Below, piece by piece: positions 1 through 64,000 of a stretch of 64,000 nt of DNA. The notes beneath the pieces were generated by a model that searched no databases, was not told the origin of the DNA, and saw nothing but the letters and a program-made list of their open reading frames with translations. This stretch comes from Haloferax sp. Atlit-12N. Lineage in GTDB: Archaea > Halobacteriota > Halobacteria > Halobacteriales > Haloferacaceae. The translations under genes and the position numbers were made by a program. Positions within the stretch are counted from its first letter, which is position 1. Every line of letters begins with the position of its first letter. The DNA lies in assembly GCF_003383095.1 (NCBI RefSeq), contig NZ_PSYW01000002.1, positions 1,116,001 to 1,180,000 on the forward strand, in the 5' to 3' direction.

Positions 1-993
1 GGCGACCGCGACAACCGCTACAACGCCCGCATCAAGTTCCTGATGGACGAGTGGGGCGCGGAGAAGTTCCGCAACGTCCTCCAAGAGGAGTTCGTCGACT
101 TCGAACTGGAGACCGCCGGCGACGACCTGCGCTCGGAGTACTCCTACAACTCCGGCTACGCCGACGGTGGCCACTCCGACCACGTCGGCATCCACGAGCA
201 GGCCGACGGCAACTACTACGTCGGACTCGACGTCCTCGTCGGCCGCATGGGCGTCGACGACACGAAGGAACTCGCCCGCGTCGCCGACGAGTACGGCTCC
301 GGCGAGGTTCGCATCACGCAGCGCCAGAACGTCATCATCACCGACGTTCCCGAGGAGAAGCTCGACGCGCTGCAGGACGAGGACCTCCTCGACCACTACT
401 CGCCCGACCCGCACCCGTTCATGCGCGGCTCCATCGCCTGTACGGGCACCGAGTTCTGTTCGCTCTCCATCGTGGAGACGAAGAACCGGCAGGTCCGCTA
501 CGCCCGCTGGCTCAAGGAGAACGTCGAACTCCCCGCCGGCGTCGAGGACTTCCACATCCACCTCTCGGGCTGTACGGCCTCCTGCGCGCAGCCGCAGATT
601 GCCGATATCAGCCTCCGCGGCATGAAGACCCGCAAGGACGGCGAGCCGGTCGAGGCGCTCGACATCGGCCTCGGCGGCGGCCTCGGCGAGAACCCGAACT
701 TCGCCGAGTGGGTCACCCAGCGCGTCCCCGTCGACGAGGTGCCGGGTGCCATCAAGAACCTGCTCGCGAACTTCGAGGAGCGCCGCGAGGGCGACGAGAC
801 GTTCCGCGAGTTCGTCGCCCGGACGGACGAGGAGGACCTCGCCGAACTGGTCGAACCCGAAGAGACCAGCTACGAGGACCCGATGATGCACAACACGAAG
901 CGCACGTGGTACCCCTACGCCGAAGACGACTCGATGGACGCGAGTCCCGCGCCGACCCACGGCGACGGCACGCCCATCACGAGCGACGACTGA
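1..993 (+). CDS. Ferredoxin-dependent nitrite/sulfite reductase, C-terminal part
   Basis: The frame is open from base 1, so the gene begins upstream of the window; 330 residues are visible. This part carries the siroheme/4Fe-4S half of the enzyme. The four cluster cysteines are encoded at 439, 457, 571 and 583 (C-x5-C and C-x3-C, within CTGTEFC and GCTASC), the signature of assimilatory nitrite and sulfite reductases. These enzymes transfer six electrons from ferredoxin to nitrite or sulfite in the cytoplasm. The C-terminal half alone does not separate the two substrates. The protein is acidic and ends in a short disordered tail. The upstream genes that would settle the pathway (nitrate reductase or sulfate genes) are outside the window. 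Confidence 0.9.
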   Translation, partial: GDRDNRYNARIKFLMDEWGAEKFRNVLQEEFVDFELETAGDDLRSEYSYNSGYADGGHSDHVGIHEQADGNYYVGLDVLVGRMGVDDTKELARVADEYGSGEVRITQRQNVIITDVPEEKLDALQDEDLLDHYSPDPHPFMRGSIACTGTEFCSLSIVETKNRQVRYARWLKENVELPAGVEDFHIHLSGCTASCAQPQIADISLRGMKTRKDGEPVEALDIGLGGGLGENPNFAEWVTQRVPVDEVPGAIKNLLANFEERREGDETFREFVARTDEEDLAELVEPEETSYEDPMMHNTKRTWYPYAEDDSMDASPAPTHGDGTPITSDD

Positions 994-1121
994 GCCGACC
1001 GTTTCCGGCTGGTGACCGACCGCGACCGCCGCGTTCGTCGTCACCTCCGGACACTTGCCCGCGTCGGTGACGACTCGCCGCCGCGCTACCTATTTACGAC
1101 GACACCATACACTACTCACAG

Positions 1122-1406
1122 ATGCCAGACCGAATCCTGAAGGTCAACGCCTACACGACGCTGGATCTCGTCGACGCGTCGGCGACGGGTCACGACTTCG
1201 AGGAGTCGGCGTTCGCGGTGTGTAACGTCACCTCGCCGCGGAAGCACCCCGACGAGATTACCCTCGAACTCGAACTCGACTGGACGCAACTCGACGCGCT
1301 CACGCCGCACGCGGACAAACTGACGCTGTCCCCCGAGGAGGCCCGGAAGCTCGCGGCCGACCTCGAAAAACACGCCGACCGCGTCGAAGCCGAACAGCAA
1401 GACTGA
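1122..1406 (+). CDS. Small conserved haloarchaeal protein (DUF6360-like)
   Basis: A 94-residue acidic soluble protein with no membrane segment or known catalytic motif. It reads as a beta-rich N-terminal part followed by a helical C-terminus (residues about 65-94). I recall similar proteins in haloarchaea under the name DUF6360, but cannot verify this. An AT-rich TATTTA box at 1091-1096, about 27 bases before the ATG, suggests a monocistronic and nearly leaderless transcript. Function unknown. Confidence 0.72.
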   Translation: MPDRILKVNAYTTLDLVDASATGHDFEESAFAVCNVTSPRKHPDEITLELELDWTQLDALTPHADKLTLSPEEARKLAADLEKHADRVEAEQQD

Positions 1407-1725
1407 CCGCCGCCTTCCGATTTTCGACGACGTTCGACGGCCCCCGAGCGGCGCGGCCGGCCGTGTAATCGCGCCGTTCTGTGACAACACCACCCATGAC
1501 AACTTCTAACCCAGTTTAGTCAACGAATCGTGGCAAACAGTGACTCGAACTGCGTATTCGTCCTGCAACGAGACCAATCGTTAGACATATGCCTTCGGAA
1601 GTCGCAGGATGTGTTGTGATACAGACGACGCCTCTACGCCGTCCACGCACCGAGCGTCGACCGCATTCCACCTCCCGCGCTCACCCGGCGAATCGAACGC
1701 CGGCCACAGCGCGGGGGGTGGTGGC

Positions 1726-2646
1726 GTGAGCCGTCACCGGACTCTCGTCCTCTTCGTCGCGGCCGCGGTGCTGTTCGGCACCTCCTTCGTCGGTATCAAG
1801 GCCGCCATCGGCTCGGTCCCACCGGTGCTGTTCGCCGCCTTCCGCGTCGACGTCGCCGCCGTCGTCCTCCTGACGCTCGTCGCCGTCCGCGGCGGCTACT
1901 GGCTCCCGCGGACCCGCGCCGACGCGCTCGGCATCCTCGCCAGCGCCGCGTTCGTCCTCGGGGCGAACAACGTGTTCCTCTTCCTCGGCCAGCAACACGC
2001 GACGACCGGCGCGGCGGCCGTCATGTACAGCATCATGCCCGTCGCCTCCCCGGTGTTCGCCGTCCTGCTCCTCGACGACGCGCGCATCTCGGCTGTCGAC
2101 GCCGCCGGCATCCTGCTCGGACTCGTCGGCGTCGTCGTCATCGTCGGCCCCGAGAGCGTCCTCGGCGGCGGGAGCGTCGGACAGGCGCTCATCGTCTGTT
2201 CGGCGCTGTCGGTCGCCTTCGGGACCGTCCTGCTCAAGCGCGTCGGGCCGTCCATCGGGACGCTCCCGCAGACCGCGTGGGCGATGGCGGCCGCCGCCGT
2301 CGGCATCCACGCCGCCAGCCTCGGTCTCGGCGAGTCGGTCGCGCAGGTCGCGTGGTCGCCGGAGCTCGTCGCCGCGATTCTCTACGTCGGCATGCCCGCG
2401 ACCGCCGCGGCCTACCCGGTCTACTTCGCGCTCCTCGCGGAGGCCGGTCCCGTCCGCGGCAACCTCGTCGCCTACGCGATGCCGGTCGTCGCCACCGTCA
2501 CCGGATGGGCGTTCCTCGGCGAGTCCGTCTCGCCGGCGACCGTCCTCGGCTTCGGGGTCATCCTCTCCGGATTCCTCCTCGTCCAGCGCGACAGCGTGGC
2601 TCGGGTGGTCGGACTCCGGGGAAGCGTCCCCGCGGAAGCTGAATAA
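1726..2646 (+). CDS. EamA/DMT-family transporter
   Basis: An integral membrane protein of about 306 residues with ten predicted hydrophobic helices in two five-helix EamA repeats. The N-terminal FGTSFVGIKA-type motif is typical of drug/metabolite exporters. An in-frame ORF extends back to 1609, but that extension is polar and proline-rich. I prefer the GTG at 1726, which lies just before the first membrane helix and behind a GGGGGTGGTG ribosome-binding-like stretch. It converges on a second DMT transporter (2676-3623), of which it is a distant paralogue. The substrate is unknown; amino acids or metabolites are usual in this family. Confidence 0.85.
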   Translation: MSRHRTLVLFVAAAVLFGTSFVGIKAAIGSVPPVLFAAFRVDVAAVVLLTLVAVRGGYWLPRTRADALGILASAAFVLGANNVFLFLGQQHATTGAAAVMYSIMPVASPVFAVLLLDDARISAVDAAGILLGLVGVVVIVGPESVLGGGSVGQALIVCSALSVAFGTVLLKRVGPSIGTLPQTAWAMAAAAVGIHAASLGLGESVAQVAWSPELVAAILYVGMPATAAAYPVYFALLAEAGPVRGNLVAYAMPVVATVTGWAFLGESVSPATVLGFGVILSGFLLVQRDSVARVVGLRGSVPAEAE

Positions 2647-2675
2647 GAGAACAGAACTCGAAGCGCGGACCGACT

Positions 2676-3623
2676 TCAGGCCGCAACCCGTCGTCGGACC
2701 GCGACGGCGACCGACACCAGCGTCTCCTTTTTCATCGCCGCGAAGCCGAAGAAGATGGCTCCGAAGCCGACGAGCGCCGTCGTGTCGATGACGTGGCCGA
2801 GGAGCGCCCAGCTCATGAGCGCCGCGACCACGGGTTCGACGTAGCCGATGAGGTTGAGTTCGGTCGGCCCGAGGCGGTCCAGAAGCTCGAAGTAGAGGAG
2901 GAACGCTACCGCGCCGGAGACGAGCGTCAGGTAGAGGAACGACGCGATACCGGCAGGGGCGAACTCGATAGTGGAAAGCGACTCGCCGCGGACGAGTGCC
3001 CAGCCGTGAAGCAGGACACCGCCACCGAGCATCGACCACGCCTGCATCGACTGGACCGGGAGGTCACTCCGGAGCGGGCGGGTAAGGACCGCGCCGAGAG
3101 CGAACGACACCGCCGCGAGGAAGATGAGGACGATGCCGAGTCCCTGCGCCGACCCGGACGACCCCGAGAACGCCGAGACCGGGTCGGCGACGAGCACGGC
3201 ACCGGCGAACCCGGCGAACAGGCCAAGCGTCCCGGTCTTCCCCAGCGACCCCTCGGTGAGGATGGCCGAGGCGAAGACCGCCGTCAAGATGGGCGAGAGG
3301 CTGATGATGATAGAGGCCACCGCGCCGGGGACGTGTTCCTGTCCGAGGTAGAGCAGGCCGTGGTAGGCGGCGATGATGAACACCGCGCCGATGGCCGTCG
3401 CGAGCAGTTCGTCTCTGGTCTCGGGTCGCCAGCGGTCGGTGGAGTAGCAGGCGTACGCCAGCATCACGAGCCCCGCGAGTTCGTAGCGGAGCGCAGCGAA
3501 AGAGAGGGTCGGGAAGAACTCCAAGCCGACCTCGATGGCGACGAACGAGGTGCCCCACATCGCCGCGAGCGCGACGAAAAGCAGGGGCGTCGTCGGAATG
3601 TTTCTCCAAGTGGTTCGCGTCAT
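2676..3623 (-). CDS. EamA/DMT-family transporter
   Basis: A 315-residue membrane protein with ten hydrophobic segments in two EamA halves. The N-terminal MWGTSFVAIE motif and the second-half glycine/proline pattern (NLIGYVEPVVAA) fit the DMT superfamily. It faces an Lrp-type regulator gene across a 202-bp AT-rich spacer. Divergent Lrp/exporter pairs commonly control amino-acid efflux, so an amino-acid export role under that regulator is a reasonable inference but is not proven by sequence. It overlaps nothing and its 3' end converges on the other DMT gene. Confidence 0.87.
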   Translation of the reverse strand: MTRTTWRNIPTTPLLFVALAAMWGTSFVAIEVGLEFFPTLSFAALRYELAGLVMLAYACYSTDRWRPETRDELLATAIGAVFIIAAYHGLLYLGQEHVPGAVASIIISLSPILTAVFASAILTEGSLGKTGTLGLFAGFAGAVLVADPVSAFSGSSGSAQGLGIVLIFLAAVSFALGAVLTRPLRSDLPVQSMQAWSMLGGGVLLHGWALVRGESLSTIEFAPAGIASFLYLTLVSGAVAFLLYFELLDRLGPTELNLIGYVEPVVAALMSWALLGHVIDTTALVGFGAIFFGFAAMKKETLVSVAVAVRRRVAA

Positions 3624-3825
3624 GGTCGAATCTGTTTCAGTTCTCAGAGACGTGTGTTGTTAAAGCCTTCTACAAGAGATTTGATTTGAGTTGAATTTTA
3701 AACTTAATATACTCAGATTTGCTGTAGGAAATCCTCTATAATTCGTGATAGTTCGAGAGCGCGAGAGAGGTGGCGAAAACGGCGGACAGAACAAGGACTT
3801 ACGTCACCGACCGCAACGAGAGGGT
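3624..3825. promoter_or_regulatory. AT-rich divergent control region (DMT exporter / Lrp regulator)
   Basis: This 202-bp spacer between two divergent genes is far richer in A+T than its surroundings, especially 3660-3745. It contains TATA-like stretches on both strands, such as TTAATATA around 3704. Short inverted pieces (CTACA at about 3669 and TGTAG at about 3722) frame the AT-rich core. It is a likely binding site for the neighbouring Lrp regulator; this is inferred from position. Confidence 0.45.
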
Positions 3826-4314
3826 ATGGACGAACGCGACGTGCGCCTGTTGAAGGCCATCGCGGACCTCGGGACGGGCAGTCCCGAGAAGCTACACGAA
3901 GAGACAGACATCCCGGTCTCGACCATCCACTACCGCCTGAACAACCTGAAGGACGACGGCGTCATCGAGAACGACCTCTACGACATCGACTTAGAGGCGT
4001 TCGGACTCGGCGTCACCGTGGTCGTGGAAGTGCTGGCGGACTACAGCGGGTCGTACGAGGAAGTCGGAAACAAACTGCTGGAGATAGAGGGCGTCACGCA
4101 GCTCTACTTCACGATGGGTGAGACGGACTTCATCGTCGTCGCCCATCTCGCGGACTCCGACCGCGTGGAGCGCCTCATCAGCGACTTCGAGGCGACGCCG
4201 GAGGTCGAGCGGACGAACTCGACGTTCGTCATCTCCGCGATGCGCGACAGCCACCGGGCGCTCCAGAGCTACACGCTGGAGACGCTCCTCGACGAGTTGG
4301 GTATCGAGGACTGA
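3826..4314 (+). CDS. Lrp/AsnC-family transcriptional regulator
   Basis: A 162-residue DNA-binding protein. Residues about 1-50 form an AsnC-type winged helix-turn-helix (DIPVSTIHYRLNNLKDDGVI). Residues about 65-145 form the RAM/AsnC ligand-binding and oligomerisation fold, with the VTQLYFTMGETDFIVVAHL pattern. An upstream in-frame TTG/ATT region could extend it to 3745, but the ATG at 3826 starts exactly at the conserved MDERDVRLLKAI, so I use it. It is divergent from a DMT exporter and probably controls it and itself. Ligands in this family are usually amino acids. Confidence 0.9.
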   Translation: MDERDVRLLKAIADLGTGSPEKLHEETDIPVSTIHYRLNNLKDDGVIENDLYDIDLEAFGLGVTVVVEVLADYSGSYEEVGNKLLEIEGVTQLYFTMGETDFIVVAHLADSDRVERLISDFEATPEVERTNSTFVISAMRDSHRALQSYTLETLLDELGIED

Positions 4315-4358
4315 GAACCGAGCGGGGACGTATCACGGTTCCGCACGTACACTCGACC

Positions 4359-4634
4359 ATGGCAAACGAGGTGCGGACGTGGTTGGTCGAACGGACCTAC
4401 TCGGACGACGAACAGAACATCATCATCCTCGTGTACGCGACCACCGACGGAACGCGCTACCACCGCAAAGAGCGCTCGCTGACGAGTTTCGAGTCCGACG
4501 TGCGCGACACCTACGCCGCCATCGACGTACCCGAGGACGAACTGGGCCGCGTCTCCGACGAGGAGACGAAGGCGGCGTACGCGGCCGCCGCGACCGAGAT
4601 GGCCGAGTCCCACGAGCCGACCGACACGGTCTGA
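4359..4634 (+). CDS. Small conserved haloarchaeal protein
   Basis: A 91-residue acidic protein. The first half (VRTWLVERTYSDDEQNIIIL) looks like alternating beta strands. The second half is helical and Ala/Glu-rich. It has no cysteines, metal motif or membrane segment. It follows the Lrp regulator gene by 44 bases on the same strand and could be cotranscribed with it. I do not recognise the family, and no function can be assigned. Confidence 0.7.
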   Translation: MANEVRTWLVERTYSDDEQNIIILVYATTDGTRYHRKERSLTSFESDVRDTYAAIDVPEDELGRVSDEETKAAYAAAATEMAESHEPTDTV

Positions 4635-4650
4635 GAGCGTCGCGGTCGGC

Positions 4651-6762
4651 TCAGTCCGCCGACGCGAGCGGGAGCGAGACGACGACGACCGTACCCGTGG
4701 GTTCGTTGTCCTCGAAGTGGACCTCGCCGCCGAACGAGTCGACCAACTGGTGGACGAGATAGAGCCCGAGGCCGGTACCGGTGCTTTCGAGCCCCTTTTC
4801 GCCCTTCCCGAAGACGACCGACTTCCGTGCGTCGGGGATACCCGAACCGTCGTCGGCGATACGAATGACCGCCATGTCGGCGTCGTCGTCCACGGTCGCC
4901 GAGACGGTGACGACGGTGCTGCCGTCGTTGTGCTGGACGGCGTTGTTGAAGAGGTTGCCGAGCACCGACGCGATGAGCGGGTTCGCGCGCACCGCCACGT
5001 CCGGAACCTCGCCGTCGACCTCGAACGTCGCGTTCGGGAACGCCTCGCGGCGGACCGCGAGTTCGCGCTCGACGGCGTTCACGAGCGACATCGGGCGCGT
5101 CTCGACGCCGCCGCCGCTCATCGTCTCCATCAGGTCGCGGGCGACCTCGGTTATCTCGATAGTGTGGCGTCCCGTCGAGAGGATGCGCGAGAGAATGTCC
5201 GCGCCCTCTCCGTCGACGTGTTCTCGGAGTAGCTCCGCCCAGCCGACGACGACGGCCATGTCGTTGCGGATGTCGTGGCGGACGATTCGGTTGAGCGCCT
5301 CCAGTTCGGCGTTCGTCCGTTCGAGTTCGCGCTCTCGGGAGCGGCGGGCGGTCACGTCTTGTATCGTCCCTCTGAGCGCCGCCACCCGGCCGTCGCGGAT
5401 GACCGGTTCGCCCCGCGTGCGGACCCACAGCTCTGACCCCTCGGCGGTGACCAGTCGGAACTCGTCTTCCCACGGGACGCCCTCGGACCGACAGCGGTCC
5501 ACCAGCTCGCGGACCCGGTCTCGCTCCTCGGAGGCGTAGAACTCGATGGCGTCGTCGACGTCCGGCTCGTAGTCGAGCGGCACCTCGTGGATGCGCTTCG
5601 TCTGGTCAGTCCACGCCAGCGTGTCGGTCACGAGGTCGAGTTCCCAGCCGCCGACCTTCGAGATGCGCTGGGTGCGTTCCAGGAAGTCGCGGTTCCGTTC
5701 GAGTTCGTCCTCTCGGGCCTTCTGGTCGGAGAGGCTCTGGAAGACGATGACGTTCCGGTCGCCTTCCAGAGACGTGATGGAGAACCGGACCGGAACGAGG
5801 TCGCCGTCGTCGGGCCGGCGAATCGCCACCTCGCCTTGCCACTTGCCGTCGGCTTCGAGCGCGGGTGGAATCGTCCGCCGCAGGCGTTCGAGTTCCGACT
5901 CGTCGTGGAGGTGTCCCCAGCCCGTCCCGAGCATCGACTCGGGGTCCGGGCAGCCGCAGATGTCGGCCGCGGTCTGGTTGACGTACACGTGTCGGTCGTC
6001 CTCGGTGATGGTGACGCCGGCGTCGACGGCGTCGACCGCGCCCTTGAACGCCTCGAGTTCGCGTTCGCGGCGGCGCTCTTCGGTTACGTCCTCGACCGTC
6101 GAGATGAGTCGGTCCCGCCCCGAAATCTCGGCGACGGTGAGGCTGACGCGAATCCAGATGGTGTCGCCCGACGCGTTCTCGATGGGCCACGTGAAGGCGT
6201 GCTCGCCCTCCTCGCGGGCGGTCTCGACCTCGTCGAGGGCGCGGTCGGCGTCGTAGCCGGGAACGTCCGCCGTGACGTGAGCGGGGGTCGTGTCGATGAC
6301 CGACGCCCGGTCGATGCCGAGAATGTTCAGGTAGTGTTGGTTGATGTCGACGAGTTCGAGCGTTTCGAGGTTGCGAACCGCGAGGCCGACGTTGACGGCC
6401 TCGAAGAGCGCGCGATGGTCGAGCGACCCGACGGTGTTACGGGCGGCGTCGTAGACGACGTGCCCGAGGTTGTCGAGGTCGTGTTCGTCGGGGGTCGACC
6501 GCTCGAACGAGACGAGCGGCACGCCGTCGTCGCGGAGCTTCGAGACGAGCGGTCGGCCCTCCGAGTCGGTGACTTCGGTTGAGACGACGAGACAGTCGAT
6601 GCGACTTCGTTCGAGCACCGCGTGAACCGCGTCGAGGCTGTCGGCAGTCGAGACGCGGACCTCGGTCGTGGCGTCGCCGACCGAATCGGGAAGTTCGGTC
6701 GCGAGACGCTCGCGAACGGCGGCGTCCCCGCTGACGACGAGGACGTTCAGCCGACCAGGCAT
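4651..6762 (-). CDS. Soluble PAS-domain sensor histidine kinase
   Basis: A 703-residue cytoplasmic kinase without membrane helices. Residues about 1-110 resemble a response-regulator-like fold (NVLVVSGDAAVRERL) without a clear phosphoacceptor aspartate. Three PAS domains follow (about 115-235, 240-350 and 355-475). The HisKA dimerisation helix carries the phospho-acceptor in VRHDIRNDMAVVVGW, then comes a HATPase_c domain with NLFNNAVQHND (N box), DDGSGIP (G1) and GTGLGLYLV (G2). All catalytic boxes are intact, so it should autophosphorylate. The signal is unknown; redox, light or small ligands are typical for haloarchaeal PAS kinases. No partner response regulator is adjacent. Confidence 0.92.
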   Translation of the reverse strand: MPGRLNVLVVSGDAAVRERLATELPDSVGDATTEVRVSTADSLDAVHAVLERSRIDCLVVSTEVTDSEGRPLVSKLRDDGVPLVSFERSTPDEHDLDNLGHVVYDAARNTVGSLDHRALFEAVNVGLAVRNLETLELVDINQHYLNILGIDRASVIDTTPAHVTADVPGYDADRALDEVETAREEGEHAFTWPIENASGDTIWIRVSLTVAEISGRDRLISTVEDVTEERRRERELEAFKGAVDAVDAGVTITEDDRHVYVNQTAADICGCPDPESMLGTGWGHLHDESELERLRRTIPPALEADGKWQGEVAIRRPDDGDLVPVRFSITSLEGDRNVIVFQSLSDQKAREDELERNRDFLERTQRISKVGGWELDLVTDTLAWTDQTKRIHEVPLDYEPDVDDAIEFYASEERDRVRELVDRCRSEGVPWEDEFRLVTAEGSELWVRTRGEPVIRDGRVAALRGTIQDVTARRSRERELERTNAELEALNRIVRHDIRNDMAVVVGWAELLREHVDGEGADILSRILSTGRHTIEITEVARDLMETMSGGGVETRPMSLVNAVERELAVRREAFPNATFEVDGEVPDVAVRANPLIASVLGNLFNNAVQHNDGSTVVTVSATVDDDADMAVIRIADDGSGIPDARKSVVFGKGEKGLESTGTGLGLYLVHQLVDSFGGEVHFEDNEPTGTVVVVSLPLASAD

Positions 6763-7000
6763 ACCGGCGAAAGGACAGCGAGGTTCAAGTATGAACCGGC
6801 AGTTGTCGGCGGAAAATCACGACTGATCGGGGGAGTGAACGCTGCGCCCCCGCGTCGAAGATTCCAAAGTTAGGGCGACGCAAAGCGGCGGAATGGAAGC
6901 TTTTCCGGCAGCGGAGCCGAAGAATCGAAGCGACAATCGACCTAAACGTGGAGTGCGTACTGTCACCTGTGAGGCGGACGCCACCGCCTCGGTGAACACC

Positions 7001-7384
7001 ATGACGACGACAAACGACTCGACGCGACTCGCGGGCATCGTCCTGCTCGCGCTGGCCGCGCTGTTCGCGCTTCCCGTCCTCTTCGGGATGGCCGGGCTCG
7101 GCGGCGGGATGCCGATGGGATGGGGCGGCGGCTGGATGCACGACACGTGGATGCACGGCGGGACCGGTGGGACCGTCCCGTGGTGGATGTGGGGGATGGG
7201 ACTGTTCGGTCAACTGCTCGTCCTCGCGGTCGTCGTCGGCGGCGGCGTCCTCCTGTTCCGCGCCCTGCGCGACGGGGACGACGGAGACGACGACGCGCTC
7301 GACGAACTCCGCCGGGCCTACGCCCGCGGCGACATCGACGACGAGGAGTTCGACCGTCGCCGCGAGCGACTCGAACGCGACTGA
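7001..7384 (+). CDS. SHOCT-domain membrane protein
   Basis: A 127-residue protein with two membrane helices (about 10-30 and 63-83) joined by an unusual Gly/Met/Trp-rich loop. It ends in a SHOCT domain (about 95-127; LDELRRAYARGDIDDEEFDRR), a short helical module often found at the C-terminus of small membrane proteins and thought to mediate oligomerisation. The ATG at 7001 is chosen because it begins the hydrophobic N-terminus and has GGTG six bases upstream; an in-frame extension to 6893 is non-hydrophobic. Its function is unknown. The Met/His-rich loop (GWMHDTWMHGG) hints at metal contact, but that is speculation. Confidence 0.82.
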   Translation: MTTTNDSTRLAGIVLLALAALFALPVLFGMAGLGGGMPMGWGGGWMHDTWMHGGTGGTVPWWMWGMGLFGQLLVLAVVVGGGVLLFRALRDGDDGDDDALDELRRAYARGDIDDEEFDRRRERLERD

Positions 7385-7538
7385 CGCGTCGGAACTCGAG
7401 ACAGTCGCCTCGTTGCAGGCGAAATGAAGGGGTTCCGGTCGAATGAAGCAGTGACGGTCGGGGAGCGGTCGCGGGGAGTCGCTCGCTCGCCGACCCCGTC
7501 GGAGAGAGTGCGCACGCTGACCGCAACGACTATGATTG

Positions 7539-7554
7539 TTTAGGCCAACCTAAA
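7539..7554. promoter_or_regulatory. DtxR/IdeR-like iron-box palindrome
   Basis: The sequence TTTAGGCCAACCTAAA is a perfect palindrome of two six-base arms around CCAA. It resembles the TTAGG...CCTAA boxes bound by metal-dependent DtxR/IdeR/SirR repressors. It ends three bases before the ATG at 7558, so it covers the predicted start of a leaderless transcript. The TATA-like CTATGATT lies at about 7530. Repressor identity is inferred from the motif only. Confidence 0.6.
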
Positions 7555-7557
7555 ACC

Positions 7558-7698
7558 ATGAGTTCGGATTCATCCGGTGGGGCGCTCGGCTCGTTCCTCG
7601 GTCGCTTTCGGTCGCGGCGAACGCGACTTCGCGTGTCCGCGTGCGTCGCCGCGAGCCGGTCGATAGAAGTCCCGGAGACGGACGACGAACGCGCCTGA
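7558..7698 (+). CDS. 46-residue leaderless small protein under a putative iron box
   Basis: A short ORF of 46 codons, too short for ordinary gene callers. Its N-terminus is Ser/Gly-rich (MSSDSSGGALGSFLGRF), its middle is strikingly basic (RSRRTRLRV) for a haloarchaeal protein, and it has one cysteine. The support is mainly its position: the ATG follows a perfect DtxR-like palindrome by three bases and a TATA-like element by about 27, as expected for a regulated leaderless gene. No known family is recognised. Alternatively, the transcript could be a non-coding RNA, or the palindrome may serve another purpose. Confidence 0.4.
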   Translation: MSSDSSGGALGSFLGRFRSRRTRLRVSACVAASRSIEVPETDDERA

Positions 7699-7737
7699 GT
7701 CCGGTGACTCGTGGGGCGACGTCGGCCGCCGCGCGCT

Positions 7738-8970
7738 TCAGACCTCGACCGTCGTTCCGATTTCTGGAGCCGCGGCCTCGTAGCCGTCGGCGCGGAGTTC
7801 CTCGGCGAACGCCGCACAGCGGTCGCCGTGGTTGACGAACACCGGGGCGTCGCGGTAGTCGTCGAGGAACGATAAGAGCCCGTGTCGGTCGGCGTGGGCG
7901 GAGAAGTCGTACATCTCGGCGCGGGCGGCCACCGGGACGACGCCGCCGTTGAGTTCGCACCGGCCGCGTTCGACCAGTTCCCTGCCCGGCGTCCCCTCGA
8001 CCTGATAGCCGGTGAGACAGATTTTGTTCGTCGGGTCGCCCCGAATCTCGGGAATGTACGTCATCGCCGGGCCGCCCGAGAGCATCCCGCTCGTCGTCAC
8101 GATAACCGAGTTCTGTCGGGCGATGCGCTTTCGCTGGCCGTCCCTGCCCGAGACGATTCGGGCGTTCGATTTCGCCCGCTTGAGCGCCGCCGCGTCGCGG
8201 ACGTAGTCGGGGTGGTTTCTGAGCATCTGCAGCACGCGCGTCCCCATGCCGTCGACGTAGCAGTCGATGTCGTGGGCGTCGAGCACCATGAGAAGCTCCT
8301 GCGTCCGGCCGATGGCGAACGCGGGGACGACGACGGTGCCGCCCTCCCAGACGGTCGTCCGCACCGACTCCACGAAGCGCTCTTCGACGGTCGCGCGGTC
8401 GTCGTGTTCCACGTCGGAGTAGGTGGACTCACAGATGACCACGTCGGCGTCCGGGCGGTCGGTCGTGCCCGAGACCAACCGCTGGTCGTCGGTGTGGAAG
8501 TCGGCGGTGTAGAGCAGGCGGGTCTCGCCGTCGTCGACGAGGACGTGGGCGCTCCCGGGGATGTGGCCCGCGTTGTAGAACGTGACCTCGTGGCCGGCGG
8601 CCTCGAACGCCTCCCCGTAGTCGTGGTGTTCCGACTGCTGGGTCATCCGCCGGACGTGTGTCTCGGTGAACGGGCAGTTGTAGCTCCCGCCGTGGAGTTT
8701 GAGCGTGTCGCGCGCGAGCGTCCGAGCGAGTTCGTCGGTCGGCGGCGTCCAATGGACCGCCGGCCAGTCGTCGCCCGAGAGAAGCGAGGGGACCGTCCCG
8801 ACGTGGTCGAGGTGGCCGTGCGAGACGACGACGGCGTCGGGGTCAACGGAGCCGACGGGGAACTGCGGAGGGTTCCCGGTCAACATCCCGTAATCGAGCA
8901 GCAGCGAGTCGTTGACGAGAATCGCGCTGCGCCCGACTTCCTCGGCCCCGCCGAGGAACTGGAGTTTCAT
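7738..8970 (-). CDS. Beta-CASP metallo-beta-lactamase-fold nuclease
   Basis: A 410-residue cytoplasmic metallo-hydrolase of the CPSF73/RNase J type. The zinc-binding signature HGHLDHVG is at residues 51-58, with later metal histidines in NAGHIPGSAH. The beta-CASP cap includes VVPAFAIGRTQE and TTSGMLSGGP, and the C-terminal His motif is DFSAHADR. Family members process or degrade RNA by endo- and 5'-exonucleolytic cleavage. There is no N-terminal KH domain, so it is not aCPSF1; it belongs with the shorter archaeal enzymes. The ATG at 8970 begins the canonical MKLQFLGGAEEVG strand; a longer in-frame start to 9084 adds an unlikely polar leader. It is divergent from the gene at 9065. Confidence 0.92.
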   Translation of the reverse strand: MKLQFLGGAEEVGRSAILVNDSLLLDYGMLTGNPPQFPVGSVDPDAVVVSHGHLDHVGTVPSLLSGDDWPAVHWTPPTDELARTLARDTLKLHGGSYNCPFTETHVRRMTQQSEHHDYGEAFEAAGHEVTFYNAGHIPGSAHVLVDDGETRLLYTADFHTDDQRLVSGTTDRPDADVVICESTYSDVEHDDRATVEERFVESVRTTVWEGGTVVVPAFAIGRTQELLMVLDAHDIDCYVDGMGTRVLQMLRNHPDYVRDAAALKRAKSNARIVSGRDGQRKRIARQNSVIVTTSGMLSGGPAMTYIPEIRGDPTNKICLTGYQVEGTPGRELVERGRCELNGGVVPVAARAEMYDFSAHADRHGLLSFLDDYRDAPVFVNHGDRCAAFAEELRADGYEAAAPEIGTTVEV

Positions 8971-9064
8971 TGCCGGCAGTACCGACCGGAGGGGCTTTTG
9001 CTCGTCGGTCCCGCCGGACTCGCGGGACTCGACGCTTTTTACGCCAGCCGCCGTCTCCCGAGGC

Positions 9065-9475
9065 GTGACCGGTTCCGACTCCAAACCCGACCGCGGTGGC
9101 GACGACCCCGAATCCGACGCCGAGGCCGACCCCGAACCCGAGACCGAAACCGACCGCGACGACCTCGACCGACTGGTGGCGACGCTCCACGACCGACTCG
9201 CCGCGACGGCGACGCGGCCCGTCCGCGAGGACGCGAGTCGGTGGCTCGGCGAGGCAGAGGCCGTCGCGGGCGACCTCGCGGTCGGCCCGCTCCCGGACGA
9301 CGAGGTGGTCCGGACGCGACTCGGCCACGTCGAACACCTGCTGTCGAACGTCGACGAAACCGAAGACGAGGCGGCCGACGAACACGTCGCGTCGGCGCGG
9401 GCGGCGCTGGCCGACGCGCTGGCGATGCTCGGCGACGACGGCGGGGAGCGCGACGAGCACGACGAAAGCGAGTGA
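9065..9475 (+). CDS. Acidic helical haloarchaeal protein of unknown function
   Basis: A protein of about 136 residues starting at the GTG at 9065, preceded by GAGGCG. Residues 1-35 are a very acidic Asp/Glu/Pro low-complexity stretch. The rest is predicted to be helical bundles (LDRLVATLHDRLAATATRP; ARAALADALAML). No catalytic or binding motif is visible. It sits divergently 94 bases from the beta-CASP nuclease gene. Function unknown. The start is uncertain because the ORF is open for many codons upstream. Confidence 0.65.
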   Translation: MTGSDSKPDRGGDDPESDAEADPEPETETDRDDLDRLVATLHDRLAATATRPVREDASRWLGEAEAVAGDLAVGPLPDDEVVRTRLGHVEHLLSNVDETEDEAADEHVASARAALADALAMLGDDGGERDEHDESE

Positions 9476-9556
9476 GCGACGGAGAGAAGAGAGACTGAAT
9501 CGAGACGAGAGACGAGAGTCGTGGGGACCGGGAGGGATGCCCGTTCCGTCCGGTGG

Positions 9557-10789
9557 TTAGTTCGAGAACCAATCCCTCGCGGTCGAGGCGAGGATAGAGA
9601 GATCTTCGAACTTGAGCATGCGGAACATGGCGAGCGGACTGCCGCCGTTCGCGGCGTCCAACTGCTCGTTGGGGAGGCGGTGGAGGTCTTCGAGCAGTTT
9701 GTCGTAGCGCTCGTTCGAGGCGCGGTAGAGCATCTCCGTCATGAACAGGCGGTTTTTGACTTTCGGCGCGACACGCTCGTGCCACAACTGGTCGTAGATG
9801 GCGAGTTCGGACGCTGAGGTGTCGCGCTCGGAGTTCGTGAGCGCGCGGTCGGCGGTCGCGGCCGCGGCCCGACCCGAGCGCATGCACTTGTCGATGCCCT
9901 CGCCCCACAGCGGGTCGACGGTCGGGACCGTGTCGCCGATAGCCATGAAGTTGTCCGTGCTCATGCGACCCGGAAGTTGGATGTGCGCGGAACCGCGGTG
10001 CTGTTTGCCCTCGAGGCGCTCCGCGTTCGCGAAGCGCGGGTCGGTGTCGAGCCAGTACTGGAGGTAGTCGTCGATGGTGTAGCCCGACTTGGCGTTGTGA
10101 CGGTGTCCCTCGTTTTGGATGTAGCAGACGCCGACCTTCGCGGTGTCGCCGCCGGTGTGGAATATCCACGAGTAGCCGCCGGGCGCGATGTCGTGGTCGA
10201 GTCGGAGCATCATCGCGTCCGTGAGGTCGCCGTAGCCCTCGGGCGCGAGGTCCATGCCCTCGAACTCGAACTCGATGCCGATAGCCTGCTTTTGTCGGTC
10301 GAGGTCGCACACGCCGAGCGCCTTGGCGAGCGGCGCGCTCGGGCCCGTGGCGTCGATGACGATGTCGGCGTACACCTCTTTGTCGCCGTTGTACCGGACG
10401 CCGACGATTTCGCCGCCCTCCATGATTGGCTTGGAGACGCGCGCGTCGAAACGGTACTCCGCGCCGTCGGCTTCCGCCTCGTCGACGAGCCAGTTCTTGA
10501 AGTCCGCGAACTCGAGGACCGCACCGGGTTGGTGCCGGTGGTAATAGTCGTTCGGGGACTCCAAGACAACGTCGTCGGTGAAGTTCATCACGACCTTGTC
10601 GGGGATGTTGAACGAGGCCATCGCCGACGGGAACGTCCCGGCGGTCGATTTGTTACTCCTGGAGGGGAACTCGTCTTCGGACTCGGTTTCGAGGACGCAC
10701 ACGTCGTAGCCTCGGGCGGCGAGGTCTCGTGCCGCCTGTCCACCTGCAGGGCCCGCGCCTGCGATAATCACGTCGTAGTTGTCTGTCAT
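9557..10789 (-). CDS. Geranylgeranyl reductase-family flavoprotein
   Basis: A 410-residue FAD-dependent oxidoreductase. The N-terminal Rossmann motif IIAGAGPAGGQAARDLA binds the ADP part of FAD. The second FAD motif (FMAIGDTVPTVDPLWGEGI, about residues 280-300) is typical of geranylgeranyl/digeranylgeranylglycerophospholipid reductases. These saturate the isoprenoid chains of archaeal membrane lipids, normally with ferredoxin-type electron donors. The ATG at 10789 immediately precedes the dinucleotide fold. It could equally act on another isoprenoid such as a quinone tail or carotenoid, since haloarchaea have several paralogues. Confidence 0.85.
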   Translation of the reverse strand: MTDNYDVIIAGAGPAGGQAARDLAARGYDVCVLETESEDEFPSRSNKSTAGTFPSAMASFNIPDKVVMNFTDDVVLESPNDYYHRHQPGAVLEFADFKNWLVDEAEADGAEYRFDARVSKPIMEGGEIVGVRYNGDKEVYADIVIDATGPSAPLAKALGVCDLDRQKQAIGIEFEFEGMDLAPEGYGDLTDAMMLRLDHDIAPGGYSWIFHTGGDTAKVGVCYIQNEGHRHNAKSGYTIDDYLQYWLDTDPRFANAERLEGKQHRGSAHIQLPGRMSTDNFMAIGDTVPTVDPLWGEGIDKCMRSGRAAAATADRALTNSERDTSASELAIYDQLWHERVAPKVKNRLFMTEMLYRASNERYDKLLEDLHRLPNEQLDAANGGSPLAMFRMLKFEDLSILASTARDWFSN

Positions 10790-11026
10790 TGTAGAGTAGG
10801 CATCACCGGTAGGTTGGTCGTACGCGTTACACACCCTTTCTGTAACAAGCGTGTAATCTGCTTTGGTTTTGAACGGTCGGAGCGGCGGGGACGTTCGGCG
10901 GATTCCGACCGCTCAGGGGCGACAGATACATCGGAGAGACGACGGGCGAGGGAGGGTGCGACGCGTCACTCAACGGGGAGAGAGACGGCGGCTACGTAGC
11001 CACAGAGCGTCGCGTGGAGGCGGGGG

Positions 11027-11419
11027 TCAGGCTTTCGGGATACGGCGGACTTGGAACTCGCGGTAGCCGCCGTAGGCGGCTTCGAGCGCCCCGAGCCACC
11101 AGTTCCAGCGCGTCGCGGGGCCGCCCTCTGGCGCGTCGCGCATGTTCCGCACGATTTCGTCGCCCGTGAGCGCCGCGCCGCGGTCGGCTTCGGCCTGCCC
11201 CGAGTCGGCGAGGTCGCGGGCCTGCCGCGCGACGACCCGGCGCTCCGCGTCCGTGCCCCCGAACTCGGCGAGCGCGTCGCGGAACGACTCCTCGTCGAAG
11301 GCGGGGTGGGCGTCACCGTGCCTGTCGGTGGGAATCACGACCGTGTCTACGGGGGCCGTACCAAAGAAGGACTCGGCCGATTCGAACGGACGATAACCGC
11401 CGTTTTCGGCGCGAACCAC
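11027..11419 (-). CDS. Conserved hypothetical haloarchaeal protein
   Basis: A soluble 130-residue protein. An N-terminal segment (about 25-60) could be alpha/beta. The C-terminus carries an aromatic-rich stretch (TRWNWWLGALEAAYGGYREF, about 104-123). It has no cysteine or metal motif. It lies 27 bases downstream of the matrixin-like lipoprotein gene on the same strand and may be cotranscribed, but the two do not obviously share a pathway. Family not recognised. Confidence 0.6.
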   Translation of the reverse strand: MVRAENGGYRPFESAESFFGTAPVDTVVIPTDRHGDAHPAFDEESFRDALAEFGGTDAERRVVARQARDLADSGQAEADRGAALTGDEIVRNMRDAPEGGPATRWNWWLGALEAAYGGYREFQVRRIPKA

Positions 11420-11446
11420 GCCGGTACGGCCGGCACGGTGACCGCG

Positions 11447-12553
11447 CTACGTCCACCACTCGCTTCGGCGCTCGTTGTACGTCGCGTTCCGGAACGGTTC
11501 TGGCTTTTCGTCGTCGGCCTCCGCGCCGAGGTAGTGTGCGGTCCAGTAGCCGACGTGCCAGCCGACGGCCTCGGTGTCGAGGTCGACGAGGATGACCCGG
11601 TAGCTTCCATACGTCTCTAACGCGTCGTCCCCGTCCGGGTCGTAGCCGCTGACGGCGGCACAGGAGACCGCACCCGGGGCGCACGGCGAGGAGTCCGCAA
11701 AGGAGATGCGAACCTCGGCGTCCGCCGGGTCGTCCACGTAGGTGTAGGTGAGGTTGTCGGGCATCCCCGGCGCGCCGTCGACGAAGTAATCGAGGGCGTG
11801 ACGGATCTGCTCGCGGGCCGCGTCGGGGTCCGAGGCGTTCGCGTCGTCGACGTAGACCGTGAAGTTCGGGTCGTCCCACGGGAACGCCTTCTCGGTCGCG
11901 TTCGTCCGCGGGGGCGTGTAGAGGATGCCCGTGGCGTTCATCAGGGCTACGGGCTCATCGCCGTGGGCGAGACCGAGCGTGTGGCCCAGTTCGTGTTCGA
12001 TGATTTCGACCGTCGAGTCGTCGCTGAACCCGGTTCGGATGTAGACGGTCTCGGGGCGGTCAATCTGCCGAGCGTCGGTGATGTACGGCGCGCAGCCGAC
12101 CGCGTCGGCCTGTCCGCTACACTCGGGGATGGTGTCGGAAAAGCGGACCACCATGTCCGGGTCGCGGGCGTCGGCGTCGACCTCGTAGTCGACCTCGTAG
12201 CCGAGGTAGCGCGCGTCGTTCGCCTCCCAGAACGTCGTCGCCTCAGTCACGAGCGCGGCGTAGTCGCGGTCGGCATTGGCGGCCTCGACGGCGACGACGA
12301 CCGGCTCGGAGCCCCACGGGCCGTAGCCGGAGGCGGGCGTGAACGTCTCTGTCGGCTCGGGCGTCGGCGACGCGGTCGGCGTGGCAGTCGCGGTCGCTGG
12401 CGGCGACGTAGTCGAGGCTGCGGGCGGCGGCGTTTCGGTGGTCGTGGCGGACGGAGCGGTCGTCGAAGTCGTCGCGTCGTCTCCCGGCGACACCGGCGCG
12501 GCACAGCCGGCGAGGACGACGAGCGCCGCGACGAGGAGGGTCAAACCGCGCAT
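11447..12553 (-). CDS. Secreted lipoprotein with matrixin-like zinc protease domain
   Basis: A 368-residue exported lipoprotein. A short hydrophobic signal (residues 1-16) ends in the lipobox LAGC with Cys17 as the lipidation site. A Thr/Ser/Pro-rich linker of about 55 residues follows, typical of haloarchaeal surface proteins and likely glycosylated. The metzincin zinc motif HELGHTLGLAH (His187, Glu188, His191, His197) gives an extracellular metalloprotease of the matrixin/archaemetzincin type. Two cysteines at 145 and 154 may form a disulfide. The ATG at 12553 starts the signal peptide. The substrate is unknown. Confidence 0.85.
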   Translation of the reverse strand: MRGLTLLVAALVVLAGCAAPVSPGDDATTSTTAPSATTTETPPPAASTTSPPATATATPTASPTPEPTETFTPASGYGPWGSEPVVVAVEAANADRDYAALVTEATTFWEANDARYLGYEVDYEVDADARDPDMVVRFSDTIPECSGQADAVGCAPYITDARQIDRPETVYIRTGFSDDSTVEIIEHELGHTLGLAHGDEPVALMNATGILYTPPRTNATEKAFPWDDPNFTVYVDDANASDPDAAREQIRHALDYFVDGAPGMPDNLTYTYVDDPADAEVRISFADSSPCAPGAVSCAAVSGYDPDGDDALETYGSYRVILVDLDTEAVGWHVGYWTAHYLGAEADDEKPEPFRNATYNERRSEWWT

Positions 12554-12638
12554 ACCGAGACTGCGGTGGCGAACGGTCAAGAGCGTTTCCCGACGGCGCG
12601 AATCGACCGATGGTGCGGCCGCTCGGGCGTTCGAAAGC

Positions 12639-13066
12639 GGCTGAGAGGAGTAAGCCCCCTTCTGTTCGTCCCAGCATTCGGCTCAGCGTCCGCGTCCTTC
12701 TCGGGGCGAGCCCCGAGGGCACGACGGGCGAACCCGACGCGCCGTCCGAACTACCTTCGCGGCGCGGACTTGCACCGGTGAGGATTCGCCGTTCCATCCG
12801 TTCTCGACCGTCAGAGATGGCGACGCCATCTCGCTCCCTCTGCGGGTTAACTCCCTTCCCTTACGGGTCGGTTCGCACGCGGCCATGATGGCCACGCCGG
12901 CGACGGCGGAGCCGTCGCGCGCGCATCATCGGTCAAGTCGAGCGGTCTCGTTTCTGTTCCAGCGCCAGCCGTCTCCGACTCCGGGCTTGCGCCCGGTCAC
13001 CTGTCCGGACGGTGGGGGGACTTTCCTCATGCCCGTCTCGGGCACGGGAACTGGGCTCTCTCTGCC
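12639..13066 (-). ncRNA. rnpB: RNase P RNA
   Basis: The catalytic RNA of RNase P, which removes 5' leaders from pre-tRNAs. The minus strand carries the universal CR-I motif GAGGAAAGTCC (13018-13028) near the 5' end and the CR-V motif ACAGAAGGGGGCTTA (12651-12665) near the 3' end. The ends pair as helix P1 (GGCAGAGAG at 13066-13058 against the CUCUC..GCC side at 12639-12647). The length of about 428 nt fits haloarchaeal RNase P RNAs. Short ORFs across this region are shadows. The ends are estimated from pairing and may be off by a few bases. Confidence 0.93.
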
Positions 13067-13089
13067 GACCTACCCTAGTCCAGTCGGTC

Positions 13090-13097
13090 GGATAAGC
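13090..13097 (-). promoter_or_regulatory. TATA-like box of the RNase P RNA gene
   Basis: On the minus strand the element CTTATC lies about 27 bases before the predicted 5' end of the RNA (13066), the standard distance for an archaeal TATA box. The position was inferred from the helix P1 boundary. Confidence 0.5.
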
Positions 13098-13216
13098 GGT
13101 TCGATTAACGGGGTCATACACGGGTTTAGTCACCCGTTATGTGGCACGTAATCTACATAACAAGTGGATAACATTCGAGGGAAGCGTTGAAGTCACCACA
13201 GAACTTGAATAATAAT

Positions 13217-13819
13217 ATGTCCGAGGCGCAGACCGTACACCTCACCTACGAGGATGGGGCGCGGGCGGTCGAACTAGCGCGGGAATCGGTCGAATCGTAC
13301 GTTCTTCATGGACAGAGAGAGCAACCGGGCAGCATGCGCGACGCATTTTACGCCCGAACCGGGGCGTTTGTCCGCATCAAGTCGACACGTGGGCGCGGTC
13401 GACTTCGGGGCTGTGCGGGCGCATATCGGGGGAAAGACCAACTCGGTCACGCCATCGTCGACGCGGCCATCAAGGCCGCGTCGGGCGATTCGTGCCAAAC
13501 CGAAATCGAAGCACCCGAACTCCCGAATCTGAACATCTCTGTTTGTATCGTCAACAATTACACGCTGACTAACGACCCAGTCGCCGACATCGAACTCGGT
13601 ACCCACGGGGTCGCCATCGACGCCGGCGGCACCCACGGCTGGATGTACCCGACGCTGCCTATCGAACTCGGCTGGTCGAAAGAGGAGTTCCTCACGAACG
13701 CCTGCCGCAAGGCCGGCCTGTCACCGCTGGCGTGGCAGGACGACGACACCATGATTACCCTGTTCGAAGGGCAGGTCTTCCGCGAGCGCGACGACGGCGG
13801 GAGCGTCGAAGCGCTGTAA
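13217..13819 (+). CDS. AMMECR1-domain protein
   Basis: A 200-residue protein of the AMMECR1/AmmeMemoRadiSam protein A family. It is recognised by the GRLRGCAGAY core (the family hexapeptide is LRGCIG), the NLNISVCIVNN strand and the GLSPLAW C-terminus. The family is universal in archaea and eukaryotes; its biochemical role is unsettled, although it co-occurs with MEMO and radical-SAM proteins. The ATG at 13217 is preferred over the upstream TTG at 13187, because an AT-rich AATAATAAT lies directly before it. It shares its upstream region with the divergent RNase P RNA gene. Confidence 0.88.
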   Translation: MSEAQTVHLTYEDGARAVELARESVESYVLHGQREQPGSMRDAFYARTGAFVRIKSTRGRGRLRGCAGAYRGKDQLGHAIVDAAIKAASGDSCQTEIEAPELPNLNISVCIVNNYTLTNDPVADIELGTHGVAIDAGGTHGWMYPTLPIELGWSKEEFLTNACRKAGLSPLAWQDDDTMITLFEGQVFRERDDGGSVEAL

Positions 13820-13907
13820 GTCGTCGCGGCGACGACGCGGCTCCTTGGGGGGAGAACCTAACTGGCGAGCGACGGCCCCGAGCGTCGCCGCAAAACGAGA
13901 ACGCGTC

Positions 13908-15065
13908 TTACTCGTCGCCGAACCCGACCAACTTTGCGTCTTCTCTGGCCCGCGTCGCGGCCGCGTCGATGTCGAAGTCGAACGCCGAGACGACCTCACC
14001 GTCGCGGATGAGCGGTTCGAGGAGCGCCTCACCGTCGGTCGGGCCGGGTCGCCCGCGAAGGCCGACGTGGTGGCCGCCGTCGGCCGTGCGGTAGACCTCT
14101 TTGACGCCCGAGAGCTTGCCCCGCTTGGCCGCGGGTTCGCCGTTTACCTCGACGATGTCGAGCGCGAAGTCCACCGGGTTGGCGTTCGAGATGTAGCCGC
14201 CGACGCCGAACCCCTCGACCACGTCGCGGAGGTGCCGGAGTTCGGCCGGACCGAGGCCGCCGCTCACGAAGATGCCCACGTCCTCGTGGCCGCGGGCGTC
14301 GAGTTCCCAGCGGACCTCGCGGACGATGTGGCGGAAGTCGCCGCGGCGCGAGGAGGTGGTGTCGAGGCGGACGCTGTCGAGGTCGTCGCCGAGTGTCTCG
14401 ACCGCCTGCAGGACTTCCTCGGTCTCGTCGCCGTAGGTGTCACAGAGGGCGACTCGCGGCACGTCCTCGGCGACGGCCTCGTCGAAGGCGCGGAACGCCT
14501 CGGCCTGATTGCCGCGCCCGAAGGCGATGAGGAGCGCGTGGGGCATCGTCCCCGACGCCTCCTTCCCGAGAATCTCGCCGGCGGCGACGTGCGAGAAGCC
14601 GTCGAGGCCGGCGACGAGGGCGCTCCGCTCGACCATCGCGGCGATGGAGGGGTGGACGTGCCGCGCGCCGAACGAGAGGACGGTCGAGTCGGGAGCCGCC
14701 GAGCGGGCTTCGAGGGCGGCCGTCGCACAGCCCGACGCGTGCGAGAGGAAGCCCAGAAGCGAGGTTTCGAGCCGGGCGAATTCGAGGTAGTCGCCCTCGA
14801 TTCGCATCACGGGGCCGCCGTCGAACAGCAGGCCCTCGGGCATGGCGTCGACGTCGATATCGCGGCCGGAGAGCAGTTCCGCGGCGTCTTTCACGCCGGC
14901 GAACAGCTCGAAGTCGCCGTCGGGGAACTGGTCGGCCGTCACCTCGGCGACGACGCGGGGGTTTTTGCCCGCGTGTCGGAGGGTCGCCTCGGTCCGCTCG
15001 AAGTAGGCGTCGGTCGCGACGCCCTCGCGGATGGCCTCGGAACCGACGATATCGAAGTCACTCAT
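13908..15065 (-). CDS. pncB: Nicotinate phosphoribosyltransferase
   Basis: A 385-residue cytosolic enzyme of NAD salvage that makes nicotinate mononucleotide from nicotinate and PRPP. The family fold is evident from the FDGGPVMRIEGDY segment, the SFGARHVHPSIAAMVERSA substrate motif (about 128-147) and the phosphate-binding C-terminal part with GIFVSGGLGPAELRHL and GVGGYISNANPVDFALD. The length matches archaeal NAPRTases. The ATG at 15065 gives a compact N-terminus. A probable nicotinamidase gene (18726-19298), the preceding step of the pathway, lies 3.7 kb away but not in the same operon. Confidence 0.9.
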   Translation of the reverse strand: MSDFDIVGSEAIREGVATDAYFERTEATLRHAGKNPRVVAEVTADQFPDGDFELFAGVKDAAELLSGRDIDVDAMPEGLLFDGGPVMRIEGDYLEFARLETSLLGFLSHASGCATAALEARSAAPDSTVLSFGARHVHPSIAAMVERSALVAGLDGFSHVAAGEILGKEASGTMPHALLIAFGRGNQAEAFRAFDEAVAEDVPRVALCDTYGDETEEVLQAVETLGDDLDSVRLDTTSSRRGDFRHIVREVRWELDARGHEDVGIFVSGGLGPAELRHLRDVVEGFGVGGYISNANPVDFALDIVEVNGEPAAKRGKLSGVKEVYRTADGGHHVGLRGRPGPTDGEALLEPLIRDGEVVSAFDFDIDAAATRAREDAKLVGFGDE

Positions 15066-15180
15066 TGGCGCGGATTCCACCCGGCCGATGAAAAAGGTGT
15101 ATAATCGGTCACGTGCGTCGAAGAGGAATTTTCTTCGACGAATCGGAGCGACAGCTCACCACGGTTCCGGGCCGCTGGGT

Positions 15181-16611
15181 TCACTCCCGACCGTGAACCT
15201 CGTCTAACTGTTCCACCGTCGGCGCGTTGACGATGGTGACGGTGTCACCGTCTCTCGTCACGCGATAGGCGTCCGCGAAGGGGCCGTCGTCGACGCGGTA
15301 GGTGTTCTCGCCCGCGTACGACCCGCCGAGGCGGATCCTCAGCGTGTAGGTCACGTAGGTTCGCTCGAACTGCTCGGCGTCAGCCTCGGTGTCCCAGACC
15401 GTTCGCCAGACGTAACCGCGCTCGTGGAGGTTCGCCTCGTAGCTCTCGTCCGACGCCGGGCGGTAGGGAACCACCGCATCGCCGGCCCAGCCCTCGGAGG
15501 GACCGGCCGTGTAGTTGTACGGCGAGTACGCCCCAGTGCTCCGCTGGAGGTTGCTCCGGTCGATGGCGCGGTGCTTCCAGAACGTGGCGAAGATGGACGC
15601 CTCGCCGACCGTGTCGGCGACGGGGTCGGTGTCGTAGCGCGTCCACGCGGCCGACGAGCGGTCTTCGACCGTCACCTCGACGGGGCGCTCGTCGGGGTAC
15701 CGCTTCGGGTGGAGTATCTGCTCGGTCGAGGCGGGACGGTCGGCGTAGGCGTCGTCGACGGCCGCCCAGCCGCCGCGCTCGCGCAGGTCCGAGACGAACG
15801 TCGGACCCTCGCTGTAGGGCGCGTAGATGGTGAGGAACACGGGATAGTCGAACGAACCGCTTCCCGACCCGTTTCCGGAGGGCCGGGGGACGCAGTCCCA
15901 CTCGGTCTCACAGCGCTCTTCGTACAGCCGGTCGACGTACCGGGCGTCGCCTTCGACCAGTCCGTTCTCGGCGAGTTGGGCGTCCTGCGTCGGCGGCGAG
16001 CCGTCCAGCCCGAAGTGCTGGTCCTGCAGGGCGTGGTGGAGTTCGTGGGCGAGCGTCCGCCGATCGATGGTCGGCTGGTCGTCGTCGCTCACGATGACGA
16101 TTCGGTCCTCGGAGGGCGAGTAGTAGCCGAGCACCGCGCCGCCGTACAGTTCGTCGAACACCTCGTCGATGGTCCGGTCCTCGCCGACCAACAACAGCGC
16201 CTCCCACACCTGGTCGTTCCAGTCGCTGTGGACCGGGTCCGCGGGCTCGTCCGATTGGTTTCGGTACTCGGCGCGAGAGATGACTTCGACCGGCACGGAC
16301 TCCTCGAACTCCAGTTCGCGGACGACCTCGACGCGGGCCATCGTCCGGGCGACGAACGCCTCGCGCTCGGTCGCGTTCAGGCCGTCGGACTGGTTGACCG
16401 CGATGGACTCGTTGTACCAGTAGCCAGCCTCCCAGCCCAGTCGGTCGGTCGGCGGGTCGGCGGGCCACGGCCAGTCGTCGGCCGGGGTCGCGGTCCCGTC
16501 CGCGCCATCCGGGTCGTCCCCCGCGGCGTTCGGGTCGGCGACGGGAGCGGCACAGCCGGCGACGACGAGGAGAAGGGCGGAGAGAACGGCGGCGAGGCGA
16601 CGGCGATTCAT
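15181..16611 (-). CDS. Secreted lipoprotein with HExxH motif, first of a paralogous pair
   Basis: A 476-residue exported lipoprotein. The signal ends in VAGC (lipid Cys20), and an acidic linker follows. A zinc-protease-like HELHH is at residues 189-193, in the context LAHELHHALQDQHF. A second conserved glutamate-containing segment (LVEGDARYVDRLYEE, about 214-228) could provide the third zinc ligand, as in gluzincins. The C-terminal half is aromatic-rich and ends with a DTVTIVNAP strand. It is clearly homologous along its length to the protein at 17181-18626 (shared HALQDQHF, VEGDARYV, WNDQVWEAL). It was probably produced by tandem duplication. The substrate is unknown. Confidence 0.82.
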   Translation of the reverse strand: MNRRRLAAVLSALLLVVAGCAAPVADPNAAGDDPDGADGTATPADDWPWPADPPTDRLGWEAGYWYNESIAVNQSDGLNATEREAFVARTMARVEVVRELEFEESVPVEVISRAEYRNQSDEPADPVHSDWNDQVWEALLLVGEDRTIDEVFDELYGGAVLGYYSPSEDRIVIVSDDDQPTIDRRTLAHELHHALQDQHFGLDGSPPTQDAQLAENGLVEGDARYVDRLYEERCETEWDCVPRPSGNGSGSGSFDYPVFLTIYAPYSEGPTFVSDLRERGGWAAVDDAYADRPASTEQILHPKRYPDERPVEVTVEDRSSAAWTRYDTDPVADTVGEASIFATFWKHRAIDRSNLQRSTGAYSPYNYTAGPSEGWAGDAVVPYRPASDESYEANLHERGYVWRTVWDTEADAEQFERTYVTYTLRIRLGGSYAGENTYRVDDGPFADAYRVTRDGDTVTIVNAPTVEQLDEVHGRE

Positions 16612-16657
16612 AGCGGGTGCAGGGGTGGAAGACGAAAAAGCGTCTCGGCGTGGGGGG

Positions 16658-17092
16658 TCAACAGATTGCGACGACGGACGTGTACGTCTCGTTTTCGTAC
16701 CGGACGTACGGTCGTTCCACCCAGAACTCGTAGGCGTCGGTCTGCTCGGGGAACGACGCCGCGCCGGCGCTCGCTGCGGAGTCTGACTCGCCGACTGCCG
16801 CGTCGAACTCCGCGCGCCGCTCTGTCGAGAGGTTCGCGTAGTCGAAGACGGTTGCGTCACCCGGGACCTCGTCCGCGGGGTCGACCGAAAGCGAGGCGTT
16901 GCAGTCGAAGTACCACTCGGTCTCCGTCGCGGTCGGCGAGTCGGTCGGTGTGAGTTCCGTCGTCGAAGTCGGCGTTTCCGTCGTCACCGACGGCGACTCA
17001 CCCGGCGCGTCGGCAGTCGGGACGCCGACACAGCCGGAGAGGACGGCGAGCGCGGCGAGCGCCGCCAGCGGGAGGGTTCGAACGCGGGACAT
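16658..17092 (-). CDS. Small secreted lipoprotein
   Basis: A 144-residue lipoprotein with signal peptide and lipobox LSGC (Cys21), then a Thr/Ser/Pro-rich linker (about 30-58) and a compact C-terminal domain. That domain has two cysteines (in WYFDCNAS and at the very C-terminus, VVAIC) that could form a disulfide. It lies between the two paralogous HExxH lipoproteins on the same strand, 46 bases before the first. Family unknown. Confidence 0.7.
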   Translation of the reverse strand: MSRVRTLPLAALAALAVLSGCVGVPTADAPGESPSVTTETPTSTTELTPTDSPTATETEWYFDCNASLSVDPADEVPGDATVFDYANLSTERRAEFDAAVGESDSAASAGAASFPEQTDAYEFWVERPYVRYENETYTSVVAIC

Positions 17093-17180
17093 ACCACGGT
17101 CGGCGTCGTCTCGCGGCAAGTGCTTTGTCACCGGGTGGGCGAAACAGGACGGGAAAATCAGAGCGAAACGCGGAGCCGAC

Positions 17181-18626
17181 TTAGCCGGCGAGCCCCGGCC
17201 GAATCTCGTCCACGTCGGCGGGTGCCGGGCCGTTGACGATGACGACGCGGTCGCCGGTGCGGACGACACGGAAGGCGTCGTTGAATGAACCGTCCTCGAT
17301 GACGTAGATGCCGTCGTCACGCTGGGTGGCGTCGTGGGCGCTGAGGATGTTCAGGTAGGCGTCGTGGAACTCCTGTGCGTCGCCGTCGGTGTCCCACTCG
17401 GTCACCCAGACGTAGCCGTACTCGGTCTCCGCGCCGGCCTCGTTACGGTAGGGGAACAGGCGGTCGTTCGCCCAGCCGTTCGACGGCGCGGCGTCGTAGT
17501 TGTACGTGTCGTACTCCGAGGTCGTGTCGAGGATGGACTGGACGCGGACGGTCTCCGCGCCAGACGTGCGGGCCTGGTACCAGAACATCGAGAACATCGA
17601 CGCTTCGCCGACCGTGTCGGAGCCCTCGACGCCCTGACCGGGGAAGGTGGTCCAGCCGTTCGTCCCCTCGTCGGCGAAGGAGATGGGACGGGGCGACTCG
17701 TCGGTCACGTGGATGGTCTGTTCGGAGGACACCGGCGGGTTGCGCAGGGCGTCGTTGACGGCCTCCCAGCCGCCCTGTTCGTACAGGTCGTGGACGTAGA
17801 CCGGGCCGTCGGAGTACGGCTGGTAGATGGTGAGGAGGATGCCGAGATTCGGGCCGCCGCCGCCCGACCCGCCGCCGGAGCCGCCCGCGGCGGGCGTGAC
17901 GACGCAGTCCCACGTGCCGGCCGCGCACTGGTCGACGTACTGCTGTTCGACGTATCTGGCGTCGCCCTCGACGATGCCGTCGATGGCGAGGTCGCCGTCC
18001 TGCGTCTCGCCGCGGAAGCGGGCGTCGGTCAGGTCGAAGTGCTGGTCCTGCAGGGCGTGGACCAGTTCGTGGATGAGCGTGGTGTTGTCGATGGTCGGCT
18101 CGTCGGTCGAGCTGGTGACGATTTTAATCTCGTCGGCGGACGGCGAGTAGAAGCCGAGGACCGAACTGCCGGTCGTCTCGGAGATGGCGCTCGCGCTTCC
18201 GGTCGATTCACCGGTGATAAAGAGTGCCTCCCACACCTGGTCGTTCCAGCGGTTGAACTCGGAGTCTGCCGACCCCGAGTTGTTGGCGCTGTCGCGCCGG
18301 TAGTCTGCGCGGGAGATGACGTTCACGGGGACGCGCTCGTCGAACTCCAACTGCCGGAGGTGTTCGACGCGGGCCATCCCGCGGGCGACGTACGCATCCA
18401 TCTCGGAGTCGTTGAGGCCGTCGGACTGGTCGACGGCGATTGGCTCGTCGTACCAGTAGCCGTCCTCCCAGCCGAGCACGTCCTGGTCGGGGTCGGCGAA
18501 TCCTTCTCTGTCCGGGTCGGGCGTCGCGGGTTGCGCGTCGCCGCCCGGCGCGGCCGTGGGCGCGGCACAGCCGGCGAGAACCAAGAGTACGGCGGCGAAA
18601 ACGGCGCGGAGACCGGTCGTTCGCAT
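17181..18626 (-). CDS. Secreted lipoprotein with HExxH motif, second of a paralogous pair
   Basis: A 481-residue exported lipoprotein with lipobox LAGC (Cys20) and zinc-binding HELVH at residues 186-190 within LIHELVHALQDQHF. A conserved VEGDARYVEQQY follows about 25 residues later and may hold a third metal ligand. A glycine-rich stretch (AAGGSGGGSGGGG) interrupts the middle. It aligns with the protein encoded at 15181-16611 over its full length. The ATG at 18626 starts the signal peptide; the open frame to 19145 is antisense to the next gene. It is probably an extracellular metallopeptidase. Confidence 0.82.
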   Translation of the reverse strand: MRTTGLRAVFAAVLLVLAGCAAPTAAPGGDAQPATPDPDREGFADPDQDVLGWEDGYWYDEPIAVDQSDGLNDSEMDAYVARGMARVEHLRQLEFDERVPVNVISRADYRRDSANNSGSADSEFNRWNDQVWEALFITGESTGSASAISETTGSSVLGFYSPSADEIKIVTSSTDEPTIDNTTLIHELVHALQDQHFDLTDARFRGETQDGDLAIDGIVEGDARYVEQQYVDQCAAGTWDCVVTPAAGGSGGGSGGGGPNLGILLTIYQPYSDGPVYVHDLYEQGGWEAVNDALRNPPVSSEQTIHVTDESPRPISFADEGTNGWTTFPGQGVEGSDTVGEASMFSMFWYQARTSGAETVRVQSILDTTSEYDTYNYDAAPSNGWANDRLFPYRNEAGAETEYGYVWVTEWDTDGDAQEFHDAYLNILSAHDATQRDDGIYVIEDGSFNDAFRVVRTGDRVVIVNGPAPADVDEIRPGLAG

Positions 18627-18725
18627 ATCGTATCCTTGGGCTCCGAAGTGAAGTACCTTGTCGGGTTCGGGCCTCGAATCGAACCGGCGCGTACTGTTTT
18701 GGTCGTCCCGGCGCAACTCACGCAC

Positions 18726-19298
18726 ATGGCACTCGACCCGAACCGAACCGCGGTGGTCGTCGTGGACATGCAGAACGGCTTTTGCCACCCCGACGGGAGC
18801 CTGTTCGCGCCGGGGAGCGAATCCGCAATCGGCCCCGTCGCGGGCCTCGTCGACGCCGCCCGCGACGCCGGCGCACGCGTCGTCTATACCCGCGACGTGC
18901 ACCCGCCAGAGCAGTTCGACGGCAACCACTACTACGACGAGTTCGAGCGCTGGGGCGAACACGTCATCGAAGGGACGTGGGATGCCGACCTCCACGGCGA
19001 CCTCGACGTCCGCGACGAAGACCTCGTCGTCGAGAAGCACACCTACGACGCATTCTACCAGACGCAACTGGAGGGGTGGCTCGACAGCCACGGCGTGGAC
19101 GATCTGCTCATCTGCGGAACGCTGGCGAACGTCTGCGTCCTCCACACCGCCGGGAGCGCCGGACTACGCGACTACCGGCCGATTCTCGTCACCGACGCGC
19201 TCGGCTACATCGAAGCGGAACACAAGGAGTACGCCGTCGACCACGCCGACTGGCTGTTCGGCGAGACGGCGACGCTCGCGGACGTGACGTTCGAGTAG
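18726..19298 (+). CDS. Isochorismatase-fold hydrolase, probable nicotinamidase
   Basis: A 190-residue cysteine hydrolase. The catalytic triad is visible: Asp14 (VVVDMQNGF), Lys104 (VVEKHTYDAF) and Cys137 (GTLANVCV). Unlike plain isochorismatases it also has the nicotinamidase metal site, Asp57-x-His59 in TRDVHPP and a later histidine in GTWDADLH. It would therefore convert nicotinamide to nicotinate, feeding the nicotinate phosphoribosyltransferase at 13908-15065. The ATG at 18726 is the only sensible start. It is divergent from the lipoprotein at 17181. Another amidase activity is possible. Confidence 0.82.
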   Translation: MALDPNRTAVVVVDMQNGFCHPDGSLFAPGSESAIGPVAGLVDAARDAGARVVYTRDVHPPEQFDGNHYYDEFERWGEHVIEGTWDADLHGDLDVRDEDLVVEKHTYDAFYQTQLEGWLDSHGVDDLLICGTLANVCVLHTAGSAGLRDYRPILVTDALGYIEAEHKEYAVDHADWLFGETATLADVTFE

Positions 19299-19388
19299 GC
19301 CGGCGGTCCCGCCGGGCGCGAGCGGAGCCCTGACTCTGACTCCAACCCCGACTCCGACCCCGACGCGTGGAGCGCCTTCGGCCGCGTC

Positions 19389-19901
19389 TCACTCCCGAAA
19401 GAGCCGGTACGCGCCCTGTCCGGTGGCGACGGCGTCGTTCCAGTCGCTCGACGGCGACTGCCGGGCGGCCACGTCCGAGTCCTCTTCCGGGTCGGTGCTG
19501 ACGACGGTGATAGTGCTCACGCCGACTGACCCGCCGGCGCGGACGACCTCAGCGACCGCGGTCAGGTCGCCCGACGCCCGCCGCAGGTAGTTCACGTTGA
19601 GGTTGATGGTGGCGACGCCGCCGGCGAGCGGGTCGTCGAGCATCGTCCGGAGGGCGATGCCGCCCGCGGTGTCGATGAGCGTCGCCGCGATGCCGCCGTG
19701 GATGGTCGGCGGCGACACGGTGTTAGTGAGCTTTTCGTCGTACGGGATGGTCATCACGATGCGGCCGCGCTCGATGGCGTCGACGCGGGTGTTGAGCCAC
19801 GACAGGTAGCCGTGTTCGTCCTCGATGTGCCGCTGGACGATTGCCGCGGCCTCGGCGGGAAAGTCCTCGGTCATGTCACGAACGAGTGTGTCAAATGGCA
19901 T
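19389..19901 (-). CDS. PaaI-type hotdog-fold thioesterase
   Basis: A 170-residue (or 161-residue, if the ATG at 19874 is used) acyl-CoA thioesterase-like protein. The hotdog core is clear from the HGGIAATLIDTAGGIAL motif, in which the His-Gly-Gly and the Asp/Thr of the central helix form the active site of PaaI/YbgC-like enzymes. TINLNVNYLRRASGDLTA is the typical second strand. It hydrolyses acyl-CoA thioesters in the cytoplasm; the acyl group is unknown. The gene is divergent from the kinase gene at 19989. Confidence 0.85.
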   Translation of the reverse strand: MPFDTLVRDMTEDFPAEAAAIVQRHIEDEHGYLSWLNTRVDAIERGRIVMTIPYDEKLTNTVSPPTIHGGIAATLIDTAGGIALRTMLDDPLAGGVATINLNVNYLRRASGDLTAVAEVVRAGGSVGVSTITVVSTDPEEDSDVAARQSPSSDWNDAVATGQGAYRLFRE

Positions 19902-19988
19902 GTAACCGACGGTCGGAGGCGGTCTCGTCGGACACCCGTCAGGTCGGTATCACGTGAGATATATACAGTTTCCCGGACTGATACCGGT

Positions 19989-22580
19989 ATGAGCGATTCC
20001 CGCGTCGTGCTCGTCGACGAGTGCCCAGACGCCCTCGTCGAGGCTGTCGAGCGACGCGGCTTCACGACCGAGTCGTGTGCGGGGCCGGACGCGGTGTTCG
20101 ACGCCCTCGACGACGGGGTCGGCGGCGTCGTCCTCTGCGGCGACGTCGACACCGAGTTCGTCTCCCGCATCCGCGACCGAGTCGGCGTCGTCCCGGTCTT
20201 CTTTCTCGTCACCCACGGAACCGCGAGCGCCGGCGGGTCGGCCCACGGGAGCGGGGCCATCGTCATCGGTCTGCCAAGGACGAAGAAGGCGACCGCCGCA
20301 GTCGCCGCGCGAATCGAGCGCACCATCGAGTTCTCCCGGTGGGCGTCGAGCGGCCGGGACTCGGACTCACTGTACCGGACCGTCGTCGAGCAGAGCCACG
20401 ACGCCATCTTCATCGCGCAGGACGGCGACTTCCGCTTTTGGAACCGCCGGCTGACCGAACTCACCGGCCGAAGCGACGACGAACTCGCCGAGACCGCGCT
20501 TCTCGACGTCATCCACCCCGACGACCGGGAGAAAGTCAGCCGCATCTCCGAGACGCGGCGGCGGGGCGGCGACGCGCCGGTGAGCTACGAGGTCCGCCTC
20601 GTCGACGCCGACGGCGGCGTCCGCGAGTGCGCGGCGAACGTCAAGGACATCGAGTATCACGGCTCCTACGGCGTCCTCGTCTCGATGCGCGACGTGACCG
20701 AACAGCGCGCCACGGAGGCGCAGTTCCGCGGCCTCGTGGAGTTGGCGCGCGACCTCGTGACCCTCGTCGGGACCGACGGGCGAATCAAGTACCAGAGCCC
20801 CTCCGTCACCGACGTGCTCGGGTTCGAGCCCGGCGAACTGGCCGGCAGGCGCGTCGCCGACCTGATTCACCCCGACGACTGGGAGCGCGTCGAGGCCGTC
20901 TTCGACCACGCGCTCCAGACGGGGGCCGACGGGACCGAAGCCGTTCGGTACCGCCACCGGAACGCCGAGGGGTCGTGGACGTGGATCGAATCCATCGGAA
21001 GCAACCAGGCGGACACCTCGGTCGGCGGGTTCGTCGTCACCTCGCGGAACGTAACCGAGCAGCGGAGCTACGAACAGCGGCTCAAGCGGTACGAGACCAT
21101 CGTCGAGAGCATCGGACAGGGCGCGTACGTGGTCGATGAGGCGGGTGTGGTCCAGTTCATCAACGAGGCCGCGCTGTCGCGGACGAGCATCCCCATGTCG
21201 GCGTTCGTCGGCCGACACACCTCCGCGCTCCGCGACGCCGGCTATCTCGCCGCCGAATACTACGAGCGCGTTGAGGCCGCCCTCGACGCCATTCTCGACG
21301 GCGAGAGCACCCGCGAGCGGTTCGAAATCGAGCTGTCGCTCCCCGAGAAGAGCTACGTGGTCGAGTTCACCGTCTCGCCCATCGTCGGCGACGACGGCGA
21401 GGTCGTGGGCGCGGTCGGCATCTCGACGGACGTCACGGCCCGAAAGCGGTACGAACAGCGGCTCAATGCGCTCCACGCCTCGACTCGGCGGCTGACTGGG
21501 ACGACGAGTCGCGAGGAGGTCGCCGAAATCGTCTGCGAGGCCGCCACGGAGGTCCTCGACTACGCGATTAGCGGCGTCCTCCTGTACGACGAGTCGCTGG
21601 ACGCGCTCGTCCCGACGGCGTTCACGGACGAGGCGTGGGCGGTGTTCGGCGACGTGCCGCCGATTCCGCGGGGGGAGGGTCTGACGTGGGAGGTGTTCGA
21701 GCGTGGCGAGCACAACCTCTACCGAGACGTGGACTCGAACCCACGGCGATTCGTCCTCGACGCCGGGGTCAAAGAGGAGCTCATCGTCCCGATTCCCGAC
21801 CACGGCGTGTTCTTCGTCGCTTCTCTCGACGATGACTCGCTGGCCGACCAGCGCATCGCGCTGGCGAAGGTGCTGGCCGCCAACACCCGCGCGGTCTTGG
21901 ACCGGGTCGAGCGCGAACAGCAGCTACGTCGGCGCGAGCGCGAACTCGCCAGCCAGAACGAGCAGCTCGAATCGTTCGCGTCGGTCGTCTCCCACGACCT
22001 CAAGAACCCGCTGAACGCGGCGATGGGCTACCTCGAACTCGCCCGCGAGCGATACGACGACGACGAACTGGACCGGGTTGCGGCCGCCCACGACCGCATG
22101 GCGGACATCGTCGAGGACGTGCTGGCGCTCGCGCGAAACGGCCAGACGGTCGACGAGGCCGAACGGCTGTCGCTCGGGTCCGTCGCCGAGGCGGCGTGGA
22201 CGACCGCCGCGAGCAACGCGCCGGAAGCGACGCTCGTCGTCGACGGCGACGTCGCGGTCGACGCCCACCGAGGGCGGCTCAGACAGCTCCTCGAGAACCT
22301 CTTTTCGAACGCCATCCGCCACGGCGGCGACGACGTGACCGTCGGGGTCGGCCCCCTCGACGACCGCGCCGGGTTCTACGTCGAAGACGACGGTCCGGGG
22401 ATTCCGCCGGACGACCGCCCCCGCATCTTCGAGGCGGGCTACACCACGAGCTCCGAGGGGACCGGCTTCGGGCTCAGCGTCGTCATGAGCGTCGTGAACG
22501 CCCACGGCTGGAGCGTCTGGTTCGTCGAGAGCGACGACGGCGGCGCGCGGTTCGAAATCACGACCGAGAGCAACCGCTGA
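19989..22580 (+). CDS. Soluble PAS-PAS-PAS-GAF sensor histidine kinase
   Basis: An 863-residue cytoplasmic sensor kinase. Residues 1-118 are a receiver-like domain lacking an obvious phosphoacceptor. Three PAS domains follow (about 125-240, 241-360, 361-485), then GAF (about 495-645), HisKA with the acceptor in VVSHDLKNPLNAAMGY, and HATPase_c with NLFSNAIRHGG, DDGPGIP and GTGFGLSVV. The motifs are intact. An AGATATATAC box at 19959-19968 lies about 25 bases before the ATG, indicating a short-leader or leaderless message. The input signal is unknown. The architecture resembles the other kinase here (4651-6762) but adds GAF. Confidence 0.92.
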   Translation: MSDSRVVLVDECPDALVEAVERRGFTTESCAGPDAVFDALDDGVGGVVLCGDVDTEFVSRIRDRVGVVPVFFLVTHGTASAGGSAHGSGAIVIGLPRTKKATAAVAARIERTIEFSRWASSGRDSDSLYRTVVEQSHDAIFIAQDGDFRFWNRRLTELTGRSDDELAETALLDVIHPDDREKVSRISETRRRGGDAPVSYEVRLVDADGGVRECAANVKDIEYHGSYGVLVSMRDVTEQRATEAQFRGLVELARDLVTLVGTDGRIKYQSPSVTDVLGFEPGELAGRRVADLIHPDDWERVEAVFDHALQTGADGTEAVRYRHRNAEGSWTWIESIGSNQADTSVGGFVVTSRNVTEQRSYEQRLKRYETIVESIGQGAYVVDEAGVVQFINEAALSRTSIPMSAFVGRHTSALRDAGYLAAEYYERVEAALDAILDGESTRERFEIELSLPEKSYVVEFTVSPIVGDDGEVVGAVGISTDVTARKRYEQRLNALHASTRRLTGTTSREEVAEIVCEAATEVLDYAISGVLLYDESLDALVPTAFTDEAWAVFGDVPPIPRGEGLTWEVFERGEHNLYRDVDSNPRRFVLDAGVKEELIVPIPDHGVFFVASLDDDSLADQRIALAKVLAANTRAVLDRVEREQQLRRRERELASQNEQLESFASVVSHDLKNPLNAAMGYLELARERYDDDELDRVAAAHDRMADIVEDVLALARNGQTVDEAERLSLGSVAEAAWTTAASNAPEATLVVDGDVAVDAHRGRLRQLLENLFSNAIRHGGDDVTVGVGPLDDRAGFYVEDDGPGIPPDDRPRIFEAGYTTSSEGTGFGLSVVMSVVNAHGWSVWFVESDDGGARFEITTESNR

Positions 22581-22662
22581 CGGCCTCGGAAGCGACCGCT
22601 GACGGGACGGGAGTGTCGCCGCCGGCGGCAACACTAATTGCGGGTCGTCCGAACGGAGCGCC

Positions 22663-23790
22663 ATGGAGACACCAGACGAGACGACCGTCCGCGCGGCCGA
22701 CTCGTGCCGGGAGTCGCTCCCCGAGCGCGTCGACGGCGGGCGGGTGCTGTTCGGGTTCGACGGCTACATCGACCGCGTTCGGGAGTTCGTCTCCGAGCGG
22801 CAGTCGGCCGACGCCTACGAGCGAGTACCGACGCTCGAAGCGTTCGCCGACCGCGTGAACGACTCGGTCGAAGCGGAGAGTTCGCTCACCTTCGAGTGGA
22901 TTCAAGACGGCGTCCGAACCGGTGGACACGTGAGCCACCTCGCGCGCGCCTTCGACCGAATGGGGTTCGAGCCCGGAGTCGTCGGCTGTCTCGGCGACCC
23001 GGTCGAAGAGCCGTTCGTCGAGGAGTTCGGCCACCTCCCGCTGGAGACCCTCGGGTCGCCGGGCTACACCGACGCCGTCGAGTTCGACGACGGGAAGCTG
23101 ATGCTCACCGAAATCGGCGCGCTGATGACGCTCGACTGGGCCGGAATCGAGTCGCGCGTCGGCCTCGACCGACTGGCCGAACTGGTCGACGGGACCGAAC
23201 TCGTCGGGATGGGCTACTGGTCGGAGATGCCCGAGCTACCGGACGTGGCGCGCGGCCTCCGCGAGGAGTTGTGGCCGACGCTGTCTGACCCGCCGGAGAC
23301 GCTGCTTTTGGACCCCGGCGACCTCAGAAAGCGGGAGCCGGAGGTGGTCGCCGCGGGCGTCGAACAGGTGTCCGCGCTGGACGACGCGGTTCGCGTCGTC
23401 GCGTCGGCGAACCGCTACGAGACGCGCTATCTCGCGCGGTTGGCGGGCGTCGAGAGCGACGACTTCGGCCGCGAGTCGCAGGCGGCGTTCGACCACCTCG
23501 GCGTCAGCCGGTTCGCGGGCCACGGCATCGAGGAGGCCCATCTCATCGATGACGAGGGGGCCGCGGCCGTCGGCGTCCCCCGGACGGACGACCCGGTGTT
23601 GACGACGAGTTCCGGCGACCACTTCAACGCCGGCCTCGCGCTCGCGCACGTCCTCGACCTCGGCCGCGCGGAGTCGCTCGTCGTCGGCAACGCCGTCGCG
23701 GGCCACTTCGTCCGAAACGGGTCGCCGCCGACGTACGACGAGGTCCGGACGTTCGCCTCGGAGTACCTCGATTACTTCGACGCCGCTTAA
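22663..23790 (+). CDS. PfkB-type (ribokinase-fold) sugar kinase-like protein
   Basis: A 375-residue protein of the PfkB/ribokinase superfamily. The start (VLFGFDGYIDRVREF) and the middle (TGGHVSHLARAFDRMG, about 87-102) match the substrate-binding Gly-Gly region. The C-terminal TSSGDHFNAGLALAH is the family's catalytic GAGD-type signature with the base Asp. Members phosphorylate sugars or nucleosides; here the substrate is not evident. It follows the kinase gene by 82 bases but is functionally unrelated. The N-terminal extension of about 25 residues is unusual for short PfkB proteins. Confidence 0.78.
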   Translation: METPDETTVRAADSCRESLPERVDGGRVLFGFDGYIDRVREFVSERQSADAYERVPTLEAFADRVNDSVEAESSLTFEWIQDGVRTGGHVSHLARAFDRMGFEPGVVGCLGDPVEEPFVEEFGHLPLETLGSPGYTDAVEFDDGKLMLTEIGALMTLDWAGIESRVGLDRLAELVDGTELVGMGYWSEMPELPDVARGLREELWPTLSDPPETLLLDPGDLRKREPEVVAAGVEQVSALDDAVRVVASANRYETRYLARLAGVESDDFGRESQAAFDHLGVSRFAGHGIEEAHLIDDEGAAAVGVPRTDDPVLTTSSGDHFNAGLALAHVLDLGRAESLVVGNAVAGHFVRNGSPPTYDEVRTFASEYLDYFDAA

Positions 23791-23843
23791 ATACTGATTG
23801 TCCACACAAGGGTCAGATATATTACTAGAATCGGCGTATCGAT

Positions 23844-23975
23844 ATGCGTCGGTGGCACCCCCCACGCGGGCGCACCGCCGGAGAGACCACAGGTCGCCTC
23901 CATCGCGGTTCACTATCGACACCACCGTGGCAATCCGCGCCCGATTGCCACATCCCCACCACGGTCCCGTTCTGA
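23844..23975 (+). CDS. Possible leaderless 43-residue ORF
   Basis: A short ORF that begins about 27 bases after a good TATA-like AGATATATTA (23812-23821), the spacing of a leaderless archaeal transcript. The predicted peptide is basic and proline-rich with two His and one Cys, unlike neighbouring acidic proteins. The strand may therefore instead carry a small non-coding RNA. Only the promoter-to-ATG spacing supports it. Confidence 0.25.
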   Translation: MRRWHPPRGRTAGETTGRLHRGSLSTPPWQSAPDCHIPTTVPF

Positions 23976-23990
23976 CGCGTCGTCGGCTCT

Positions 23991-24683
23991 TCACTCGGAC
24001 CGCGAGTCGCGGCCGATGTCGTCGATATCGTCTATCGCCGAGCCCACGAGGTGCCGGAGTGCTCGCCGAAGTCGCTGCGAGAGCGCCTGTTCGGTGATGC
24101 CCAACCGGCTCGCGATGTCGTCGAGGCCGGTCTCTTTCGGCGTCTCGAAATAGCCCCGTTCGAAGGCGAGCCGAAGCGCCGTCAGTTGCTTCTCCGAGAG
24201 GGCGGTGTCCGGGGGGTGACGCTCGTCGAGGCGGGCGGGCTCGACGCGGCGCACGTCGATGTCGATGTCGCGGGAGAGACACGCGTCGTGGAACCGGGTG
24301 GTCAGCTCGTTCGACGGGAAGTACACCGACAGCGACCAGCCGTATCTCGTGCCGACCATCCGGCGGACGATGCCGTCGCACTCGCGAATCGCCGAGATGA
24401 TATCACCGTCGCGGGTCGCCCACTCGCAGCGGTAGAGCCGTCCCTCGGGACCGTCGGAAACCGGCTCGAAGTGCTCGATGCTCGCGTGGTCGTCGAGGAA
24501 GTCGTCGAGCGTCTCGCGGTCTTTCCCGCGGGCGACGAAGTACGGAACGGGCTTGCCGGACACGGGAATGCCGCCGACGAACGTGAGTTCGAATTTGGGG
24601 TCTTCGAGCGTCGCGTCGGAGGACACGCTGGCCAGCGGGTGGCCGAGTTCGACCTCGTACCCGGTGTCGCGGTCGTCGGTCAT
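23991..24683 (-). CDS. Bacterio-opsin-activator-type HTH regulator
   Basis: A 230-residue haloarchaeal transcription regulator. The N-terminal two thirds resemble the bacterioopsin transcriptional activator (BAT)/GAF-PAS-associated sensor domain. The C-terminus (about 165-225) is the HTH_10 DNA-binding domain, seen in LSEKQLTALRLAFERGYFE and the recognition part LGITEQALSQRLRRAL. Such proteins activate or repress metabolic and stress genes in response to undefined signals. The ATG at 24683 removes a spurious upstream extension into the intergenic region. Confidence 0.88.
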   Translation of the reverse strand: MTDDRDTGYEVELGHPLASVSSDATLEDPKFELTFVGGIPVSGKPVPYFVARGKDRETLDDFLDDHASIEHFEPVSDGPEGRLYRCEWATRDGDIISAIRECDGIVRRMVGTRYGWSLSVYFPSNELTTRFHDACLSRDIDIDVRRVEPARLDERHPPDTALSEKQLTALRLAFERGYFETPKETGLDDIASRLGITEQALSQRLRRALRHLVGSAIDDIDDIGRDSRSE

Positions 24684-24902
24684 CGCGGCGCGGGGACGGC
24701 GGCGTCGAAGACCGAAACGACGGCACACGTTCGTATGTCGAGTCTCACAAACGGAGAAAAATACGGGTGAACGAAGGATATTTTTTGCGGAGACTCGCCC
24801 TTTCATAGTAAAGGAGTTTAAGAACTGACCCTCAATATGGCGGACCCGTTCAGTCGCCACCGACCGACCCATTCGTGTCAGTTATAAATCATCTCTGCGG
24901 AA
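24684..24902. promoter_or_regulatory. Promoter region of the BAT-type regulator
   Basis: A 219-bp gene-free stretch with several AT-rich blocks (24755-24800 and 24884-24892). It probably contains the regulator's promoter and the 3' region of the M23-like gene. No structured RNA or repeat was recognised in it. Confidence 0.3.
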
Positions 24903-25814
24903 TCAGTCGAGTCTAATGGGGTCGGAACTGGGGCGAATCGCGACCGATACCTCGTCGCCGACGGCGAGGTCGTGGCCGGGGCAGACGATTTTGGTCCCGA
25001 AATCGACGCGGGACGCGAATAGTGACAATCCGGTTACTTTCTCTCCGTCGGCGAGCACGTCGAAGCCGGCCCACGGAACGTCCCGACTGGCGGTCCGACC
25101 GACCCGCTCGCCGAGGAGCGACAACGACTGCCCGTCTCCGACGGGCGAGAGCGTGCCCCCGAACCCGTAGTGGGCGAGGCCGCCGTCGAGAACGACCCCC
25201 TCGTCACTCGCGAGGCCGACGAACTCGTCGGGGCCAACCCCCGCGTCGGCGCGGGCCGGCGCGTCGAGGACGACGAACGTCTCCGCCGTCTCGACGACGG
25301 TTCCCGTCCCGTCCCAGTCGAGCGGCGAGACGGTCACGTCGGGCGAAACTGGGAGCGACCCCCGGGCGCGGTGCTGATTCGCGTCCGCAGGGCGAAAGCC
25401 GAGGTGGACGTGATTTGCGACCCACGGGGCGAAGAACCCGGAGCGGACGAGTCGTCCCAGCGAGTCGCCGACGGCGACTTCATCGCCCGCGTCGACCCCG
25501 GGGTCGACGTGGAGGATGCGCGCGACCAGTCCTTCGCGCGGGTCGTCGTCGGCGTCGCCGAGCCAGTCCAGTCCGGTGGTGTCGGCGTCGACATCGACGA
25601 GGATGAGGTACTCGTCGTCGTGGGCGTAGGGCTTGTCCGGTGCGCGGACAGTCCGCGTCTCGCGGACGGCCCCCGCGACGGGCGAGCGGGCCACCGGGTC
25701 GTCGTCGGCGACGTAGAGGTCGATTGCACAGCCGCTGTCGTGGGCGGGATACGGCGAGTTGTAGAGCGAGAAGCGCTCGAAGCGCGAAAGCATCGACCGC
25801 GGCAGTCGCAGCAT
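24903..25814 (-). CDS. M23-like (lysostaphin-fold) peptidase-related protein
   Basis: A 303-residue soluble protein with the two metal motifs of the M23/LytM fold. The first is His-x(7)-Asp in AHDSGCAIDLYV (about residues 24-35). The second is HVHLGF in ANHVHLGFR (about 135-143). Between them are short beta strands and an RILHVDPGVDAGDEV segment like the family's HL...V.vGd..V core. Its N-terminus contains no signal peptide, so it would act in the cytoplasm. Archaea lack peptidoglycan, so another substrate or a purely structural role is likely. It is divergent from the lipoate ligase-like gene. Confidence 0.65.
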   Translation of the reverse strand: MLRLPRSMLSRFERFSLYNSPYPAHDSGCAIDLYVADDDPVARSPVAGAVRETRTVRAPDKPYAHDDEYLILVDVDADTTGLDWLGDADDDPREGLVARILHVDPGVDAGDEVAVGDSLGRLVRSGFFAPWVANHVHLGFRPADANQHRARGSLPVSPDVTVSPLDWDGTGTVVETAETFVVLDAPARADAGVGPDEFVGLASDEGVVLDGGLAHYGFGGTLSPVGDGQSLSLLGERVGRTASRDVPWAGFDVLADGEKVTGLSLFASRVDFGTKIVCPGHDLAVGDEVSVAIRPSSDPIRLD

Positions 25815-25868
25815 GGTCGTCGGGACGGGACGGGTGCGCTTAGGTACGTCGGGGTGGTTCTCTCGGGC

Positions 25869-26555
25869 ATGCGCGTCATCCGCGGCCGCGGGCCCGACCG
25901 AGACGCAGACCGAGCGGTCACCGCGGCCATGCTCCGCGAGGCGGGCGAGACGGGCGAACCGGCCGTCCGAGCGTGGACGCCGCACCGACAACTCGCGTTC
26001 GGCAGGCGCGACACCCACGCCCCGCGGTACGACGAGGCCGTCGCCGCCGCCGAGGAACGCGGGTTCCCGGCCGTCGAACGCTCCGTCGGCGGCCGCGCGG
26101 TGGCCTACACGGGAACCACCGTCGCGTTTGCCCACGCGCTCCCGCTCGACGACGCCCGGACCGGACTCGACGCGCGGTACGAGGCCGGAACGACCGCCGT
26201 CGTCCGCGCCCTCCGAACACTCGGCGTCCCCGCACGCCGAGGCGAGCCTCCGCAATCGTACTGTCCCGGCGACCACTCGGTCCAAGCGGGCGGGAAGCTC
26301 TGTGGCATCGCCCAGCGGGTCCGCAAGGAGAGCGCACTCGTCTCCGGCGTGGTCGTCGTCGCCGACCGCGACGAGATAGCCGACGTGCTCGCGCCCGTCT
26401 ACGAGGCCATCGAGGTCCCCTTCGACCCGGATTCGGTGGGCAGCGTCGCCGACGCCGGGGGGCCGGCGAGTCCGGACGCGGTCTGCGACACCCTCGAAGC
26501 CGTCTTCGTCGGCGACGCGGACACCCGAGTCGAAGACGCGGCGGCCCTCGCGTGA
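25869..26555 (+). CDS. Lipoate-protein ligase A-family protein
   Basis: A 228-residue protein of the biotin/lipoate A/B ligase fold. Recognisable elements are TPHRQLAFGRRDTH and RGFPAVERSVGGRAVAYTGTTVAFA (the family RRxxGGgAV-h motif, about residues 62-86), with KLCGIAQRV supplying the catalytic-type lysine region. It would adenylate and transfer lipoate or octanoate to E2/GcvH domains in the cytoplasm. The C-terminal accessory domain of classic LplA is absent, as is common in archaea, where the ligase is often split. The alternative function as a related acyl transferase cannot be excluded. Confidence 0.8.
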   Translation: MRVIRGRGPDRDADRAVTAAMLREAGETGEPAVRAWTPHRQLAFGRRDTHAPRYDEAVAAAEERGFPAVERSVGGRAVAYTGTTVAFAHALPLDDARTGLDARYEAGTTAVVRALRTLGVPARRGEPPQSYCPGDHSVQAGGKLCGIAQRVRKESALVSGVVVVADRDEIADVLAPVYEAIEVPFDPDSVGSVADAGGPASPDAVCDTLEAVFVGDADTRVEDAAALA

Positions 26556-26669
26556 GCGACGCGGGGCGTGTCCAGCGGTGGGAGAATACGATGGGTCGAA
26601 GCCACGTTCCGAACCGCCGCCACTACCCGAACCGCCGGACTTAGCACCCGGCGCATCGCACCCCCTCGT

Positions 26670-27959
26670 ATGCGAATCGAGAACGCGACGCTGGCCGACG
26701 GCCGCGTGGTCGATGTCCGCGTCGAGGACGGGACCGTCGAGGCGGTCGGCGACCTCGACCCCGTCGCCGACGAGGAGACCGTCGACGCCGAGGAGAACCT
26801 GCTTCTACCGGGCGCTATCGACGTGCACGTCCACTTCCGCGAACCGGGCTTCGAACACAAGGAGACGTGGGAGACGGGCGCGCGGAGCGCCGCCGCGGGG
26901 GGCGTGACGACCGTCGCCGACCAACCGAACACGGACCCGACGACGACCGACGGCGCGGGCTTCGACACGAAGGCCGAGCGCGCCGCGAAGTCCTGTATCG
27001 ACTACGGCATCAACGGCGGCGTCACCGCCGACTGGGACCCAGACAGCCTCCTCGACCGACCGCTTTTCGCCCTCGGTGAGGTGTTCCTCGCCGACTCGAC
27101 CGGCGACATGGGCATCGAGGCCGACCTGTTTTCCGAGGCCGCAGAGCGCGCCGGCGAGGCGGGCGTGCCCGTCACGGTCCACGCCGAGGACGCCGACCTG
27201 TTCGACGAGTCCGCCATCGAGGGCGACCTCGGTGGGGTCGGCCACGACGCCGACGCCGACGCGTGGAGCGCCTACCGCACTGCCGAGGCCGAGGCGGCCG
27301 CCGTCGAGCGCGCCGTCCGCGTCGGCGGCGAGACCGGCGCACAGATTCACATCGCCCACACGAGCACCCCCGAGGGCGTGGACGCCGCCCGCGACGGCGG
27401 CGCGACCTGCGAGGCGACGCCGCACCACCTCTTCTTGTCCCGCGACGACCTCGCCGAGTTGGGCACCTACGGCCGGATGAACCCGCCGCTCCGCTCCGAG
27501 GCGCGCCGCGAGGCCATGTTCGAGCGTCTCGCCGACGGCCGCATCGACATGGTCGCCACGGACCACGCGCCGCACACGCGCGAGGAGAAAGAACAGACGC
27601 TCCTCGACGCCCCCAGCGGCGTCCCCGGCGTCGAGACGATGGTACCCCTGCTTCTCGGCGCGGTCGTCGAAGGCGACCTCACGGCCGAGCGCGTCCGCGA
27701 CGTGGTGGCCGCGAACCCTGCCGAGGTGTTCGACCTGCCGCGCAAGGGCCGCATCGAGGCGGGGGCCGACGCCGACCTCGCGCTGTACGACCTCGGCGCC
27801 GCCCGCGAGATTCGCGGCGCGGACCTCCACTCGAACTGCGACTGGACCCCGTTCGAGGGCCACACCGGCGTCTTCCCGGAGTGGACGATGCTCCGCGGCG
27901 AGTTCGTCTGGGACGGCGACGGCTTCGGCGAAGTCGCCGGCGAGAACGTCCGCGACTGA
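26670..27959 (+). CDS. pyrC: Dihydroorotase
   Basis: A 429-residue amidohydrolase of pyrimidine synthesis that closes carbamoyl-aspartate to dihydroorotate. The metal motif DVHVHFREPG has His53 and His55. Later ligands lie in VTVHAED and IHIAHTSTP, and the catalytic Asp is in VATDHAPHT. The substrate-binding arginine in HFREPG and NPPLRSE separates dihydroorotase from hydantoinases. The ATG at 26670 begins the short beta domain common to the class I enzymes. It follows the lipoate ligase-like gene at a distance of 114 bases and is probably monocistronic. Confidence 0.93.
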   Translation: MRIENATLADGRVVDVRVEDGTVEAVGDLDPVADEETVDAEENLLLPGAIDVHVHFREPGFEHKETWETGARSAAAGGVTTVADQPNTDPTTTDGAGFDTKAERAAKSCIDYGINGGVTADWDPDSLLDRPLFALGEVFLADSTGDMGIEADLFSEAAERAGEAGVPVTVHAEDADLFDESAIEGDLGGVGHDADADAWSAYRTAEAEAAAVERAVRVGGETGAQIHIAHTSTPEGVDAARDGGATCEATPHHLFLSRDDLAELGTYGRMNPPLRSEARREAMFERLADGRIDMVATDHAPHTREEKEQTLLDAPSGVPGVETMVPLLLGAVVEGDLTAERVRDVVAANPAEVFDLPRKGRIEAGADADLALYDLGAAREIRGADLHSNCDWTPFEGHTGVFPEWTMLRGEFVWDGDGFGEVAGENVRD

Positions 27960-27990
27960 GCGCGATTGAGCGCGACTGGGGCCCGAACCC

Positions 27991-28443
27991 TCAGAACCGC
28001 GCGGCCACGACCTGCGCGCCCTTCCAGCCGACGCCGACGAGCACCGCGAGCGGTGCCGTCAGGACGACGAGCGAAACTGCCGACCCGGCGAGGCCGCCGA
28101 GTCCGCCGAGTGCGGACGATGCGACGACGGTCGCGAGGAAGCCGCCCACGGCGAGGACCGGCGAGACCAGCGCGTAGGCGAACAGCCAGCGCTGGTTGCG
28201 AGTGAACTCGACGCCGTACCCCGGACCGGGCGGGATGAGCAGGCCGCCCGCGAGGAGGACGAAGCCGGCGACTCCGAACACGAGGAGGAAAAAGCCCGCG
28301 AGTCCGTGGGCGAAGCCGTCACTTCCGGGCGGCGGCGGGGGCATCGTGACGGCGGTCCGCCAGACGAACGCGAGGAGCGCGACCCCGGCACCGGCGACGG
28401 GGAGCTGAAACGACCCGAGGACCGCACGGAGTGACCATCGCAT
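27991..28443 (-). CDS. Four-helix membrane protein of unknown function
   Basis: A 150-residue integral membrane protein with four hydrophobic segments (about 8-30, 50-72, 88-112 and 115-138) and a proline-rich periplasm-facing loop (MPPPPPGSD). No family motif was recognised. It lies convergent to dihydroorotase and divergent from the gene at 28575. Confidence 0.7.
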   Translation of the reverse strand: MRWSLRAVLGSFQLPVAGAGVALLAFVWRTAVTMPPPPPGSDGFAHGLAGFFLLVFGVAGFVLLAGGLLIPPGPGYGVEFTRNQRWLFAYALVSPVLAVGGFLATVVASSALGGLGGLAGSAVSLVVLTAPLAVLVGVGWKGAQVVAARF

Positions 28444-28574
28444 CGGGCCGACTGTCGGCGGGGAGACAGATAGCAGTTCCGTCGTCACCGGGCGTCGGAG
28501 GTCCGGTCGGGGACCGAACAGACCCGATGCAAGCGAATCCTTTTCCCGTCCGACACCCCGAGGGAGTGACACGC

Positions 28575-29096
28575 ATGACCGACGAGCAGACGCCGCCCCG
28601 AGGTCGCGGCCCGAACGCGGACGAACCGCACGCACTCACGGGACTGCTGTCGTTCTGGGAGACGGTCGTGGAGGACGCCGAGGCAACCGCGGCCGAGTAC
28701 GAAGACGAGGGCTGGGAGACGCTCGTGCTCCATCCCGGCGACGTGACGGTGCTGCCGCCGGCGAACCTGCCCGAGGCGACGGAGCGCGTCGGGTTCGACG
28801 TGCTCGTCCCCGGAAGCGAGTTCGAGTCGCTGTCGTCGTGGGTCAAATCGGCCGAGTTCGACCGCTACGACGTGTACCGCGCCCGCGAGGACGACACCGT
28901 GTTCGCCGTCTCTGTCGTGCAGGACGCCGCGGCGTCGAAGGCCGTCGTCGTCCCGCTGTACTACGGACTGGACAAGGTTGACGCGATGGTGACGCGAGCG
29001 CGAGAACAGGGCGAACTCCGTCTTTACGTCCGACCGGTCGAGGCGGACCGACGCGTCGAGTTAGTCCAGTCGGACCCGGAGCCGCTTTTCCCCTGA
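28575..29096 (+). CDS. Conserved haloarchaeal protein (DUF7529-like)
   Basis: A 173-residue acidic protein. The N-terminal helical part (ALTGLLSFWETVVEDAEAT) is followed by an alpha/beta region (TLVLHPGDVTVLPP; VSVVQDAAASKAVVVPLYYG). The general pattern matches proteins I remember as DUF7529, but this was not checked. No active-site motif is evident. The ATG at 28575 follows a purine-rich GAGGGAGTGA, suggesting a ribosome-binding site. Confidence 0.72.
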   Translation: MTDEQTPPRGRGPNADEPHALTGLLSFWETVVEDAEATAAEYEDEGWETLVLHPGDVTVLPPANLPEATERVGFDVLVPGSEFESLSSWVKSAEFDRYDVYRAREDDTVFAVSVVQDAAASKAVVVPLYYGLDKVDAMVTRAREQGELRLYVRPVEADRRVELVQSDPEPLFP

Positions 29097-29145
29097 CTCC
29101 GAGTCGGCGGGGAGTCGGCTCTGAACCGACCCCGACCGCAGGGCC

Positions 29146-29934
29146 TCACTCCTCGTCCGACAGCTCTTCTTGTCGCAGTTCCGTGCTCGCCTCGCGGACC
29201 TCGCGCATGACGCTCGAAATGCGCTCTTCGGCCTCCAGTTCCTCTTCGACCGAGAGGTCCACGCCCTCGACTTCGAGCAGGAACTTGGCGATTTCCGTCA
29301 CCTCGTACATCATCTCGTCGAGTTCCTCGGCGGTGAAGAACCCGGACATCGCGCCGTAGAGGAACGTCGCGCCCGACTTCCGGACCTTGTCGCGGAACGC
29401 CGAGCGGGCCTGATTGACCGCCTGCGGGGTGTAGGTGTCGGTCATGAAGGGGACGAGTTCGGGGAGGTTGTTCCCGATTTTCGTCATCTCGACGCCCGTC
29501 TCGGTCCGGAAGTCGGCGCAGAGTCGCGCGATGGCCCACTCGCGAGCCGTCACGTAGGTCCGCTGGCGGAGGAAGTCGTTGACGCGGTCGTACTGCGCGC
29601 CGTCGACTTTCTTGAACCGGGCGTACTTCTGTACGTCCTCCGGAACGGCGTCTTCGGCGGCCTCAGCGTCTTCAGCGTCCGAATCTGCTCCGGCAGTGGC
29701 GGCCTCGGAATCAACTGAGTCGGTCTCTGAGCCGGTCGCGTCCTCGTCGGCCGCGTCGGCGGCCTCCGAGTCCGTCGGTTCCGCACCCGTCGTCTCCGCA
29801 GTTTCGGCCGACGCGTCTGCCATCTCCGCGTCTGCCGCCGCTTCGTCCGCCTCCGCTCGCGCGTCCGCGTCGGGGCGAGCCGTCTCCTCGGCGTCGCTCG
29901 CGCCCGTCTCGAACTCGTCGGACTCGTCTGTCAT
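29146..29934 (-). CDS. Haloarchaeal DUF5806-like protein with acidic leader
   Basis: A 262-residue protein in two parts. Residues 1-100 are an extremely acidic Ala/Asp/Glu/Thr low-complexity leader. Residues about 100-255 form a conserved helical domain (VQKYARFKKVDGAQYDRVND; IARLCADFRTETGVEMTKIG). I recall this C-terminal domain as DUF5806. A helical fold that might bind nucleic acid or membrane surfaces is conceivable but not shown. It converges on the gene at 28575. Confidence 0.75.
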   Translation of the reverse strand: MTDESDEFETGASDAEETARPDADARAEADEAAADAEMADASAETAETTGAEPTDSEAADAADEDATGSETDSVDSEAATAGADSDAEDAEAAEDAVPEDVQKYARFKKVDGAQYDRVNDFLRQRTYVTAREWAIARLCADFRTETGVEMTKIGNNLPELVPFMTDTYTPQAVNQARSAFRDKVRKSGATFLYGAMSGFFTAEELDEMMYEVTEIAKFLLEVEGVDLSVEEELEAEERISSVMREVREASTELRQEELSDEE

Positions 29935-30053
29935 ACCGCGGGCTACCGCGGCACGGCCGAAAAGGGTTCCGCGACGCGCGGTCCCCCGCCGGCGGGGGTG
30001 TCGCCCCCGATTCCGGGCAAGGGTTTTCTATCACGACCGCGAGATTGGGAATC

Positions 30054-30422
30054 ATGAAGGTACTGCTCGGAATCGGTGGCAGCGACGATTCCATCCGAGC
30101 GCTCGAAACGACGGTCGAACGGACGGCCAACGTGGGCGACGACCTCACGGTCGCCATCGTCGACAACCCGGCCGGCGAGCGCTCGCGCGAGGACATCGAA
30201 ACGCGGGTGACGGAACTGCTCGACGAGCGCGGTGTCGACGCGCCCGTCCGTCTGCTCGACGGCGACCCGGGGAGCGCCCTCGTGGACCTCGCCGAGAACG
30301 AGGGGTTCGACCAACTGGTGCTCGGCGGCGGGGAGACGAGCCCGATGGGGAAGATACAGATCGGCAACATCGCGGAGTTCGTCCTCTTGAACTCCCACGT
30401 GACCGTCACTCTAGTACGATGA
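30054..30422 (+). CDS. Universal stress protein (UspA fold), short
   Basis: A 122-residue UspA-domain protein. The N-terminal strand MKVLLGIGGSDDSIRALE and the C-terminal VLGGGETSPMGKIQIGN replace the usual nucleotide-binding G-x2-G-x9-G(S/T). Part of the phosphate-binding motif is thus altered, so ATP binding is uncertain. It overlaps the downstream acetyltransferase by four bases (ATGA), so the two are translationally coupled. Confidence 0.88.
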   Translation: MKVLLGIGGSDDSIRALETTVERTANVGDDLTVAIVDNPAGERSREDIETRVTELLDERGVDAPVRLLDGDPGSALVDLAENEGFDQLVLGGGETSPMGKIQIGNIAEFVLLNSHVTVTLVR

Positions 30423-30973
30423 GCAACCGAACGTTCTCCGACGCCGTCGCCGACCCCTACGACGCGCCGCCGCTGTCGTTCACCGACAGGGAAGACCGCA
30501 CCATCGAGGTGCGCGCGTACGACGGCTCCGACGAAGAGATGGAGGCGCTCGTCGAGATGTACGACGCGTTCGACCCCTCGGACCGCGCGCAGGGCATCCC
30601 GCCGGGGCGCGAGGACCGCATCCGCGACTGGCTGGAGAACATCCTCGACGAGGACTGCCTGAACGTCATCGCGTGGGACGGCGACGAGGTGGCCGGCCAC
30701 GCGACGCTCGTCCCCGACGGCGACGCCTACGAACTCGCCATCTTCGTCCACCAGACGTACCAGCGCGCCGGTATCGGTACGCGGCTCATCAAGGCGCTCC
30801 TCGGCCACGGCCGGGTGTCCGGCGTCGAGAAGGTGTGGCTCACGGTCGAGCGCTGGAACCGCGCGGCGGTCGGCCTCTACCAGACCGTCGGCTTCGAGAC
30901 GAGCGACGCCGAGAGCTTCGAACTGGAGATGACCATCCGGCTCGCCGAACCTCCGGACGAGGAGGGCGGTTGA
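30419..30973 (+). CDS. GNAT-family N-acetyltransferase
   Basis: A 184-residue acetyl-CoA-dependent acyltransferase. The GNAT core includes VAGHATLVPD (beta 4), the acetyl-CoA pyrophosphate loop in VHQTYQRAGIGTRLIKALL (the Q/R-x-x-G-x-G/A pattern, about 117-135) and the C-terminal VERWNRAAVGLYQTVGFE. Its ATG overlaps the stop of the universal stress protein gene, forming a two-gene operon. Such USP-GNAT pairs recall acetyltransferases controlled by nucleotide-binding stress domains, but the target is unknown. Confidence 0.9.
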   Translation: MSNRTFSDAVADPYDAPPLSFTDREDRTIEVRAYDGSDEEMEALVEMYDAFDPSDRAQGIPPGREDRIRDWLENILDEDCLNVIAWDGDEVAGHATLVPDGDAYELAIFVHQTYQRAGIGTRLIKALLGHGRVSGVEKVWLTVERWNRAAVGLYQTVGFETSDAESFELEMTIRLAEPPDEEGG

Positions 30974-31009
30974 AGGCGACGGGGAGTCACGACGACAACG
31001 ACCTGCGAT

Positions 31010-31465
31010 TCAGACCGAGAGGACGGGCTGGCTGGCGTACAGAAGGACGTACTCGGCGGCCTTGGCGAGCACTTCGCCGGGGTCACCCGAGACAGGTTCT
31101 CGGGGCACGACGATGAAGTCCGCGTTCAGCTCTTCTGCGGTGTCGAGGACGACGCTCCCGGGGTGGCGGAGCTTGCTCGTCCGCGAGAAGCCGTAGGCGA
31201 CCGAGGTGGTGACGGGAACGTCGACGTCGTCGGCGAGGGCCGAGACCGTGTCGGTGACGGCCTTGCTGTCCTCGGCGACGGCGTCCTCGTCGACGACGCC
31301 CTGCTCTATGGCACGGACGACGTCCTCGCCGAGGACGTGGACGGCGTGGACCGTGGCGTCGTACTCGGCCGCGACGGCGGCGGCGTACTCCGCCGCGCGC
31401 GTCGCCTCCTCGCTTTGGTCGACCGGCACGAGGACGAGGTCGATAGAGAGCGGGCGCGATGACAT
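31010..31465 (-). CDS. Universal stress protein, divergent
   Basis: A 151-residue UspA-like protein starting at the ATG at 31465 (VLVPVDQSEEATRAAEYA). The C-terminal ATP-binding glycines are replaced (VPREPVSGDPGEVLAKAAE), so it probably belongs to the non-ATP-binding subgroup. It lies back to back with another Usp gene at 31567, 101 bases apart, implying a shared promoter region. Confidence 0.85.
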   Translation of the reverse strand: MSSRPLSIDLVLVPVDQSEEATRAAEYAAAVAAEYDATVHAVHVLGEDVVRAIEQGVVDEDAVAEDSKAVTDTVSALADDVDVPVTTSVAYGFSRTSKLRHPGSVVLDTAEELNADFIVVPREPVSGDPGEVLAKAAEYVLLYASQPVLSV

Positions 31466-31566
31466 GCTTCCACCTGCGTCGGGCGACGACAAAAAACTCA
31501 CCCCACGGTCCCGACGGCCGGCCGCCCCAGACTGGTTTTATGCCGCCGCGCCGTGAACCCGTGGAC

Positions 31567-32028
31567 ATGTTCGACACCATCGTCATCGCCACCGACGGCT
31601 CGGCGAGCGTCCGCCGGGCGGTCAGCGTCGCCGTCGACCTCGCAGAGCGGTTCGACGCGTCGGTCCACGCGCTGTACGTCATCGACGCCGGCGACGTGGA
31701 GACCGCGCCGGATCGACTCCGCGACGAGATGCGTGACGCGCTCACCGAACGCGGCGAGGAGGCGCTCGCCGAGGTCGAGGCCGCGACCGACCGCGAGGTG
31801 ACCGTCGCGGTGCGAGAGGGCCGCCCCGCGGCCGAGATTTCGAACTACGCCCGCGAGGTGGACGCCGACGCCGTCGCCATGGGCACCCGCGGCCGACACG
31901 GCGAGAACCGCTTTCTCATCGGGAGCGTCGCCGAGCGCGTCGTCCGGACCTGTCCGGTGCCCGTGCTGACGGTCCGCCAGTTGGAAGAGGGGACGACGGA
32001 CTCTCTACTGAGCGACGAAGCCGCCTGA
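31567..32028 (+). CDS. Universal stress protein (ATP-binding type)
   Basis: A 153-residue UspA protein. IVIATDGSASVRRAVSVAV carries the first-strand Asp. MGTRGRHGENRFLIGSVAERV preserves the G-x2-G-x9-G-S motif for ATP. A GTG at 31561 could add two residues. This is the most typical of three Usp proteins encoded in 2 kb (30054, 31010, 31567). These paralogues typically help survival under stress and starvation by unknown mechanisms. Confidence 0.92.
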   Translation: MFDTIVIATDGSASVRRAVSVAVDLAERFDASVHALYVIDAGDVETAPDRLRDEMRDALTERGEEALAEVEAATDREVTVAVREGRPAAEISNYAREVDADAVAMGTRGRHGENRFLIGSVAERVVRTCPVPVLTVRQLEEGTTDSLLSDEAA

Positions 32029-32131
32029 GCGGGCCGCGTGGGTCGGTTCGGTCGCGACCCGCGAGACGTTCGACGCGGTCGCCGCCGACCGAATCGGGAG
32101 GAGTTTTCCCCGTCGCGCCCGAGTTCGGCGT

Positions 32132-33391
32132 ATGGAAGACGAGCTCATCGACAGTTCTCAGCTCTCGCTCCCCCGTAAGTCCGTGCTCCCCGGAGCCGGA
32201 TTCTTCTACCCCGACTCGTTCGACGAAGAACGCGCCGAAGAACGCGCCAGAGAGAAACTCGAAGACGCGTCGGTTGCGGTCGTCACCGACACCGACGCCG
32301 ACGGCCTCGGCTGCGTCGCCCTCCTCCGAGAGGCGTACGACGCCGCCCTCGACGTGGCCGACTTCGAAGAACGCATCGAGGAGAAACTCGCAGACGACGA
32401 GGACGACGAGGAGGAAGACGACTCCGCCGTCGCCGAGGAAGACGAAGAAGCGCGCCCGAAATCGCCGGTCGCGCTGATGGGGTCGAGTCCGTACTCGCTC
32501 GAAGACGACCTCCAGCGCGTCGCCGACTACGCCCCCGAGGGCGTCGAGGTGTACGTCTGTGACCTCTGTCCGGACAAGTTCGAGTACGTTGAGGAGGAAC
32601 TCGCCGCGCTCGTCGAGACGGCGGGCGAGATTCACTGGTACGACCACCACCAGTGGAAGCCGGAGGTCGCCGAGGCGGTCCGCGAGGCCGGCGTCGACCT
32701 CGTCGTTGGCGAGTCCGACGAAGAGTGTTCGACCGACGTGACGCTCCGCGAACTCGACTACGAGTTCGACGAGCGGTTTTCGGAACTCGCGGCCGTCACC
32801 CGCGACCACGACCTCTGGCTGAACGAAGACGAGCGGAGTCAGGACCTCGCGGACTACGCCTACTGGACCTCGAAAGAGGAGTACGTCGCCGTCGTCGGCG
32901 CGTACGGCGCGGACCTCCCGCCGGTCGTCGAGGAGTACATCGCCCACCGCCGCGTCGAAAAGGAGAACCTCATCCAAGCCGCCGTCGACCGCGCCGAACT
33001 GAAGACCGTCGGCGACTGGACGGTCGGCGTCACCTACGGCCGGTGTTCGCAGAACGAGGTCGCCGACGCCCTCCGCGAGGCGGGCGCAGATGCGGCGGTC
33101 GTCGTCAAGCCCGCCGGGAGCGCCAGCATCCGCGGCTCCGACGACTTCGAGCGCTGTCACGAGGTCGCGGACCTCGTCAACGGCGGCGGCCACCCGAAGG
33201 CCGCCGGCTGTAAGCCCGATATCTACGACGACATGCTCGACTACGCCCACCACTGGACGACGCAGGGCGCGACGACGAAGCGCGTCATCCTCCGCGCGTT
33301 CGAGCAGGTCGCCGACGCGGTCGAGAAAGAAGAAGCAGAAGCCGACGACGAGGCGGCCGACGACGACGAAGGCGTCGAGACCGAGCGGTAA
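32132..33391 (+). CDS. DHH/DHHA1-family phosphoesterase (RecJ-like)
   Basis: A 419-residue protein of the DHH superfamily. Motif I DTDADG is at residues 53-58, the DHH motif is in HWYDHHQW (about 167-174), and a later DHDLWLNED adds another acidic metal site. The C-terminal DHHA1 substrate loop is GGGHPKAAG (about 350-358). Residues about 88-110 form a haloarchaea-style acidic insert, and the C-terminus is another acidic tail. It could be a RecJ/GAN-like nuclease, oligoribonuclease or cyclic-dinucleotide phosphodiesterase; the exact substrate cannot be read from the sequence. Confidence 0.88.
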   Translation: MEDELIDSSQLSLPRKSVLPGAGFFYPDSFDEERAEERAREKLEDASVAVVTDTDADGLGCVALLREAYDAALDVADFEERIEEKLADDEDDEEEDDSAVAEEDEEARPKSPVALMGSSPYSLEDDLQRVADYAPEGVEVYVCDLCPDKFEYVEEELAALVETAGEIHWYDHHQWKPEVAEAVREAGVDLVVGESDEECSTDVTLRELDYEFDERFSELAAVTRDHDLWLNEDERSQDLADYAYWTSKEEYVAVVGAYGADLPPVVEEYIAHRRVEKENLIQAAVDRAELKTVGDWTVGVTYGRCSQNEVADALREAGADAAVVVKPAGSASIRGSDDFERCHEVADLVNGGGHPKAAGCKPDIYDDMLDYAHHWTTQGATTKRVILRAFEQVADAVEKEEAEADDEAADDDEGVETER

Positions 33392-33454
33392 CGGCGAACG
33401 CGACTCCGAAGCCGACTCCGAAGCGGAAAACCAGCGTCGAAAGACGGAGGCCGA

Positions 33455-33883
33455 TTACGCGTCGTCGACGACCCAGCGGTCGGAGTACGTCGTCCCGCAG
33501 GTGCATTTGGCGTAGGCGTGGACCACGTCTCCCTCCTCGTAGATGCCGCCGACCTCCTCGTTTTGCTCCTCGGCGAAGGAGAAGATGAACTTCACCTCGT
33601 GATTCTCTTCAGTGGCCGCCTCGGGGCAGGTGCCGCCGCTCAGGTCGTCGTCGATGTCGCCGTCGTTGCCCATGGCGGTCTGGGCGAACTCCATGGCGTC
33701 CATACCCGTGCCGGCCGCGAAGGCGCGGCGGCCGTCGTCACCGGGGACGACGAGGACGTAGCCGTTGTCGACTTCGACGCCCATGTTCGGGAGTTTGCCC
33801 TGGCTGTCGAGGTACTCGTGGGTGAGATAGAGCGCCACGTCGTCGAGGCGCTGGCCTGCGAGGTACTCCGTTACCTTGCTCAT
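33455..33883 (-). CDS. Haloarchaeal DUF5807-like protein
   Basis: A 142-residue acidic protein with three cysteines, two of them in the C-terminal AKCTCGTTYSD. This could be half of a metal site together with Cys in GGTCPEAA. It is conserved in haloarchaea as DUF5807 to my recollection. The CxC near the C-terminus and the overall acidity suggest a soluble metal- or partner-binding protein. No function known. Confidence 0.72.
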   Translation of the reverse strand: MSKVTEYLAGQRLDDVALYLTHEYLDSQGKLPNMGVEVDNGYVLVVPGDDGRRAFAAGTGMDAMEFAQTAMGNDGDIDDDLSGGTCPEAATEENHEVKFIFSFAEEQNEEVGGIYEEGDVVHAYAKCTCGTTYSDRWVVDDA

Positions 33884-33937
33884 ACCCCGCCTAGGGCGGT
33901 CGGCGCGTAAAAGCGGCGTGTCTCGGAGTGCGACCGG

Positions 33938-34375
33938 TCACTCGTCGGGCAGGCCGAACTTCTCGGCGATGCTCGAAAGCGAGTCGTTCGGGCGCTCGGT
34001 GACGCGGTACACCTGTCGGACCCCGGGAACCCGGAGGCCGTACTGGTAGCCGTCGTCCAGTTCGTCGAGTTCGACGGCGTCGCCGTCGGCCCGGTCGTGT
34101 TCTCTGCACCACTCGACGAGCCGATTCTCGCCGTTGTTCGGGGTGCGCGCGAGACGCTTGTTGTCGTACGCGCCGCGAATCACGAGTCCCGAGGCGTCGG
34201 CCGAGAGACGGGCGTGATACGCGGTGCCGCCGAGGTGGAGCCGAACGAACTCGCCGTCTTCGGCGGTCACGTCGTCGGGGACGCGCAGACAGGGGCGGCG
34301 GGTCCCGCCGCTCCGGGCGATGTTCGCGCGGAACGTCTGGACCGACGGATGGTCGGAGGGCAGTTGCTCTGGCAC
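33938..34375 (-). CDS. Conserved haloarchaeal protein (DUF7112-like) downstream of S6e
   Basis: A 145-residue protein starting with GTG at 34375, 24 bases after the stop of the S6e gene and therefore probably cotranscribed with it. It looks beta-barrel-like at the N-terminus (CLRVPDDVTAEDGEFVRLHL; YHARLSADASGLVIRGAYD), reminiscent of a small nucleic-acid-binding fold. I recall the family as DUF7112. Its linkage to a ribosomal gene hints at a translation-related role, but that is an inference only. Confidence 0.75.
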   Translation of the reverse strand: MPEQLPSDHPSVQTFRANIARSGGTRRPCLRVPDDVTAEDGEFVRLHLGGTAYHARLSADASGLVIRGAYDNKRLARTPNNGENRLVEWCREHDRADGDAVELDELDDGYQYGLRVPGVRQVYRVTERPNDSLSSIAEKFGLPDE

Positions 34376-34399
34376 GGGAAAGAGAGGAGTGAGACGGCG

Positions 34400-34804
34400 T
34401 TATTCGTCGTCCGCTTCTTCGTCGTCGCCCTCGCCGAAGGCGGCGGCGACGTCGCCATCACCGGAGACGACCTTCGCGTTGATCTGGACGGTCTCGCCGG
34501 AGACCTCGCGGCCGCGGACGGTGACGCGCTTGCGCTCGCCGTCGCGGGACGGCTTGTAGCCGATGCCGTCTTCGGCGAGGATTTCCTTGAGCGCGCCGCC
34601 GGGGACGTCGGGGTGCATCGGTCGGCCGGCCTTGTCCGAACCGCCCGTCAGTTCGAGCGTGAAGCCGTCGAGACCGACGGCCGCGCCGTCGACCTCGTCA
34701 CCGAGGTCGCGGCCGAGGAATCGGTTTGCGTCCTGTCCTTCGACGTCGACTTGGTAGGTCGCACCGGTGTCGGGGTCGGCGACGACGACCATGAATTCTG
34801 CCAT
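34400..34804 (-). CDS. rps6e: Ribosomal protein S6e
   Basis: A 134-residue component of the archaeal small ribosomal subunit. The conserved core reads [32 protein letters not shown] and [18 protein letters not shown]. An acidic C-terminal tail replaces the phosphorylated extension of the eukaryotic protein. The length matches haloarchaeal S6e. The first gene of a short operon with the gene at 33938. Confidence 0.96.
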
Positions 34805-34958
34805 GCGCGGATGAAAACGGTCGCGGATAAAAAGTACGTCGAAAGCGCGTCTCGGGACCGCACCCGTCGAATCGGGTCGAAACCGTCGAATTCGGCGGTA
34901 TCAGCGAGAACGACGTGTGCTGGCAAGAGTTAACACCTGACACGGCGTACACCGTAGC

Positions 34959-35261
34959 ATGAGCAAGGATATCGCCACGCGTGAGCCTGCAGACCTCGTC
35001 AAAGCCAAATCCAGGGCGCTGGTCGGTCCCGAGCCGACAGACCTCGTCGAACGGCGTCCGGCGGAGTTGGTCGAGCGCCGGACCGACGCGCTCGTCGAAC
35101 GCCGGACGGAGACGTTAGTCGAGGCGGAGCCGACGACACTCGTCAAGCGCTCGTGGTACGAGTGTACTACCTGCGGCTACCGCTCGGGACACGGCGTCTA
35201 CGAGCAGGTGTGCCCGCGGTGCGGCGGGTCGCTGAAGAACATCGGCGTGGCCCAAGAGTGA
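34959..35261 (+). CDS. Zinc-ribbon protein with octapeptide repeats
   Basis: A 100-residue protein. Residues about 27-64 hold five imperfect eight-residue repeats with the consensus (D/E/A/T)LVERRxx. The C-terminal third is a rubredoxin/rubrerythrin-type zinc ribbon with CTTCGYR and CPRCGG (two CxxC knuckles). The charged Leu-Val repeats probably form a helix with one Arg-rich face. Similar haloarchaeal proteins are called rubrerythrin-like, but here only the ribbon is present. Function unknown. It is convergent with the HiPIP-like lipoprotein gene, three bases away. Confidence 0.8.
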   Translation: MSKDIATREPADLVKAKSRALVGPEPTDLVERRPAELVERRTDALVERRTETLVEAEPTTLVKRSWYECTTCGYRSGHGVYEQVCPRCGGSLKNIGVAQE

Positions 35262-35264
35262 GCC

Positions 35265-35783
35265 TCAGACGGCGTACGCAGTCTCATTTCCGTCTCCGCC
35301 CCCTTCTTCTTCGGCCTCGGCCTCCTCGATAGACTCCCAGAGCGAACACCAGTCAGCGGGGTCGACGTAGCCCTCGACTTTCGCGCAGGCTCCGAAGCCG
35401 TCGCCGTTCTTGTCGGGGATGTACTCGGCGCAGTTGCCGCAGTCTCGTCCGGCCTCGGTAAGGCCCGCCTCGACGGCGTCGTCCGCCTCTTGGAACTTGA
35501 CCGCCTCCTTCGTGAACAGGTCGTCGGGGTCCCGCCGCTCGTTCGCCTGCGAGAGCGCGGTCCGGTACGCCTCCGGAACTGGACCGTGTTCGAACTCCTC
35601 CTCGGAGACACCTTCTGGACGCTCCTCGTCGTGGTCGTCGTCCATCGCTTCGGTCGTCGTTGTCGTCTCCGTCTCCGTCTCCTGTTGGCCCCCACCGCCG
35701 CCGAGACAGCCAGCGATACCCACAACCGCACCACTCCCCGCCAGTTCGAGGAACCGCCGCCTCGTTCGGACGAATCGTGCCAT
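35265..35783 (-). CDS. Tat-exported HiPIP-like iron-sulfur lipoprotein
   Basis: A 172-residue protein with a twin-arginine signal (TRRRFLELAG) and lipobox AGC (Cys26), so it is exported folded and anchored to the membrane. A Thr/Glu linker follows. The C-terminal domain has four cysteines at 115, 118, 133 and 146 in the spacing C-x2-C-x14-C-x12-C of high-potential iron-sulfur proteins. Such proteins carry one 4Fe-4S cluster and shuttle electrons at high potential outside the cell membrane. The acidic middle region (50-110) is unusual. Confidence 0.8.
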   Translation of the reverse strand: MARFVRTRRRFLELAGSGAVVGIAGCLGGGGGQQETETETTTTTEAMDDDHDEERPEGVSEEEFEHGPVPEAYRTALSQANERRDPDDLFTKEAVKFQEADDAVEAGLTEAGRDCGNCAEYIPDKNGDGFGACAKVEGYVDPADWCSLWESIEEAEAEEEGGGDGNETAYAV

Positions 35784-35899
35784 AGCCGAAGACTACGTCC
35801 TCAGGCGGGTTCAGTAGGCGCAGCGTTATCACGGGCCATGGTATCTTAACCGTCACAACCCCAGCAGACGGTGAGTTCAGAAAACAGCTCTGAGACGGC

Positions 35900-36994
35900 T
35901 TAGAACCCGTCTTCCCACCGGAACGTACCGTTCCGCTGGACGACCTCGCCATCGACCTCGATGCGCGAATCCTCGCTCATGTCGGTTATCATGTCCACGT
36001 GGACCGCGGACTGGTTGCCGTCTTCGCCCTCGGGGAGACACGCGCCGTACGCCCGCCCGACCGCGAGGTGGATGGTGTCGCCCATCTTCTCGTCGAAGAG
36101 GATGCTGTCGGTAAAGCGGTCGATGCCGCGGTTCATGCCGATGCCGAGTTCGCCGAGGCGGCGCGCGCCCTCGTCGGTGTCGAGGATACCGGCCAGCGCG
36201 TCCTCACCCGTGCCCGCGGAGAAGTCGACCACTTCGCCGGCCTCGAACGTCAGGTGGACGTTCTCGACGCGCTGGCCCTCCAGCGTCATCGGCACGTCGA
36301 AGAACACCTCGCCCTCGACGGCGTCCTCGACGGGCGCGGTGAACACCTCGCCCGACGGGAGGTTGTGAGAGTCGTAGGCGACGGAGGCCGCGGAGTTGAC
36401 CGCGGTCCGGCCCTCGATGGACATCGTGAGGTCGGTGTCCGCCTTGACGATGCGGACCTCCGACCCGGCGTCGAGCACGTCTTTCATGTTCGCCATCTCG
36501 TCGGCGAGTTCCGACCAGTCGCGGAGAATCGCGTCGTAGACGAAGTCGGCGTACTCCTCGAACGACATACCGGCCTGCTGGGCCGCCGCGCGGGTGGGAT
36601 GGACCGTCGAGACCCAGTCGGTGTCCATGCGCGCCTCTTTAACCTCGCTCGTGGCGCGGCCGTAGGCCTGCCGCGTCTCGGTCGGCACGTCGGCGGTCGC
36701 CGCCGTGTTGCGGGTGCCACCGAGGAAGAGCACCGAGTCGGCGGCCTCGTAGAGGGCGAGTTCGTGCTCGGGGAGGTCGAAGTCGCCGTCGTGCGCGCGG
36801 AGGTACGCCCGCTGGACCTCCTCGGAGGCGTAGGTCGTGACGACGCTCGCGCCGCGCTCGCCGAGGGCGTCGGCGACGGCGACCGCGAGGTCGTGAGCCC
36901 CCTCGCCGACCGAGACGACCACGTCGTCGCCGGCCTCGATTCGCGCGCTCCAGTCGACGAGCACCGCGGCGTGCTCGTGGATGCGTTCGTCCAT
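35900..36994 (-). CDS. M29-family aminopeptidase
   Basis: A 364-residue cytosolic metallo-aminopeptidase of the thermophilic AmpS/aminopeptidase T family. Metal-binding acids and histidines appear in the C-terminal domain: EDAVEGEVFFDVP, NVHLTFEAGEV, ELGIGMN, IHLAVGRAYG and VHVDMITDM (the usual second Glu, His and Asp ligands). The N-terminal domain VVVSVGEGAHDLAVAVADAL is the companion fold. It trims N-terminal amino acids from peptides. Length and motif order match the family. Confidence 0.9.
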   Translation of the reverse strand: MDERIHEHAAVLVDWSARIEAGDDVVVSVGEGAHDLAVAVADALGERGASVVTTYASEEVQRAYLRAHDGDFDLPEHELALYEAADSVLFLGGTRNTAATADVPTETRQAYGRATSEVKEARMDTDWVSTVHPTRAAAQQAGMSFEEYADFVYDAILRDWSELADEMANMKDVLDAGSEVRIVKADTDLTMSIEGRTAVNSAASVAYDSHNLPSGEVFTAPVEDAVEGEVFFDVPMTLEGQRVENVHLTFEAGEVVDFSAGTGEDALAGILDTDEGARRLGELGIGMNRGIDRFTDSILFDEKMGDTIHLAVGRAYGACLPEGEDGNQSAVHVDMITDMSEDSRIEVDGEVVQRNGTFRWEDGF

Positions 36995-37135
36995 ACGCGA
37001 CCCTCGTGCGGGGCGGTAAAAACGTCGGCGTCTGCGGGCGTGAGACCGTCCACCGCGACCCCGACGCGGGCGATGTTCGTCGGACGGGCCGAGCGTTACA
37101 GAACTCTTATCGCCCGATATCTGCCATCATCTCCC

Positions 37136-38008
37136 GTGACTTCCATCGCACTCGCCACCTCCGAGGACCACCCGGGACTCGTCGACGACGACGCCTCGTT
37201 CCTCGCTGCGCTCCGGGAGCGTGACGTGGCGGCGGAGCCGGTCGTCTGGTCCGACGAGTCGGTCGACTGGGACGGCTTCGACGCCGTGGTCGTCCGGTCG
37301 ATTTGGGATTACTACCGCCACCCGGCGGCGTACGCCGCGTGGGTCGACCGCCTGTCAGACGCCGACTGCGCGGTGTGGAACCCGACGACGACGCTCGACT
37401 GGAACAGCCACAAGTTCTACTTGCGGGACCTCGCCGACGCCGGCGTCTCGACCCTGCCGACGGAGTACGTCGAACGCGGCGGCGACGTGTCCCTCGAAGC
37501 CGTCTTCGAGACGCGAGGGTGGGACGGACTCGTCGTCAAGCCCGCCGTGAGCGCGGGCGCATTCGAGACGAGACAGCTGAGCCGCGCGGAGGCCGCCGAC
37601 GCCCAGCAATGGGTGGACGACCTCGTCGCGGAGAAAGACGTGCTGGTTCAGGAGTTCGCGCCGGACATCGAAGACGGCGAGTGGTCGCTCGTCTTCTTCG
37701 GCGACGAGTTCAGCCACGCGGTGGTCAAGCGCCCCGAACCCGGCGACTACCGCGTCCAAGAGAAACACGGCGGAAGCGTCCACGTCGAGGAGCCGAGCGA
37801 GACGCTGCTCGACAACGCCCGGCGCGTCGTCGACGCCGTCTCGGCCCACCTCGGTGGCGACCCGCCGCTGTACGCCCGCGTCGACGGCGTGGAGCGCGGC
37901 GACGGCTTCCTCCTCCTCGAAGTCGAACTCATCGAACCCGAACTGTTCTTCCGGACCGACGACGCCGCCGGCGACCGATTGGCCGAGGCGCTGTTGGCGC
38001 GGCTCTGA
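37136..38008 (+). CDS. ATP-grasp-fold protein (glutathione synthetase/RimK-like)
   Basis: A 290-residue protein starting with the GTG at 37136. The ATP-grasp core is evident in LVVKPAVSAGAFETRQL (glycine-rich loop with the ATP-binding Lys, about 127-143), VLVQEFAPDI (Glu-binding hinge) and the metal-binding C-terminal LLLEVELIEPELFF. Similar standalone enzymes ligate amino acids or peptides with ATP; bacterial relatives include O-ureido-serine cyclo-ligase. No partner gene identifies the substrate here. Confidence 0.8.
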   Translation: MTSIALATSEDHPGLVDDDASFLAALRERDVAAEPVVWSDESVDWDGFDAVVVRSIWDYYRHPAAYAAWVDRLSDADCAVWNPTTTLDWNSHKFYLRDLADAGVSTLPTEYVERGGDVSLEAVFETRGWDGLVVKPAVSAGAFETRQLSRAEAADAQQWVDDLVAEKDVLVQEFAPDIEDGEWSLVFFGDEFSHAVVKRPEPGDYRVQEKHGGSVHVEEPSETLLDNARRVVDAVSAHLGGDPPLYARVDGVERGDGFLLLEVELIEPELFFRTDDAAGDRLAEALLARL

Positions 38009-38101
38009 GCGGGCGGCCGGCTCTGAAGGTGTCGCCTCGGCGGTCGGCCGCGCACGCACCAAACCACAACCACTACCACCCCCCGCGGACGATGCCGACG
38101 C

Positions 38102-39001
38102 ATGCAACTAGGCGTCATCGGCCTCGGCCGGATGGGGCGCATCGTAGTCGACCGAGTGCTCGATGCCGGGCACGAGGTCGTGGCCTTCGACCTCTCGGCG
38201 GAAGCCGTCGCGGCGGCCGCCGACGCGGGTGCTGAACCCGCGGACAGCGTCGCCGACCTCGCCGACCGGCTCGGCGACGACAAGCGAATCTGGCTCATGG
38301 TCCCCGCGGGCGACGCAGTGGACGCGACCCTCGACGACCTCGACCCGCATCTCGACGGGGACGACGTGGTCGTCGACGGCGGCAACTCCCACTTCGAGGA
38401 GTCCGTGCGGCGCGCCGAGGCGTGCTCGGCGGCCTACCTCGACTGCGGCACCTCCGGCGGCCCCGCCGGTGCCGACCTCGGCTTCTCGCTCATGGTCGGT
38501 GGCCCGCAGTGGGCCTACGACGAGCTGACTCCCGTCTTCGACGCCGTGGCGACCGGCCCCGCCGGCCACGGCCACATGGGCGAGTCCGGCTCCGGCCACT
38601 ACGTGAAGATGGTCCACAACGGCGTCGAGTACGCGCTGATGCAGGCGTACGGCGAGGGCTTCGAACTGCTCGCCGAGGGCCGCTACGACCTCGACCTCGA
38701 ATCGGTCGCCAACACGTGGAACAACGGCGCGGTCATCCGCTCGTGGCTCCTCGAACTCTGCGAGGAGGCGTTCCGCGAGGAGGGAAGCGACCTCGGCGAC
38801 GTGGACGACCACGTCGCGGGCGGCTCGACGGGCACGTGGACGGTTCAGGAGGCCCTCGAACAGGAAGTCCCCGTCCCACTCATCTACCAGTCGCTCGCCG
38901 AGCGGTTCGGCTCCCGTGCCGACGACCGCTTCTCCCGCCGCCTCGCCAACCGGCTCCGGTACGGCTTCGGCCGTCACGAGGTCGCGCGGAAGGACGACTG
39001 A
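38102..39001 (+). CDS. gndA: 6-phosphogluconate dehydrogenase (decarboxylating), short NAD-type
   Basis: A 299-residue cytosolic enzyme that oxidises 6-phosphogluconate to ribulose 5-phosphate, the pentose-producing route of haloarchaea. The Rossmann motif VIGLGRMGRIV is at residues 5-15. The substrate motif GTSGGPAGADLG is at about 117-128, and GSGHYVKMVHNGVEYALMQ holds the catalytic Lys (in VKMVHNG). The short length matches the archaeal/GndA type rather than the long bacterial Gnd. ATG at 38102. Confidence 0.93.
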   Translation: MQLGVIGLGRMGRIVVDRVLDAGHEVVAFDLSAEAVAAAADAGAEPADSVADLADRLGDDKRIWLMVPAGDAVDATLDDLDPHLDGDDVVVDGGNSHFEESVRRAEACSAAYLDCGTSGGPAGADLGFSLMVGGPQWAYDELTPVFDAVATGPAGHGHMGESGSGHYVKMVHNGVEYALMQAYGEGFELLAEGRYDLDLESVANTWNNGAVIRSWLLELCEEAFREEGSDLGDVDDHVAGGSTGTWTVQEALEQEVPVPLIYQSLAERFGSRADDRFSRRLANRLRYGFGRHEVARKDD

Positions 39002-39175
39002 GACGGTCGTCCCCGGCGAACTGCCCCGGCGCAACCGCGACGACCGCGACGGACACCTCGCGCCCTCGATACTGAGGGAACCCGCGTGAGACCGTCGTTT
39101 CGGCGGTGAAATCGACCGCCCGCGGGTGCCGCCACAATCACAATTTCCTTAACCCCTCCCTCCATATCCGCCGGT

Positions 39176-39757
39176 ATGGCAGTCATCAGTCTGGTGGGTG
39201 TCGGGGCCGGATTGGTCCTGGTACTCCTCGCCGTCGCCCTGCACTATTCGAAGGGCACCGGCTGGGAGCCGACCGCCGACATCACACAGGAAGTCCTCGA
39301 ACGCCGCGCGGCGACCGTCGCAGAGACCGACTTCCCCGAGCCGATGAACCGTTCCATCGGCGGGGGCGGCGGCGTCGCCGCGGTCGCGGGCGGCGAAGAG
39401 GGCGCCGAACTCGAAGGCGAGGAGGCGGAAGAAGAGCCGAGCCCCGCCGACATGCCCGAAGACGAAGTCGAATACTTCGAAGTCGAGTTCGTCAAGCAGG
39501 GCGAGACCATCGAACTGGCGAGCAACGAGACCGTGCTCGACCAGGGCGAAGACGCCGGGATGGACCTCCCGTACGCGTGTCGGCAGGGTTCGTGTGTCTC
39601 CTGTGCCGCGAAGATTACCGACGGCCCGGCCGAGGAGTACATCACGCACCACACGCAGGAGACCCTCTCCGGCGAGGAGATGGACAACGGCTACACGCTG
39701 ACCTGCGTCGCCTACCCGAAGGCCGACTTCGCCATCGAGACCGGCGAAGCGCCGTAA
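39176..39757 (+). CDS. Membrane-anchored plant-type 2Fe-2S ferredoxin
   Basis: A 193-residue protein. Residues 2-22 form a single membrane helix, followed by a long acidic linker (to about 95). The C-terminal ferredoxin domain has the four cluster cysteines Cys135, Cys140, Cys143 (CRQGSCVSC) and Cys177 (LTCVAYP). It carries electrons at low potential on the inner membrane face if the N-terminus is outside. The anchored layout is a haloarchaeal variation. The electron partners are not indicated by neighbouring genes. It is transcribed 175 bases after the dehydrogenase. Confidence 0.92.
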   Translation: MAVISLVGVGAGLVLVLLAVALHYSKGTGWEPTADITQEVLERRAATVAETDFPEPMNRSIGGGGGVAAVAGGEEGAELEGEEAEEEPSPADMPEDEVEYFEVEFVKQGETIELASNETVLDQGEDAGMDLPYACRQGSCVSCAAKITDGPAEEYITHHTQETLSGEEMDNGYTLTCVAYPKADFAIETGEAP

Positions 39758-39954
39758 CGCGACGACCGCAACCACCCACCGTTTTCTCTCGACGCCATCC
39801 GTTCGTGAGTCGTCGTCGCCGCTTCTGCGAATAGCTCCCGCATCGTCGGGCGCGGTCGGTCACACGGGAGCCGCTCCCGTCCGCCGCCGACCGCCTCACC
39901 GGGCGACGACCCTATCGACGCTTTCAAACGGTCTCCGCGTGTCTCACCTCTTCA

Positions 39955-41421
39955 GTGTCCCTCCCCGAAGGAGGTTCCCTCACCGAAGGCGACCTCAAAC
40001 GGCCGATGTTCGAACTGGCGTGGCCCATTATCGTCACCGAACTCCTCCAAGTGGCGTACAACCTCGCCGACACCGTCTGGCTCGGTCGGCTCTCGACCGA
40101 CGCCGTCGCCGCCATCAGCCTCGCGTTTCCCCTCATCTTCCTGCTCATCTCCGTCGGCGGCGGCTTCACTGTCGCCGGGAGCACGCTCGTCGCCCAGTAC
40201 ACCGGCGCGAAAAGCGAGGGCTCGGCCGGGACCGTCGCCGGACAGACGCTCACGTTCATCACCGTCATCGCCGTCGTCGTCGGCATCATCGGCTTTTTCG
40301 CCACCGACGCGATGCTCGGCGTCCTCCCGAGTTCGGAGGCGACCGCCGGACAGGTCATCCCCCTCGCCGGCGACTACATGCGCGTGTTCTTCCTCGGCCT
40401 GCCGTTCCTCTTCGGCTTTTTCGTCTTCTCCGCGCTCATGCGCGGCTACGGCAACACCCGTGCCCCGATGGTCGTGATGTTCATCAGCGTCGTCATCAAC
40501 ATCGTCATCGACCCCGTGTTCATCTTCGGCTTCGACGCCAACCCGCTGTTTTCGATGCTCGGATTAGAGGGCCTTCAGGCGAGCCTCTTCACCGCCACGG
40601 GCTTCGACGGCTTCAAAGTCGCCGGCGCGGCGTACGCGACAGTTCTCTCGCGCGCCGTCGCCACCATCATCGGCATCTACGTCATCTTCGGGACGAGCGC
40701 CGGCCCCGACGTACAGCTCGCCGACTTCCGCCCGCAGTTCGAGTACATCAAGCAAATCGTCGATATCGGCGTTCCGAGCGCCATTGAGCAGTCCGCCACC
40801 GCCCTCGGCTTCATCACTCTCACCGCGATGGTCGTCACGTTCAAGCCCGAAGTTGTCGCGGCGTTCGGTCTCGGTAACCGCCTCACGTCGCTGGTGTTCC
40901 TCCCGGCGCTCGGCCTCGGACGGGCGACGAACACCATCGTCGGCCAGAACCTCGGCGCACAAAAACCGGAGCGCGCCGAGAGCGCCGTCTGGCTCGCCGC
41001 CAAGGTCGGTGCGAGCGTCATGCTCGTCACCGGCGTCCTCGCCTACATCTTCGCCGAACCCATCGTCGCGTTCTTCCTCCAGACCGGGACAGCCTCGGCC
41101 GCCCAGACCATCGACCTCGGCGTCGAGTACATCCGCATCCGGGCGTTCGAGTTCGGCTTCATCGGCGTCCTCCAGGTCGTCCTCGGGGCGTACCGCGGCG
41201 CGGGGAACACGAAGACTGCCCTCGGGTTCTCGCTGTTCGCGCTCTGGCTGGGCCGCGTGCCCATCGTCTACCTGCTTTCGTTCCAGTTCGGGTTCGCCGA
41301 GACGGGCATCTGGCTCGGGATGGCCGTCGGACAGATTCTCGGCGCGATTGCGGCCACGGCGTGGTTCACCCGCGGGACGTGGAAACACAGCGTCGTCGAC
41401 GCCGACGCGACTGGAACGTAA
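39955..41421 (+). CDS. MATE-family efflux transporter
   Basis: A 488-residue membrane protein with twelve predicted helices and the MATE signatures WPIIVTELLQVAYNLADTVW (about residues 24-43) and PSAIEQSATALGFITL in the second half. MATE proteins export drugs or metabolites in exchange for Na+ or H+. The start is GTG at 39955, with no better in-frame ATG before the first helix. It is the last gene before the tRNA-Arg and the GC drop, so it marks the edge of the core genome. Confidence 0.93.
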   Translation: MSLPEGGSLTEGDLKRPMFELAWPIIVTELLQVAYNLADTVWLGRLSTDAVAAISLAFPLIFLLISVGGGFTVAGSTLVAQYTGAKSEGSAGTVAGQTLTFITVIAVVVGIIGFFATDAMLGVLPSSEATAGQVIPLAGDYMRVFFLGLPFLFGFFVFSALMRGYGNTRAPMVVMFISVVINIVIDPVFIFGFDANPLFSMLGLEGLQASLFTATGFDGFKVAGAAYATVLSRAVATIIGIYVIFGTSAGPDVQLADFRPQFEYIKQIVDIGVPSAIEQSATALGFITLTAMVVTFKPEVVAAFGLGNRLTSLVFLPALGLGRATNTIVGQNLGAQKPERAESAVWLAAKVGASVMLVTGVLAYIFAEPIVAFFLQTGTASAAQTIDLGVEYIRIRAFEFGFIGVLQVVLGAYRGAGNTKTALGFSLFALWLGRVPIVYLLSFQFGFAETGIWLGMAVGQILGAIAATAWFTRGTWKHSVVDADATGT

Positions 41422-41483
41422 TCGGCCGCCGGCGTGGGTTCCACAACGGTTTTACGTCGGTGCCGTGTAGCTCTCTCCGCTGA

Positions 41484-41556
41484 GGGCCCGTAGCTCAGTG
41501 GACAGAGTGCTTGGTTCCGGACCAAGATGTCGCGGGTTCAAATCCCGTCGGGTCCG
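41484..41556 (+). tRNA. tRNA-Arg (anticodon CCG)
   Basis: A 73-nt cloverleaf. The acceptor arm GGGCCCG (41484-41490) pairs with CGGGTCC (41549-41555), discriminator G at 41556. The anticodon stem CTTGG/CCAAG encloses the loop TTCCGGA, anticodon CCG, reading the Arg codon CGG. The T-arm has the standard TTCAAAT loop. No intron is evident. The CCA end is not encoded. The gene lies at the junction between GC-rich core genome and the AT-richer region to its right, typical of an integration target. Confidence 0.97.
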
Positions 41557-41572
41557 TTCGGTTTCTGAACGG
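41554..41572. repeat. Hairpin repeat copy 1, overlapping the tRNA 3' end
   Basis: CCGTTC (41554-41559) and GAACGG (41567-41572) form a six-base inverted repeat with a seven-base loop. It shares its arms with a second hairpin 80 bases downstream (41634-41652). The first arm uses the last bases of the tRNA. It may act as the tRNA terminator or as an integrase arm site. Confidence 0.55.
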
Positions 41573-41897
41573 TGTAGATTCGATAGACGTGGGTACATCA
41601 CTTATAAAGAGCAGGCCGACTTCTGAATTGATTCCGTTCGTTTTCCGAACGGTGGTCGCTGCTGTATTGCGATTAGGTAGGATTCAAACGAGAAGAATCT
41701 GCGTAGCAAAGGATGTATTCATGCTTTCACCATGAAAATATACCCGAGCCATTTGGTTTTAATCGAGATCTCCCGCACGCTGCAGTGTATCAAGAAGGCG
41801 TAGAACGGTGAAGTTGAGCTATCACTCATATTTCGTGGATTGCCAATTAGTTCGAGAAGGTATATTAATTAGTTAGTGAAAAACAAGTATTTAACAA
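41557..41897. other. Gene-free left end of the inserted region
   Basis: A 341-bp stretch with no convincing ORF. It holds the two related hairpins (41554-41572, 41634-41652) and then increasingly AT-rich sequence with the promoter of the gene at 41898 (TATATTAATTA at 41863-41873). No structured RNA was recognised. It is the expected place of an attachment-site arm. Confidence 0.5.
41634..41652. repeat. Hairpin repeat copy 2
   Basis: CCGTTCG (41634-41640) and CGAACGG (41646-41652) form a perfect seven-base stem with a five-base loop. It repeats the arms of the hairpin at the tRNA 3' end in a near-direct repeat of about 20 bases. Confidence 0.55.
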
Positions 41898-42632
41898 ATG
41901 TTCCCTGAGATACCTATCTCCTTATCAAACCCAGCTGTAGCTGCATTTATTGGTGCTGTGGCTGGCGGTCTATTCTCTTTTGCATCGACATTCTTTTTCA
42001 ATAATAGGCAAAGGAGTATACAGAGTAACAGGCTTCGGCGAGCTTTAGCGACAGAGCTTGAATGTTTAGAGATCATGGAGCTTAGGATTGCAGTCCACAC
42101 TATGCAATCACAGGGTATTCTTCAGCAAATAATTGAAGACCAACTCGTCAATATGGCCGAGGAACAATTAGGGGAGATACCCGAAGGAGCAAGAGAAAAT
42201 GCTCAAGACGCCCTTGAGAACATCTCACATGATATAATTCAATCCGCGACTCCAGAAGCATTTGAGAAAGTTGGACTACTCCTTGCAACGCCTATCTACG
42301 AAACTAACACTGGAAAAATAGGTACACTAGACTCTGACGAGATTGAGCAGCTCATCAAATTCCATCGTTCCTTAGATCTTGTAAGGGACGAAATGGGTCG
42401 TGTTATCGAAACCGCAGAAGATGGTGGCGACGAAGACCTACAAACACGAATTAGTACACTCGAAAGTGATTTGAAAGAGCTAGAATCCACTCGCAAAGAT
42501 GTGTTGAAAAGTTTAGGATTTGATACTGAGGAACTACGCCTTTCTGAGGATGTGCTCACCGGTGTGTCTGAGAAAGATGACCAAATTAATTCAGGGCTTG
42601 AAGAGAACAATATTGATCATCTTAGAAGTTAA
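41898..42632 (+). CDS. Membrane-anchored coiled-coil protein of unknown function
   Basis: A 244-residue protein with one N-terminal membrane helix (about 11-36, VAAFIGAVAGGLFSFASTFF). A long helical, coiled-coil-rich cytoplasmic part follows; heptad-like stretches are at about 140-215. Its codon use is very AT-rich compared with the core genome. No known domain. It is the first gene of the island after the tRNA. It could be an element-encoded membrane protein, but nothing links it to a specific task. Confidence 0.72.
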   Translation: MFPEIPISLSNPAVAAFIGAVAGGLFSFASTFFFNNRQRSIQSNRLRRALATELECLEIMELRIAVHTMQSQGILQQIIEDQLVNMAEEQLGEIPEGARENAQDALENISHDIIQSATPEAFEKVGLLLATPIYETNTGKIGTLDSDEIEQLIKFHRSLDLVRDEMGRVIETAEDGGDEDLQTRISTLESDLKELESTRKDVLKSLGFDTEELRLSEDVLTGVSEKDDQINSGLEENNIDHLRS

Positions 42633-42673
42633 AAAGACAGATCTTAACCTTGACAAACCGACTTAGTGAATAT

Positions 42674-42922
42674 CTATTCCTCTTCGATTGTGTCAGTGAA
42701 ACCAGGATACCACCAAACCGTACTGCGCGCGCCGGTCTTCTTCGACTTCAACACACCCTTATCCTCCAGTTTGCGTAGCCGCTCGTAGACACCGCGACGT
42801 CCAATAGGAAGTTCTGCAGCAACCTCGTCCGCCATCAGCACTGGGTCCGAAGCGTCGACGAAGACAGAAAGAATCTCTTCATCAGTGACCGTCGGCCTTC
42901 GTCCGGGACCATTGCTTTCCAT
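42674..42922 (-). CDS. Small winged-helix regulator
   Basis: An 82-residue DNA-binding protein. The HTH is formed by VLMADEVAAELPIGRRGVYE and RLRKLEDKGVLKSKKTG (about residues 28-64), a MarR/ArsR-like winged helix with a basic wing. It is divergent from the Cas4-like operon across a 119-bp spacer that contains palindromes, so it probably represses that operon and/or itself. Such regulators are common on haloarchaeal mobile elements. Confidence 0.8.
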   Translation of the reverse strand: MESNGPGRRPTVTDEEILSVFVDASDPVLMADEVAAELPIGRRGVYERLRKLEDKGVLKSKKTGARSTVWWYPGFTDTIEEE

Positions 42923-43011
42923 CTACCGCGACACGACAAACTAGACCGGCTAAAGAAATTTCCTCCACTAACGGAATTAATACACAGACTGTCAGGAAAA
43001 CCCTGAAAAAT

Positions 43012-43037
43012 AGCCATATTAATTCCCACGTAGGAAT
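43012..43037 (+). promoter_or_regulatory. Promoter and palindrome before the Cas4-like operon
   Basis: CATATTA (43012-43018) is a TATA-like box 24 bases ahead of the ATG at 43042. Between them lies ATTCC-CACGTA-GGAAT (43022-43037), a perfect five-base-arm palindrome over the expected transcription start. It is a candidate operator for the divergent winged-helix protein. Confidence 0.5.
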
Positions 43038-43041
43038 AAAC

Positions 43042-44169
43042 ATGGACGCACACAAAACCACGGGTGGCCCGCAAGAGGTGGACTCAACAGAGTTGGTAGC
43101 GAGGCTCAGTTCTGACCTCTTCGACCGGTGGTACGCCGATAGAAAGTTCAAGAAAAACTTGGAACGAGGAACACCCTTCTTCAACGGACCTCCACGAGTT
43201 CCAGAGGCCAATAGGCACAATCCGAGTTCGTTACTCCAGTGCCACCGAAAAGTGTTCTACCGCCAGCTGAATGCCCCAAGTGAGCGACGAAGCCCTCGTG
43301 GAACATTCTGGTTTGGCTCGAAACTCGAGGTAGAAATCCTCTTTCGGTTCTTGTCCTCGACTGCCCAGGAGACGGGCCTCTATGTGGCGAACGACCTCCG
43401 CGTCGACTACGAGATACAAACTGGCGAAGAGACTCTGCACATCAAGGGATCTACGGACCCAGTCTTCGTAGATCCTGAAGGTGACCCACTCCTCGTTACG
43501 GAGATTAAGACCAAGTCGGATCGGGCGATGAAGAGACTCGAAGCCCCGGATCAGACGCACCTCGCCCAAATTCACGCCTACATGTACGGACTCTCAGAAC
43601 ACTACGAGCAGGATATCTCCGATGGAGCAATCATCTACGTCGACAGGACGTCTCTGCTCGTCAAGTCGTTTCAAGTCGAATTTGATCCCCAGTTCTGGGA
43701 CGACTTGGTCGTAGCATGGGCGAGAGAGCACACTCGCTTCAGGACTGCTGGACAACTTCCACCGGAAGAGCCGCACTTTGAGTGGGAATGTTCGTACTGT
43801 GAGTATCGATTACGGTGTGGCCAGGGAAACGACAATTGTTCTGACGCAGGGGTGGTCGGTTTCGTCGAAGGAGTCGAGTACCCACGAGATTCGGTAGAGA
43901 AACACATCGAGGCTTGGCCAGAGGCCGAACTTACACCCACCATCGCAGCAGCATACCCGGACATCTCGAATCGAGCTTCGACGACTTCGTGGAGCTGTGA
44001 GTGTTGTTCTTCCGAGTTCGCACACGAGTCGGTCGAGGCAGAAGTGGAGTACGTCTCTCCACTCTGCCCAAGGTGTCTGGATAGAGGGGTCCCGGCTGAG
44101 TTACATCCACTACCGATTACAGAGGGGTACGGGTCTGAAAACCGACTGGAGGGTGTGAGTCGTGCCTGA
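43042..44169 (+). CDS. Cas4-like PD-(D/E)XK nuclease with Fe-S cluster motif
   Basis: A 375-residue protein. The nuclease core has Asp139 (STDPVFVD), Glu154-x-Lys156 (LVTEIKTKSD) and Gln176 (QIHAYMYG), the motif II, III and QhxxY pattern of RecB/Cas4 nucleases. Cys67 (LLQCHRKVFY) and Cys250, Cys253, Cys259 (CSYCEYRLRC) match the four ligands of the 4Fe-4S cluster in Cas4/AddB. A C-terminal extension has two further CxxC pairs (CECC, CPRC) that may bind zinc. It is the first gene of a three-gene overlapping operon. No cas1, cas2 or repeat array is present, so it is probably not part of CRISPR adaptation here. Confidence 0.82.
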   Translation: MDAHKTTGGPQEVDSTELVARLSSDLFDRWYADRKFKKNLERGTPFFNGPPRVPEANRHNPSSLLQCHRKVFYRQLNAPSERRSPRGTFWFGSKLEVEILFRFLSSTAQETGLYVANDLRVDYEIQTGEETLHIKGSTDPVFVDPEGDPLLVTEIKTKSDRAMKRLEAPDQTHLAQIHAYMYGLSEHYEQDISDGAIIYVDRTSLLVKSFQVEFDPQFWDDLVVAWAREHTRFRTAGQLPPEEPHFEWECSYCEYRLRCGQGNDNCSDAGVVGFVEGVEYPRDSVEKHIEAWPEAELTPTIAAAYPDISNRASTTSWSCECCSSEFAHESVEAEVEYVSPLCPRCLDRGVPAELHPLPITEGYGSENRLEGVSRA

Positions 44170-44944
44170 GAGAGGAAAGGTGTTCGAGGCAGGTCGAGAT
44201 AAACCATGTCCAGGGTGTGGTTCGACCGAACTCGTTACCGTGGCCGAACAGAACCAGTTCTGTGCCAACTGTGGGTTCGTCGTAAGAGACGACCGAAGTC
44301 CCCCTACTGAACAGCCATCCGATGAAGACGATGTTGACCAAATCGAAGTTCGATGGGAGGACCTGTACGCGGTGTCAGATAGTACGGAAGCAAGGTTGAG
44401 AGACGTTTTCGCTACGTTGTACGCTCTTGCCTCAGAGTTTGGCGTAGGGGCCAAGACTCACGAACACGCCGCTGAAACATTAGCAGAAGTCGTCAAGGCA
44501 AATCTCCTCGATGGGAGAAAGACCGAGTCCATCGTCGGTGCAGTCCTGCTATCCAGTTCTCGTGAGTGCAGAGAACCGATTCCCCATCGACTCGTCGAAA
44601 AGCACGTCGGAGCGAAGGGTAACTATCTCAGTAGGCTCCTCAGAGAAATTGAAGAGGAAATCGGTCGGACACCGACCCAGACAGCACCGTCTCACTTCTT
44701 GGCGTTCCTATCTTCTCGGCTCGGTAGCGACGAGAAGACAATAGCTCGTGCTGAGTCTATTCTCGAAACGTCAGTCGATACTGGGTGCTACCTTGGAAAG
44801 AACCCTGTCGGCTTCGCTGCGGCAGCGTTGTATCTCGCCCACGAAGAGGAGTACACACAGAAGCAGATCGCCAACGAAGCAGGGGTCTCGACGGAAACGG
44901 TACGAGTCAGGCTCGGTGACCTGCGGACGGCGGGAGTCCGCTGA
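44162..44944 (+). CDS. TFB-like protein (zinc ribbon plus cyclin folds)
   Basis: A 260-residue homologue of archaeal transcription factor B. An N-terminal zinc ribbon holds CPGC (Cys16, Cys19) and CANC (Cys34, Cys37). Two cyclin-like repeats follow. The C-terminal one has YTQKQIANEAGVSTETVRVR, the BRE-binding HTH of TFB. The GTG start overlaps the nuclease gene by eight bases. The usual B-finger and B-linker are shortened, so it may be a specialised factor for the element's own promoters, or a DNA-binding adaptor for its neighbours rather than a general initiator. Confidence 0.82.
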   Translation: MPERGKVFEAGRDKPCPGCGSTELVTVAEQNQFCANCGFVVRDDRSPPTEQPSDEDDVDQIEVRWEDLYAVSDSTEARLRDVFATLYALASEFGVGAKTHEHAAETLAEVVKANLLDGRKTESIVGAVLLSSSRECREPIPHRLVEKHVGAKGNYLSRLLREIEEEIGRTPTQTAPSHFLAFLSSRLGSDEKTIARAESILETSVDTGCYLGKNPVGFAAAALYLAHEEEYTQKQIANEAGVSTETVRVRLGDLRTAGVR

Positions 44945-45900
44945 TGTCCGACCAATTGTTGGCAGAGAAACTCTGGCCAAACTTGGAATCCGAACAGCGT
45001 GACGAGTCTGCGAGAGCTGCAGTGTACGCTCGAACTTCGAGCGTGAACCAACGGTTTGGCTACTCGTTAGACGAGCAAGTCCGACAATGTTGGCAGCGGT
45101 GTGAACGGGTCGGGTGGGACGTCGACTACGTGTATCGCGACGAAGCCGAGAGTGGCCACGATATCGAGCGGCCGGCATTCCAACGAATGCTCCAAGACGG
45201 AGAGAAGAGACGGTTCGACGTCGTCGTCTTCTGGAAACTCGACCGACTATCCCGGAGTATCATCCACGCCGTCGAAATCGAACGTCGGCTTCGAGAGTAC
45301 GAAATTGCGCTTCATAGCGTGACGGAGCAACTGGACACCACGACTCCGTCTGGGAGATTCAATTTCCGAAACATCGCAAACGCTGCGGAGTTCGAGCGCG
45401 AGTTAATCAGACAGCGGACGAAGATGGGTCTCAAAGCGATGGCGTTGGAACACAAATGGCCCAACAATCGGCCACCACTTGGATACTCACGTCTAGAAGA
45501 TGGTCGACTCGCTATCGATGCTGAAGAAGCTGAACTGGTGCGAGAGATATTCAAACGCTATATCCGAGAGAAATCGATGCCAAACGTAGCGGTGTGGCTA
45601 AACGAGAAACAAATTCTGACGAGAGGTGGAAAGCCTTGGTCACCGTCAGGAGTCAAACGAATTCTCACGAACGAGTTGTATATCGGTCGCTACAGAGTGT
45701 CGGAAGTCGACGACGTAGTCGAAGAGTACCAGATAGTAGAAGAGGATATATTCGAACGAACACAGACGGTCCGGCGCCGGTTCCAATCCAAGGGCAAGAG
45801 TTCGAGAAAGAAGATGTCTGAAGCAAGGAAGAGCCGAAAGATATCGGAAGCGTTGATCAGTTATCAGACACTCCTGCAAAAGGAGAGTGTGAGAGCTTAG
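44944..45900 (+). CDS. Serine recombinase (resolvase/invertase family)
   Basis: A 318-residue site-specific recombinase. AVYARTSS carries the likely catalytic Ser32, LDRLSRS and ERELIRQRTKMGL the conserved arginines. A recombinase DNA-binding domain (ILTRGGKPWSPSGVKRILTN) follows. It lacks the zinc-ribbon domain and long coiled coil of large integrases. Its ATG shares one base with the stop of the TFB-like gene, so nuclease, TFB-like protein and recombinase are translationally coupled. It could integrate, invert or resolve DNA; no flanking site was recognised. Its last bases overlap the end of the convergent recombinase gene. Confidence 0.9.
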   Translation: MSDQLLAEKLWPNLESEQRDESARAAVYARTSSVNQRFGYSLDEQVRQCWQRCERVGWDVDYVYRDEAESGHDIERPAFQRMLQDGEKRRFDVVVFWKLDRLSRSIIHAVEIERRLREYEIALHSVTEQLDTTTPSGRFNFRNIANAAEFERELIRQRTKMGLKAMALEHKWPNNRPPLGYSRLEDGRLAIDAEEAELVREIFKRYIREKSMPNVAVWLNEKQILTRGGKPWSPSGVKRILTNELYIGRYRVSEVDDVVEEYQIVEEDIFERTQTVRRRFQSKGKSSRKKMSEARKSRKISEALISYQTLLQKESVRA

Positions 45901-47318
45901 TTTCTATCGAAGGCGCGACCCGCGATACGTCGGGCGAATTTATCCATCTTCAGGAGTTTCTCTACGAAGTCGAGACGTTCGTACTCGTCTCGTGTTGGCC
46001 ATCTTCTGTTCTTCCCACACTCGACGCACTCGTAATTGTGGACAACCTTGCTACCGACCAGTGGACGTGTTCCGTTTTTCCGTAACCTCCCATCGCATTC
46101 GGGACACAGGAGTCTCGCCACGGGGGTGGTGAGTACCACAGAAAGCAAATCAAACTCGTCCAAGATCTCTATCAGATCAACTGTGTCAGAAGAAGACGAG
46201 TGGAGGTCGTCTTTCTCCTCGATGATTTGCTGTACCTGGTAGAACGTGTCTTCGTCGACGAGAGACAATTCGTCATCTTGTACCTCGAGTGTACCGGCGT
46301 AACCACCAACAGCATCCTCGGGGAGCGAAGGCCGTCCGATGTAAACTGGGTTTTTCAGACAGTTTTTGATAGTGGTCGCAGGGACCGGGATGCCGACGAC
46401 CTCGCTCACCTGACGGCTCACTTCAGCGTACGTCTCGCTCTCGAGAAATGACGTAAACATCAATTTGGCCGCCTCGAGCTCCTCGGGGTCGATAGTCAAC
46501 CAATCGTCGTCAGCGACTTCGTAGCCGACCGGGTCGAACTGGGGATACCACGCGTTCCACTTTCGTTCTTGGAGGAACAAGCGGGCTTTCGAGTTGTGTG
46601 CACTCGCAATCCGAATCTCGTTGTTCACGTCTGCCATAAGAGCACGGAGTGTCGTGTCCATGAGACCGTGGATTGTTTCCACGTCCCGTTCGCCGGTGCT
46701 ACTCAGGAACGTAATGTCGAATTCGGTTTGGAGGATATAGATGAAGAACAGAGTCTCTGCTGCAGAACGGCCTAGTCGGTCAACATCTCGCATGAGAACG
46801 TAGGAGACATCGTCACGCTGAGCCAGTTTCAGCAACGTTCTGATACCGTCTCGATCGAATGTCTTGCCAGTCTTTGCCTCGTCACAGATTTCTCGGACCA
46901 GTTCGATAGAGTTCTTCTCAGCGACTCGCTTGAGTTGATCAACCTGCGAATGGATGCTTCCTCGCTTGGCTTGTTCGTGACCACTCACCCTTGCGTAGAG
47001 AATTCCTTTCTTTTCCTCAGCGATTTGCTTTGGCTCTTCAGGAGGTTCTCTTTCGTCTGTCGACAAGTCGGATTCTGATTTCTTGAAATCCAGTAGTTCG
47101 ACTTGCCCAGTATTCAGAGCAGAACTCGCTGTCAGTGCGACTGCTGCGACATCAGAGAGCGACAAGAGCGCAGAATCACTCACCTGATGTCTGACGCTTT
47201 TTATACTCTGTGCAGGGCCACTTAAAGTAGGTATGATGTCGGCACCGTACAGTGATGACATCATACGTTCTTTATTAGCTCTGTGCAGACAGTGGTTAGA
47301 GACGCTTTGGAGATTCAT
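45897..47318 (-). CDS. Second serine recombinase with zinc ribbon
   Basis: A 473-residue serine recombinase. The catalytic domain begins at ILYARVSGHEQ (Ser112 by the long start) with DVDRLGRS and IRIASAHNSKA. A recombinase domain follows (VPATTIKNCLKNPVYIGRP). The C-terminal zinc ribbon has LLCPECDG and YECVECGK. It has an uncommonly long N-terminus of about 100 residues. The ATG at 47318 overlaps the upstream integrase gene by ATGA, supporting that start. However, an internal TATA-like box (47197-47205) upstream of a GTG at 47183 suggests a second, shorter product. Confidence 0.87.
   Translation of the reverse strand: MNLQSVSNHCLHRANKERMMSSLYGADIIPTLSGPAQSIKSVRHQVSDSALLSLSDVAAVALTASSALNTGQVELLDFKKSESDLSTDEREPPEEPKQIAEEKKGILYARVSGHEQAKRGSIHSQVDQLKRVAEKNSIELVREICDEAKTGKTFDRDGIRTLLKLAQRDDVSYVLMRDVDRLGRSAAETLFFIYILQTEFDITFLSSTGERDVETIHGLMDTTLRALMADVNNEIRIASAHNSKARLFLQERKWNAWYPQFDPVGYEVADDDWLTIDPEELEAAKLMFTSFLESETYAEVSRQVSEVVGIPVPATTIKNCLKNPVYIGRPSLPEDAVGGYAGTLEVQDDELSLVDEDTFYQVQQIIEEKDDLHSSSSDTVDLIEILDEFDLLSVVLTTPVARLLCPECDGRLRKNGTRPLVGSKVVHNYECVECGKNRRWPTRDEYERLDFVEKLLKMDKFARRIAGRAFDRN
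47197..47205 (-). promoter_or_regulatory. Internal TATA-like box
   Basis: On the minus strand TATAAAAAG lies 14-22 bases ahead of an in-frame GTG (47183) inside the second serine recombinase gene. It resembles a full haloarchaeal promoter and could drive a shorter recombinase. No experiment supports use. Confidence 0.35.
47231..47266. repeat. Ten-base inverted repeat at the recombinase 5' end
   Basis: GTATGATGTC (47231-47240) and GACATCATAC (47257-47266) are perfect inverted arms separated by 16 bases. They lie inside the N-terminal coding sequence of the second serine recombinase and just upstream of the internal TATA-like box. This layout fits a recombinase binding site or an operator. Confidence 0.6.
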
Positions 47319-48445
47319 CGGAAGTACCCCGCATTCTGTTCAAGATATTCGTTCATCATGTTCTGACGGTACGTCCGTTTTTCTTCGGTCGTTCGTTCAT
47401 CGTAATGGATGTCGATAATCTCCTCACTGACGTCACACCGCTCACTAATTACCGCCTTAGGCAGGCCTCCACGCCTCATCTCTGAGATGAATCCATGTCG
47501 AAGCGCATACGGTGGCTTCGAAAGAGGACACCGAGAAGCACGTCCGAGAGAGTTAGCAGCTTCGCACTCGTCGATGTCTCTCTTTTCTGGACACTCGCCA
47601 GTTATCTGACAAGGACGAGTCCATTTGTAGATACAACGCCGGATAGTCGACTTTGAAATCCGACCCTGTGACGACGTCAATAGAGGCTGTCGGTCATCCT
47701 CTACGACATCAACTCGGTTGTGTTCGATGTAGTCACGGATTACGGCTGCAGTAGACTCTCGAATCCAGACCTGTTGCTCGCCGTTTACCCCATTCTTGAG
47801 CCGCGTCCCTTCGCCCCAGTGTTTGAATTCAAGATACGTGTCGCCGCCAGAGTCGTGTAAGTCGTCCACATCAAGAGAGTGAATACCGCCAGGACGCCGA
47901 CCGGTTTGGCTCAGCAGAAGCCAAATCACGTGCGCTCTACTCGCGTAGTAGAAGCTCTCAAGGTGGTCGATAACCTCGTCTAATCGCTCCCGAGAGATGT
48001 CGACGTCTCGGATACCTTTCCCCTGCTCTACTTCGGGGATAGAAACTTTTTCTGGCACCCAGAATGCGACGCCTTCGATTCTCGTGAGGTATAACAAGAA
48101 TGCTCGGAGCAGGTACATATCGTCGCGGAGTGTGGTCGAATCAAGTGTATCAACCTTATCACTCGACTCGTGTCGGCGCCAGGATCTGTACGCTTCAACA
48201 TCACGGCCCGAGAGATTATTCAGATTGGAGATCTCGTATTGCTCACAGAACTCAATGAAGTAATTGAGCTTCGCAGAATAACGATTCACTGTGCTCGAAG
48301 ACAGTTCGTACTTACGACTGTCTAAGAAGCTCTCGACTGCGTCAGGTGGGGAGATGGGCTGAAGTGCCTGGTTGGATCGGCCTAAGTGGCTATTGTTCGG
48401 TGACTGGTTGTTTATTGGAGACTTAGTCATGTTCTCTACATCCAT
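47315..48445 (-). CDS. Tyrosine recombinase/integrase (XerC/D type) with altered box II
   Basis: A 376-residue site-specific recombinase. An N-terminal core-binding domain (about 35-145) and a catalytic domain with Arg184 (SQTGRRPGG), Arg316 (YALRHGF) and the nucleophile Tyr348 (IDIHYDE). The position that is normally His in the HxxR motif is Tyr313. Four cysteines at 279, 285, 294 and 306 (TRPC, GEC, DEC, SRC) form a probable zinc insert shared with the integrase at 49793-50800. It overlaps the second serine recombinase gene by ATGA, so the two recombinases are coupled. Confidence 0.87.
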   Translation of the reverse strand: MDVENMTKSPINNQSPNNSHLGRSNQALQPISPPDAVESFLDSRKYELSSSTVNRYSAKLNYFIEFCEQYEISNLNNLSGRDVEAYRSWRRHESSDKVDTLDSTTLRDDMYLLRAFLLYLTRIEGVAFWVPEKVSIPEVEQGKGIRDVDISRERLDEVIDHLESFYYASRAHVIWLLLSQTGRRPGGIHSLDVDDLHDSGGDTYLEFKHWGEGTRLKNGVNGEQQVWIRESTAAVIRDYIEHNRVDVVEDDRQPLLTSSQGRISKSTIRRCIYKWTRPCQITGECPEKRDIDECEAANSLGRASRCPLSKPPYALRHGFISEMRRGGLPKAVISERCDVSEEIIDIHYDERTTEEKRTYRQNMMNEYLEQNAGYFR

Positions 48446-48533
48446 ACCAACAGGGGGTATGCAAATGTCAGAATCTCAAATTTTAATTTCGTGAATTGAA
48501 TGCACGAAACCGGTTTTGGGATAGATTTATATA
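48443..48533. promoter_or_regulatory. Divergent promoter region with two inverted repeats
   Basis: CATACC-AACAGGG-GGTATG (48443-48461) covers the start codon of the integrase gene. TTTCGTG-N9-CACGAAA (48487-48509) is a perfect seven-base inverted repeat in the middle. TTTATATA (48526-48533) is a TATA-like box 28 bases before the ATG of the rightward gene. These are likely operator sites controlling both directions. Confidence 0.5.
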
Positions 48534-48560
48534 GTGTTTCGAGGCTGTTCAATCAACCAG

Positions 48561-49739
48561 ATGAGACATAGGCTCACAGAGAATCAACGAGAGACAATCT
48601 TTGAGTGGAGTGAATGCAGTAACACGAGGCGAAAAGAAGCGGTTCGCGAAAGTCTCACAAAGAGTTTAGCGGAGGTACTATATTTGAGAAACCTTCCTCC
48701 AGAGGAGTCACGTGAGATTGTCAACCGTGCTCTGAATTCAGAGATTGCAGAGTCAGCCAATCACAGACCAGACGCCGCGACGAGGCCAGACCGAAGAGCG
48801 TTGATCAGACTTCAAACGATTCTATTTTCTGCAGTCTCAGAAAAAACATTCAGCAGGTCGGTTAATAGGGGTGTTATTGATTCACTACGTTGGCATATCA
48901 AGAAGGGTCAAAATTCCGAAGGTGCAGAAGACATTTTCGACCGAATAGAAGAGGAGAAGGGTGCCCCTGCTGACGAAGACTTACGCATTGCTAAGGCAAT
49001 AGCGACTCTCAAAGGGATTCCGAATGAAAAAGTAGAGAGTCCGGATGGTGAGTCATGGCAACCATTTCCAAACAGACCACCGAAATCTATCAAAGAATGG
49101 TGGTATGAGCTCGCGCGTTTGAAAAGACGGTTTGCAATAGTTCGGTACATGAGGTCGGATACTCGTTCAAAGGAAGAGTTAGAGAAGTCAAGAGATGAAA
49201 TTCGTAGAGCAAATCAGATTTCTTTAATGACAGACATATACAAGGAATTTGATCCTCAACGGATGAAATCTACTGACGAAAATAGGTGGAGTGGGGACGA
49301 AGAGATCGCTAAGTGGAGTGAGAACGAGAAGGTCGCTAGAGACCTCGTACGCGAAGGTCGAAAACGAGCCAAGATGATTTGTTTCCAAATGAACAACCCC
49401 CAAAACATATCAAACTCAGTCATTGACCCCATAGAGAAATATAATCGTCATTGGATTGAACTACATTGGGATTACTTAAAAGGGAATCTCGAAGAACGAA
49501 GTGTGGACTGGACTCCTGATCCGCTTCCAGAGTATTACCCAGAACCAGATGAAGTTCGGGATCCCTCAAAGCTCCGGTTGAAAAACTGGTGGACACGTCA
49601 GAAGATTACTGTACGAGAATCACATGGAATCGAGGAGCTGAAATATCCCTACTCTGAGGTAGCAGAAAAACAAGCCAATGCAAAAGAAGAACCAGTCGAA
49701 TATAATTGGGATTCGGTTGACGAAACGAGGACCGACTGA
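48561..49739 (+). CDS. Element-encoded protein of unknown function
   Basis: A 392-residue, highly charged and predominantly helical protein rich in Arg, Glu and Trp. It has no recognisable motif, cysteine cluster or membrane segment. The AT-rich codon use marks it as foreign. It starts at the ATG at 48561, 28 bases after the TATA box, so a short leader is expected. It lies between the two tyrosine recombinase genes and converges on the second. Its charge pattern would suit a DNA-associated protein, but this is only a guess. Confidence 0.68.
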   Translation: MRHRLTENQRETIFEWSECSNTRRKEAVRESLTKSLAEVLYLRNLPPEESREIVNRALNSEIAESANHRPDAATRPDRRALIRLQTILFSAVSEKTFSRSVNRGVIDSLRWHIKKGQNSEGAEDIFDRIEEEKGAPADEDLRIAKAIATLKGIPNEKVESPDGESWQPFPNRPPKSIKEWWYELARLKRRFAIVRYMRSDTRSKEELEKSRDEIRRANQISLMTDIYKEFDPQRMKSTDENRWSGDEEIAKWSENEKVARDLVREGRKRAKMICFQMNNPQNISNSVIDPIEKYNRHWIELHWDYLKGNLEERSVDWTPDPLPEYYPEPDEVRDPSKLRLKNWWTRQKITVRESHGIEELKYPYSEVAEKQANAKEEPVEYNWDSVDETRTD

Positions 49740-49792
49740 GAGTGTGGTAGGGCACGTGCAGAATGTGGTCCTGTATTGATCACGATTCACCG

Positions 49793-50800
49793 TCACTCTT
49801 CGAAATATTTCCTCCTCTGCTCCATCTTCTCGCGCTCACTTCGCTGGTCGTAGTGCTTCTCAAGTACCGATTGGGATACGTTTGCTCGGTCGCTGACGAC
49901 CCGATACGGTACGTCTTCACTGAGAGAATGAGTGATACTTCCACGACGGATTGCGTGGGGGCTGACACTCGATGGGCACCTGGCGGCTTGGTCTCTATCG
50001 GTAGCTGGACACTCGTTAATCACCTTGCCATGAGGACACTCGTTAGAATACACGCACGGACGCGTATATTGATAGCAGTAGTCTCTCAACGTCGATTTGG
50101 CGACACGGCCTTGTGACGTCGTCAAGAGTGGACTTCGCCCGTATTCGTCCGTGACCTCTGGTCGTTTGTTCACGAGCCAATCGTCCAAGAGAGAACAGAT
50201 GTGGTCAGACAGCGCGACGAATCGCTCTCCACGCTCCTTGTTCTTGATCGCAGTGCCCGTCTCAGGCCGATGTTTGACTTCGATGTATTGCTCCTCAGGG
50301 TTGTAATCAGAGACATCCAGAGCGTGGGCAGCTCCAACGCGCATCATCGTATGCCAGAGCAAGAACAACGAGACGTGTGGTAAGGAGGCATACTGGTACT
50401 TCGAAAGGTAGCCAAGGACTTCGAACATCTCGTCTCGCTCTATGAGGACGTCCCGAACGTCGTCGTCGGGGCTCAAAGACGGAGACAAGACTTTCGTACT
50501 CAAATCAGGAACGACAGCGTCCATTGACTCCAACCATCGGACGAACACCCGAATGGAGTCCATCTGGGTCTTCTCAGAAGCAGGTGCGAGGTTTCCTTCT
50601 TCCCGCCTCCAGAGCCGATACTCCTGAAGGCGACGACCAGTTAATTCGTTCAGGTTGTTGATCTCCTGTTCACCACACCATCTGACTAAGTGGCCGATAC
50701 GAGACCGATGGGAGTATTGAGTTGCCTTCGAGAGTTCGCTCTCTCGGTCAAGCAGATATAATTCAAGTGCTTCTTGGGGTTCTAATGGTTCGAGGCTCAT
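49793..50800 (-). CDS. Tyrosine recombinase/integrase (XerC/D type)
   Basis: A 335-residue integrase with an intact active site: Arg154 (MMRVGAAHAL), His282 and Arg285 (SPHAIRRGSIT) and Tyr317 (LEKHYDQR). Cysteines 249, 255, 264 and 275 form the same four-cysteine insert as in the integrase at 47315-48445, with 26% or more eye-visible identity in that region. The ATG at 50800 precedes the core-binding domain. It is the likeliest driver of integration at the tRNA, but its distance from the tRNA (8 kb) is unusual for an att-proximal int gene. Confidence 0.9.
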   Translation of the reverse strand: MSLEPLEPQEALELYLLDRESELSKATQYSHRSRIGHLVRWCGEQEINNLNELTGRRLQEYRLWRREEGNLAPASEKTQMDSIRVFVRWLESMDAVVPDLSTKVLSPSLSPDDDVRDVLIERDEMFEVLGYLSKYQYASLPHVSLFLLWHTMMRVGAAHALDVSDYNPEEQYIEVKHRPETGTAIKNKERGERFVALSDHICSLLDDWLVNKRPEVTDEYGRSPLLTTSQGRVAKSTLRDYCYQYTRPCVYSNECPHGKVINECPATDRDQAARCPSSVSPHAIRRGSITHSLSEDVPYRVVSDRANVSQSVLEKHYDQRSEREKMEQRRKYFEE

Positions 50801-50993
50801 GCTACGACGCCAACGAACAGTCTGGCAGACGGTTCTTGGGCTGGCTATTGAATAAACTCCCACAAAGGAATTAAATATAGTTCTGACTTCCAGTGAACTT
50901 CTGCAATCCCTGAGAAATGCATATGTGGTCGGTCGTTGGATATCAACACATGACCGTTGTATATTTCACAACGGTTTGATGTCCAGAACAATT

Positions 50994-51368
50994 ATGCCAG
51001 AAAAACATCCCGAAATCACAGACCCAAATGAATTCGAAGGCGACACGGAGATTGACCCAGAGCTGGAGTTCCGTTCGAAATTCGTAGAAGCACTTGCCTA
51101 CAACGGCTTTCCAGACACGCTCGTCTTGGGGCGTAACCGAGCAGGAGATGTGTTCCACGAGCGGCGCATCAAGATAATAGACTACCTCAAGATACACAGA
51201 CCTCAGTCGGTTCGGCAGCTCGCCGCAGAATTGGAGATCGACAAAGGAGTCGTCAGCCGTGATCTACAGAAACTCGCTCAGTTAGATGTCGTGGAATTTG
51301 AAACAGATGGACAAAATAAAGCACCACGTCTGAAGCATAAACACGTCGTCGTAGAGCCGGTGATCTAG
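50994..51368 (+). CDS. HTH transcription regulator (HVO_A0114-like)
   Basis: A 124-residue DNA-binding protein. The C-terminal winged helix (VRQLAAELEIDKGVVSRDLQ, about residues 75-94) resembles HTH proteins I recall as the HVO_A0114 family. TATA-like GTATATTTC is at 50958-50966, giving a start near the ATG at 50994. It lies at the border between the recombinase genes and the defence-like genes and shares its stop bases with the convergent gene at 51365. It may regulate the ATPase operon that follows. Confidence 0.75.
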   Translation: MPEKHPEITDPNEFEGDTEIDPELEFRSKFVEALAYNGFPDTLVLGRNRAGDVFHERRIKIIDYLKIHRPQSVRQLAAELEIDKGVVSRDLQKLAQLDVVEFETDGQNKAPRLKHKHVVVEPVI

Positions 51369-51715
51369 GACAGTCGTGCTACGAAGTCTTCGACCATCTC
51401 GATTGCCTCTTCTAAATCCGCTGTAGAAGAGACGTAATCAGAAGAAATCGTCTCTGTGAACCCAGGGCGGTGGTAGTCTGGTCCCGCAGTCTCTAACCCT
51501 TGTACCGTCCACCCGTCGTGGAGTTCGAGACTGACGACACGAACGGGGACATCGGTTCCGACAAGGTCAACGTTCGAAACGTCCCAGTCGAACTCTTCTT
51601 GGTCTAACGGGCGAGTCCACTGGTGAGTTCGTGGGTCAAGCTTTTCGTACGTCCATTCACGACCGTTCGATTTGAGGGCGTGTGATGGAATCGAATCCTC
51701 GTCGTATTCAGTCAT
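51365..51715 (-). CDS. Hypothetical protein convergent with the HTH gene
   Basis: A 116-residue acidic protein with no recognised motif. A beta-rich middle (VPVRVVSLELHDGWTVQGLE) is followed by a helical end (DLEEAIEMVEDFVARLS). Its 3' end overlaps the HTH gene by four bases. Small HTH genes with convergent or adjacent partners sometimes form toxin-antitoxin pairs, but I could not recognise a toxin fold here. Confidence 0.65.
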   Translation of the reverse strand: MTEYDEDSIPSHALKSNGREWTYEKLDPRTHQWTRPLDQEEFDWDVSNVDLVGTDVPVRVVSLELHDGWTVQGLETAGPDYHRPGFTETISSDYVSSTADLEEAIEMVEDFVARLS

Positions 51716-51817
51716 TCAGCAACAGAGTCGTTGCTCCGAGCGAAGAAAGTAACGGACCGTTTAGATTAGTGGACACACCACAATCGCGCAATAGTAGTTT
51801 CAACGAACAATCACACA

Positions 51818-51825
51818 TTTTTATA
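51818..51825 (+). promoter_or_regulatory. TATA box of the GHKL ATPase operon
   Basis: TTTTTATA (51818-51825) lies 35 bases before the ATG at 51860. It places the start of transcription at about 51849, downstream of the in-frame TTG at 51827 and thereby excluding it. The leader would be about ten bases. Confidence 0.55.
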
Positions 51826-51859
51826 ATTGGCTGTCCCACGTGAGAGTCAGAAACAATAT

Positions 51860-53803
51860 ATGCGATCTGACTCAGCCCGTCCCGAGGGCTGGTGGTTCAA
51901 AGAGCAACCACCAGGACAGTCACACAGTCCGGGGCTCCTCCAGAAGAAGACGCTGGATAGAAGTCTCGATACCTTCGTGAAGGAGATTCTCCAGAATATC
52001 AACGACGCCGGGCTCGAGAACGAGCACCCTGTCGAAGTTACGTTCAGACTCGTAGAGCTCCAAGACCCTCGAGACGTGTTCGAGGAGGCGATCGGTTGGG
52101 ATTCCCTACTAAAACACGTACGTGCAGCGGCTCAGGAACAAAGCAGTCCTGGCCTCAAAGAGTACCTCGACTATCTGGACAGTGGGGGAAAACTGCGAAT
52201 TCTCGTCGCAGAAGAGAGGAACACGAGCGGGATACAAGGAGACGAGGTTTCTACCGATTGTGACTATGCGGCATTAGTCCGCGACCCCGGAAGTAGTAAC
52301 AAGACTGGAGATACAGGTGGGAGACACGGTCTCGGAAGTTCCGTCTTGTGGGTTGCCAGCGGGCTACAGACAGTCGTATTCAACTCTACCTTGGCCGAAG
52401 AATTAGACGACCAGGATTCACCGCGCCTAGTAGGTCGTTCGTTCGTTCCGACGCACCAAACACCAGGTGGTCAGTGGTACGACAACGAAGGTTGGTTCGG
52501 ATCACCGACTGGCCTGAGCAATCCGGACTTGGAGCGTCCAGAGTCGATGTGGTCGAACGTGGCAGAAGACCTCGCCCAAGAGTTGTCGCTGGAGAGACCG
52601 GACGTACCCGGGACGAGTACGATGATCGTCGGGTTCCGCGACCCGTCAGATCCCTCAATGGAGGAACAACCATCGCCGTCAGAGGTCGCGGATATCTTCG
52701 AGCAGACTGCAGCGGACTACTTTTGGCCTGCTATCAGTCGTGGTGACCTCGAAGTGTACTTGGACATGGCAGGCGACGAAAGAGAGATCACCGACGACAC
52801 GATCCGAGACCACGATGGTGTTGCCCCTTTCATCGATTGCTACGAGAGACGCGACGGTGCGCCAGATTCACTAGGCGGGCCTGGTGAGGTTGCCAGTAGA
52901 GAGTTCGACTACGAAATAAGGAGTCGAAAAGACCGTAAGACACCAGAGAGTGGTCCGGTGTCACTCGCTGCACGGAAGGCGTATCCCGACGAGGAAGAAC
53001 GTGTTGGTGAGATCGCTTTCTTCCGAGGGTCGGGGATGGTGGTCAAGTACAAGCCTGCACGACATCTCGGTTTCTCGGAGAAGTTCCACGGTGTTCTCGC
53101 CTGTGGCAACGCACGAACCCAGCCGGGGCGGACGCCAACACGAGAAGACAGAGCTATAGACGAGTTCTTGGCGATGGCAGAGCCTCCAGCGCACGACGAC
53201 TGGGTTGGGAAGAAAAACGACGAGCTCAAGGGAACTTTCGAGCCGGGGTGTGTCAAGCGTGTTCGAAAACTGAAGAGGGACTTACTGAAGAAGCACCTCT
53301 CGAAGTTGCTATACGGCACCCAAGAACGCTCTGGAGACTCGATTCGCCCCGACAGGGACATCTTGCCGAAGACGCGTCGGTCTGGAGGCAGGAGTAACGG
53401 CGTCTCGACGCCGAACGTTTCGAGTCCTTTCGATTGGAGAGTGACAGAATCGGAAGTCGACAAGAACAGGTGGACGTTCGTAGGGTGGATAGAGCCCGAC
53501 CTGGATGTCGAAGGCGAAATCAGACAGTGGGAGGTCGAGATCGAAATCGCGGCCATGTTCGAGGACGATCGAGAAGCTTCCAAGATTCCAGTCGAAGAGG
53601 TCGAAGTCACAGGAAGCCACGTCGGTCGGAGACTTGACGACGGTAGAGGGGTGATAGAGGTGAAGGACGACACGGGGAAAATAGAATTCGATATACGATC
53701 TGAATCTCTTGCTGACGCCGATCCGAGGTTGGGCGACCTCGGTGAGACCAAGTTCAAGATCGTCGACGGGTCTATCAGCATCGAGGAGGTGGCATCTTCG
53801 TGA
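51860..53803 (+). CDS. GHKL-type ATPase (A), first gene of a coupled three-gene operon
   Basis: A 647-residue protein. Its N-terminal Bergerat-type ATPase has an N box EILQNINDA (Glu42, Asn46, Asp49), a G1-like VAEERNTSGIQG (about 116-127) and a G2-like GDTGGRHGLG (150-159) before SSVLW. The rest includes a conserved FRGSGMVVKYKP segment and AEPPAHDDW (about 440), also seen in the homologue at 62216, and a beta-rich C-terminus. It is related to MutL/MORC/Hsp90-type folds in general but is not MORC. It is coupled by GTGA overlap to the next gene. Probable role: ATP-driven clamp or sensor in an unknown defence system. Confidence 0.78.
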   Translation: MRSDSARPEGWWFKEQPPGQSHSPGLLQKKTLDRSLDTFVKEILQNINDAGLENEHPVEVTFRLVELQDPRDVFEEAIGWDSLLKHVRAAAQEQSSPGLKEYLDYLDSGGKLRILVAEERNTSGIQGDEVSTDCDYAALVRDPGSSNKTGDTGGRHGLGSSVLWVASGLQTVVFNSTLAEELDDQDSPRLVGRSFVPTHQTPGGQWYDNEGWFGSPTGLSNPDLERPESMWSNVAEDLAQELSLERPDVPGTSTMIVGFRDPSDPSMEEQPSPSEVADIFEQTAADYFWPAISRGDLEVYLDMAGDEREITDDTIRDHDGVAPFIDCYERRDGAPDSLGGPGEVASREFDYEIRSRKDRKTPESGPVSLAARKAYPDEEERVGEIAFFRGSGMVVKYKPARHLGFSEKFHGVLACGNARTQPGRTPTREDRAIDEFLAMAEPPAHDDWVGKKNDELKGTFEPGCVKRVRKLKRDLLKKHLSKLLYGTQERSGDSIRPDRDILPKTRRSGGRSNGVSTPNVSSPFDWRVTESEVDKNRWTFVGWIEPDLDVEGEIRQWEVEIEIAAMFEDDREASKIPVEEVEVTGSHVGRRLDDGRGVIEVKDDTGKIEFDIRSESLADADPRLGDLGETKFKIVDGSISIEEVASS

Positions 53804-54810
53804 AGCAAATTCAACTGAACAAGGGGCTGTCTTATCGAACGTACCCCCACCGCTGTGAACCTGGTTCACTCGAATTTTCGGTGACGGAGTATTCAATCAA
53901 CGGCAAGTCGTCGAGCGAACCAGATGTCGATCAGCTCGTCGACATCAAAGAGTACGAGGGCTGGGATACACTCACCTTAGAGATCGAAGTGACGATTCCA
54001 GAGGGCCTACTGGGGAAGGTCTTCCCGGAGTTCGGAAAGATACCGGGAATGCTCGTCGTCACCGCTCACTGTCGGGAGACGTATCTCCGTGAACGGTTTG
54101 TACTGGCTCGGGACCCGATAAGTTCGGGGACGTACGAAGGAACGTGGGAGTTCGATTCAAAAGACGTCAAGGGGAGCGTTGACCTCCGCCCGATTCTGAT
54201 ACGTACGACCGATACGTCGCAGTCGATGAACTACGCGACGGACGCGGGTGTCTTCGTCGCTGATGGCCCAGAGTGGCGGATAGATATCAGCGACACGAGT
54301 AGGGAAGACCAAGGCCTCCTAGACGTCCGATCTAAATCGTTCGAAGAGGTCCACGAGGCAGACGACGATACTCGCTTCCCATCCTCGGACCGGTTCTATT
54401 ATCTGGACCTGGAAGGCGATCCTGATGTGCCAGTGCTGTGGCTCAACGAAGACCACGAGAAAGTGACCACAGTGATTCAGGACGCCGAGAGTGAACACGA
54501 GAAGGTAGTCTCAGACCTCGTTTGGAATCAAGTCATGACACCAGTTTGGACTCGTCTCGTCACGGTCGCTGCGACCGAGTACGATCCTGACGAAGACGAT
54601 TGGGCACCAGAGTGGCAGGGAGCTGTCTTCGACGAACTCCACGACGAGCTCTATCCTGATCACACACCAGAGAAGACCGCCGAACGACTACAGGAGGACC
54701 TCTCGGAGTCTGTGGTACTCGCGACGAAGAAGATAGAAGGCGCTGTACAGGAGCTCCTAGAGCCAGCCGACTACTATACGAAACACATCCAGAACTTGGC
54801 GGAAAGATGA
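53800..54810 (+). CDS. Operon partner (B) of unknown function
   Basis: A 336-residue soluble acidic protein. The first 170 residues look all-beta (LSYRTYPHRCEPGSLEFSV; LTLEIEVTIPEGLLGKVF). The remainder is mostly helical (KVVSDLVWNQVMTPVWTRLV). DPDVPVLWLNEDHEKV at about residues 208-223 is the most motif-like stretch. No known domain was recognised. It starts with GTG overlapping the ATPase gene by four bases and ends with ATGA overlap to the next. The tight coupling on both sides indicates one complex or one pathway with the ATPase. Confidence 0.75.
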   Translation: MKQIQLNKGLSYRTYPHRCEPGSLEFSVTEYSINGKSSSEPDVDQLVDIKEYEGWDTLTLEIEVTIPEGLLGKVFPEFGKIPGMLVVTAHCRETYLRERFVLARDPISSGTYEGTWEFDSKDVKGSVDLRPILIRTTDTSQSMNYATDAGVFVADGPEWRIDISDTSREDQGLLDVRSKSFEEVHEADDDTRFPSSDRFYYLDLEGDPDVPVLWLNEDHEKVTTVIQDAESEHEKVVSDLVWNQVMTPVWTRLVTVAATEYDPDEDDWAPEWQGAVFDELHDELYPDHTPEKTAERLQEDLSESVVLATKKIEGAVQELLEPADYYTKHIQNLAER

Positions 54811-55526
54811 CACAGACGACCTTGGCCCGGTTGAAGACCGATGCAAAGCGACTATTGGACGACGAGGAATTCCTGAGGGGTGACAAAGAGTTCTTCGAAG
54901 AAGGAAGGCTCGAGAGATATACACAGACGACGAACTTCAGTGCGGACATCGACGCTTTAGAGGACCGTCTGAGAGAGATCGTAGACGAGTATCCACAGTT
55001 CGAAGGAGAGATGGATTCCGAGGCAGCAGTCGCCGTCCACGAGGAGATCGATTTGAGTCGTAGTGAAGCGAGTGACTCGAGAATCTGGAACGATCTCGCG
55101 ATGCGTCACTTCCCGTGGTTCGTCCGCCACAGGTGGAGATACGAGAGTCAGACGGGGATGAAGAAGAAGTTCTGGACCTACGGTTCTGCTCTCGACTCGG
55201 CCTCCAGTACCTTCGAACGGTTGTGGTGGATTGCCGAGATGACCCAAGAGGACGGCGACTACGAGAACACCAAGAAGGCATTCGAGAGCCGACGGTTCTG
55301 TTTCCGTGTGTTCGACATCCAGCTCGGCCGGTACAAACCAGCGGCGCTTGCGTGTCTCGAAGTACTCTACGACGAAGACGAAGAGTCGTTCGCAGCAAAC
55401 GACGTGATAGACGAGACGATACAGAGGCTCCGCCGTGCCGGCACCACGATACCATTCGAAGGGCGGACGAAATCAGAGTTAGTAGATGTCGTTCAGAGTA
55501 TTCGAGAAGACGTCGAGTCAGGGTGA
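54807..55526 (+). CDS. DUF6339-like protein (C), third gene of the operon
   Basis: A 239-residue helical protein. The segment WNDLAMRHFPWFVRHRWRYE followed by KKFWTYGSALDSASSTFERL and WWIAEMTQ (about residues 93-150) matches what I remember of DUF6339 (W..LA....P.YVR.RW). DUF6339 proteins occur near ATP-binding proteins of accessory regions in bacteria, but their function is unknown. The ATG overlaps gene B. The Trp/Arg-rich core could bind nucleic acid. It is followed by 165 bases before the convergent methylase gene. Confidence 0.75.
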   Translation: MTQTTLARLKTDAKRLLDDEEFLRGDKEFFEEGRLERYTQTTNFSADIDALEDRLREIVDEYPQFEGEMDSEAAVAVHEEIDLSRSEASDSRIWNDLAMRHFPWFVRHRWRYESQTGMKKKFWTYGSALDSASSTFERLWWIAEMTQEDGDYENTKKAFESRRFCFRVFDIQLGRYKPAALACLEVLYDEDEESFAANDVIDETIQRLRRAGTTIPFEGRTKSELVDVVQSIREDVESG

Positions 55527-55691
55527 ACTGTCGTCGTCAAGTTACGAATCGAGAGTCGCCAATCTGTGTTCCAATCCCGTACGAGTACGACTATTTCGAC
55601 ATCGTGTGTCCTCGTTTGGGTGCCTACAAGTAGACCCTCAGGCGTACGAGTTTCTAAACCACAGATATCCACCGAATAACAGAGCGGTTAT

Positions 55692-56789
55692 TCAGTCGAC
55701 GTAGTCACCTAACGCCGCCTGTTTCTTCTCCCCCCGTAGGTGTTCCAACAGGCGCCGTCCAATGATCTCACCGAGTGCGGGAGGTACTGCGTTTCCGATC
55801 ATCCGACCAAGTTTTGTAATACCGATATCTTCGAATTTTTCGGCGAACTCGTAGTCACGAGGGAACGTTTGAATCATCGCACCCTCCCGTAGCGAGATGG
55901 CCCGGTTCTGGTCTGTATCGTAGTGTCCAAATCTACCACTTCCCAAATTGTAGAACTGTGTCGTGATAGTGGGTGCTGGCTCGTCGGGTCGCATCCGGCC
56001 GTATACGGAACCGAACGAACGTCCACTCTCGTCGAGGTGGCAGTCGAGTAGTAGCTCCTCGTCCCAGTCTTCCCAGGTACCCCCAGGAACAGATTGTTCG
56101 ATTCGTCTGAGGTTGATGTCGTCGAGTGACCGAGCAGTGTGAAGCCAGTCTTCGGGATGGGAATCACCAGCTTCGATTGCAGGAAGGTCGTCGATTCGCT
56201 CCTTGACAGACTCAAACTGACTTGGTCGGTTGTGAATTCTGGGGGAGAAGTTGAACGGACCCCGCTTCGACGCGGTTACCACCCATCGCCGGCGTGTCTG
56301 CGGGATACCGTACTCTGGACAGAATACCCGCTTGTTCCAATCTGGGTTCAACAGGTAGCCCATCGATTCCAGCAGCTCTTCGAAGTCTTCGTACACCACT
56401 TCGTGGCGAAGTTCGTAGACGTTCTCCATCACCACGAAATCTGGTTCGATCGCGGCGACGATCTCACCGAACTCGGAGAGCATCTCGTACATCTCGTGGT
56501 CTTCGCTCTCGGAGCCGTGGTTAAGTGATGAGAAAGGCTGGCAGGGAGGACACCCAGCGACAAGTGTCGCATCGGCATCATCGTCCAACCACTCAGCTAT
56601 TTTTTTGGGGTTCTCCTTCGAGATTTCGGCTAAGTCAGCGGGTACGAAGTTGGCCTCGTTGTTTTCATTGTAGGCGTACCGACAATCCGCGTCAATATCG
56701 AAACCGGCCTCCACCGTTACACCTGCAGTCTCAAGGCCGTTCGTGAGACCTCCGGCACCACAGAACAGGTCAACGGCGGATACGTTCAT
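55692..56789 (-). CDS. C5-cytosine DNA methyltransferase (copy 1)
   Basis: A 365-residue DNA (cytosine-5) methyltransferase. Motif I DLFCGAGG (SAM binding, about residues 7-14), motif IV with the nucleophile Cys83 (GCPPCQPFS), motif VI ENV (122-124), motif VIII QTRRRWV and motif X GNAVPPALG are all present. It should be active. Its target-recognition region is very like that of the methylase at 59178-60230 (shared GGTWxDWD and ESGRSFxSVYGRM). The ATG at 56789 is 9 bases after the expected transcription start given the TATA box at 56820. Confidence 0.93.
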   Translation of the reverse strand: MNVSAVDLFCGAGGLTNGLETAGVTVEAGFDIDADCRYAYNENNEANFVPADLAEISKENPKKIAEWLDDDADATLVAGCPPCQPFSSLNHGSESEDHEMYEMLSEFGEIVAAIEPDFVVMENVYELRHEVVYEDFEELLESMGYLLNPDWNKRVFCPEYGIPQTRRRWVVTASKRGPFNFSPRIHNRPSQFESVKERIDDLPAIEAGDSHPEDWLHTARSLDDINLRRIEQSVPGGTWEDWDEELLLDCHLDESGRSFGSVYGRMRPDEPAPTITTQFYNLGSGRFGHYDTDQNRAISLREGAMIQTFPRDYEFAEKFEDIGITKLGRMIGNAVPPALGEIIGRRLLEHLRGEKKQAALGDYVD

Positions 56790-56819
56790 GTTGCTATTGG
56801 ATGGAAGTTCGACGGAACA

Positions 56820-56829
56820 GATAAAGCGT
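56820..56829 (-). promoter_or_regulatory. TATA box of methyltransferase copy 1
   Basis: On the minus strand CGCTTTATCTG contains a TTTATC-type TATA element whose +27 position falls at about 56798, just before the ATG at 56789. It shows that this methylase has its own promoter rather than being the last gene of the MORC operon. Confidence 0.45.
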
Positions 56830-56898
56830 TCGTCTCCGGATATCGACACACGAGGGGTCGGTTGACGAGTCCGATTTCAGTATTGGCCTGTGTCGAAA

Positions 56899-57121
56899 TC
56901 ACAAAGAGACAAAGACCTGTGAGTTGCTTCTAGAGACGTACTGTATGAGAAACTCGGGGGGCACCAGACGACAGTCTTGGCAGGGCTCTATTGAGGAAGA
57001 ACTCAGCGACAAAGACTCCGTAGAGAGAGGCTTCGGGGTCACACCACGGATATCGACGAACGTTGTCTTCACTCCATTCGAGGATCTCGACACGGAACTG
57101 TTCGGCGTGTAGTTCGTCCAC
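56899..57121 (-). pseudogene. Remnant of an HhH-GPD DNA glycosylase (Mig-like)
   Basis: The first 45 codons from the ATG at 57121 (FRVEILEWSEDNVRRYPWC and SLYGVFVAEFFLNR) match the N-terminus of MutY/Nth-type HhH-GPD glycosylases. The reading frame then shifts near 56985, and the next frame gives VPPEFLIQYVS, which continues the alignment (typical EFLxRYPS). The rest of the protein, including the catalytic Asp and Fe-S cysteines, is missing. In methylase operons this family repairs T:G mismatches from deaminated 5-methylcytosine. The similarity is recalled, not computed. Confidence 0.5.
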
Positions 57122-57175
57122 GATACTGGTCGTTGGTCACGCTCTGGTACAAAAAGTTCAGCAACACGAGAGAAG

Positions 57176-59188
57176 TCAGTCGAACACGTCTCCGTCGTCA
57201 ATCTGGTCGAGGAGCCTCGAGACACGGCCATTCCGGGAGTCGTTCGAAGTTCGGGACTGGTATACTCGGGACGTCTCTCTCAGGAGGTCTTCGTACTTCT
57301 TGACGACGACTCCTCGTTTCTTCAGGAGACCTTCCAACTCACTCCACGTCTCGGTGTCGGGGACCACGAAGACGACGTCTGCGAACTGAGTATCGTACCC
57401 CTCTTCTTCGAGTCCGTGTTCGAGAGCATCCTCGAACGTATCGACCAAATCGTGGAGCCCAGAGTTCGCGGGTTCGGTCGGGTGACGGAGCGCGACCAAC
57501 GTGTACCCAGACGCTGCGCGAACACACCGAATACTCGACTCGTCGACGTCGTCTCCGTCGAAGTGACCTGCTTCGGATAGGTAATTCTCGACCGTCTTCT
57601 GCAACTCCTCGTCAACCGGTGACTGTTCCCAGGCAGGGTTCAGCAACCACGGGTGCTCTCTCAAGTGCACGAACGTCTTGTCGTCTACGCCCTTCTCTTC
57701 GACTCGGCATAAGAACGCGTCTACGACTTCCTTCCGATGAGAGACCATCTGCTGGTGCTGAGAGGACTCTACGTCGTCTAAATCAGAGAGTGTGCGAGAG
57801 ATCGTCCGTCCGTCGGCCTCGGTCAAGTCGCCGATACTGTCGATCTTCTCTTGGTACTTCAGATTCTCGAAGGCCAAGATGCCGTACTTGAAGAGTTCTC
57901 TCCGGTCAGACTCGTCTTTCACCGACATCCGGCTAATCTTCCCCAAGAGACTCTGAGCCCGCTCACGCTGTTCTGGTGCGAGACTCTCGTACCACATGTC
58001 GACGATTCCAATTTGACGTGCTTCTCTGGAGGCCTGCTGGTTACGCAGGTCGTTCCACTTCCCGGCGATGTGGCTCAATTGGATGCGGAGGAAGTCAAGG
58101 AGTTCCTGATATCGTGGATCTTCCTTGACGACGTCCTCACGATTCGAAGTCGCGATATCTTCCTGGTCGTCGTAATCAAGAAAGTCGGCGTGGATCTCAC
58201 CGACGAGGTATTTGGAGAACATTCGACTGTCGTTCACACTCTCCAAGAGGTCTGGCTTGGCCATCCGCCCTCGGACCATCAAAGAGATCTTGTTCAGGTC
58301 GTCGGCTTCGGTGTCGTGGCCCGGATAGTCCTCAACTAAGTCACTCGGTTTCTCTACGGTTCCGATCCATCCGGACACCTTGTATCCGTCAGGGGTCTTA
58401 CCCTCTCGTTCCTCGTGGGCTTCAAGCTTGGAATCACGACAGAGATCTCGATAGTGGTGGTCTTCGAACGTCCACAGGAACTGAACTTTGTGGAAGTAGT
58501 CGCGATCCGTCGCAGTAACCTCTTCGCCGTTGATCCTCACGGTGAAGTCGTACTCGGTCCCGAGAATACTGAACCGTCGTGCGAGCCGTTTCCGAAGTGC
58601 GTGTTCGGTGGTGTGAACCCGCTTCGTGAGGTCGGTGAGGACGATCTTCGTCCCTTCGGTGAATTCGTCCGGGAAGTCGTCTAGTGGTGTCGGGACGTAC
58701 TGTTGCTGTTGGACTCCAGAAGATGACTCTTCTTCACCGATGGCTCGCTGGATCTCGCTCAGTTGCATCCTGAAGCCATTATGATCGCCATCTTTGGCCG
58801 TGTACACGTCAACAGTCTCGGCTACGGACAGGAGGGAGAGTTTCCCGATGCCCTTGCGACCCATCACAGGCCGGTCGTGTATCGGTGTGCGGTTCGAGCG
58901 TTCGTCATCTCGGCGTCTTCGATATCCGACACGGAGGTACCGCTCGTTCACGTCTTCGGCGTCCATCCCCTGCCCGTCGTCAACGATCACGATCTTCTCT
59001 TCGTCGGGGTAGATGTCCACGTCAACGTTCTCGGCGTCGGCGTCCCACGCGTTAGCGACTGCTTCAGACAGTACTGCAGGAACGTTGCTATAAAGGTTCA
59101 GCCCTAGGTGGTTCAACACGTTGAGGCTGAGAGACATCTTGTACGGGGAATCACTCTCCGACTCTGTAGATTCTGGCTCAAGCTGCGA
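57176..59188 (-). CDS. MORC/MutL-like GHKL ATPase of a restriction-type operon
   Basis: A 670-residue protein. The N-terminal GHKL ATPase is textbook: N box EAVANAWDAD (Glu43, Asn47, Asp50), G1 DDGQGMD (71-77) and G2 GRKGIGK (111-117). An S5-like transducer follows with KGxxxxITDLT-type GTKIVLTDL (about 184-192). The remaining part has no nuclease motif I recognise. Prokaryotic MORC-type ATPases coded beside C5-methylases have been described in restriction-modification operons (Iyer, Abhiman and Aravind, 2008). The start overlaps the preceding methylase gene by 11 bases. Predicted function: ATP-dependent DNA clamp. Confidence 0.87.
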   Translation of the reverse strand, partial: SQLEPESTESESDSPYKMSLSLNVLNHLGLNLYSNVPAVLSEAVANAWDADAENVDVDIYPDEEKIVIVDDGQGMDAEDVNERYLRVGYRRRRDDERSNRTPIHDRPVMGRKGIGKLSLLSVAETVDVYTAKDGDHNGFRMQLSEIQRAIGEEESSSGVQQQQYVPTPLDDFPDEFTEGTKIVLTDLTKRVHTTEHALRKRLARRFSILGTEYDFTVRINGEEVTATDRDYFHKVQFLWTFEDHHYRDLCRDSKLEAHEEREGKTPDGYKVSGWIGTVEKPSDLVEDYPGHDTEADDLNKISLMVRGRMAKPDLLESVNDSRMFSKYLVGEIHADFLDYDDQEDIATSNREDVVKEDPRYQELLDFLRIQLSHIAGKWNDLRNQQASREARQIGIVDMWYESLAPEQRERAQSLLGKISRMSVKDESDRRELFKYGILAFENLKYQEKIDSIGDLTEADGRTISRTLSDLDDVESSQHQQMVSHRKEVVDAFLCRVEEKGVDDKTFVHLREHPWLLNPAWEQSPVDEELQKTVENYLSEAGHFDGDDVDESSIRCVRAASGYTLVALRHPTEPANSGLHDLVDTFEDALEHGLEEEGYDTQFADVVFVVPDTETWSELEGLLKKRGVVVKKYEDLLRETSRVYQSRTSNDSRNGRVSRLLDQIDDGDVFD

Positions 59189-60230
59189 CATCGTGTTCCT
59201 CCATGTGGTCAACGATACTCCGACCGATTACCTCGCCGAGGCGGACTGGTACCGCGTTCCCGACCATCTTCCCGATCGTCTTGAACTCTACGTCGCCTCC
59301 TTCTTCGACGAAGGCGTAATCCTCGGGGAACGTCTGGAGCATCGCTCCTTCTCTGAGCGAGATGGCACGATCCTGCTCAGGATGCCCGAATCGACCGCTA
59401 CCGTAGTTGTAGTACTGTGTCGTCATCGTCGGAGCAGGCGCGTCCCACTCCATCCGCCCGTATACAGAGTCGAAAGAGCGGCCACTCTCTTTTCGATGGC
59501 AATCGAGCCTGATATCGGGGTCCCAGTCTCTCCACGTCCCACCGGGTAGTGACTGTCCGATCCGCTCTAGGTTCTGCTCTTCCAGTGTACGGGATTTGTG
59601 TAAGTGGTCTTCGTTCGAATACTCTCCAGCTTCGATCGGTGGTAGGTTACCGATCACCTCGCGAACAGTGGGATAGTCGGCGGGGTCGTGGGTCGGGTCG
59701 ATCAAAGGGACGTCTCCGAGCTTCGAGGCTAGTAAGACGATCCGGTTACGGCGTTGTGGGATGCCATAGTCAGGGCAACTCACTTTGTCGAACCAGAGTT
59801 GGTACCCCTCTCTGAACAGCGTGTTCACGAAGTCCGAGTAGACCGGTTCGTTTCGGACCTCGGCGACGTTCTCCATCGTGACGATAGCAGGCTGTATATC
59901 CTCCACCAACTCCCCGAAGCTCTGGAGGAGACTGTACTCGGAGGTCTGCGACGTGTCCCGTCCATTGTTGAGATTAGAGAATGGCTGACAGGGTGCACAG
60001 CCAGCGAGTATCTTGGTAGAATCGTCGGGAAAGAGTGACTCGACGTCGGACGAGTCGATATCCGAGACGTCGGCCTTGACGAACTCGGCGTCGTTGTTCG
60101 CTTCGTAGGGGTACCTACAGTCGGGGTTTATCTCGACGCCGGCGGCGACGGGGATGCCAGCTTGCTCCAGCCCGTGAGTCAGTCCCCCGACACCACAGAA
60201 GAGATCGACTGCTGCGAGATTAGAACTCAT
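59178..60230 (-). CDS. C5-cytosine DNA methyltransferase (copy 2)
   Basis: A 350-residue DNA (cytosine-5) methyltransferase. Motif I DLFCGVGG (9-16), motif IV with Cys81 (GCAPCQPFS), motif VI ENV (120-122), VIII PQRRNRIV and X GNAVPVRLG are intact. It is a paralogue of copy 1 (55692-56789) with a nearly matching target-recognition region, so the two may methylate the same or a closely related sequence. It lies 47 bases after the DUF262 nuclease gene and overlaps the MORC ATPase gene, so the three form one operon. Confidence 0.93.
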   Translation of the reverse strand: MSSNLAAVDLFCGVGGLTHGLEQAGIPVAAGVEINPDCRYPYEANNDAEFVKADVSDIDSSDVESLFPDDSTKILAGCAPCQPFSNLNNGRDTSQTSEYSLLQSFGELVEDIQPAIVTMENVAEVRNEPVYSDFVNTLFREGYQLWFDKVSCPDYGIPQRRNRIVLLASKLGDVPLIDPTHDPADYPTVREVIGNLPPIEAGEYSNEDHLHKSRTLEEQNLERIGQSLPGGTWRDWDPDIRLDCHRKESGRSFDSVYGRMEWDAPAPTMTTQYYNYGSGRFGHPEQDRAISLREGAMLQTFPEDYAFVEEGGDVEFKTIGKMVGNAVPVRLGEVIGRSIVDHMEEHDVAA

Positions 60231-60277
60231 CTAGGAAATCCTCCGGAAAGCATCGTGCGCATCATCCTATTACTCAC

Positions 60278-62071
60278 TTATACCACGTTCGTCTCGGTCT
60301 CGGCAGCCGAATCGATCCACAGTTCGAGACACTCGTCGATCAGATTCTCGTGTCTCTCTTTGAGTAGACTCGGCGTCCAACTGTCGAACTCGGACAACTC
60401 GTTCGTTATCGCGAAGTCGCTCTTCTTCTCGAAGTACTCTCTGTACTTTCTCGGGAACGGCCGGTTGCTCGCCTTGTAGTTCTTGCGCCCGTCCAAGAGG
60501 ACTAGATTTCCGAGACGGTTCGTCCACTTCTCGCGTTCCAACTCGTCACTGAAACGCTGGGTCCAATAACCACTACTCGGCTTCTGTGGGAGGATGTGCT
60601 CTACGTTGATGTTGTTCCCGTACTGGACCTTGACGTTCCGGTTGTCGTACCGCTCCAAGTTGAGACGCATCAAGATGTACTTCGGCCACTGGTAGTTCCC
60701 CTTCCGATAGAAGTTGCGTAGGTCCAACGATTCCTCGAAGTCCTCTTTCTCGGCTCGCAAGTCCCCTGTGAGATAGTCCGACCTCAAGACCTCCCGCGGA
60801 CCGTCGGCCGATTCTATGGCTTTGAGGATACTGTACACGCGTGAGTATCGGTCACTGCTCGACGAGCCGGTCAACCAGTCGACCGTGAGCCGACGTTCGA
60901 GGCGACAGACGAAGTCGTAGAGTAGGCCCTCGTCGTCGAACGTCTTGTCGAACTCTATCAACGCCACGACCCACTCGTCCGACGGGTAGAAGTCGCGCAT
61001 GACCGAGACCAGGTTGGCGTAGTAGACGTTCTTGTGTTCGTCGTCGGCGTCTAGTTTGGCGTCGTACACTCGCTTCCGATGGACGTCGAAGACTTGTTCG
61101 AGCTCGTCGACGAAGTCACGGCCGCGGTAGTCTGGCTTTTTCGTGAAGACTTCGCTAAATTCGTCGTAGATAGACTTCTGAGACTTGTTCTTGACGAGGA
61201 TGTGCCGCATGTACCCGATGAACCGTTCGAGCCCCTCGTTCCCGACCTCCTCTTCCATATCTTCCCACTTTCGCTGGTACTCGTCGCGGTGGGTCTCGGG
61301 GATCTGACTGAGGTTTTCGCTCTTCAGGAGGTCTGCGTTGTTGAGGGGCATCCCACGTGCGTTCGTGACGTTGAACAGACGGAACGCAGAGCTCAGTGAA
61401 TCCGTCATTATTCGGACCATCACGACTCGCTGCGGGATGAACGCCGCTAACGAGGTGAGGTCGTTCCCACGACTGGCCCACTGTTCGAGCCGTTCGTCGA
61501 AGGTAGAGACTGCCTGTAGAATGTTCTGCTGCGGTTCGGTGTCGCCGTTGGCTGGATCGGCAGGGTCAAGTGTCGCTTTGCGTTCCAGGACGTTCTCCTC
61601 GAAGAAAGCTTGGTCTCGGTCTCGGATACGGAGTCTAACGGAACCTTCCTGCCCCTTCGCGAAGTCCTCTTCTTCTTGGACGAAACGGTCGAGAGAAGTC
61701 GACCACCCTTCGTGATCAAGACGGTCCCTGAGGACACAGAGTAAGATTGCCACCGAAGTGAGTCGCTGCTGGCCGTCGATGACGTCAAAGCGGTCTCCAG
61801 TCGATCCGCCCCGGTTCAAGATGATACTCCCTAGGAAATACGGTTCGTAGGCCTTCGTTCGGGACTTGTCGAGTTTCTGGTCGCTATTCAATAAATCGCC
61901 GTGTGCCAGACTGTTCGATTCGTAGGCGTCGGTCAAGTCGTCAACGAGGTCTACGAAGTTCTCCTCCGTCCACGAGAATGGACGTTGGAACTTGGGAATC
62001 TGGTAGAGATAGTCCTCACCGTACAGTTTGTGGACGAATTCTTCTTCGGCATCGATCTGACTTCCGCTCAC
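60278..62071 (-). CDS. DUF262/DUF1524 HNH nuclease (GmrSD-like)
   Basis: A 597-residue protein. The N-terminal DUF262 domain has the ParB-like DGQQR motif (99-103), needed for nucleotide hydrolysis in this family. The C-terminal DUF1524 domain has HILPQ (about 492-496) and RLGNLVLLDGRKNYKASNRPF, the His-Asn HNH/beta-beta-alpha metal nuclease core. The single-chain two-domain layout is that of GmrSD/BrxU type IV enzymes, which cut modified phage DNA, and of SspE. It heads the operon with methylase copy 2 and the MORC ATPase. Its promoter is divergent from the second GHKL gene. Confidence 0.88.
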   Translation of the reverse strand: MSGSQIDAEEEFVHKLYGEDYLYQIPKFQRPFSWTEENFVDLVDDLTDAYESNSLAHGDLLNSDQKLDKSRTKAYEPYFLGSIILNRGGSTGDRFDVIDGQQRLTSVAILLCVLRDRLDHEGWSTSLDRFVQEEEDFAKGQEGSVRLRIRDRDQAFFEENVLERKATLDPADPANGDTEPQQNILQAVSTFDERLEQWASRGNDLTSLAAFIPQRVVMVRIMTDSLSSAFRLFNVTNARGMPLNNADLLKSENLSQIPETHRDEYQRKWEDMEEEVGNEGLERFIGYMRHILVKNKSQKSIYDEFSEVFTKKPDYRGRDFVDELEQVFDVHRKRVYDAKLDADDEHKNVYYANLVSVMRDFYPSDEWVVALIEFDKTFDDEGLLYDFVCRLERRLTVDWLTGSSSSDRYSRVYSILKAIESADGPREVLRSDYLTGDLRAEKEDFEESLDLRNFYRKGNYQWPKYILMRLNLERYDNRNVKVQYGNNINVEHILPQKPSSGYWTQRFSDELEREKWTNRLGNLVLLDGRKNYKASNRPFPRKYREYFEKKSDFAITNELSEFDSWTPSLLKERHENLIDECLELWIDSAAETETNVV

Positions 62072-62215
62072 GATGATTAGTCAAGTGTCAGTTTATCCTA
62101 ATAATCCTTCCGGGGAATTGAGATTGAGGTATTGGCCAAACTAGCGCGGTTCCAATATCCATTCGACTCATCAGTTAATTATAATATCACTGATGGTCAC
62201 GGTTCGGCATCGTCT
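62072..62215. promoter_or_regulatory. Divergent promoters, DUF262 operon and second GHKL ATPase
   Basis: A 144-bp AT-rich spacer. TTAATTATAATAT (62176-62187) gives a TATA-like box whose +27 position lands near the GTG at 62216, indicating a leaderless rightward message. Leftward AT-rich stretches near 62094-62105 can serve the DUF262 gene. The promoters drive two opposing arms of the island from a common control region. Confidence 0.5.
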
Positions 62216-64000
62216 GTGAATTTGGAGACATACTTCCACAAGCGTGAACAGGGAGAACGCAGGCTGGGCACTGCACTCACCGACATCGCGCTCGACCAAC
62301 GACTCGAACAGTTCGTCCGTGAAACAGCCCAAAATAGTGCTGACGAAGCCCAAGATGGGTTGACGCCCGAACTCCTCTACCGCTTCGATCAACTCGAAGG
62401 ATCTCGTCTCGACGAGTTCTTAGACGCAATTAACTGGGACACGAAGTTCCGAGATCACCTAGAGGCCGTCGCGGAAAACGACGACGAGATTGGTGTACAG
62501 AACATGGTCGACCGGATAGAGAAGGGTACACTTCCACTTCTGATGGTCGAAGACAAGAATACGACCGGGTTGACAGGGGACGAATTTTCTGACGACACTA
62601 ACTACGCGTCTCTGATTCAAGATTTTGGCCGATCTACGAAAGACGAATCAGAAGGCGGAGTTCACGGTGTCGGTGCGTCTGTACTGTGGGGTTTCTCCGG
62701 AATCAAGACTGCCATGTTTCTGACGACGCCTGAGGGATGGTCTGACACAGATGTACCACGATTCGTGGGCCGAATCGATCTGCCATTCCACGAATACGGA
62801 GGGAAAGAATATCACGGAGACGGATGGATTGGTAATAGCGGCACTCAGGACCGCAGAGCAGTATCGATAGAGGGGCCTACTGCAGCAGACATAGCTGCGG
62901 ACGCCTTACACATAGACGAAAGTCGGGCTAGAGCTGATGCTACCGGGACCACGGCAATCGTCGTGGGATTCCGAGAGCCTAGTCGCAGCCGTCGCTCTCC
63001 CCAGAAGGTGATAGAGCGGATCGAAGATCTGGCAGTCATGTACTACTGGCCACTAATTCTCGAGGATGGTCTCGATATTTCTATCCAAGCACCCGACGAT
63101 AGCTCACCCTCGGCTATCGACCCAACAACGAACAAGGACCTGGAGGCGTTCATCGAAGCGTACCAACAGCGGGACTCGGCGAGTGAAACACTCGGTGCTG
63201 CACCTGACGTAGCCGCGATCAACATCCCACTGACAGTGCCCGCACACAAGGATGGAAAGTCGTCGACGGATGCAGAGGTCACTCTCGTAGTTCGAAGCCA
63301 CGAATCACGACCCAACAGCATGCCGAACCAGATTGCGTTGTTCCGTGGCGCGCGCCACGTGGTCAAATACCGGAAGTACGACCACATCGCCCGGTCCACT
63401 ACTCAGCACTTTCAGGCGATCCTCCTCGCAGGGAAAGCTCGACATCCGTTTGATGCTGACGACGACGATATTCCTGATTCGGATCTCGTGGTCGAGGACT
63501 TCTTCCGTAAGGCTGAGCCGAAAGCCCACGATACTTGGGAGAAAGAAGTCAGCAAACTGGAACATAACTATTCAGGGGGTAGCAGCGAGATCAATACACT
63601 GTTCAAAGACACTCTACCAGCACGGTTGACGGAGCTTCTCACCTCCGCCGGCTCCGACGACAGTGAAATGCTCGGGGACGTCGGACGGCGGTTCCCCTAC
63701 TTCTCAGGAGGACCGAACCGAGGTCGAAGCCGCGGTGGTGGGGGTGGTGGTAGTCGAACTATAGAACGTGTCAGATCCAACCTCAATCACATCGGTGACA
63801 AGTACCGTAGTACGGGGACTTTAGAGCTAACAGAGTCCTTGGAGGACGACTGGGGATTGACGGTGGAATTCGCTGTACTCGATTCTTCCAACAACGTAAT
63901 CGAGACCGTTGCGTTGGACAACATTTCCGGAACAGACCCTGAAACAGGCGCAAATTTGTCTGTGGAAAACAACGAGACAATGGTTCGAGTCCCCGGTGGA
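62216..64000 (+). CDS. Second GHKL-type ATPase (A'), partial at the window end
   Basis: An open frame of 595 codons without a stop, so the protein continues beyond 64000. It is homologous to the protein encoded at 51860: N box RETAQNSADE (Glu36, Asn40, Asp43), G1-like VEDKNTTGLTG (111-121), G2-like GGVHGVGASVLW, then FRGARHVVKYRK and AEPKAHDTW. It ends in a glycine-rich linker (GGGGGGS, about 500) before beta strands. The GTG at 62216 is chosen from TATA spacing. Gene A has no such glycine linker. Homologues of B and C would be expected to the right if this is a second operon. Confidence 0.82.
   Translation, partial: MNLETYFHKREQGERRLGTALTDIALDQRLEQFVRETAQNSADEAQDGLTPELLYRFDQLEGSRLDEFLDAINWDTKFRDHLEAVAENDDEIGVQNMVDRIEKGTLPLLMVEDKNTTGLTGDEFSDDTNYASLIQDFGRSTKDESEGGVHGVGASVLWGFSGIKTAMFLTTPEGWSDTDVPRFVGRIDLPFHEYGGKEYHGDGWIGNSGTQDRRAVSIEGPTAADIAADALHIDESRARADATGTTAIVVGFREPSRSRRSPQKVIERIEDLAVMYYWPLILEDGLDISIQAPDDSSPSAIDPTTNKDLEAFIEAYQQRDSASETLGAAPDVAAINIPLTVPAHKDGKSSTDAEVTLVVRSHESRPNSMPNQIALFRGARHVVKYRKYDHIARSTTQHFQAILLAGKARHPFDADDDDIPDSDLVVEDFFRKAEPKAHDTWEKEVSKLEHNYSGGSSEINTLFKDTLPARLTELLTSAGSDDSEMLGDVGRRFPYFSGGPNRGRSRGGGGGGSRTIERVRSNLNHIGDKYRSTGTLELTESLEDDWGLTVEFAVLDSSNNVIETVALDNISGTDPETGANLSVENNETMVRVPGG

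Follow-up and report, generated by a model that had tools for sequence, protein, structure and literature searches.

A paraMORC2-like GHKL ATPase and its two partner proteins in Haloferax, a candidate defence trio of the PDC-M33 kind

A three-gene operon with catalogued relatives

Do three overlapping genes of Haloferax sp. Atlit-12N, the first of which encodes a GHKL ATPase, form an antiviral system, and if so of which kind? The genes lie on the forward strand of the 64,000-nt stretch of DNA analyzed here (the window) and encode A1, a GHKL (paraMORC2-like) ATPase of the PDC-M33A family (51860-53803, 647 amino acids); B1, a predicted Ig-like beta-sandwich with a C-terminal helical domain (53800-54810, GTG start, 336 amino acids); and C1, a mostly helical DUF6339/PDC-M33C protein (54807-55526, 239 amino acids). 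As the original prediction had it, the genes are coupled, with all three reading frames open and each overlap exactly 4 nt (GTGA and ATGA). The promoter proposed ahead of them can be read directly as an archaeal-type, TATA-like element, TTTATAAT (51820-51827, forward strand), 33 nt upstream of the ATG of A1.

A1 and C1 match the PDC-M33A and PDC-M33C models of PADLOC-DB 2.0.0 (E = 3.4e-21 and 2.4e-13), and a trio from Lactococcus matches M33A, M33B, and M33C over nearly their full length (E = 7e-162, 4e-63, and 4e-47). Because of these sequence matches we assign the window trio to PDC-M33, an unnamed antiviral candidate in PADLOC.

The ATPase

A1 matched no Pfam or NCBIfam family, and the Pfam matches of 44 A members included no GHKL model. 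All 44 A relatives matched PDC-M33A, with E-values reaching 1.5e-124. In their alignment E42, Q45, N46, and D49 of the N box, G127 of G1, G154, G157, and G159 of G2, and the later E441, H445, and W448 are invariant; the N box was found in every one of the 44 sequences, and the G1 and G2 boxes are conserved. The motifs first quoted for this protein are thus real and invariant across its relatives. Their order had been taken as unusual, but N box-G1-G2 is the normal order of GHKL proteins. A strict pattern recovers the ExxxH motif, formed by the invariant E441 and H445, in 40/44 sequences, and the motif probably sits in the C-terminal part of an S5 domain.

Comparisons of A by hhalign with thin templates were too weak, and a deeper GHKL set was then built. 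Against a MutL/TopoVIB/BbrUII GHKL set the A profile gave E = 5e-4, versus 0.17-0.47 for B and C as controls, in a match that covers the GHKL N box; searching PDB sequences with the A, B, and C profiles gave no useful match. Membership of A in MORC proper was rejected, the S5 motif GhXhhpXXRhl being present in 0/44 sequences. The motifs of A fit the paraMORC2 family, including the published ExxxH criterion. In the parts of the 2008 account used here, paraMORC2 is a restriction-linked GHKL family with an ExxxH motif and restriction-modification neighborhoods (Iyer, Abhiman and Aravind 2008, PMC2292703).

The partner proteins

The second gene had been described as lacking a known domain, and B1 indeed matched no Pfam or NCBIfam family. 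Its AlphaFold2 model (pLDDT 90.4) retrieved only generic Ig-like sandwiches in fold comparisons (Foldseek, VIA), all with Z < 8. The PDC-M33B model did not match B1 and, among 44 alignment members, matched a single one, weakly. Haloarchaeal B profiles nevertheless link to bacterial ones, reaching the Lactococcus M33B protein in profile-profile comparison at E of about 3e-5, and through these linked profiles B1 appears to belong to the PDC-M33B family. The resemblance of the third gene to DUF6339 was borne out by a match of C1 to PF19866 (E = 6.9e-19). The predicted structure of C1 is confident (pLDDT 95.1); in comparisons with the PDB, Foldseek returned nothing below E = 1.5 and the best Z was 5.5 over 66 residues, which need not imply a new fold. 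No nuclease was recognized in A, B, or C, and no nuclease fold or motif in B or C.

A defence cassette with two trios

A haloarchaeal defence cassette of ~14.5 kb holds the window trio (trio 1) together with another trio of the PDC-M33 type. The edge of this conserved cassette is marked by a 116-aa ORF of unassigned function (51365-51715, reverse strand), also present in the sister genome G002 (L025:8346-8696). Past trio 1 the reverse strand carries, after a gap of 166 nt, a C5-cytosine DNA methyltransferase (55692-56849; PF00145, E = 4.6e-45) that matches DrmMII/MTase_II models and in a tree falls in the trio-linked haloarchaeal clade. It is followed by the remnant of an HhH-GPD mismatch-glycosylase-type gene (56984-57121), which keeps 46 of 220 amino acids (tblastn and blastn, L025 versus L023) and is intact in G002; its relatives belong to the HhH-GPD family. 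Next comes a BbrUII/HgiDII-family restriction enzyme with a GHKL domain of its own (57176-59212; NF050001, E = 5.5e-192), whose gene overlaps that of a second C5-cytosine methyltransferase, identified by models and tree (59178-60230). This second methylase is sister in the tree to those beside the BbrUII-like enzyme in loci L026 and L052, and the BbrUII-like enzyme is a separate restriction-modification (R-M) unit inside the cassette. The last reverse-strand gene encodes a type IV restriction-like GmrSD protein (DUF262 plus C-terminal domain, 60278-62071; PF03235, E = 3.5e-36; PF07510, E = 3.2e-27). A tRNA-Arg gene (41484-41556) lies upstream, and two integrase-like genes are found in the interval before trio 1. 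The island with methylases and a DUF262 nuclease described earlier is borne out, and it also holds the BbrUII-like enzyme.

Beyond these methylases and restriction enzymes the second trio begins with A2, a distant PDC-M33A-type ATPase (62216-64000, the window end, forward strand), which likely starts at a GTG at 62216 and stops at ~64120, outside the window, with B2 and C2 following to ~65813 (L023:14216-17813). The first reading of the locus was partly right about trio 1 and missed the double-trio architecture, the second trio running past the window end. Trios are patchily distributed in Halobacteria (29/391 genomes), and 25 of the 29 carriers have two or three; those within one locus are always distant relatives (27-41% identity, permutation P = 1.5e-4).

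Conservation of the trio as a unit

That the three genes would recur together in defence islands of unrelated genomes was the central expectation of the original prediction, and they do: A, B, and C always occur together, near defence genes in unrelated genomes. We found 68 complete trios with the order A-B-C kept, in loci spanning about eleven phyla, and the three proteins co-diverge (Mantel r 0.95-0.99); an alignment that pooled archaeal and bacterial members proved too divergent to scan contigs with. By these sequence comparisons A, B, and C are a real three-gene module inherited as a unit, with B and C the constant partners of A. Their defence neighbors include DISARM, Shedu, Abi, and R-M genes, and a Pfam tally of 121 bacterial neighbors showed no recurrent partner beyond the methyltransferase, repair, and defence genes named here. 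We consider it probable that the trio serves in defence, as a system of the kind catalogued as PDC-M33.

Cytosine methylation and mismatch repair

Each of the 23 haloarchaeal loci examined carries a linked cytosine methylase, in most cases accompanied by a gene for G:T-mismatch repair. A linked C5-methyltransferase was found in 10/32 bacterial loci, nine of which also have Vsr or HhH-GPD, and compact operons occur in three phyla: A-B-C-Vsr-MTase (L094), A-B-C-MTase-Vsr (L097), and A-B-C-MTase with a 4-nt overlap (L049). A single clade (SH-aLRT 100) unites the trio-linked methyltransferases of Chloroflexota, Actinomycetota, and Verrucomicrobiota. This constancy in haloarchaea, the compact operons, and the cross-phylum clade count against a self-contained defence, abortive or direct, that is independent of methylation and for which the methylases, DISARM, and R-M genes nearby would be no more than the usual company in a defence island. 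Such a defence would account for the trio of Myxococcota, which in the loci examined stands alone, mostly amid housekeeping genes, for likewise isolated trios in some Actinomycetota and Planctomycetota, and for those of Lactococcus, Agrobacterium, and Arthrobacter, which adjoin varied defence genes. Several of the genomes with stand-alone trios lack a C5-methyltransferase: of 14 genomes in which no methylase is linked to the trio, 8 have none of the C5 type anywhere, though most of these are MAGs and incompleteness may explain some cases. Strict dependence on methylation is weakened because myxococcal trios occur without any C5-methylase. On balance we regard a methylation-independent trio as somewhat unlikely.

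A GHKL ATPase beside a C5-methyltransferase and Vsr or HhH-GPD also resembles Dcm-Vsr-MutL, and the trio could then be a MutL-like helper in very-short-patch repair of deaminated 5-methylcytosine rather than a defence system. We give this little credence, since some trios lack any methyltransferase, their distribution in Halobacteria is patchy, two distant copies share a locus, and in this genome the repair gene is truncated while both trios are intact. A third alternative makes the haloarchaeal trios accessory modules of DISARM that share a DrmMII-type methylase. Strong DrmA was found in 14/29 trio genomes, close to the trio and on its contig, versus 38/362 genomes without trios (Fisher P = 1.7e-6), and the linked methyltransferase scores best against DrmMII models; against this, 15/29 trio genomes, this one included, lack strong DrmA, and most bacterial trios have no nearby DISARM gene. 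An accessory role in DISARM has little claim on our belief, and in this genome, which has no DrmA, the trio was rejected as a DISARM component.

A possible mechanism and its significance

That haloarchaea nearly always have the trio in two widely diverged copies, next to an enzyme that methylates DNA, suggests a defence machine linked to methylation. Our best explanation, which we hold with belief and doubt evenly balanced, is that the trio is the ATP-driven, non-methylating half of such a system; that its part in a methylation-based system is specifically restriction we propose a little more tentatively. A would dimerize through its GHKL domain upon ATP binding and close on DNA as a clamp, with B, an Ig-like sandwich with added helices, and the helical C as a sensing or adaptor part. 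The adjoining cytosine methyltransferase would mark host DNA. Methylation brings deamination damage, which the mismatch enzyme (HhH-GPD in archaea, Vsr in bacteria) would mend, while the clamped complex may block unmarked incoming DNA or bring a nuclease to it. Two distant trios per cell probably give a wider target range or a two-ATPase assembly. The methylases may instead serve the BbrUII-like enzyme, because the cassette carries a complete BbrUII-like R-M system. To our knowledge no phage or virus assay of the trio exists.

The stand-alone myxococcal trios and the lack of a recognized nuclease in the three proteins weigh against this explanation. A bolder version, which we think distinctly unlikely, holds that in haloarchaea an obligate pair of anciently diverged trios forms a single machine, which uses cytosine methylation to distinguish self from non-self and has no classical nuclease of its own, with C an experimentally unseen fold; foreign DNA would then be stopped by clamping or compaction, or a shared nuclease such as that of DISARM would be recruited.

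MORC-type ATPases silence DNA in eukaryotes, and nuclease-free restriction of unmethylated DNA, if true, would bear directly on their origin from defence. The analysis connects the unnamed PDC-M33 to paraMORC2, the GHKL family for which a role in restriction systems was predicted in 2008, and extends the range of PDC-M33 to archaea, whose B proteins escape the B model. It also yields two testable regularities, namely at least two distant trios per haloarchaeal locus and the company of a cytosine methylase and a G:T-mismatch repair enzyme.

Comparison with known systems

The trio had been proposed as undescribed; it is catalogued as PDC-M33 A/B/C in PADLOC-DB, but it lacks a name, and our search of published papers found none in which PDC-M33 or DUF6339 is named or put to the test, and no description of the A-B-C trio in work on paraMORC or on GHKL proteins with Vsr. 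Nor did we find in the literature a description of doubled haloarchaeal trios, of their linkage to a methylase, or of DISARM alongside them.

PDC-M33 has the same A and C families and, by linked profiles, probably the same B family, in the same contiguous A-B-C order. The differences are that its B model misses the window protein and 43/44 members of that protein's alignment, and that in haloarchaeal loci a cytosine methylase accompanies two or three distant trios. With paraMORC2 the trio shares GHKL motifs, a strongly conserved ExxxH, and C5-methylase and Vsr neighbors, whereas the portion of that account used here has no B and C partners, DUF6339, or tandem trios, and A is assigned to the family by motifs rather than by sequence clustering (PMC2292703). 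VcSduA, a paraMORC3 protein experimentally shown to be antiphage, is likewise a GHKL ATPase with a role in antiphage defence (PMC12137116), but it is a single protein with a fused PD-(D/E)xK Shedu nuclease, whereas the trio has separate B and C proteins and no recognized nuclease. DISARM of the drmMII class adjoins about half of the haloarchaeal trio loci, and the trio-linked methylase resembles DrmMII; A, B, and C, however, are not DISARM proteins. BbrUII/HgiDII too combines a GHKL domain with a cytosine methylase, but it is a single-protein restriction enzyme whose likeness to A is limited to the ATP-binding motifs. With R-M systems, finally, the trio has in common the linked DNA methyltransferase beside it.

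Organization, distribution, and co-divergence of the trio

The trio in the window, which is part of a 4.0 Mb haloarchaeal genome, consists of a GHKL ATPase (A, 51860-53803), a second protein (B, 53800-54810), and a DUF6339 protein (C, 54807-55526; E 6.9e-19). The A/B and B/C overlaps are 4 nt each (GTGA and ATGA), and a TATA-like element, TTTATAAT, occurs ahead of A at 51820-51827. The coupled genes, promoter, and DUF6339-like third protein of the original prediction are all present, and its second gene, noted there as having no known domain, remains so in Pfam and NCBIfam, where searches returned no match for B or for A. Upstream, a 401-aa ORF without a family match (48534-49739, + strand) is flanked by two integrase-like genes.

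Scanning one genome per prokaryote species recovered 45 A loci, from Halobacteria, Myxococcota, Planctomycetota, Actinomycetota, Chloroflexota, Gemmatimonadota, Verrucomicrobiota, and Bacillota, and plasmids extend the range to Cyanobacteriota, Deinococcota, and Pseudomonadota. A is followed by B and C at every locus where the contig is long enough, with the exception of L099, where B was recognized only through clustering with M33B-type proteins. In 68 complete trios, A, B, and C diverge in parallel, their pairwise distances being correlated with r 0.95-0.99 (Mantel P 5e-4, the smallest value that 2000 permutations allow); a few of these loci represent one organism more than once, as near-identical or overlapping entries, making the independent trios somewhat fewer. 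Repeated co-occurrence in unrelated genomes, which the original prediction named as support for a system, is therefore what we find across phyla. On an Agrobacterium plasmid, a very divergent trio (L053:2487-8671) lies directly downstream of a Z1-domain protein, a neighbor that joins it to the MORC-Z1 type of neighborhood.

Identity as PDC-M33

In PADLOC-DB, the A and C proteins of the window match PDC-M33A (E 3.4e-21) and PDC-M33C (E 2.4e-13), and B is not recognized by its models. A Lactococcus plasmid trio found in the present analysis matches M33A (7e-162), M33B (4e-63, over nearly its whole length), and M33C (4e-47), which identifies the three families together as PDC-M33. M33A is matched by 44/44 relatives of A, and M33B by only one of 44 B proteins, weakly. 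Profiles built from haloarchaeal B alone nevertheless retrieve the B proteins of Myxococcota (3e-57), Gemmatimonadota (6e-35), Actinomycetota (2e-19), and Synechococcus (5e-18); when profiles are compared with each other, the connection extends to Lactococcus-type B (E about 3e-5). Judged by these matches, B is a single family, and the existing M33B model covers one edge of its diversity. The trio is thus not undescribed in the sense of being uncatalogued, but it carries no system name, and our literature search turned up no publication about either PDC-M33 or DUF6339. According to a survey of archaeal immunity (PMC12988326), whose main text does not mention PDC-M33 by name, most of the PDC set is unvalidated.

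Two trios per haloarchaeal locus

A is carried by 29 of 391 Halobacteria genomes, 25 of which hold it in two or three copies (the count of three in G472 includes a split gene), and DUF6339 occurs twice in 5/5 carriers. Trio copies are mostly 3-12 kb apart. Within a locus they share 27-41% identity (21 pairs) and are never close relatives; among pairs drawn from different loci, 28% lie above 41% (P 1.5e-4 by permutation for the difference from within-locus pairs). The tree contains five well-supported haloarchaeal clades, and each multi-trio locus mixes different ones; the window pairs two of the five, with catalytic motifs kept in both copies. Because identity within loci is low and different clades are combined, doubled trios are, by sequence divergence, an old combination and not recent duplicates. 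Only single trios were seen in bacterial loci. In Haloterrigena sp. H1, a second cassette copy (L069, same contig as L060) adjoins the intact one, its A, B, and C split into several frames by either decay or sequencing errors.

Between the two trios of the window lie a trio-type methylase (55692-56849), a truncated HhH-GPD mismatch-glycosylase-type gene (56984-57121, − strand), a BbrUII/HgiDII-like restriction enzyme with an overlapping methylase (57176-60230, − strand), and a GmrSD protein. Compared with its complete counterpart in the sister genome G002 (L025:13912-14574), the glycosylase-type gene has lost about 0.5 kb by deletion and retains the first 46 of 220 residues; both trios and the methylases are intact. 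The cassette order of the window recurs in G002 and in G060, the latter from a different genus, and the upstream flanks differ. The BbrUII/HgiDII-family enzyme is itself a GHKL protein, which brings the number of different GHKL proteins within about 12 kb to three.

Methylase, repair, and DISARM neighbors

A C5-cytosine methylase is present in 23/23 haloarchaeal loci examined, accompanied in most by an HhH-GPD protein. Among bacterial loci it occurs in 10/32, with Vsr in 8 of these and HhH-GPD in 1, and compact operons are found in Gemmatimonadota (A-B-C-Vsr-MTase), Verrucomicrobiota (A-B-C-MTase-Vsr), and Synechococcus (A-B-C-MTase, 4-nt overlap). In a quick tree, the linked methylases of haloarchaea form one clade (SH-aLRT 99), and a second clade, spanning phyla, unites the linked methylases from Chloroflexota, Actinomycetota, and Verrucomicrobiota (SH-aLRT 100). 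Myxococcota are a plain exception, with trios mostly amid housekeeping genes. Of 14 genomes in which no methylase is linked to the trio, mostly Myxococcota, 8 lack a C5-methylase altogether. The myxococcal trios speak against a strict dependence on methylation. Two families without Pfam or PADLOC matches, of ~260 aa (17/23 haloarchaeal loci) and ~508 aa (11/23), recur beside trios (L027:12225-13007, L029:9858-11387, and relatives) and are possible further partners.

Strong DrmA, the DISARM helicase, is found in 14/29 trio genomes versus 38/362 others (Fisher P 1.7e-6), close to the trio in each of the 14. The best ten matches to DrmA model PDLC02576 among the 391 Halobacteria are all in trio genomes (G051, G566, G422, G593, G662, G635, G582, G135, G140, and G482). 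Going by these gene distributions, a DISARM subtype travels with trios. Since the genome of the window has no DrmA, the trio is not generally a component of DISARM.

Predicted functions and comparison with known systems

For B, AlphaFold2 predicts a beta-sandwich at roughly residues 20-165 that is comparable with many Ig-like domains (no Z reaching 8), and helices after it (pLDDT 90.4). C is predicted to be mostly helical (pLDDT 95.1, pTM 0.91), and comparison with the PDB found no match (best E 1.5; in another comparison, best Z 5.5 across 66 residues). In neither protein was a nuclease recognized.

Comparative genomics establishes that the three proteins form a conserved unit whose GHKL motifs are intact and that this unit is doubled in haloarchaea and linked to methylation. 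We regard it as a real, widespread candidate defense system, catalogued without a name and represented here by an archaeal variant in which a two-trio rule is clear. GHKL dimers of A may close on DNA upon ATP binding, as in MutL and topoisomerases, with B and C acting as adaptor or sensor and the methylase marking self DNA. A defense role is plausible by analogy, since VcSduA, a related GHKL protein (paraMORC3), is antiphage by experiment (PMC12137116).

Across 44 relatives of A, invariant residues comprise E42, Q45, N46, and D49 of the N box, G127 of G1, G154/G157/G159 of G2, and R389, E441, H445, and W448. In profile comparison, the N box of the A N-terminus aligns with MutL, TopoVI-B, and BbrUII-type proteins (E 5e-4; controls B and C, 0.17-0.47). 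In agreement with the original prediction, A is not a MORC, the MORC-specific S5 motif being missing in 44/44. Iyer, Abhiman and Aravind (PMC2292703) characterized paraMORC2 by an ExxxH motif that is strongly conserved and lies toward the end of the S5 domain, and by gene neighborhoods containing DNA methylases, Vsr nucleases, and proteins with a restriction-enzyme fold. Compared with that description, A fits paraMORC2 in both its ExxxH motif (E441, H445) and its neighborhood.

Follow-up and report, generated by a model that had tools for sequence, protein, structure and literature searches.

How would self DNA be spared where a DUF262/HNH nuclease stands in one operon with a C5-cytosine methylase? 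An earlier note on the DNA analysed here, a stretch of 64,000 nucleotides referred to as the window (G000:C2:1116001-1180000, where G000 is its genome), raised this question as a paradox, namely that a modification-dependent nuclease is coupled to a host methylase. The paradox presumes that the DUF262 protein cuts DNA carrying 5mC. However, the activities of DUF262/DUF1524 enzymes vary; they span 5mC cutters (BrxU), glc-5hmC cutters (GmrSD) and users of the host mark (SspE) (PMC10952713), and the paradox is not supported as it was put. Which protein of the locus would then tell self from non-self, and which one would cut?

Layout of the cassette and its island

A tRNA-Arg gene is found at 41484-41556 of the window, and beyond it, near 41.5 kb, G+C drops from about 0.69 to 0.50. 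An island begins here that carries integrase and resolvase-like genes, and the cassette is located inside it. As listed in Table 1, the cassette consists of four minus-strand genes, which encode a DUF262/DUF1524 protein, a methylase (MT1), a GHKL ATPase and a second methylase (MT2). All four had been named at this place before, and Pfam/NCBIfam matches confirm them. What had been missed is that a triplet of PDC-M33, a candidate system of PADLOC, lies on either side of the cassette, at 51827-55526 and from 62132. In the first triplet the A and C genes were recognized in order by PADLOC, while the B gene was assigned by position and cross-locus conservation. Downstream of the second triplet there is an OLD/AriA-like ATPase gene (L048 2158-3735, in the window's genome). 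The window is from a Haloferax genome, and the nearest relative found is H. prahovense DSM 18310, the only match given by a scan of genome contigs.

Table 1. Features of the cassette and its flanks, in window coordinates
Feature	Position	Strand	Basis
DUF262 + DUF1524 (GmrSD-type), 597 aa	60278..62071	-	Pfam PF03235 3.5e-36, PF07510 3.2e-27; PADLOC Orf5 1.2e-132
C5-cytosine methylase MT1, 350 aa, GHKL partner	59178..60230	-	PF00145 3e-51; tree position
GHKL ATPase, BbrUII/HgiDII family	57176..59191 (ATG 59191)	-	NF050001 5.5e-192, 639.8 bits
Degenerate D-ExK motif position of the GHKL gene	57485..57535	-	Alignment with relatives
HhH-GPD DNA glycosylase remnant	56939..57121	-	Comparison with intact H. 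prahovense gene
C5-cytosine methylase MT2	55692..56789	-	PF00145 4.6e-45; DrmMII PDLC02651 5.7e-127; tree
PDC-M33A copy 1	51827..53803	+	PDLC04582 3.6e-21
M33B copy 1	53800..54810	+	Without library match; middle gene of triplet kept in 34 loci
M33C copy 1 (DUF6339)	54807..55526	+	PF19866 6.9e-19; PDC-M33C 2.4e-13
M33A copy 2	62132..64000	+	PDLC04582 6.1e-17; B and C beyond window edge

Judged by their spacing, the DUF262, MT1 and GHKL genes form one operon. The nuclease gene comes first in it, as had been proposed. GGAGG-type ribosome sites lie upstream of both MT1 and the GHKL gene, and the MT1 stop and GHKL start overlap by 14 bases. For MT2, the ATG at 56789 is the more probable start compared with the GTG at 56849. 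A TATA-like CTTTAT lies about 35 bases upstream of this leaderless ATG, which makes the claimed promoter of its own plausible. The 327-base gap upstream of MT2 contains a broken HhH-GPD glycosylase gene, of which the first part is left; about 460 bases are deleted and several frameshifts are seen in comparison with H. prahovense, where the gene is intact (220 aa, PF00730 3.3e-10), as it also is in genomes G330, G146 and G319. A glycosylase homologue with 34% identity lies elsewhere in the window's genome, at G000:C2:43085.

The GHKL protein and the two methylases

What kind of protein is the GHKL ATPase? The earlier note described it as MORC-type. It is a GHKL ATPase indeed, but it is better called a homologue of the BbrUII/HgiDII restriction enzymes. 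It matches the NCBIfam equivalog of this family, NF050001, in full length (residues 24-671 on model positions 1-659) and above the cut-off of 550 bits. Our check against MORC covered the GHKL motifs; a further mark of strict MORC proteins is an S5 domain with GhXhhpXXRhl (Iyer 2008). No GHKL relatives were seen in the viral contigs searched.

The window protein was aligned with 18 relatives. A C-terminal pattern, R-[IVL]-D-[IL]...[IV]-[ED]-[LM]-K, occurs in five bacterial homologues (two from Rhizobium and one each from Rubrobacter, Deinococcus and Burkholderia) and three haloarchaeal ones (Halobaculum, Haloplanus and G250), and in these eight D-ExK is intact. The window protein has S553, A567 and R569 (numbered from ATG 59191) where the relatives show D, E/D and K, and all three residues are likewise gone in H. 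prahovense and G330. The G319 protein retains the D, with E and K replaced by A and Q. D-ExK is also absent from a more distant GHKL clade (G079, G293, G251). Among the relatives tested, intact proteins score 651-843 bits against NF050001 and those with degenerate D-ExK 640-649. The protein is a member of the family by descent, and it is predicted to be dead as a restriction enzyme. That the C-terminal domain would be a nuclease of the RE fold is suggested by motif conservation and the family name; an AlphaFold2 model computed from an input of just two sequences has a pLDDT of 33 and was set aside. Taken alone, the reading of the GHKL subunit as nuclease-dead seems to us very probable.

When was the site lost? 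The GHKL tree has the form (G250,((Halobaculum,Haloplanus),(G319,(G330,(window,H. prahovense)))), with strong support at its forks. Because G319 is placed basal to G330, the window and H. prahovense in this tree, E and K were probably lost once, ahead of the G319 split. The ATPase motifs E..AN.WDADA, DDG.GM and MGRKGIGKLS are kept in every member of the GHKL branch. For the window against H. prahovense, dN/dS is 0.02 in the ATPase part and 0.12 in the dead C-terminus; against G330 the values are 0.07 and 0.16, and over all comparisons the C-terminal domain spans 0.12-0.19. The C-terminus is also the fastest-evolving part, with 59% identity to G330 compared with 84% for the ATPase part. Since dN/dS is low in the ATPase half and moderate in the dead domain, the protein appears to be maintained as an ATPase, with its former nuclease domain under relaxed but real constraint.

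MT1 is under strong purifying selection, and its tree mirrors the branching of the GHKL tree within the haloarchaeal clade. Such agreement is predicted by co-inheritance; MT1 and the GHKL protein are an M/R pair of the BbrUII/HgiDII family. MT2 belongs to a separate supported clade (100/99) together with the methylases of M33-triplet loci, several of which also have DISARM genes. Do the two methylases mark different sites? The region between motifs VIII and IX is the usual place of greatest divergence among C5-methylases of different specificity. MT1 and MT2 are 54% identical overall, with 57% in this target-recognition region and 53% elsewhere. Because this region is as alike as the remainder of the proteins, the two likely share the same or nearly the same target. 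If they are like HgiDII, the target would be GTCGAC, for which M.HgiDII is cited as a 5mC methylase in PMC5867850. The ratio of observed to expected GTCGAC in the window is 0.76 in the core and 1.03 in the island, and is uninformative as to avoidance of the site. As a separate observation, CTCGAG is strongly depleted in the core (1-41400), with 5 seen and 42 expected under a Markov model, and less so in the island (10 seen, 13.8 expected).

Distribution of the DUF262 gene and the M33 triplets

Is the DUF262 gene a fixed part of this system? In the alignment its DGQQR and HNH (VEHILP...GNLVLL..N) motifs are intact, and with dN/dS of 0.05 against H. prahovense and 0.07 against G330 it is under strong constraint. 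Homologues at about 60% identity or above are found in just 7 of 391 haloarchaeal genomes. Each of the three genomes in the innermost nuclease-dead clade (window, H. prahovense, G330) has it as the first gene of the operon, and the full combination is confined to these three, two of them sister species. The neighbourhood survey proposed in the earlier note thus gave a divided result: DUF262 adjoins the GHKL/MT1 pair in these three genomes, but not in G146 (Halobaculum), Haloplanus GX21, G319 or G250. G146 does have another, different DUF262 gene (637 aa) some 6 kb upstream of its methylase gene, and in G319 the sole GmrSD_N gene is 2.4 Mb from the GHKL locus. The D-ExK-intact GHKL enzymes have no adjoining DUF262 gene. 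Conversely, the closest DUF262 homologue outside the cassette clade (G156, 83% identity) is found without GHKL or MT1. As the pair and the DUF262 gene each occur apart, DUF262 is a lineage-specific addition to GHKL/MT1 and no fixed part.

Relatives with the pair but without DUF262, of which there are four, had been proposed as a sign that the adjacency is accidental. Their existence bears out that proposal in part. Even so, the adjacency is not random, because the four DUF262 genes that are at least 83% identical (window, H. prahovense, G330, G156) all adjoin one well-supported M33A sub-clade, and because G330, a well diverged relative, keeps the same four-gene order with the cassette under purifying selection. 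Nor is a DUF262 gene at such a place as little described as had been thought: DUF262 genes inside modification operons are already known, RloF being a DUF262-type gene within type I RM operons (PMC4619093). In annotated records we found DUF262-like genes with an MTase gene on one side and a HEPN gene on the other, or placed between S and helicase genes. In Rhodococcus pDJL2 (L116 17344-20250) a methylase 51% identical to MT1 lies in an operon with HEPN-like nuclease and short DUF262 genes, without GHKL.

The M33 triplets point to a larger context. M33A is present in 29 of the 391 haloarchaeal genomes, with two or three copies in 25 of the 29, and flanking copies come mostly from different paralogue clades (L081-L106). 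Of the M33 loci examined (L081-L103), all 23 have a 5mC methylase that is closest to MT2, and 20 have a homologue of the broken glycosylase; drmA lies at 10 kb or less from M33 in 14 of the 29 genomes. These comparisons describe a conserved locus type, made up of a methylase, a glycosylase, two or three M33 triplets and variable effectors. The effectors include DISARM, a BbrUII-type pair and a 508-aa protein which is GIY-YIG-like by eye. The last (cluster c6; L082, L089-L097, L099, L104) is kept at M33 loci, has no Pfam match and shows the GIY-YIG-like stretch PGLYRVRHSELPGLMYVGESG; perhaps it is the nuclease of those loci. Beside it stands cluster c5 (258 aa), whose fold is methylase-like by eye, with ENVP and PVC stretches. 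M33A itself looks GHKL-like by eye only (stretches EILQNINDAG and GGRHGLGSSVLW), and profile comparison with the GHKL family gave no usable similarity. As for the glycosylase, its loss in the window may make C-to-T mutation more frequent at methylated sites, provided that no other copy stands in for it.

A possible mechanism, its alternatives and known systems

Then how might the cassette work? Our preferred reading, put forward tentatively, is that it does not stand alone as a composite but supplies the modification and effector functions of a 5mC-based defence locus of haloarchaea, with a GHKL sensor and HNH cutting in trans. Self DNA would be marked by MT1 and MT2. The GHKL subunit would no longer cut; like MutL, it would serve as a sensor or clamp at unmarked sites, gated by ATP and sensitive to methylation, and would hand the signal to a separate nuclease that cuts or nicks in trans. 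The most likely nuclease would be the HNH domain of the DUF262 protein, because its gene heads the same operon throughout the innermost dead clade, and it is plausible that HNH took over cutting from the lost RE site. Self DNA would be spared as the trigger is an absent mark, not because DUF262 disregards 5mC. One fact against this coupling is that G319 lost E and K yet has no DUF262 in its locus; the loss of the RE site therefore probably preceded DUF262, and HNH was not needed at once. That only three genomes have the full combination also counts against it. A bolder version, in which the whole block and both M33 triplets are one machine derived from a haloarchaeal DISARM-type locus, with drmABC replaced by a nuclease-dead GHKL self-mark sensor that licenses a GmrSD-family HNH nuclease, is unlikely as it stands. 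The degrees of confidence given to the best explanation and to its rivals are not fully exclusive of one another.

The alternative that survives best, doubtful as it is, takes DUF262/HNH as the nuclease partner of M33 copy 1, with the MT2-glycosylase-GHKL-MT1 block inserted later between M33C and DUF262, and the GHKL pair and DUF262 being neighbours that do not act together. The four close DUF262 genes beside one M33A sub-clade agree with it. So does G156, where M33C and DUF262 point towards each other as immediate neighbours, followed by a pentapeptide-repeat gene, drmC, drmB and drmA; since MT1 and GHKL are lacking there, DUF262 may serve M33. However, the DUF262 homologues at 58-64% identity (G046, G289, G236) have neither M33 nor GHKL within 20 kb, and elsewhere in the wider clade M33 copies occur without DUF262. 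It is also rather unlikely that DUF262 works on its own as a type IV enzyme, directed at cytosine modifications of other kinds (e.g. glc-5hmC), and shares only the island, while GHKL/MT is a decaying type II system with persisting methylases. In favour of this, GmrSD genes accompany islands in general (PMC4619093), and the window has neither an unbroken glycosylase gene at this place nor the RE site. But decay is hard to reconcile with purifying selection as strong as that seen for the GHKL ATPase and MT1, or independence with the four-gene order kept in G330. A third possibility is that DUF262 is an SspE-like, 5mC-sensing effector, activated by the self mark of MT1 or MT2 and then nicking unmarked DNA. 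SspE combines these two domains as well and relies on a host mark (PMC10952713), and the HNH parts of the two can be aligned. But as a whole the protein resembles SspE only weakly (E 2.7e-05, mainly HNH), and the literature searched gave no case of such a protein being activated by 5mC. We consider this improbable. Least credible is that the GHKL protein still cuts via other residues, as a working type II system with DUF262 as an optional extra: its C-terminal domain retains some constraint and the distant clade lacks D-ExK as well, but none of the three catalytic residues is left in the window protein, and this terminus evolves fastest.

What is new here? Defence islands with an RM pair, DUF262 next to modification genes and GHKL ATPases with an RE domain are already known. 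As far as the open literature searched is concerned, two things appear new: a nuclease-site loss with retained ATPase in a clade having DUF262/HNH, and the linkage of M33, methylase, glycosylase and DISARM in haloarchaea. No mention of PDC-M33 or DUF6339 was found in that literature. If the preferred reading is true, a restriction enzyme has been converted into an ATP-driven sensor of self and non-self with a separate cutter, like the division of labour between MutL and MutH, and the role of the GHKL ATPase in restriction, and by extension that of MORC proteins, would be directly testable in a genetically tractable archaeon. Whatever the mechanism, the tight link of M33 to 5mC methylases, glycosylase and DISARM in haloarchaea gives PDC-M33, an uncharacterised candidate system, a functional context.

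How does the cassette compare with known systems? It resembles the BbrUII/HgiDII type II RM systems (GTCGAC) in its full-length GHKL enzyme above the family cut-off and in the overlapping C5-methylase gene, but differs in the missing D-ExK residues and in adding a second methylase, DUF262/HNH and M33 triplets. In the MORC/paraMORC operons of Iyer, Abhiman and Aravind 2008 (PMC2292703), a GHKL ATPase with a C-terminal RE-type domain lies near cytosine methylases and mismatch-linked repair genes. The cassette shares this arrangement; unlike those operons, it has no helicase and its nuclease site is degenerate, and DUF262/HNH is not among the partners named in the sections consulted. The bacterial GHKL relatives sit in helicase-based defence loci, in line with the 2008 operons. 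Side by side, the BbrUII-family GHKL, a 5mC methylase and Vsr were seen next to DISARM in Deinococcus AJ005 p96k (L110), and next to Druantia type II in Rhizobium WSM4643 (L114) and Rubrobacter marinus (L115).

With DISARM class 2 (drmMII) the cassette shares the MT2 clade, whose methylases belong to haloarchaeal M33 loci, several with drmABC and glycosylase; unlike DISARM, it has no drmA in its genome (PDLC02576 at E 1e-40 found none in G000, G189 or G330). The DrmMII model PDLC02651 matches both cassette methylases (4.1e-108 for the weaker match), but this label was rejected as proof of DISARM, since both methylases are also hit by models of type II MTases. Druantia type II is similar in that bacterial GHKL relatives occur in DruE2 loci (in Rhizobium also with DruF2) together with a 5mC MTase and Vsr, but no Druantia gene was seen at the window locus. 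Finally, the DUF262 protein is like GmrSD, BrxU and SspE in having DUF262 and DUF1524 in one chain, and differs from them in that its gene opens an operon which also encodes a 5mC methylase and a GHKL subunit.
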